A stretch of 21,644 nt of DNA. Origin: a virus. The stretch spans positions 1 through 21,644 of the IMG/VR virus record IMGVR_UViG_3300029981_000064; one strand, given 5' to 3'. Made by a program: the position numbers and the translations under genes. The notes under the pieces are model-generated. The model made no database searches. It had not been told where the DNA came from and saw nothing but the letters and a program-made list of their open reading frames with translations. Positions 1 to 21,644 of this stretch are shown here, one piece after another. Every line of letters starts with the position of its first letter. Within the stretch, counting starts at the first letter, position 1.

Positions 1-1
1 G

Positions 2-754
2 GAATGGAAAGCTGCTCGTGAATGGAACAAACGTCAAGAACGCCAATTAGTATATTCGAAATATAATGCTAACGCTGATGGTACCACCGATTTGATGGGA
101 ACTAATGGTCGTCCAGTTTATATTGGCGCAGGTCTGTTGCAGCAAATTGCTCCAGCTAACCGTAGGTATTATACTGAATTGAATGCTGACTTGTTGGAAG
201 ATTTCTTGTTCGATATGTCTTACAATATGCTTGGAACTAACGAACGCAAATTTGTAGCCTTCACTGGCGAAATGGGTATGCGTGAATTTGACCGCGTGTT
301 GAAAGAAAAGATGGGTGCTTTCAATTTAATTGATAGCAAATTCATTACAGGTTCAGGTCAGGAATTAACTTTAGGTGGTCAGTTTACTACTTATCGTATG
401 ACCAATGGTATTGAGTTAACTGTTAAACACTTACCAATGTACGATGATATCGTTCATAATCGTAAGTTGCACCCAATTACGGGTAAACCGGTTGAATCGT
501 ATCGTTTTACTTTCTTAGACTTTGGTACAAGAGACGGTGAAGCTAATATCGTTAAGGTAGCTAGAAAAGATAGAGAAATGGTTATGTGGCATACTGGTGG
601 TTCTGTTACCCCTGGTGCTGGATATGGTAAATCTATCAACACTTTGCGTTCAAATGCAAAAGATGGTTACTCAGTACACTTCTTAGGTGAAGTCGGCATA
701 ATGGTGCGTGACCCAAGGGCGTGTGGGGAGCTGATCATGGACGTAATAGATTAA
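2..754 (+). CDS. crAss-like major capsid protein (5' end outside window)
   Basis: This is the C-terminal part (250 residues) of the shell-forming capsid protein. The reading frame is open from base 2, so the internal ATG at 92 is not the start; the true start lies upstream of the window. The segment matches what I know of crAss-like MCPs: the stretches GAGLLQQIAPANRRYY, LLEDFLFDMSYN, FVAFTGEMGMREFDRVLKEK and KHLPMYDD, and the ending ACGELIMDVID. These proteins have the HK97 fold and make the icosahedral head. Arg codons are mostly CGT/CGC (13 of 18 by my count), unlike the AGA-rich fibre genes, which fits very high expression. It is followed by a perfect hairpin and then an intrinsic terminator. 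The identification is confident; only the N-terminus is missing. Confidence 0.9.
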   Translation, partial: EWKAAREWNKRQERQLVYSKYNANADGTTDLMGTNGRPVYIGAGLLQQIAPANRRYYTELNADLLEDFLFDMSYNMLGTNERKFVAFTGEMGMREFDRVLKEKMGAFNLIDSKFITGSGQELTLGGQFTTYRMTNGIELTVKHLPMYDDIVHNRKLHPITGKPVESYRFTFLDFGTRDGEANIVKVARKDREMVMWHTGGSVTPGAGYGKSINTLRSNAKDGYSVHFLGEVGIMVRDPRACGELIMDVID

Positions 755-760
755 ATAAAT

Positions 761-792
761 TAGCATAAATGGATTGGTTTTCATTTATGCTA
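761..792 (+). other. Perfect 11-bp inverted repeat after the capsid gene
   Basis: TAGCATAAATG (761-771) is perfectly complementary to CATTTATGCTA (782-792), with a 10-nt loop. The stem starts seven bases after the capsid stop codon. No T-run follows, so it is not a classical terminator; it could protect the 3' end of the capsid mRNA or act as a processing site. Function is inferred from position only. Confidence 0.6.
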
Positions 793-886
793 CAAACAAC
801 AGGTAAGTTTACTACGTTATCAAAATGTAATATGTATAAAACTTTTTAAAATATTTTGAATATGGTTTTTCTAATTTCGAAGGTAT

Positions 887-920
887 ATCAACCCTTTCGT
901 TTTTGGGTTGATTGTTTTTA
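887..920 (+). terminator. Intrinsic terminator downstream of the capsid gene
   Basis: ATCAACCC (887-894) pairs with GGGTTGAT (905-912) across a T-rich 10-nt loop and is followed by TGTTTTTA. This is a standard hairpin plus U-tract arrangement. It lies 28 bases before the next start codon, so any promoter for the next gene would have to overlap it, or transcription partly reads through. Confidence 0.75.
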
Positions 921-947
921 ATATTAATTTTTTAAATCTTTATAATT

Positions 948-1718
948 ATGGCACTTACTTTAGATGGCACAACTACATTACCTGCAATGGGTGGTAGTTC
1001 AATGGGTGGCGTTGGTCTTGGCGCAGTTGGTGGTGGAGTAGCAGGTCTCGTATTAGGGGCATTGTTAGGAAACAACGGAAATGGTTTATTTGGAGGCGGA
1101 AGCACTACTGCTAACGTAGCAGAATTCGGATCTCTAAACAATCAAATTCAAACTCTTCAAGCTCAAGTTGGAGCGAATGACTTAAGGAATGAAATGGAGA
1201 GTATGGAAAATACTTTCGCTACAATTACTAGTGGTCAGACAGCAGCAAACGCAGCTAATTTTAATAATTTGAGTTCTTTGATAGGTAATGTTCAAACAGC
1301 TCAAGCCTCAAATAACTTTACTACTTTGCAGTCAGTAAACGATTTAGGTCGTGATATAACTGCTCAGAATAATCAAAATGCATTACAACAGTTAAATAGT
1401 TTTAATAATTTAACTACAACTACTTTGCAGGGATTCAATAGTTCTGCAATGCAAGTACAAAATGCTACTAATCAGATTATAGCACAAGGCACAGCTAATG
1501 CTGCCGCAATGGCAAATTGTTGCTGCGAAATAAAGAGTACTATTTTAGCTGATGGCAATGCAACTCGTGCATTGATTAACGATCTGAATGTACAAAGTTT
1601 AAGGGATCAATTGGCAGCAGCTAACAATCAAGTTAGCAATAACCAACAGAATCAATATCTGTTAAGTTCAATCTTAGCTCATATTCATCCAACAGTAACC
1701 AGTACTACTATTGTCTAA
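948..1718 (+). CDS. Glycine-rich, coiled-coil virion-associated protein with CCC motif
   Basis: 256 residues of unproven function. Residues about 12-50 are an almost continuous Gly/Ala/Val/Leu stretch (for example GLGAVGGGVAGLVLGALLG) that is hydrophobic enough to insert in a membrane or pack in an oligomer. Residues about 60-240 are Asn/Gln/Ala-rich and look helical or coiled-coil. A triple cysteine at 191-193 (NCCCEIK) is followed by an ILADGNATRALINDL segment and a Gln/Asn-rich heptad-like tail. I recognise this combination from genes near capsid genes in several gut phages, where it is usually unnamed. The position after the MCP, flanked by hairpins on both sides, suggests an abundant virion component, possibly a minor capsid, scaffold-like or ejected protein. 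The function is unassigned. The start is preceded by an A/T-rich tract (TTTAAATCTTTATAATT) and no Shine-Dalgarno sequence. Confidence 0.7.
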   Translation: MALTLDGTTTLPAMGGSSMGGVGLGAVGGGVAGLVLGALLGNNGNGLFGGGSTTANVAEFGSLNNQIQTLQAQVGANDLRNEMESMENTFATITSGQTAANAANFNNLSSLIGNVQTAQASNNFTTLQSVNDLGRDITAQNNQNALQQLNSFNNLTTTTLQGFNSSAMQVQNATNQIIAQGTANAAAMANCCCEIKSTILADGNATRALINDLNVQSLRDQLAAANNQVSNNQQNQYLLSSILAHIHPTVTSTTIV

Positions 1719-1726
1719 TAAAAAAT

Positions 1727-1752
1727 ACCAAAGGGGCTTCGGCCCCAATGGT
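1727..1752 (+). terminator. GC-rich UUCG hairpin after the glycine-rich gene
   Basis: GGGGC (1733-1737) and GCCCC (1742-1746) enclose a TTCG tetraloop. ACCA (1727-1730) and TGGT (1749-1752) can extend the stem beyond a symmetric AA/AA internal loop. This is very stable, but no T-run follows, so it may be a weak terminator, a 3'-end stabiliser or a processing hairpin. It sits 18 bases before the next ATG. Confidence 0.6.
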
Positions 1753-1769
1753 TAATATATAAAAAAGAT

Positions 1770-2066
1770 ATGGCAAGTCCGGTAACATTAGGAACTACAG
1801 CAGCTGTAGTACTCCTACCAAATTTATCTAGAGCTGGCGTTAGATTTCAAAATACTAGCGCAACGCAAACTATCTATCTCAAGAGAGTCCCAAGCGAAGG
1901 CTTATACACAGCAGTATCAACTACTGACTATGATGTAAGAATGCTTCCAGACTCTGCTACTGGAGAAGGTGGGGAACCATTTGAGACTAATTCAGTTTCA
2001 GGATTTCAGGCTATTGCTTCGGCAGCAGCTGCTACATTAGCTATTTACGAAACAGTAAAAGTATAA
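1770..2066 (+). CDS. Small beta-rich protein, probable virion component
   Basis: 98 residues with no transmembrane segment. Alternating hydrophobic/Thr/Ser stretches (AVVLLPNLSRAGVRFQNTS, TIYLKRVPS, and a C-terminal LAIYETVKV) suggest a compact beta-sandwich, as in small head-decoration or fibre-base proteins. The Ala-rich segment IASAAAATLAIYE near the C-terminus resembles small beta-proteins seen after capsid genes in other phages. I cannot name the family. It lies in the head-gene cluster just after a stable hairpin, starts after an A-rich tract (ATATAAAAAAGAT), and ends 4 bases before the next ORF. A decoration or stabilising role is an inference. Confidence 0.65.
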   Translation: MASPVTLGTTAAVVLLPNLSRAGVRFQNTSATQTIYLKRVPSEGLYTAVSTTDYDVRMLPDSATGEGGEPFETNSVSGFQAIASAAAATLAIYETVKV

Positions 2067-2070
2067 AATC

Positions 2071-2247
2071 ATGGAAGAGAATTTCTTTAAAATTAGTTTT
2101 GATAAAGTCATGGAAATGATTTTAATCGAGGAAAGGCAAAAGATACATAAGTTTATCTTAGACACTTTAGGTAAAGCAACGGCAGATATATTCGAAACAT
2201 ATAAACCAACTGCCTCGGAAACACTTAAATTATTTTCAGCAATTTAA
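2071..2247 (+). CDS. 58-aa helical hypothetical protein
   Basis: A short ORF, MEENFFKISFDKV through to FSAI, ending in TAA. It starts 4 bases after the preceding stop and ends 11 bases before the next gene, filling an otherwise empty 190-base gap in a tightly packed operon, which is the main support. The sequence is charged and amphipathic (KVMEMILIEERQKIHKFIL), so probably a helical protein with no membrane segment. I do not recognise it. Confidence 0.6.
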   Translation: MEENFFKISFDKVMEMILIEERQKIHKFILDTLGKATADIFETYKPTASETLKLFSAI

Positions 2248-2258
2248 TTTAGCCAAAG

Positions 2259-2522
2259 ATGGAATACAATACACAGGATAATATAACTACTCCAGAAGTA
2301 GTCGTAGAACCAAAAAAAGTATATCCTATGGTAGAAGAAATGACATTCAGATCTCCAGTCAAAAGTGAGGAAGAGGCATATAAACTATTAATTGCTATAC
2401 AAACATTGGTTAACGAGATTGGATCATTAGAGATTATTTCTATGTTCGATTATTTCGTATCAAACCCATCCGCAATTGCAAAGGCTAGAAAGTATTTACC
2501 TTATATAAAAATGTTGGGATGA
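2259..2522 (+). CDS. 87-aa hypothetical protein
   Basis: An acidic, Val/Glu-rich N-terminus (TTPEVVVEPKKVYPMVEEM) is followed by a helical C-terminal half containing SEEEAYKLLIAIQTLVNEI and ending AIAKARKYLPYIKMLG. There are no membrane segments. It ends in TGA within an ATGA overlap with the next gene (2519-2522), indicating translational coupling to the 154-aa protein. The layout resembles a small disordered tail plus helical bundle, perhaps a partner of the following gene. The family is unknown to me. Confidence 0.65.
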   Translation: MEYNTQDNITTPEVVVEPKKVYPMVEEMTFRSPVKSEEEAYKLLIAIQTLVNEIGSLEIISMFDYFVSNPSAIAKARKYLPYIKMLG

Positions 2523-2983
2523 GCAAATTTATAAATTTAATAGAGAAGGCGGCTCCAATTGTAATACAGTCCAAGCCGATGATAGAAATCATTAATATCA
2601 TAAATGAACATTTAGATGACATGTGCGTATTGCACCCTGGCGCTAATGAAGAACTTATGAATGAAATCTACATGATAGCAAATGGACCTTATTTCGATTT
2701 AGATATGGCCAATAAGGCTGTAGCTGCTATGTATAATGAAGATGGGACCCTAGGTCAAAAACTCAGTTTAAATGATACTAATCAAATAGCGTCATCAATG
2801 AGTATATATTTTGATAAATTTAACCAATACGATTGGTACTATACATTGAATATGATATATTCAGATTATAGTGTAGTTTTATCAAATAACTCTTCAATGT
2901 TGAATGAAATGGCAAAAGCTTTTTTAATGGATAAGGATGCCCCCGCAGGGAAGGCATACCTATATTATAAAGCAATGTGCTAA
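2519..2983 (+). CDS. Conserved phage protein, DUF7841-like
   Basis: 154 residues, mostly helical and acidic. The central and C-terminal pattern is one I recognise from small proteins in the structural clusters of many gut phages, including phages of Firmicutes: the stretch NGPYFDLDMANKAVAAMYNE, then LSLNDTNQIAS, then YDWYYTLNMIYSDY, then the ending AFLMDKDAPAGKAYLYYKA. I believe this is the DUF7841 family, but that label is from memory. No enzymatic motif is visible and no function is established to my knowledge. The start overlaps the stop of the preceding gene as ATGA, so the two are probably translated together. A stem-loop follows within 10 bases. Confidence 0.7.
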   Translation: MSKFINLIEKAAPIVIQSKPMIEIINIINEHLDDMCVLHPGANEELMNEIYMIANGPYFDLDMANKAVAAMYNEDGTLGQKLSLNDTNQIASSMSIYFDKFNQYDWYYTLNMIYSDYSVVLSNNSSMLNEMAKAFLMDKDAPAGKAYLYYKAMC

Positions 2984-2989
2984 AATACT

Positions 2990-3019
2990 TATATGGGGTA
3001 ATTGATTTTATCCCATATA
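2990..3019 (+). other. Stem-loop after the DUF7841-like gene
   Basis: TATATGGGGTA (2990-3000) pairs with TATCCCATATA (3009-3019) through one G-T wobble, leaving an 8-nt loop. The downstream sequence (ACAATTAACT) has no T-run, so a terminator role is uncertain; an mRNA 3'-end or processing structure is equally possible. Confidence 0.5.
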
Positions 3020-3063
3020 ACAATTAACTAAATATAAAAACTACTATACTTAAGTAACATTAA

Positions 3064-3816
3064 ATGGAAGTCGTACTAAAACATAAGCGTAAAGACGCTT
3101 GGGCTGGCGTAATCAAATATAAATCATGTTTTGATTACATTGCACCCGCATTAACAAGATCTGGTAATAGACATACTGGACTTACTGAAGAAGAAGCTAC
3201 TAGACTTGAGAAAGAATTAAATCTAGGACCAAACACATTGGCCCCTTATAGTAAATATTGGGTAACGTTCATTATAAAAGTAACGAATAAAGAATTGCTT
3301 TTAGATACAAGTCGACCTTGGGATGAATTACAATATCTATTTTTAAAGAATCATCATAGAGTTGCAATTGGGCTTAATGATTTGAAGCCAGGAGCTGACT
3401 TTGTACTAATTAATAAGGACTCGGAAGCACAGGAATCTAATCGTATCAACAAAAGGAAACGTGATGCAATCAAAGAGTTCGATAAAATGTCTTTGGAAGA
3501 CATGCGTAAATGTTTACGTCTATTTGGATATAAAGCCGATACTATGTCTGCCGAATTAGTAGAAAGTAAGTTGTACGAACAGGTTGAAGGTTCTCCAGAG
3601 AAGTTCTTTTCTAAATGGGTTAACAATACTAATAAGAATACAGAATTTTTAATTGAAGCTGCTATTGCAAAAAATATTATGCGTAAGAATAAAAATGCTT
3701 ATTTATATGGTACTGACATAATTGGTACATCTCTATCTGACGCAGTATCCTATTTAGATAATAAAGCAAATCAGGATTTGAAGATGACCATCAAAAATGA
3801 ACTAGAAAATAAATAA
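3064..3816 (+). CDS. Conserved crAss-like structural-region protein
   Basis: 250 residues, with no signal peptide or membrane segment. The N-terminal half (about 1-120) mixes beta and loop segments and contains an FDYIAPALTRSGNRHTGLTE stretch and an LAPYSKYWVTFIIKVTNKEL strand pair. A charged linker (about 120-140, rich in Lys/Arg/Asp/Glu) leads to a helical C-terminal half with LRLFGYKADTMS, SPEKFFSKW and NAYLYGTDIIGTSLSDAVSYL. I recognise the C-terminal half as a pattern conserved in crAss-like and related Bacteroidota phages between the capsid and tail-ring genes, but I know of no proven function. It is followed after one base by the ring-protein gene, so the two are probably co-translated. 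A head-completion or connector-region role is only an inference. Confidence 0.7.
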   Translation: MEVVLKHKRKDAWAGVIKYKSCFDYIAPALTRSGNRHTGLTEEEATRLEKELNLGPNTLAPYSKYWVTFIIKVTNKELLLDTSRPWDELQYLFLKNHHRVAIGLNDLKPGADFVLINKDSEAQESNRINKRKRDAIKEFDKMSLEDMRKCLRLFGYKADTMSAELVESKLYEQVEGSPEKFFSKWVNNTNKNTEFLIEAAIAKNIMRKNKNAYLYGTDIIGTSLSDAVSYLDNKANQDLKMTIKNELENK

Positions 3817-3817
3817 T

Positions 3818-4528
3818 ATGACATTAGCAGAAATCCACAGAAATTGGAATATTGAATTAGACAAATCAAACCTTACTACAAGCAATCCATCATTCCTACC
3901 AGAAGAAATTGATTACTTTGTGAATACTGAGATATTAAGATTCATAAAAACTAGATATTCTGGATTGAATATTCATAAAGATGGATTTCAGCAGAGTCAA
4001 AAAAGATCAGACGATTTAAGAACCGTAGTGAAGTCAGTTGATATATTGCAGAATGTATTTCTAGTGTCACTTGGGGATGATAATAAAACAACAAAATACA
4101 TTATTAGTTATCCTGCTGATTATTTTATAGGGTTAGGAGAAACAGTATATATATCGGCAGTTGGTTCTACCGAAATCAAAAGAACTGACGTGTTAGAATG
4201 TACTATAGAGAATTTAGATTCTAGACTTAGTAATTCATTAAGTCCATACAGATATCATAATGGTTCAGCAACCCCACTTAGGGTTTATTCTGATGGTAAA
4301 ATAATTTTATATACTGATGAAAATTATAGTATAAAAAAATATACTATCATATATATAGCCGCTCCAACAAAATTAGATTGGTATGCTGGCAATATCAATG
4401 TTCAACTTACAATGATGCCAGAACACACATGGGATGAAATAATTGTTAACGCAGTAAAATCAGCCTTATTAAATATTTCTGATGATAGGTATCAAGCCTA
4501 TTCTCAGGAAGCTCAAACTATTGAGTAA
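3818..4528 (+). CDS. Probable tail ring protein (crAss-like)
   Basis: 236 residues. The N-terminal helical region contains FVNTEILRFIKTRYSG (about 34-49) followed by the block DGFQQSQKRSDDLRT, a motif I associate with one of the stacked ring proteins under the portal in crAss-like phages (the gp38-gp43 region of phicrAss001). The middle is beta-rich (IISYPADYFIGLGETVYIS) and the C-terminus returns to helix with MMPEHTWDEIIVNAV. This helix-beta-helix layout fits a tail adaptor/tubular fold. It would sit between portal and tail muzzle and carry DNA out of the head. It is separated from the other ring genes by more than 12 kb of fibre and lysis genes. The ring-protein assignment is moderately sure; which ring it is I cannot say. 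Confidence 0.6.
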   Translation: MTLAEIHRNWNIELDKSNLTTSNPSFLPEEIDYFVNTEILRFIKTRYSGLNIHKDGFQQSQKRSDDLRTVVKSVDILQNVFLVSLGDDNKTTKYIISYPADYFIGLGETVYISAVGSTEIKRTDVLECTIENLDSRLSNSLSPYRYHNGSATPLRVYSDGKIILYTDENYSIKKYTIIYIAAPTKLDWYAGNINVQLTMMPEHTWDEIIVNAVKSALLNISDDRYQAYSQEAQTIE

Positions 4529-4534
4529 AAATCT

Positions 4535-4597
4535 CAGTTTAGTCTAACGTGGAAATCTTTTAATGAAAGTAGAGCGACTAGATAAAAAGTTAAACTG
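4535..4597 (+). promoter_or_regulatory. Possible structured leader upstream of the 324-aa structural gene
   Basis: In this 101-base gap, CAGTTTA (4535-4541) is complementary to TAAACTG (4591-4597), and the overlapping TAGTC (4540-4544) to GACTA (4576-4580). A long-range stem could form just before the A-rich ribosome-loading tract of the next gene (4612-4629). A promoter may also lie here, but I found no clear Bacteroidota TTTG/TAnnTTTG pair. Speculative. Confidence 0.25.
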
Positions 4598-4629
4598 GAT
4601 AATCGTTTAACAACAATAAAAATAAAAAT

Positions 4630-5604
4630 ATGTTACAAAAACCAAACACGGTATTCGTTGCTAAGAAAATAAATACTGCTGGAACAAGTCTAGTTGCTGG
4701 CGACATAGTCGTTATCAATGCTGAAACCGGAGCCGTATCTGCTTCAAATACTATTACTACTTTAGCTACTGCCCCAAAGGCAATCCAATTAGGATTTGTT
4801 AAAGCGGATGGATCTATTACCAAAACTCAGGTTATTGGCAGAAAAAGTATTAAAAACTTACAATACGGAGCTTATGTTGCAAAGACAGTTGCTTCTGCAG
4901 TAATTAATTTTACTAGCGTTGTTCCTGTTATTGGACATCGTTATGTACTTCGTTTAATTTATAGAGACCTTTACGAACACCCAGGGCAATTTACGCATTC
5001 TTATGAAACTATAGCCACTACTACTGCTCCTGCAGATTTGGCAATTGCTTTAAATAAGATTATAAATGCAAGTTCTAGTGCTCGTGTAACTTCTGCTATA
5101 GCTGGAAATATAATTACATTAACTGCAAAAAGTGTTACCGATAATGGATTTGGAACTCAAGGGAAAGAAGCAATCACTCCTTATTCTCAAGTTCAAATGC
5201 GTGTAGTTGCTTATACTACTAACCCATCTTCTCAGTTCAATAGTGCAAAAGATGCTATCGTAGGTATAACCATTACTCAAGTTGAAAGTCAACCTGGTAA
5301 AGGTAATGCATATATCGTTAGAGATCGTGAACAAGCAGCTCTTGGATATAAAGGTATTACTTATCGTACTGAATGGCCTGTAATCAAACCGGAATTAAAT
5401 GTTGACCTAACTGCAACTTACGATACTTTAGTTATCGAATTCGATAAAGAATATCAGAGTCCAGATAATCAATATGTTAAATCTACTGATTTAGCTGCCG
5501 AACTTTATGTTGATCACACAAATACAGGAACTCTTTCTGCATTAAATGATTTGATCTTAGCTTGGGCTTCTCTAGTAGGGCCTCAAGGAGTACCTGGAGT
5601 TTAA
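4630..5604 (+). CDS. Conserved virion structural protein (possible auxiliary capsid protein)
   Basis: 324 residues, rich in beta-type sequence and without membrane segments. The N-terminal about 90 residues form one domain (GTSLVAGDIVVINAETGAVS). A longer domain follows with YVLRLIYRDLYEHPGQFTH (about 104-122), YSQVQMRVVAYTT (about 194-206), PGKGNAYIVRDREQAALGYK (about 222-241) and VIEFDKEYQSPDNQYVKST (about 268-286). I recognise these blocks as conserved in crAss-like phages as a virion protein. Three signs of high output are present: CGT-rich Arg codons (6 of 9), an A-rich leader right before ATG, and a very strong terminator right after the stop. That fits an abundant protein such as an auxiliary/decoration capsid protein, though a tail-sheath-like or tail-tube role is not excluded. 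The last residues, GPQGVPGV, are a tiny collagen-like tip. Confidence 0.65.
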   Translation: MLQKPNTVFVAKKINTAGTSLVAGDIVVINAETGAVSASNTITTLATAPKAIQLGFVKADGSITKTQVIGRKSIKNLQYGAYVAKTVASAVINFTSVVPVIGHRYVLRLIYRDLYEHPGQFTHSYETIATTTAPADLAIALNKIINASSSARVTSAIAGNIITLTAKSVTDNGFGTQGKEAITPYSQVQMRVVAYTTNPSSQFNSAKDAIVGITITQVESQPGKGNAYIVRDREQAALGYKGITYRTEWPVIKPELNVDLTATYDTLVIEFDKEYQSPDNQYVKSTDLAAELYVDHTNTGTLSALNDLILAWASLVGPQGVPGV

Positions 5605-5626
5605 TTAGTTATTTAGTAACCAAAAT

Positions 5627-5659
5627 AAAAGGGGCGGGTTTAAATAGCCGCCCCTTTTT
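5627..5659 (+). terminator. Strong intrinsic terminator
   Basis: AAAAGGGGCGG (5627-5637) pairs perfectly with CCGCCCCTTTT (5648-5658) over a 10-nt loop and runs into a T-tract. This is the most convincing terminator in the window. The tailspike ATG follows only 20 bases after it, so downstream genes depend on read-through or on a promoter that overlaps the hairpin. Confidence 0.9.
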
Positions 5660-5679
5660 CATTTAAATCAACATAAAAA

Positions 5680-7473
5680 ATGAACATAACGAAAATAATA
5701 TCTAGCGACACACAACCCAATGTCTCTAGTTCGTCATTATGGTTAGATACTAGTGAAAAAAATGCAAATGGGGTAGTATTAAAAATCAGTAATGGTCCGA
5801 CCTGGACTGCTATTGGTCCTGATAATGGACCTGGCGATATTGGTTTTAATTTAAAAGATCCATCAAGCGGTGTCAGTATTACTTTAGATTATCAACTAAT
5901 TAATGCATTATCAAAATCAGTTAAATATCAATACACGATAGAAAGAATAGGTTCAACATATTATGCCACTGGGGACGAATATTCAAATTTTTCCGGAAGT
6001 GATGCTACTGTCGTTATTCAGTCCGCTATAAACTCTCTCACAAGTGGTGGTGTGATTCATATAAAAAAGGGATTGTATGATAATATGGGACAACTTACTT
6101 TTAATAATGATAATATCACAATAGAGGGTGAGGGACAAAGTAACACAATATTAAGGCTAAAATCTAATTTTGATGTTTCAGGCACTGACTTTTCATTTAT
6201 AAGATTAAAAAACTCAAAAAATTCTTGTATTAGAAACATTCAGATAGATGGTAATAAATTAAACCAAACTTATCAATGGGAATCTACAAATTCTGTTGCT
6301 AAAATATCTGGTGTAACCGGAGCCTGGTGGGAGGTTGGACAAGCTCAACCATATCGACCTGATAATTTTATTCTTGAAAATTCATTAATTACCAACTGTA
6401 CCCAATATGGAGTATATTTTGATTATGGTAATAAAGTTATTTTACAGAATAATCATTTTCTTAATAATGACGAGAATAATGTAACGATAGGTGTTAAATC
6501 TATGAATTGTATTGTTAGAGATTGTATTTCAGAAGGGAGTAATTCTGTATCTATGACAGTTTATGGCAATACCTTAAATGCAAATAATATAATACAAAAT
6601 TGTAATATCCTTGATTGTTCGAGTTCTATAGGTACGGCATGGGGACTTGCTATAGAAGGAACAACTGGACTAGGTGCAAATGGTTGCAAATTGCTAAATA
6701 ATACCATTACAGGTTCTCATTTCAATTTAGGAATAGGAATGGGTAGGGAGTCAGTAAATTGTATTATCTCAGGGAATGTAATCAATGGGATAACTCAAAC
6801 AGGTTCTGTAGGGATAATGGCATATTATGATACAGGTTCTCAGATTAAAAATAATACTATAACAGGTGCTCAAAATTTTGGAATAGAATTACAAGGTTGC
6901 ACTTCAACAGATGTGTCTGATAATATCATTAGAATGACTACTGGTACTGCTGCATTTAAGACATATGATTTTGGAGCAATACATACCACCTTATGTACCA
7001 TTCATAATAATTACTTCTATAATGGAGGTAGTTATGGACTTCATATGGATTCTGCTGCAACATCAAATAAGATAACATCAAATATTCTATATGGCAATGG
7101 AGCTGATTATCTATTTGGTACAGGTAATTTGGTGCGTTTAAATTTCGGAATAAAAGCATCTGATTGGTGTGAATCTATTTCTACGCCTACATCAACTGGG
7201 ACTATATCCATTCCAATGGACGGAATGTCACAATATAAAGTAACTCCTACAGGAACTATAACATTTAATGCAACAGGAGGTACAGCAGGGCAAAGGTGTT
7301 CATTTACTATTTTAACTTCAGGCACTACTACATATACAATAACGTTTGGAACTAATTTTAAACCAAATGGAACTTTAGCAACAGGGACCGTCTCTGGAAA
7401 ATATTTTGTAGTTAACTTTTTATGTATAAGTCCAACATTATGGATAGAGGTAGGTAGAACTACTGCCCTATAA
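5680..7473 (+). CDS. Right-handed beta-helix tailspike (pectate-lyase-like)
   Basis: 597 residues. Residues 1-60 form a short N-terminal domain, probably for virion attachment (SSSLWLDTSEKNANGVVLKI). At about 104-160 is the typical entry of pectate-lyase-3 folds: FSGSDATVVIQSAINSLTSG, then a GVIHIKKGLY strand, then NITIEGEGQSNTILRL. Residues about 180-490 consist of parallel beta-helix coils of the form NNxI/xGN (NNTITG, SGNVING, SDNIIRM, HNNYFYNG). The C-terminal about 100 residues are Thr/Gly-rich beta-sandwich, plausibly for trimerisation or glycan binding. Such proteins bind and often depolymerise capsular polysaccharide on the host surface. I cannot pinpoint catalytic residues, so cleavage versus pure binding is open. 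It lies directly behind a strong terminator and opens the attachment block. Confidence 0.85.
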   Translation: MNITKIISSDTQPNVSSSSLWLDTSEKNANGVVLKISNGPTWTAIGPDNGPGDIGFNLKDPSSGVSITLDYQLINALSKSVKYQYTIERIGSTYYATGDEYSNFSGSDATVVIQSAINSLTSGGVIHIKKGLYDNMGQLTFNNDNITIEGEGQSNTILRLKSNFDVSGTDFSFIRLKNSKNSCIRNIQIDGNKLNQTYQWESTNSVAKISGVTGAWWEVGQAQPYRPDNFILENSLITNCTQYGVYFDYGNKVILQNNHFLNNDENNVTIGVKSMNCIVRDCISEGSNSVSMTVYGNTLNANNIIQNCNILDCSSSIGTAWGLAIEGTTGLGANGCKLLNNTITGSHFNLGIGMGRESVNCIISGNVINGITQTGSVGIMAYYDTGSQIKNNTITGAQNFGIELQGCTSTDVSDNIIRMTTGTAAFKTYDFGAIHTTLCTIHNNYFYNGGSYGLHMDSAATSNKITSNILYGNGADYLFGTGNLVRLNFGIKASDWCESISTPTSTGTISIPMDGMSQYKVTPTGTITFNATGGTAGQRCSFTILTSGTTTYTITFGTNFKPNGTLATGTVSGKYFVVNFLCISPTLWIEVGRTTAL

Positions 7474-7528
7474 TTTGTATAATATAATAAGTTTTAGATC
7501 ATTAAATTCAAATCTATAATTAATATAA

Positions 7529-7894
7529 ATGAAAAAATATCAAGGAGAAGATATATACTTCTCATTAAACTTCAGTCAATCTACAAATACAGATATATCT
7601 AGTTTTGATGATCTATACAATGTGTTAGTCTATGCTTATACGAGCGAAGAGAATGTTGCTAAGTTTTCTAGAATACCTAAAGATGGTTACGAGCCACTAA
7701 TTGACCCAGAAGATCAGGGATTAATATTAAGAGGTGTAATATCAAGTGAATATACAAAGGAGATGCATGGTCAGATTATTCTAGATGTAATGTGTATCAA
7801 GTCATCAACAGACGGTGATTTAACTGAGAATATAATACAAAAAGCAATGTCTGGTATATTTATAGCACCAACAATTATTAAAGCAGAAGCATAA
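7529..7894 (+). CDS. Small fibre-associated adaptor-like protein
   Basis: 121 residues. The opening KKYQGEDIYFSLNF and a core of beta-type stretches (LYNVLVYAYTSEENVAKF, GLILRGVISSEYTKEMHGQI, ILDVMCIKS) suggest a compact beta-sandwich like the N-terminal or companion domains that anchor fibres to tails. The stop codon overlaps the start of the giant fibre gene (TAATG at 7892-7896), so the two proteins are co-translated; that coupling suggests the two assemble together. There is no membrane segment and no catalytic motif. I do not recognise a named family, and an attachment/adaptor role is inferred from context. Confidence 0.6.
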   Translation: MKKYQGEDIYFSLNFSQSTNTDISSFDDLYNVLVYAYTSEENVAKFSRIPKDGYEPLIDPEDQGLILRGVISSEYTKEMHGQIILDVMCIKSSTDGDLTENIIQKAMSGIFIAPTIIKAEA

Positions 7895-10800
7895 TGGATG
7901 TAGAATTGATAGTATCGCCGGTATATGAAGACATAATAATTCCAGTAACCATTCAGGCTACTGACTTTGTTATTGATTTAGACACCCAAATAACAGACCT
8001 TAATATAGATATTGCCATTGGTGGGCAGAATGGATTACCTGGTAGAGACGGCAAAGATGGTGAGACTATGTGGTACTTAGTTGATCATGATCATATCTCT
8101 CCAGTTAATACACTTAAAATATATGCTGACATAATAGATGGAATACCATTACAGTTACAGTCAGATTATAATCAGTTAGATAATACCAAATTAGATTACA
8201 TAAAGAATAAGCCGCTAATACCCTCTCTCGATGGATATGCGACTGAATTATTTGTAACCGACATAACTGACCACAAGGAGGAAGAAGGTGTAGCACAGGA
8301 CCTTATAATAGCTCTAGGGCTAGGTACAGTGGTTATCCATAACTATGATGAGTTCGCATTAGCATTAACTAGCGATGAAAACTATGTAACTGATTTAGAA
8401 AAGACTAATTTACATGCTCCTCATAGTGATGATCAAGATTTATCTCCATATCAATTACTTTCTGAAAAGGGCGCGATTAATGGGTATGCTGGCCTAGATG
8501 CTAATCAGAAATTATTCTTAGTAAATTTACCAGATTCTATTTTAGGTCAATTACAATACCAAGGAACATGGGATGTTTCTGTTGGATCCTATCCTTCGAA
8601 TGCACTTAAAGGATATTATTGGATTGCCATTAATACTGGCATTATTTCCTCAATTGAGTATTCTACTGGAGATTGGATAGTATACAATGGGGTATCTTTT
8701 GATAAAATAGATAATACTGCAGCCGTAACTAGTGTTTCTGGTAGAACTGGAAATGTTATTCTTAATAAATCAGATGTAGGATTAGATTTGGTAGATAATA
8801 CCAGTGATATGGATAAACCTATATCTACTGCAACTCAGATTGAATTAGATTATAAAGTAACTATCCAAGCGGTAAATCTTGCACTATCATTCAAGGAAGA
8901 TATAAGTAATAAGATTACTGATGTTTTAGTTGATTCAGAAGTAGAGTATCCAAGTTCATCATTAGTGTTAAATCAATTGAATTTAAAGGTTGATAAAGTT
9001 GATGGGTCCAGGTTGATTACTACTCCAGAGTCAGTTATATTAGGTAATACTTCTAATATAAATAGTGGAGACAATGCAATAAATACTCGTTATTCTGGAC
9101 TTGTTACATTCCCTGGATTTGGGAATACTCATTTATTATCGGCATATGGAGATCATTTACATACTGGAATATACGAACCTATATTAGGAGTACCATTAGC
9201 AAATAATTATGTTCTATCATCAGATACAGGAGGTATTAGAAGTTGGAGTACTGTTAATTCAAAATTAACTACTGGCTATGGAGATACTATAAATCCGTAT
9301 ACTGTTAAATTAGCTAAAACATTTCTTGCGGCTCCCGTGGCCTCTACTGGTAATGCCTCGTTTAGATTAATAACTGCATCTGATATCCCAGCATTACCAT
9401 ATTCCCCATCGTCTACTGTATCTTTTCCTGGGTTTGGGGTAATAACTAATAAGGCATGGGGTTTTGATGCCCATCCTACTACTATTTCTGGATATGGAAT
9501 AACTGATCTTCCAAACATAACTAAATTATATTCTACAGATGACCCTATAAATACATATATAAGCAGTTCTTTTGATGGTCAGTATTTGCAATTACAAAGT
9601 AATAATGGACGATTACTTAGTGTAAATCATTCTATCAATTCGAACGTAGCTGAAAATTGTAATACTTTACAGGGATATTCGCCATCTACAGTTGCTGTGG
9701 ATAATGGCACTGCTGTTGTAGTTACTGATATAAACGGTTATGTTAATGGTAAAAGATTTGTAAAAAGTGGTGGATTAGCTACTGAATTCTTAATGGCAGA
9801 TGGATCTGTACAGACTATAGGTCCAAAAGGAGACAAGGGAGATACTGGACTAACCGGAGAACAGGGCATTCAAGGTATACGAGGAATTAAAGGGGATGTT
9901 GGCTCTCAAGGATTACAGGGTATTCAAGGTCCAATTGGTAATACTGGCCTTACGGGAGCTAAAGGGGACCAAGGAATACAAGGGATACAGGGACTAAAGG
10001 GAGATCAGGGAATTCAGGGTGTTGCTGGTACTGTAAATATTAATGGGTTAGGTTTTGTAAAGGCGAATGGAAATACTATAAGTTATGATAACAATACTTA
10101 TTCTACTATAGATTATGTTGATACTAAAATATCTGATTTAATAGATAGTTCTCCAGCACTATTAGACACATTAAATGAATTATCTGCGGCACTAGGAGAT
10201 GATCCTAATTTTTCTACTACCGTAATGACTGCAATTGGGTCAAAACAATCCCAATTAGATGGAGTTGGATTAGTTAGGATGAACAATAAAGTAGTTTCAT
10301 ATGATAACAATCCCTATATAACGTCTAATTCAATTGGATATTTAAATACTCTTCATACTGAAATGCAGGGCCCTGATCCATCTGAATCGTTTAGTAGCAC
10401 TATTAATCTACATAAGATAGCTAAGACAGGTTATTATACTGATTTATTAGGTAGACCAACTCAATTATCACAATTTACAAATAATTTGGATTTTACTACT
10501 AAGACGTATGTGGATTCAAATGATTTATGGGAACTAAAAAATCCAAAAATCGAATTAGTAGATAGTGTAAATGCATATGAATACGAAGATGATTATAAGA
10601 ACGTAACAGTATTTTTTAAAAAAAGTACATTTAATAATGGAGAACCAATTAGTTTGTATTTGGCAAATGGAACATTTGTTATATCTTCTACTTTTAGCGA
10701 ACCATCAAATGCGCTACAGACTACAATTCCATTTCCAGATATAACTTCGGCTGATCTTTATAGAGATGTTAATAGTATAGGAAGTTATGTTATATCTACT

Positions 10801-13800
10801 AATTCTATAAATATTCCAAGACCAAAAAATGGTCTAAAGATTAATATGGATGATGTTAATGAATTAGATACTGAATTTTCAAAGAAAACTTCGAATCCAT
10901 TATATAATACAACAATATCAAAATTAGATTTAACCTGGAAAAATGGATGGATTATTATATCTACTATTGGTTCTTGGGATAATAGATATACTATAAAAAT
11001 TACATCCCTATTAATTAAAACTTTTACTGGTATTAAGAAATTAAATCCTATAGTTTTATATCCAAGTAAAGATACATATAATGGGACATTGCCCGCTGTA
11101 TTTTATCTAAGAGATGTTGATGGATTTTTACGTGAAGATTATGAATTTGAAGAAGTTTCAGTTTCTTATGATATAACTTCTTCTCAAAATTCTAATGGAT
11201 ATAATTCATTAAAAGAAAATCTAGGTGAGAATGTGATTGATGATGGTAATGCTGGAGATGAATGGCATTCTAATATAATGGTACAATGTTTCAATTTAGT
11301 ATATCCTGGATTTTTAACTAAAGGATTATCAATTATAGAAACATTATCAGATCCAATTACTGGGAATAACGATGTAGAGGCAGATTTTACTGCTACATAT
11401 TTAACTATAAAAAATGCAAATATGGTTATTAGACCATATACGGGTGCGGCAGATAGCGAAGAGTCTTATAGTAATCCAAATGTATTAACAACGGCGTCTC
11501 ATTTTGCAAATGCTTTTCAAAGACGTGATATTACTTTAAATGCTACTACGTTTCTTAGAAATACTATTGCGGTAGGGGCAAGACCTAATGATACTACTTC
11601 AATGGTTGGTGTTTCTTATGGTTTTGGTATGGAGTTTTTTGAAGATACAAGTTATAATGGATTAAACGCTATTGCTGCTGGATTAGGGAATATATATTAT
11701 ACAGATCCTCAGGCTGCTCCTATATATATGGAATCTCCAGTATGTGCTATTGTTGCAGCTAAATTAAAGAATATTAAATTAGAATCTGGAGTTAATTGGT
11801 CTATAGTTAGAAAAGCTGCAAGAGCAACTGCATCTAATAATGGTGTATGGGATATGTATCGTGGTTTTGGTAGTATTAATGTTACCGCCGCAATACAATG
11901 GATTAAAGATAATTATACTGAAAATGTTTCTGTTAGAAATTACATTGCAGATAAATTAGAATCCGATAAAGGCATTAGTCCTATTCTTAAATATTCTGAC
12001 TTATACCCAAATAGTCCAGTATCTAAGAAGATGACAGATCTAATTTTGAAAGGATACGTTAATACAGATCAATCCACCCAACAAACGATAGGTTCAATCT
12101 CAAATCGATTGGGTAAATTGTGGGGGAGTGATGTTGATTTTAATAATATGCCAATAGTGGCTGGAACATCACTTAATAATACTTTCCTATCACTTAATGG
12201 TGGAAGTATGAATAATATTAATTTAGTTGGTAATTTAAATGCTCAGTATTTTAATGGTAAAAGTGATGCGTTGTTTATTAAAAATAATGGTTATTTAACC
12301 GCAAATCAAGATTTAAACTCTTTACAAATAGGTATAAATGCAAATGGGGGAAACTCAGGTAATAACTCCCCAAACGTAAATGAATATGGAGTTGCATTTA
12401 CTATAAGTACTGATCCTTATTATGGCTGGCAAATGTATCAAGATAATGATGGGCAGCTACATTCAAGGAGTGCCGGAACTGGTACTTGGAATAGTTGGAG
12501 AAAGATATTGGACGATCAAAATTTCACCCCTGCTAATTATATTCAAAATAGCCCAACATCTGCTCAAAGTGGTAGTGTGTGGGTCGATGGAGTAGTAAGA
12601 TCGTCTATTTACAAGGGTGCTGCATATCCAAATGCAACATCATTTGGGGATGATACAGATGTTAGCTATACTAAATTGTACGCTGGGTCAACGGCTGGAA
12701 GTGTTAGTGGTATTTATATACAAGGTGGAGGTGCAAGTAATCCAAATACTATTACATTAAAAACTTCAAGTATTGATAGATTAATTATAAATGCAGATGG
12801 TGCAGCCACCTTTGCATCCACCGTTCAAACAACAGGGATTACCCCAACAAACCTGACAACAGGATATATCCCTATGAAAAGCAGTGGAGTGTTGGTTGAT
12901 AGTCCATTGTCTATAGTAAGTGAAATTACAACTATTACAACAGGAGATCAAGCGTCTTCAAGGTTTAATATTATAAATACATCTGGTCATAGCTTTTCTT
13001 TAGTTGCTGGTCAAACAAATGAAAGTCAGGATGGATTTAGTATATATGATACAAGTTTAGATGCCACAAGACTTGCAGTTACTAATTCTGGCAATGTTGG
13101 AATAGGGTACTCCACAGGAACTGAAATAACTAATAATAAGTTAGCGGTGAATGGGAGTGGGCATTTTAATGGAGATATGCTTGTTTATGGTGGTATTGCA
13201 TCTGGAGGACGAATATCTGCATATACTATTGATGCTGGTGTAGATTTTATTCTGAGCAATGTTAATCGATCCCTAATAGGTACAGACTATAGTGAGAATA
13301 AAGTTCAGTTAATAGGGGTTTTTGAAGACAATCTTATACATATTGATGATAATGGATATGGAGTAAACTTTAATGGATCTATTAAATCTAATAATTTATC
13401 TGGCACTGGGACTAGAATGGTTGTTGCTGATAGTTTAGGGGTGCTATCAACTCAAACTATACCATCTGGTGGTGGTGGTGGATCTGTAGTATCCGTTGGA
13501 ATCGACAATGCTAATGGCTTTTATGGTTCATCTAGTGGAGGAGTTAATCCATCCTTGAATATTAAAACCAATATTAATGGAGTTTTACTTGGCAATGGCA
13601 TCTCTGTATCAGCATTAAATGGTAGTGGTTTTTTAAAGATAAATGGAAGCGGTGTTAGTTTCGATAATAATGACTATATACCATATGTTGGGGCTACAGC
13701 TAATGTAGATCTTGGAACTACGCATACAATTACAGCAAACAACTTTATACTTTCCTCTGATAAGAGATTAAAGGAAAATATACTTCCTATATCTACTAAA

Positions 13801-14007
13801 ATTCTAGACATTGAGTATAAGGAGTTTGAAATGATATCGACTCCAGGAGAAAAAAGATATGGTGTATTGGCTCAAGATCTGCGAGAAGTAGCGCCAGAGT
13901 TAGTCAATGAAGACGAAAATGGCATATTATCCGTTAAGTATATAGATTTACTTATTAGAAAGATTGCTGAATTAGAAAATAGAGTAAAACAATTGGAGGG
14001 TAAATAA
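7894..14007 (+). CDS. Giant modular tail fibre with subtilisin-like domain and S74 chaperone
   Basis: 2037 residues, the longest complete gene in the window. Domains in order: attachment region (1-40); short collagen-like patch (44-56); helical/beta repeats, including SVSGRTGNVILNKSDVGLDL (about 280-299) and ISGYGITDLPNI (531-542), typical of long phage fibres; 23 uninterrupted Gly-X-Y triplets (643-711); two copies of a GxGFVKxNG...SYDNNxY repeat (718-736, 790-808), with a third at 1910-1928; a beta domain (about 870-1050); a diverged subtilisin/S8 domain (about 1085-1340, candidate triad Asp1093, His1125, Ser1281); a pyocin-knob-like segment ending in WNSWRKILDDQNF (about 1490-1545); and a C-terminal peptidase S74 chaperone (about 1950-2037) starting SDKRLKENI at 1955. 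S74 domains trimerise fibres and then cut themselves off, usually before the Ser of this motif. Starts and stops overlap both neighbours as TAATG. It is probably the main host-binding fibre; the protease role is inferred. Confidence 0.85.
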   Translation: MDVELIVSPVYEDIIIPVTIQATDFVIDLDTQITDLNIDIAIGGQNGLPGRDGKDGETMWYLVDHDHISPVNTLKIYADIIDGIPLQLQSDYNQLDNTKLDYIKNKPLIPSLDGYATELFVTDITDHKEEEGVAQDLIIALGLGTVVIHNYDEFALALTSDENYVTDLEKTNLHAPHSDDQDLSPYQLLSEKGAINGYAGLDANQKLFLVNLPDSILGQLQYQGTWDVSVGSYPSNALKGYYWIAINTGIISSIEYSTGDWIVYNGVSFDKIDNTAAVTSVSGRTGNVILNKSDVGLDLVDNTSDMDKPISTATQIELDYKVTIQAVNLALSFKEDISNKITDVLVDSEVEYPSSSLVLNQLNLKVDKVDGSRLITTPESVILGNTSNINSGDNAINTRYSGLVTFPGFGNTHLLSAYGDHLHTGIYEPILGVPLANNYVLSSDTGGIRSWSTVNSKLTTGYGDTINPYTVKLAKTFLAAPVASTGNASFRLITASDIPALPYSPSSTVSFPGFGVITNKAWGFDAHPTTISGYGITDLPNITKLYSTDDPINTYISSSFDGQYLQLQSNNGRLLSVNHSINSNVAENCNTLQGYSPSTVAVDNGTAVVVTDINGYVNGKRFVKSGGLATEFLMADGSVQTIGPKGDKGDTGLTGEQGIQGIRGIKGDVGSQGLQGIQGPIGNTGLTGAKGDQGIQGIQGLKGDQGIQGVAGTVNINGLGFVKANGNTISYDNNTYSTIDYVDTKISDLIDSSPALLDTLNELSAALGDDPNFSTTVMTAIGSKQSQLDGVGLVRMNNKVVSYDNNPYITSNSIGYLNTLHTEMQGPDPSESFSSTINLHKIAKTGYYTDLLGRPTQLSQFTNNLDFTTKTYVDSNDLWELKNPKIELVDSVNAYEYEDDYKNVTVFFKKSTFNNGEPISLYLANGTFVISSTFSEPSNALQTTIPFPDITSADLYRDVNSIGSYVISTNSINIPRPKNGLKINMDDVNELDTEFSKKTSNPLYNTTISKLDLTWKNGWIIISTIGSWDNRYTIKITSLLIKTFTGIKKLNPIVLYPSKDTYNGTLPAVFYLRDVDGFLREDYEFEEVSVSYDITSSQNSNGYNSLKENLGENVIDDGNAGDEWHSNIMVQCFNLVYPGFLTKGLSIIETLSDPITGNNDVEADFTATYLTIKNANMVIRPYTGAADSEESYSNPNVLTTASHFANAFQRRDITLNATTFLRNTIAVGARPNDTTSMVGVSYGFGMEFFEDTSYNGLNAIAAGLGNIYYTDPQAAPIYMESPVCAIVAAKLKNIKLESGVNWSIVRKAARATASNNGVWDMYRGFGSINVTAAIQWIKDNYTENVSVRNYIADKLESDKGISPILKYSDLYPNSPVSKKMTDLILKGYVNTDQSTQQTIGSISNRLGKLWGSDVDFNNMPIVAGTSLNNTFLSLNGGSMNNINLVGNLNAQYFNGKSDALFIKNNGYLTANQDLNSLQIGINANGGNSGNNSPNVNEYGVAFTISTDPYYGWQMYQDNDGQLHSRSAGTGTWNSWRKILDDQNFTPANYIQNSPTSAQSGSVWVDGVVRSSIYKGAAYPNATSFGDDTDVSYTKLYAGSTAGSVSGIYIQGGGASNPNTITLKTSSIDRLIINADGAATFASTVQTTGITPTNLTTGYIPMKSSGVLVDSPLSIVSEITTITTGDQASSRFNIINTSGHSFSLVAGQTNESQDGFSIYDTSLDATRLAVTNSGNVGIGYSTGTEITNNKLAVNGSGHFNGDMLVYGGIASGGRISAYTIDAGVDFILSNVNRSLIGTDYSENKVQLIGVFEDNLIHIDDNGYGVNFNGSIKSNNLSGTGTRMVVADSLGVLSTQTIPSGGGGGSVVSVGIDNANGFYGSSSGGVNPSLNIKTNINGVLLGNGISVSALNGSGFLKINGSGVSFDNNDYIPYVGATANVDLGTTHTITANNFILSSDKRLKENILPISTKILDIEYKEFEMISTPGEKRYGVLAQDLREVAPELVNEDENGILSVKYIDLLIRKIAELENRVKQLEGK
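9820..10026 (+). repeat. Collagen-like Gly-X-Y tract inside the giant fibre
   Basis: 23 perfect Gly-X-Y triplets (residues 643-711), dominated by GxQ, GxK and GxT triplets such as GIQ, GDQ, GDK and GLT. Gly is encoded mainly by GGA/GGT with scattered GGG/GGC. Such tracts form triple helices and fit a trimeric fibre shaft. Low-complexity repeats like this expand and contract readily, so tract length is expected to vary between relatives. Confidence 0.9.
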
Positions 14008-14993
14008 TGGCAAATTTAGTACCAGATACAAATACATTTAATCTAAAAGACGTAACTCAAGTTATTTATGGAGTATCTACTGGTAGTTTACGAGATTCTT
14101 TTTCTAGTTCTATTTCAATTGGTTTCGATTCTAGGTATGTGGGTAGTAAAAATAATTTATATAATTTTAGAAACTACTGGGTTGGCACTATGTTGTCTCA
14201 AACCCCATTTATAGCACCAGTTGATTTTGTTAATAGCTCCCAGCCAGTTGACATAGTTAGAGAATATAGTAAATTTGTGAGTGGTCCTGGAACTGCATAT
14301 TGGAATGCGTCTGATGCAAGATATATATTTAGTGTCTCTGATGATGTTACTTCTACCCCTACTGTTGATACATCATATTGGAGTGTAGTTCGAGTTGAGC
14401 AAATAGATGGAAACTCTATTTATACTCCAATCAACTGGTCATCAATACCTTGGACTGCGGGAAGTACTAAAAGATATGTTATAGGGCTTAAAGGGTCAAG
14501 TGACATAGTTACGGCATTTATACCAAATGGTGCTATATGGGCATATATTGGAAATAAATGTAATTCTATTTTAGCAACAAACGCAGTATCTTTAAAATAT
14601 ATACATTGTCAGGATTTACAATCTATAACTATATTTCCTGAAAGTGCATTTTCAGGGTGTAGTATATTGCAGGGTGTTTGCAATTACCCTAAAATATCAG
14701 AGGTGCCGAGAAATTGCTTCTATTCATGTATAGGAATAACTAGGATGATACTACAAAAAGAAACTATTGGGGCTCGTGATTTATCATTCTCGTTCTGTCA
14801 ATTTAGTAGATTAGATATATATAGGCAAACATATCCTCTTGGGTTAAATCCAAGTTCATTTGATAATTTCTCATTTTATAATTGCACTGTTCATATACCA
14901 ACCGGCATGAATACCGGTCTATATACAATGGAAATCTGGTTCGGGCAGCATGTATGGACATTGATGGGAGGAGGGATAGTCCCCGATTTATAA
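14007..14993 (+). CDS. Fibre-associated protein with BspA-type leucine-rich repeats
   Basis: 328 residues. Residues 1-55 form a domain I recognise as common at the N-terminus of Bacteroidota phage tail proteins (NTFNLKDVTQVIYG, then YVGSKNNLYNFRNYW). A linker region (about 60-150) follows. Residues about 160-315 contain LRR_5 (BspA-like) repeats with the pattern IxxxAFxxCxxLxxV (IFPESAFSGCSILQGV, then VPRNCFYSCIGITRMI, then the FSFCQFSRLDIY and FDNFSFYNCTVHIP coils), closing with the typical IPTG cap at 297-300. These repeats bind proteins or glycans and are abundant on gut Bacteroidales surfaces, so a host-derived adhesin tip is plausible. The start overlaps the fibre stop (TAATG), so it is co-translated with the giant fibre and probably caps or partners it. 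LRR assignment is confident; function is inferred. Confidence 0.75.
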   Translation: MANLVPDTNTFNLKDVTQVIYGVSTGSLRDSFSSSISIGFDSRYVGSKNNLYNFRNYWVGTMLSQTPFIAPVDFVNSSQPVDIVREYSKFVSGPGTAYWNASDARYIFSVSDDVTSTPTVDTSYWSVVRVEQIDGNSIYTPINWSSIPWTAGSTKRYVIGLKGSSDIVTAFIPNGAIWAYIGNKCNSILATNAVSLKYIHCQDLQSITIFPESAFSGCSILQGVCNYPKISEVPRNCFYSCIGITRMILQKETIGARDLSFSFCQFSRLDIYRQTYPLGLNPSSFDNFSFYNCTVHIPTGMNTGLYTMEIWFGQHVWTLMGGGIVPDL

Positions 14994-15011
14994 TAATAAA
15001 GAATAAATATA

Positions 15012-15311
15012 ATGACAATATTGAATACAGATATAAGTAAATTCTCATTTGCAGAGTCAGTCAGTTCTAGCAATGGAAAGACGTCTGGGAGTAAAGTGGC
15101 TGGTGCACTGGTTGTTACTAGCGGATGTTTTAGTTTCATAATGAGTTCAGTCGCAGCAATAGCAAAAGATCCCAATGCTATCGCCCTAGCGGGTATTGCT
15201 GCAGGTGTAATAACTGCAGGATTAGTGATGTTTGGTTATTCTAAGAAAAGGGATACTCTTGGCAAATCAGACGAAGAATCAAATACTAACATAAATATCA
15301 AACAAGAATAA
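15012..15311 (+). CDS. Probable holin (two transmembrane helices)
   Basis: 99 residues. There are two hydrophobic segments, residues about 29-51 (VAGALVVTSGCFSFIMSSVAAIA) split across a small-residue stretch, and about 55-76 (Ala/Gly/Ile-rich), separated by a short KDPN turn. A charged C-terminal tail follows (SKKRD, then Glu/Asn/Lys-rich). Two helices with a tight turn, short length and a charged tail fit a class II-type holin, which makes lesions in the inner membrane at the end of infection. It is first in a run of membrane proteins and a probable endolysin, which is the main support. The sequence itself has no holin family signature I can name, so this is a topology and context assignment. 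Confidence 0.65.
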   Translation: MTILNTDISKFSFAESVSSSNGKTSGSKVAGALVVTSGCFSFIMSSVAAIAKDPNAIALAGIAAGVITAGLVMFGYSKKRDTLGKSDEESNTNINIKQE

Positions 15312-15343
15312 TAATTTCAAAATAATTAATTAAGTGAATTGAG

Positions 15344-15703
15344 ATGACGCAAAAGAAAGAAGTTCAAGAGGTTAAAAAAAAATATATCAAAAAGCCACAA
15401 GGTTCAAGATATATATATGTACATGATGAGGATATTACTAAACCGGTAGTTGCGGTACCAGGTTTGAATTTTTCTCAGATAGTATCCTTATTGGGCTTAT
15501 TAGCACTACTTGGCGCTGCGTGGGTAGACCTGAGTGTCAAGTTAGAGAGGATCGACGTAAAGTATGATCAAAAAACAGAGTTTCTAGAAAAAGGTAGAGT
15601 ATCAAATGTTAAAGCAATAGAACAGAATAGAATAGAGAATAAAGATGAGCATAAGTTGATGCTAGAAAAACTAGACATCTTATTGCAAAGAAGAAAAAAT
15701 TAA
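15344..15703 (+). CDS. Single-TM coiled-coil membrane protein in lysis cassette
   Basis: 119 residues. The basic N-terminus (KKKYIKKPQGSRYIYVHDED) is probably cytoplasmic. One transmembrane helix lies at about 44-61 (FSQIVSLLGLLALLGAAW). The rest (about 62-119) is charged, with heptad-like spacing (LERIDVKYDQKTEFLEKG, then NRIENKDEHKLMLEKLDILL), so probably a coiled coil on the far side of the membrane. Between a holin-like and a spanin-like gene, it could be a second holin, an antiholin-like regulator or one half of a spanin pair. The sequence alone does not decide this. Confidence 0.55.
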   Translation: MTQKKEVQEVKKKYIKKPQGSRYIYVHDEDITKPVVAVPGLNFSQIVSLLGLLALLGAAWVDLSVKLERIDVKYDQKTEFLEKGRVSNVKAIEQNRIENKDEHKLMLEKLDILLQRRKN

Positions 15704-15706
15704 TAT

Positions 15707-16330
15707 ATGTTAAACAAAACAAAATTAATACTATACATAATTGGGGGCGTTTTACTCGCCTCTAGTTATATTGGTATAAAGGTAGCATACAATAAATATG
15801 TTTCCGTTAAGACCGAAATGGAGGCCTATAGAAATAATGATAGGGCATATCAGGATATAATATCAGGTAAGACTTCTGAGAATAGGGTTTTAAAGCTTTC
15901 TAATGATGATTTAAGACAGTCTAATGATAAGTTGATACAATCTATGGATTCTGTTAGAAAGACCTTTAAAAAGGCTAAGAATAAGCCAGGGGATGTATCT
16001 ACTGGTGTAAGTACAGTGATACATGATACCGTTAGCGCCTTGTTGGTAAATAATGGACAATGCGTTATAGACACTACATTAAAACATAACCCTTTTACGT
16101 CCTCAAGGGTTATTTTGAAGGATAATCACTTAAATGTTATACTGACTGTAAACAATACTGAGTATTTATACGTTTACTCAACAAGGGAGTATGTTAATGA
16201 GTATGCAAATGGATGGCAGAGATTCTGGCATTTTGATTGGCATAAGGAAGACTTAGATAGATACGATATAAAAAACACTAATGACTTAATTAAAGTTGAG
16301 GATGTTAGGATAGTTAAAATAAGAGAATAA
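15707..16330 (+). CDS. Spanin-like protein (i-spanin/Rz type, DUF6549-like)
   Basis: 207 residues. An N-terminal uncleaved anchor lies at about 6-26 (KLILYIIGGVLLASSYIGIK). A coiled-coil segment follows at about 55-90 (ENRVLKLSNDDLRQSNDKLI, then SMDSVRKTFKKAK), then a short linker and a beta-type C-terminal domain (about 105-207) with VILTVNNTEYLYVYS and WQRFWHFDWHKEDLDRYDIK. The last segment and the anchor resemble the DUF6549-type proteins I know from Bacteroides phages, though I give that label from memory. Layout and cassette position fit an inner-membrane spanin, which would fuse or disrupt the outer membrane in the last lysis step. It starts 3 bases after the preceding stop and is followed after one base by the DUF5675 gene. 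Confidence 0.6.
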   Translation: MLNKTKLILYIIGGVLLASSYIGIKVAYNKYVSVKTEMEAYRNNDRAYQDIISGKTSENRVLKLSNDDLRQSNDKLIQSMDSVRKTFKKAKNKPGDVSTGVSTVIHDTVSALLVNNGQCVIDTTLKHNPFTSSRVILKDNHLNVILTVNNTEYLYVYSTREYVNEYANGWQRFWHFDWHKEDLDRYDIKNTNDLIKVEDVRIVKIRE

Positions 16331-16331
16331 T

Positions 16332-16778
16332 ATGAAGTTAAAATTAATAAGACACACATTTAAAGAAGATTATACAGTAGGAAAATTGTATATTGATGAA
16401 GTTTTCTATTGTGATACAATTGAAGACAGGGTGAGGGATATTAACAAGGATGGAGATTTAGATGAGCCTGGAGAGACTAAAATATTTGGGTTAACGGCAA
16501 TCCCATATGGCACATACGATATAGATTATACATATTCTCCTAAGTTTAAAAAAAATATGGCTCTTATCGTTGGAGTTAAAGGATTTGATGGAATTAGAAT
16601 TCATGGTGTTTTGCCTGGCGTAGTTGCTAGGGCTAAACATACTGAGGGTTGTATCCTTGTTGGTAAAAATACTGTTGTTGGAGGGCTGACTGATTCCGCA
16701 TTTTATCAAAAAGATATAAACAAAAGAATTGGAGATGCTTATAGTGATATGAAGACCATAACTATTACTATTGAATAA
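16332..16778 (+). CDS. DUF5675-family protein, probable endolysin-like cell wall enzyme
   Basis: 148 residues, no signal peptide or membrane helix. The family pattern is clear to me: YTVGKLYIDEVFYCDTIED (14-32), a LTAIPYGTYDIDY segment (54-66), FDGIRIHG (85-92) and HTEGCILVG (103-111). His91 and Cys107, in the context IRIHG-x10-HTEGCI, resemble the catalytic His/Cys signature of L,D-transpeptidase (YkuD) enzymes. This suggests a peptidoglycan enzyme, though cleavage has not been shown for this protein. DUF5675 genes often sit in phage lysis clusters, and here it follows a holin-like and a spanin-like gene. The family is confident (0.85), the enzyme role is an inference. The first two bases of its stop overlap nothing; its final A is also the start of a mini-ORF (TAATG). 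Confidence 0.75.
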   Translation: MKLKLIRHTFKEDYTVGKLYIDEVFYCDTIEDRVRDINKDGDLDEPGETKIFGLTAIPYGTYDIDYTYSPKFKKNMALIVGVKGFDGIRIHGVLPGVVARAKHTEGCILVGKNTVVGGLTDSAFYQKDINKRIGDAYSDMKTITITIE

Positions 16779-16834
16779 TGAGAGATAGTTTTGGAAGAAG
16801 AGTCATTAATAGACAAATTAAAAAGAATAGATGA
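16778..16834 (+). CDS. Possible 18-codon mini-gene, coupled on both sides
   Basis: MRDSFGRRVINRQIKKNR, very basic (7 of 18 residues are Lys or Arg). Its ATG overlaps the DUF5675 stop (TAATG) and its TGA overlaps the ATG of the next gene (ATGA at 16831-16834). This double coupling would let ribosomes pass from lysis gene to ring gene. It may be real or simply the leftover of a spacer; the small size prevents certainty. Confidence 0.35.
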   Translation: MRDSFGRRVINRQIKKNR

Positions 16835-17529
16835 TACAATTTAATTCACTCAATACAATAATTGATGATATTTTAAACGAGGTTCGTAATAATTCAATAT
16901 CAGAAAGCGAATCACTTAGTAGAATCCAAGTAGAACAGTGGATTATACAATATAGATCAATGCTAATCAAACAGGATATAGATAAAGGCAGAGAAATTAA
17001 TCCTGACTATATTCAAGAAATATTAAATATCCCCATAGTAGATAAAGATTCTTTAGGGAAATCATTATCTAAATCTGGATCATGGCTAGGTCGAACCACA
17101 ATAGAGATTCCAAATGGAATAGATTTTCATTTTGCAGATAGTATTATATCTATTACCGATCAATATGATGGATTAATTCAAGTTACTTCTGAGTCTAGAG
17201 CTAAAATACAAGAGAAAAGAAGATATACTGGAAACGATACTTTGGCATACGAAAGAGATGGTAAAATATATTTGACTGGGCAGGGTGGTATAATTGTTAT
17301 TAATATAAAGGGGGTGTTTGAAAATCCATTAGATCCAGTATTTAATTTAACCGCTGACGATAGATATCCTATTCCAGCAAACATGATTATCCCATTAAAG
17401 GAATTAATAATTAGCAAAGAGATAGATATAGTAGCATTATCAGATGACTCGAATGACTCAAATAACGATCTAACTAAAACTGCCTTAACTGCCAGAGATT
17501 ACAAAAAAATGCAACGTGGTATTAAATAA
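16831..17529 (+). CDS. Probable tail ring protein (crAss-like)
   Basis: 232 residues. The N-terminal about 75 residues are helical and charged, with SRIQVEQWIIQYRSMLIKQD, then DIDKGREINPDYIQEI, a pattern I associate with crAss-like ring proteins. The middle is beta-rich, with a GSWLGRTTIEIP segment, SIISITDQYDGLIQVT, and a GKIYLTGQGGIIVINIKGVF hairpin. The C-terminal part has a helix PIPANMIIPLKELIISKEI, an acidic Asp/Ser/Asn loop (DDSNDSNNDL) and a basic end. It probably forms a dodecameric ring below the portal, as in phicrAss001. It starts as ATGA with the mini-ORF and overlaps the next gene by 14 bases. Ring identity is from pattern memory and neighbourhood. Confidence 0.6.
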   Translation: MIQFNSLNTIIDDILNEVRNNSISESESLSRIQVEQWIIQYRSMLIKQDIDKGREINPDYIQEILNIPIVDKDSLGKSLSKSGSWLGRTTIEIPNGIDFHFADSIISITDQYDGLIQVTSESRAKIQEKRRYTGNDTLAYERDGKIYLTGQGGIIVINIKGVFENPLDPVFNLTADDRYPIPANMIIPLKELIISKEIDIVALSDDSNDSNNDLTKTALTARDYKKMQRGIK

Positions 17530-17968
17530 ACATAAGTCATATACGCTGGATGACTACTTTGAATCCTATAAGGAGTATACAAGTGGGAATCCGGCGTATA
17601 TTGTTTCAAAGAAACAGTTCAACGCACTATTAAAAGATTACTTTTCTTTTTTATCAAAAGAATTAATTGACAATGCAAAGGAAATAAGACTGCCAGCTAG
17701 AATGGGAACATTGGCTGTTATAAAAAGAAAACCAAAAAGATATGATTTTGCCTGCTTAAGAGTAGATTTTCATAGTACAAAAGAATCAGATAAAACAATA
17801 CTCCATTTAAATGAACATTCAGATGGATATAACTTTAGATTCCATTGGTGTAAAAAGGATATATTAATATCAAATAAAAGTATGTACGAGTTAGTAATGT
17901 CTAGAGCTAATAAAAGAAGACTGGCTCATATGATTAAAGTAGAACAAAAAGATTACATGGAGATATAA
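17516..17968 (+). CDS. IHF-like (HU/IHF-related) crAss structural-cluster protein
   Basis: 150 residues, basic. I read a fold like the IHF-subunit gene reported in crAss-like phages next to the tail genes: helical N-terminal part (YTLDDYFESYKEYTSGNPAY, then VSKKQFNALLKDYFSFLSKE), then LPARMGTLAVIKRKPKRYDF, which looks like the beta-arm region. A basic C-terminus follows (SRANKRRLAHMIK). In phicrAss001 and p-crAssphage an IHF-like gene sits between ring genes, as here. A DNA-binding or packaging role in the head-tail region is suggested but unproven. The best start is GTG at 17516: no in-frame ATG exists before the conserved N-terminal helix, and the frame is closed by TAA at 17486-17488. It overlaps the upstream gene by 14 bases. 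Confidence 0.55.
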   Translation: MVLNKHKSYTLDDYFESYKEYTSGNPAYIVSKKQFNALLKDYFSFLSKELIDNAKEIRLPARMGTLAVIKRKPKRYDFACLRVDFHSTKESDKTILHLNEHSDGYNFRFHWCKKDILISNKSMYELVMSRANKRRLAHMIKVEQKDYMEI

Positions 17969-17969
17969 T

Positions 17970-18740
17970 ATGGTTTATAAAATGATTTCATGCGAGCAAG
18001 TGATCGCAAAGGTATTAGCAGACCTAGATATAAGAGAAGAAGCTATTAGAGTATCAGACTTCCGTGAATGGTGTAGCGAGGCAGTCGAAAAGATTGGTTC
18101 AGTTAAACAGTTGAAAAGAAAGGTATCTGGTTCTACTGGAACTCCAATTCTTAAAGTAGTTGGCCATCAAGTAGCGTTACCTTCTGATCTACATAGACTT
18201 AATAGTGTAATGTGGTCAAATAGTGGTACTGGAGGATGGATGCCGATGACAATTGCTACTGGTTCATTTAGTGTATGGTCAGACAAAGATATACAAAATA
18301 ATGATACTACAGTAATGGGTATAGGCAGAAAAGTTCAGGATTTAAAATATGCAATTAAGCCCGGATATATTATGACCAATATTGCAGATGGGTATTTAAA
18401 ATTAAGTTATGATGCTATGTATACTGATGATAATGGGTATCCTATGATACCAGATATGATGTCATACATAGAAGCCGTATATTGGTATATTACTTTAAAG
18501 TTGAAGTATCCAGAATATATGGCAGGTAGGTTGCAAAGACAAATCTATTATGACATGAAGACATCATGGAACTTCTATTGCAAACAAGCCTATGGAGAGT
18601 CTTTAATGCCAAACGCTGACGAGATGGAGACTATAAAGAATAATTGGATCAAATTGGTTCCAGATATATATGCAAATAATAACTCTTATGATACAATAGG
18701 CGAAGTACAGAGTATAAAATCAGGTAATAATGGCTGGTAA
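17970..18740 (+). CDS. Probable tail ring/adaptor protein (crAss-like, P22 gp4-like region)
   Basis: 256 residues. The opening resembles tail adaptor proteins: helix 1 with ISCEQVIAKVLADLDIREEA, then the acidic/aromatic DFREWCSEAVEKIGSV helix. A beta core follows (GTPILKVVGHQVALPSDLHR, then LKYAIKPGYIMTNIADGYLK, then LSYDAMYTDDNGYPMIPDMM), and a C-terminal helical part with SYIEAVYWYITLKLKYPEY. The DxxGxPxIPDxxxxYxEA pattern in the middle is typical of tail adaptors and crAss ring proteins. It would sit at the portal-tail junction. It starts 1 base after the IHF-like gene and overlaps the muzzle gene by 11 bases, an arrangement like that of gp43-gp44 in phicrAss001. Confidence 0.65.
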   Translation: MVYKMISCEQVIAKVLADLDIREEAIRVSDFREWCSEAVEKIGSVKQLKRKVSGSTGTPILKVVGHQVALPSDLHRLNSVMWSNSGTGGWMPMTIATGSFSVWSDKDIQNNDTTVMGIGRKVQDLKYAIKPGYIMTNIADGYLKLSYDAMYTDDNGYPMIPDMMSYIEAVYWYITLKLKYPEYMAGRLQRQIYYDMKTSWNFYCKQAYGESLMPNADEMETIKNNWIKLVPDIYANNNSYDTIGEVQSIKSGNNGW

Positions 18741-21644
18741 AAAATCACAAATAAGTACATTTGGTTCTGGTATGAACTTAGATACTGATAAAAGTTTATT
18801 AAAGAACAATCAATATCGATACGCAGAGAATGTTAGAACGATAACAAACGAAGGAGCCACTACTGGTTCCTTAACTAGTATAGAAGGGTCTACCATAATT
18901 GGTAATGGATATAATTATTTTGGAATTGGAGAAGAGATAATAGCTACATCAACAGTTAGAGATTTAGGAGTTACTTTTACTAGAACTAATAAAATCAACT
19001 CTACCGAGACTGGAACATTATCATATGATTATATAGATAATTATGATACCGGCTCTATATTTGTTCCTTATATTGCTCCATATAGCACCCTAATAATAGA
19101 CTCTGTTGTTACCCCCGCACCTAAAGAATTAACTCCAAATTATTTCTATGTAAATGTTAGGCCCTTTAATATATTGACATGCCAATTTAATGATGTATTA
19201 GACGTCGATGTGACTATTGGAATATGGGTAAGATACGAGGATAGTACAGAAGATACTTTTTATGTTACTTTGACGCCAGAATCAATATCATATCAACAAG
19301 ACCCAGGACTTGCTACTATAGTAGCAGATATGTCAAAAACTATAAAAGACCCATTACTGACGAATATAATGGTTACGTCTTTTAGTAGACAGAATAATGG
19401 TGTTCAGTGCGATAAGAATGGTATAGAAAATCCTGATATATTCCTTGTAGACCCTAGATTCAAATATGCTAGTGAATATTATGTATATGAGGATGGTAAT
19501 TACAATTCAGGTCCAAGTTTAATTACTGAACCAGACATCGTTTTTTCCCATTATGAAACTACATTGGAACAGTTTCAAAGAACCGTAGAAGTAGTAAGTA
19601 TTGTTAAGGGTGTTATAGATAACACTATTATAATTCGTACATCAACCCCGATAGATGATCCTGATATATTATACAATGTAACGTTTACATCGGCATCGGG
19701 CAGATTTAATGGCACTAAAACCTTAATCAAAATTGGTTCTAGTAGTTACTCTTTTGCTGGGGCGTTCACAGATATAGTACTAAATAAAACAGTCGATATA
19801 GAGACATTCTTTAGAAACTCTGATGGGAATGTTAATGTTATTGCTAATGGCCACGAACTACCTTTAAGGGAAGTTACTATAGCAAAAATAATATCATCTA
19901 CTGGTAGATATACAACTGATTCTGTATCTATAAAATCAACTGGAATAAATACTTTAGAATTATCTATGCCATATACCGAAGTATATGCAAATACATTTAA
20001 AATATATAGGGTTACTTTTACTGATGATAAAACTCCTATATTCAAAAATGTATTGAGTCCCGATGGTATAGATTTTAAAATACCAGAAGGAGCAGTATTA
20101 AGTATCGTATGTAGATATGAGGATTCTGATAATATAAAAGTATATTGGGCGGACGGAGTTAATCTTATTCGTGTAGTTAATATAGCCGAATCTAATGATG
20201 TCAAAAATGTATCGATACAAACGTCAACAATGTTCGATATAGTCCCGTCAGCAGCCTTAAAACAGCCTTCAGTGGCCTCTATTGGGTCAGGTAGACTTAA
20301 CTCTGGATTAATACAGTATTACTATCAATTATATAGTCCATCCGGAGGAGAAACAGAATTAAGTCCGGCAAGTCCTATTGTTCATTTAACTGAAAGTTCG
20401 GTAGGCGAAACAAGTATAACCTACCTAGGCTCTGGACTTGGTGAAATATATGGCAAGCCTTCTGGTAAGTCAGTGCGATTATCTATTGAACTTCCAGAAG
20501 ATAATAAATTTGTTAGACTTAAATTGATATCTGTTTATTATTTCAATTTATCTGATGCGCCAATTATATCAATAGTAAAAGAAGTAAGTATACAAGATTC
20601 TATTGTAGATAATAAAATCTATATCGAGGATGGTGGTACTAGTGCAATAGGAGAATTAACTCAGGCTGAGTTTAACATTATAGGCGTAAATCTAATTAAA
20701 CCTACATATATAGAGAGTAAGGATAACATATTATTTGCGGCAAATACTACTGAAGCTACATGGGTTTTGCCAGAATATGATACAAGAGCATATCAATTTG
20801 ATTCTACCGGATTAATAACTAGACTTGATAAGTCTAATGGAACCTTCACATTGTATCCAGTTGATCAGATATCGACAATACCAACTACTGATGATTGTAT
20901 CCATAGGGAAATATATGAAGAAGATAGATACTCTGATCTAGAGTATGTTAGAGATGCAAATGGTAATCTTGGAGGAACTGGCCCTAATGTGAGTTACTTG
21001 TTTGTTAATACATATTTCATAGAATCATATGGTGATTTTTATAAAAATAGAGATGGAGTATATACTATATTAGGTGCCGGAATGGCAGACGTATACTCGG
21101 AACCATGGAAGACCGAGAAAGATAAATATATAGATCAAAGGACTGCTAGGATTGGAGATAGAAAAAGGAATATATCATCAATAAGAATATTGGATAGTGC
21201 AGGAGGAATTGGAGATGTTTCGTTGTCTGATTTTGGCATACCATCACATAATGGATTTTTAAATTATGCAGATCCGTATCTATCAAATAATATTACGTCA
21301 TATCAAAGAGATGAGATATATAGATTTGCTATGGTTGGATATAATGAAAAAGGAGCAAAATCTGATGCTAAATGGATTGCAGATATAAGATTTCCTGCTG
21401 GATATATAGAATCAACTAATTGGAATTCTAGCATATTCGAATCTCCAAGCGAACTTATAGATCCTTCGTATAAAGGCACTATATTAGAGTTTCAAGAGTT
21501 ATTAGTTAAACCATTAGGACTTAAGTTTACATTTAAAAATATACCTAGCGAAATAAAGAAAATAGAAATAGTACGAGCTAAAAGAGATATAAATAATAAG
21601 ACTATATATTCGCAAGGAGTCGTACAAAAGACTGGAACTTATAG
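18730..21644 (+). CDS. Muzzle/stabilisation-like tail protein (3' end outside window)
   Basis: An open frame from ATG at 18730 to the last base, 971 complete codons and no stop. It begins MAGKKSQISTFGSGMNLDTD, then NNQYRYAENVRTI, a pattern I recognise from the crAss muzzle protein, which is related in role to P22 gp10-type DNA-stabilisation proteins. These close the tail exit below the rings. The rest is beta-rich with SGRLNSGLIQYYYQLYSPSG (about residues 520-539), GETELSPASP just after, and YRFAMVGYNEKGAKSD about 330 residues further on, the latter two typical of the beta-propeller-like repeats. Size and the neighbouring ring gene support the call. It overlaps the upstream ring gene by 11 bases. 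There are no in-frame TAG or TGA codons. Assignment of the muzzle role is moderately sure. Confidence 0.7.
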   Translation, partial: MAGKKSQISTFGSGMNLDTDKSLLKNNQYRYAENVRTITNEGATTGSLTSIEGSTIIGNGYNYFGIGEEIIATSTVRDLGVTFTRTNKINSTETGTLSYDYIDNYDTGSIFVPYIAPYSTLIIDSVVTPAPKELTPNYFYVNVRPFNILTCQFNDVLDVDVTIGIWVRYEDSTEDTFYVTLTPESISYQQDPGLATIVADMSKTIKDPLLTNIMVTSFSRQNNGVQCDKNGIENPDIFLVDPRFKYASEYYVYEDGNYNSGPSLITEPDIVFSHYETTLEQFQRTVEVVSIVKGVIDNTIIIRTSTPIDDPDILYNVTFTSASGRFNGTKTLIKIGSSSYSFAGAFTDIVLNKTVDIETFFRNSDGNVNVIANGHELPLREVTIAKIISSTGRYTTDSVSIKSTGINTLELSMPYTEVYANTFKIYRVTFTDDKTPIFKNVLSPDGIDFKIPEGAVLSIVCRYEDSDNIKVYWADGVNLIRVVNIAESNDVKNVSIQTSTMFDIVPSAALKQPSVASIGSGRLNSGLIQYYYQLYSPSGGETELSPASPIVHLTESSVGETSITYLGSGLGEIYGKPSGKSVRLSIELPEDNKFVRLKLISVYYFNLSDAPIISIVKEVSIQDSIVDNKIYIEDGGTSAIGELTQAEFNIIGVNLIKPTYIESKDNILFAANTTEATWVLPEYDTRAYQFDSTGLITRLDKSNGTFTLYPVDQISTIPTTDDCIHREIYEEDRYSDLEYVRDANGNLGGTGPNVSYLFVNTYFIESYGDFYKNRDGVYTILGAGMADVYSEPWKTEKDKYIDQRTARIGDRKRNISSIRILDSAGGIGDVSLSDFGIPSHNGFLNYADPYLSNNITSYQRDEIYRFAMVGYNEKGAKSDAKWIADIRFPAGYIESTNWNSSIFESPSELIDPSYKGTILEFQELLVKPLGLKFTFKNIPSEIKKIEIVRAKRDINNKTIYSQGVVQKTGTY

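Follow-up and report, generated by a model that had tools for sequence, protein, structure and literature searches.

A strongly diverged subtilisin-type domain in a crAss-like phage tail fibre, missed by standard protein databases, suggests an exchangeable putative enzyme shared with unrelated phages

A giant tail fibre encoded by a crAss-like phage includes a subtilisin-type domain that is strongly diverged and goes unnoticed in standard protein databases. Several unrelated phages have this domain too, in their tail or virion proteins, which suggests an exchangeable putative enzyme borne on the attachment arms of the virus. The window analyzed here, meaning the whole stretch of 21,644 nucleotides from IMG/VR record IMGVR_UViG_3300029981_000064, represents part of a crAss-like phage genome, as its capsid, ring, and muzzle profiles indicate; it encodes a partial major capsid protein (PF23898, E = 5.6e-110), ring protein 1 (PF24228), and the muzzle protein (PF25731). 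Judging from the structural model, the core of the fibre domain very probably has a subtilase fold.

Fibre gene and domain organization

The fibre gene, its modules, and the candidate catalytic positions are as follows.

7894..14007, + strand: giant tail fibre gene (2037 aa), an intact open frame with tail-fibre PHROGs and with collagen and S74 Pfam matches
9889..10029, + strand: collagen-like repeat, fibre residues 666-712 (PF01391, E = 4.4e-10)
10488..12067, + strand: inserted cassette with the subtilase module, in place of which contig L003 has 128 bp (blastn of the window against L003)
10906..11181, + strand: beta-rich domain, residues ~1005-1096, directly 5' of the subtilase core (AlphaFold2 strands from 3-9 to 87-96 of the model)
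11146..11913, + strand: subtilase-like core, residues 1085-1340 (AlphaFold2 and Foldseek; ten-member alignment A9)
11170..11172, + strand: Asp1093, candidate catalytic acid, not conserved in the family (alignment)
11266..11268, + strand: His1125, candidate general base near the N-terminus of a helix, invariant (alignment and AlphaFold2 model)
11509..11511, + strand: Asn1206, candidate oxyanion-hole residue after the fifth strand, invariant (alignment and AlphaFold2 model)
11521..11535, + strand: R-x-D-x-T loop, residues 1210-1214, with Asp1212 and Thr1214 invariant (alignment)
11614..11643, + strand: SYGFGMEFFE motif, residues 1241-1250, counterpart of the subtilisin SFSSVGPELDVMAPG segment (alignment; hmmsearch alignment to M-protease)
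11734..11736, + strand: Ser1281, candidate nucleophile near the N-terminus of a long helix, invariant (alignment and AlphaFold2 model)
13756..13905, + strand: C-terminal Peptidase_S74 intramolecular chaperone domain, a module apart from the subtilase (PF13884, E = 1.9e-9)

The initial annotation had read S8-order motifs in the core, with Asp1093, His1125, and Ser1281 as the triad and Asn1206 as a candidate oxyanion residue. These motifs were found at the residues quoted, and recomputing the spacings returned the same values (32 from Asp to His and 156 from His to Ser). Its description of a diverged domain, with the glycines around His and the GT before Ser changed, also agrees with the sequence: the GHGTH and GTSMA signatures are absent, the window having GDEWH and MESPV and the relatives QQSPA or QQSWA. 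Placed in the register of BPN', the R-x-D-x-T loop would lie beside the S1 pocket.

Several neighboring genes were also recorded. A 597-aa right-handed beta-helix protein adjoining the fibre (window 5680-7473; PF13229, E = 9.3e-16) is a candidate tail spike or depolymerase, and a 328-aa protein 3' of the fibre (14007-14993) has a weak match to BspA-type leucine-rich repeats (PF13306, below cut-off). A DUF5675 protein lies among the tail genes (16332-16778; PF18925, E = 6e-23); the open frame at 17313-17744 of contig L030 encodes a possibly similar protein.

Relatives and conservation

The window's own domain had no match in Pfam, NCBIfam, or the PDB sequences, PF00082 did not match the window, and searches of PHROGs and known phages with the domain gave nothing informative. 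The claim therefore needed relatives. The search started from relatives of the capsid, among which contig L030 (whole gene in L084/L085) yielded a copy that is 34-36% identical and lies in a protein of 1065 aa from a second crAss-like virus. Scanning IMG/VR with alignments then brought in L086, L088, L089, L090, L093, L094, L095, and L100, making nine IMG/VR relatives of the core together with L085. A final IMG/VR scan with the alignment found no further contig, and scanning genome contigs with narrow patterns matched no relative.

Across the ten-member core alignment, identity to the window is 27-55%. Only 26 of the 256 columns are invariant, and they include His1125, Asn1206, and Ser1281. 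The chance that three preselected columns would all be invariant is p ~0.0009, so the motif match is more than chance. Asn1206, proposed earlier from a single sequence, is thus present in all ten members. The acid behaves differently from these three. Its position holds Asp in the window and L086 and Asn in L085; L090 and L094 have no Asp at a distance of 20-45 residues ahead of His, and the remaining members have an Asp near the strand end whose register shifts with the alignment. With Asn at this place in the second crAss-like member and no Asp near it in two further relatives, the classical Asp-His-Ser triad is, as the alignment reads, not a family feature. The earlier claim of an intact triad therefore holds for the window protein and fails for the family.

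Asp1093 lies in VSVSYD, the last strand of the beta-rich domain before the core, which is kept in L085/L086 and weakly in L093-L095/L100. We considered that this strand could be part of the preceding beta domain alone, which would take Asp1093 out of the active site; the model gives little guidance on this point, as its linker at positions 97-109 is below pLDDT 50.

The distance from Asn to Ser is 163-243 residues in L085, L086, and L090 versus 68-75 in the others. The extra sequence of these three sits between the SFGFGxEF/EFFED motif and Ser, beside the presumed active site, a place where substrate selection could change. The flank 3' of the core is similar in most members. After the core of L088, residues 1092-1267 match a phage head spike fibre domain profile (NF048003, E = 2.6e-7, below cut-off).

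Predicted fold and resemblance to S8 proteases

The AlphaFold2 model built from the ten-member alignment reached a mean pLDDT of 77.3 and a pTM of 0.68, with a linker at model positions 97-109 below 50. In the Foldseek comparison with the PDB, subtilases made up all 50 of the matches listed (best E = 1.6e-6, probability 1.00), with TM-scores to subtilisins of only ~0.4-0.5. The order of helices and strands matches subtilisin; His1125 (model position 125) falls in helix 123-136 and Ser1281 (position 281) in helix 280-298, a placement that we take to be as in BPN'. As a control, a single-sequence AlphaFold2 model of the same region (pLDDT 32) gave no Foldseek match below E 0.02, and no subtilase appeared among the 50 matches listed for this low-confidence model. 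Structure prediction followed by Foldseek, part of the check that the initial annotation had proposed for this region, thus predicted a subtilase fold, with a clean negative control.

Among viral models (BFVD), the best match was A0A6J5SVB5 of an uncultured Caudovirales phage, an unannotated protein known as a predicted model, with E = 1.1e-10 over 239 columns, 20% identity, and a TMt of 0.57. It is the nearest viral fold match, and four of the five matches after it are or include proteins named S8, mycosin, or subtilase.

Profile matches were obtained on the relatives. The T7SS_mycosin profile, an S8 protease model, matches L088 from two residues ahead of Ser onward (E = 3.4e-6, below its cut-off), and PF00082 matches the Ser region of L089 at E = 0.002 with 12.1 bits against a cut-off of 21.8. 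A search of the PDB with the family profile placed M-protease at the top, weakly but in register (E = 0.099), and hhalign of the family against ten S8 sequences was weak (probability 10%, E = 0.003). The proposal of a diverged S8 fold is thus supported by the structural comparison, by the weak in-register profile matches on relatives, and by the invariance of His, Ser, and Asn1206.

These results place the family near Peptidase S8 (PF00082; BPN', savinase, M-protease, T7SS mycosin) in predicted fold, element order, the position of His and Ser near helix N-termini, the Asn at the oxyanion position, and a similar His-Asn-Ser spacing. The family differs from S8 in that the window sequence is below Pfam detection, Asp is not conserved, GHGTH and GTSMA are missing, no pro-domain was seen, and the window domain lies inside a tail fibre. 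Phage-encoded subtilases are also found as stand-alone S8 proteases in phages of Bacillus, Staphylococcus, and other hosts (e.g., Goe3, SP-15, PSU4), but these are annotated as separate protease genes, have canonical motifs, and align to BPN' at 32-46% identity (alignment A11); compared by profile, they resemble the new family weakly.

An inserted cassette and its spread among phages

In blastn of the window against L003, the flanks (10444-10487 and 12068-12124) match and the interior does not, ~1.58 kb of the window being replaced by 128 bp. L003 is a close relative: its capsid segment is identical to that of the window at the protein level, and its fibre has the same N-terminus. The L003 fibre (8678-11536) also carries, near the N-terminus, a Fib_succ_major domain (PF09603) that the window fibre lacks, which gives this gene a second optional module.

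Among 50 capsid-related records, many of which are fragments, the domain is present only in that of L030. The crAss capsid and muzzle profiles both lack a match in the records of eight members, although these may be incomplete. Among the genes identified next to the core genes, L100 has terminase and portal, L088 a portal, L095 a baseplate hub and a collar fibre, and L090 a tail sheath; the ten-digit IMG identifiers of the L095 and L100 records may denote isolate genomes. The carriers of the domain are crAss-like, sheathed-tail, and other phages. In the tree, the partner of the crAss-like L085 is the sheathed L090 (100/97) and that of the window is L086 (81/90), so that the virus groups are intermixed. 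The position of the module also varies, from near the middle of the window fibre to the C-terminal end of the L090 protein. Tree and cassette replacement would fit the exchange of a host-interaction module between unrelated phages.

Discussion

We consider it somewhat better than an even chance that the domain is a diverged subtilase on an exchangeable fibre-shaft cassette, with Ser/His/Asn machinery, that likely cleaves a host-surface protein or peptide at adsorption. Ser1281 would act as the nucleophile, His1125 as the base, and Asn1206 as the oxyanion residue, together forming the acylation machinery; Asp1093 probably orients His1125 in the window protein, and some relatives would do without it. 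During adsorption, a protein or peptide of the host surface would be hydrolyzed, as polysaccharide depolymerase domains do to their substrates on other tail spikes. An external target is favored because the module is optional, exchangeable, and found at different positions in its carrier proteins. Against this account we count the loss of Asp in some members, of the GHGTH glycines, and of GT, together with the weak hhalign result and the TM-scores.

A protease of maturation, cutting the fibre itself or a neighboring virion protein once during assembly, is a rather unlikely alternative. It would explain why Ser, His, and Asn are kept but Asp is not, as a single-turnover intramolecular cut tolerates this better than multi-turnover catalysis, and the missing pro-domain and similar 3' flanks are in keeping with it. 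However, with the module in mid-fibre in the window and at the C-terminal end in L090, no fixed cut site is evident, and the absence of the cassette from nearly all relatives indicates that fibres in general can mature without it. Furthermore, the fibre already has its S74 chaperone for self-processing; self-cleavage of Peptidase_S74 domains is known from other fibres. The comparison of sequences thus leans to an external target over self-processing.

The missing Asp of some members and the degraded GHGTH and GTSMA signatures could also be those of a dead subtilase fold serving only as a receptor- or glycan-binding surface, which we regard as rather unlikely too. Ser, His, and the oxyanion Asn, the residues most needed for acyl-enzyme chemistry, are invariant in ten diverged members, which is not expected of a binding surface free to evolve. 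Least of all do we expect an accidental likeness in a tail-fibre receptor domain of another fold: the window domain's lack of Pfam, NCBIfam, and PDB sequence matches and the moderate TM-scores would suit it, but the uniformly subtilase PDB matches listed, the S8-rich viral matches, and independent S8 profiles meeting the relatives at the Ser motif, with a clean control, make it highly improbable.

To our knowledge, the enzymes of phage tail fibres are mostly polysaccharide cutters, and the open-access papers searched contained no account of a phage tail fibre with a subtilisin domain. Enzyme domains on the variable tail spikes or fibres of crAss-like phages have likewise been described in Crassvirales, where a review names glycosyl hydrolase, phosphatase, and CHAP domains and does not name a subtilisin-type protease (PMC10136315). 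The words "protease" and "peptidase" are absent from the text of the crAss001 atlas (PMC10172136). A bolder reading, somewhat less likely than not, is that the ten members represent an overlooked family of subtilase fold, with Ser-His and an oxyanion Asn, a dispensable Asp, and a cassette moving among tail-fibre and other virion proteins of unrelated phages, as the protein-cleaving counterpart of the depolymerases.

If the favored account is true, some phages attack a host-surface protein through a subtilase-type domain of the fibre, which would add an enzyme class beyond the Crassvirales tail-spike domains named in PMC10136315. None of the Pfam and NCBIfam models run on this protein recognized the family, whose other copies may therefore lack annotation. 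The loss of Asp in some members would, in turn, make the family a natural experiment in reducing the subtilisin triad.
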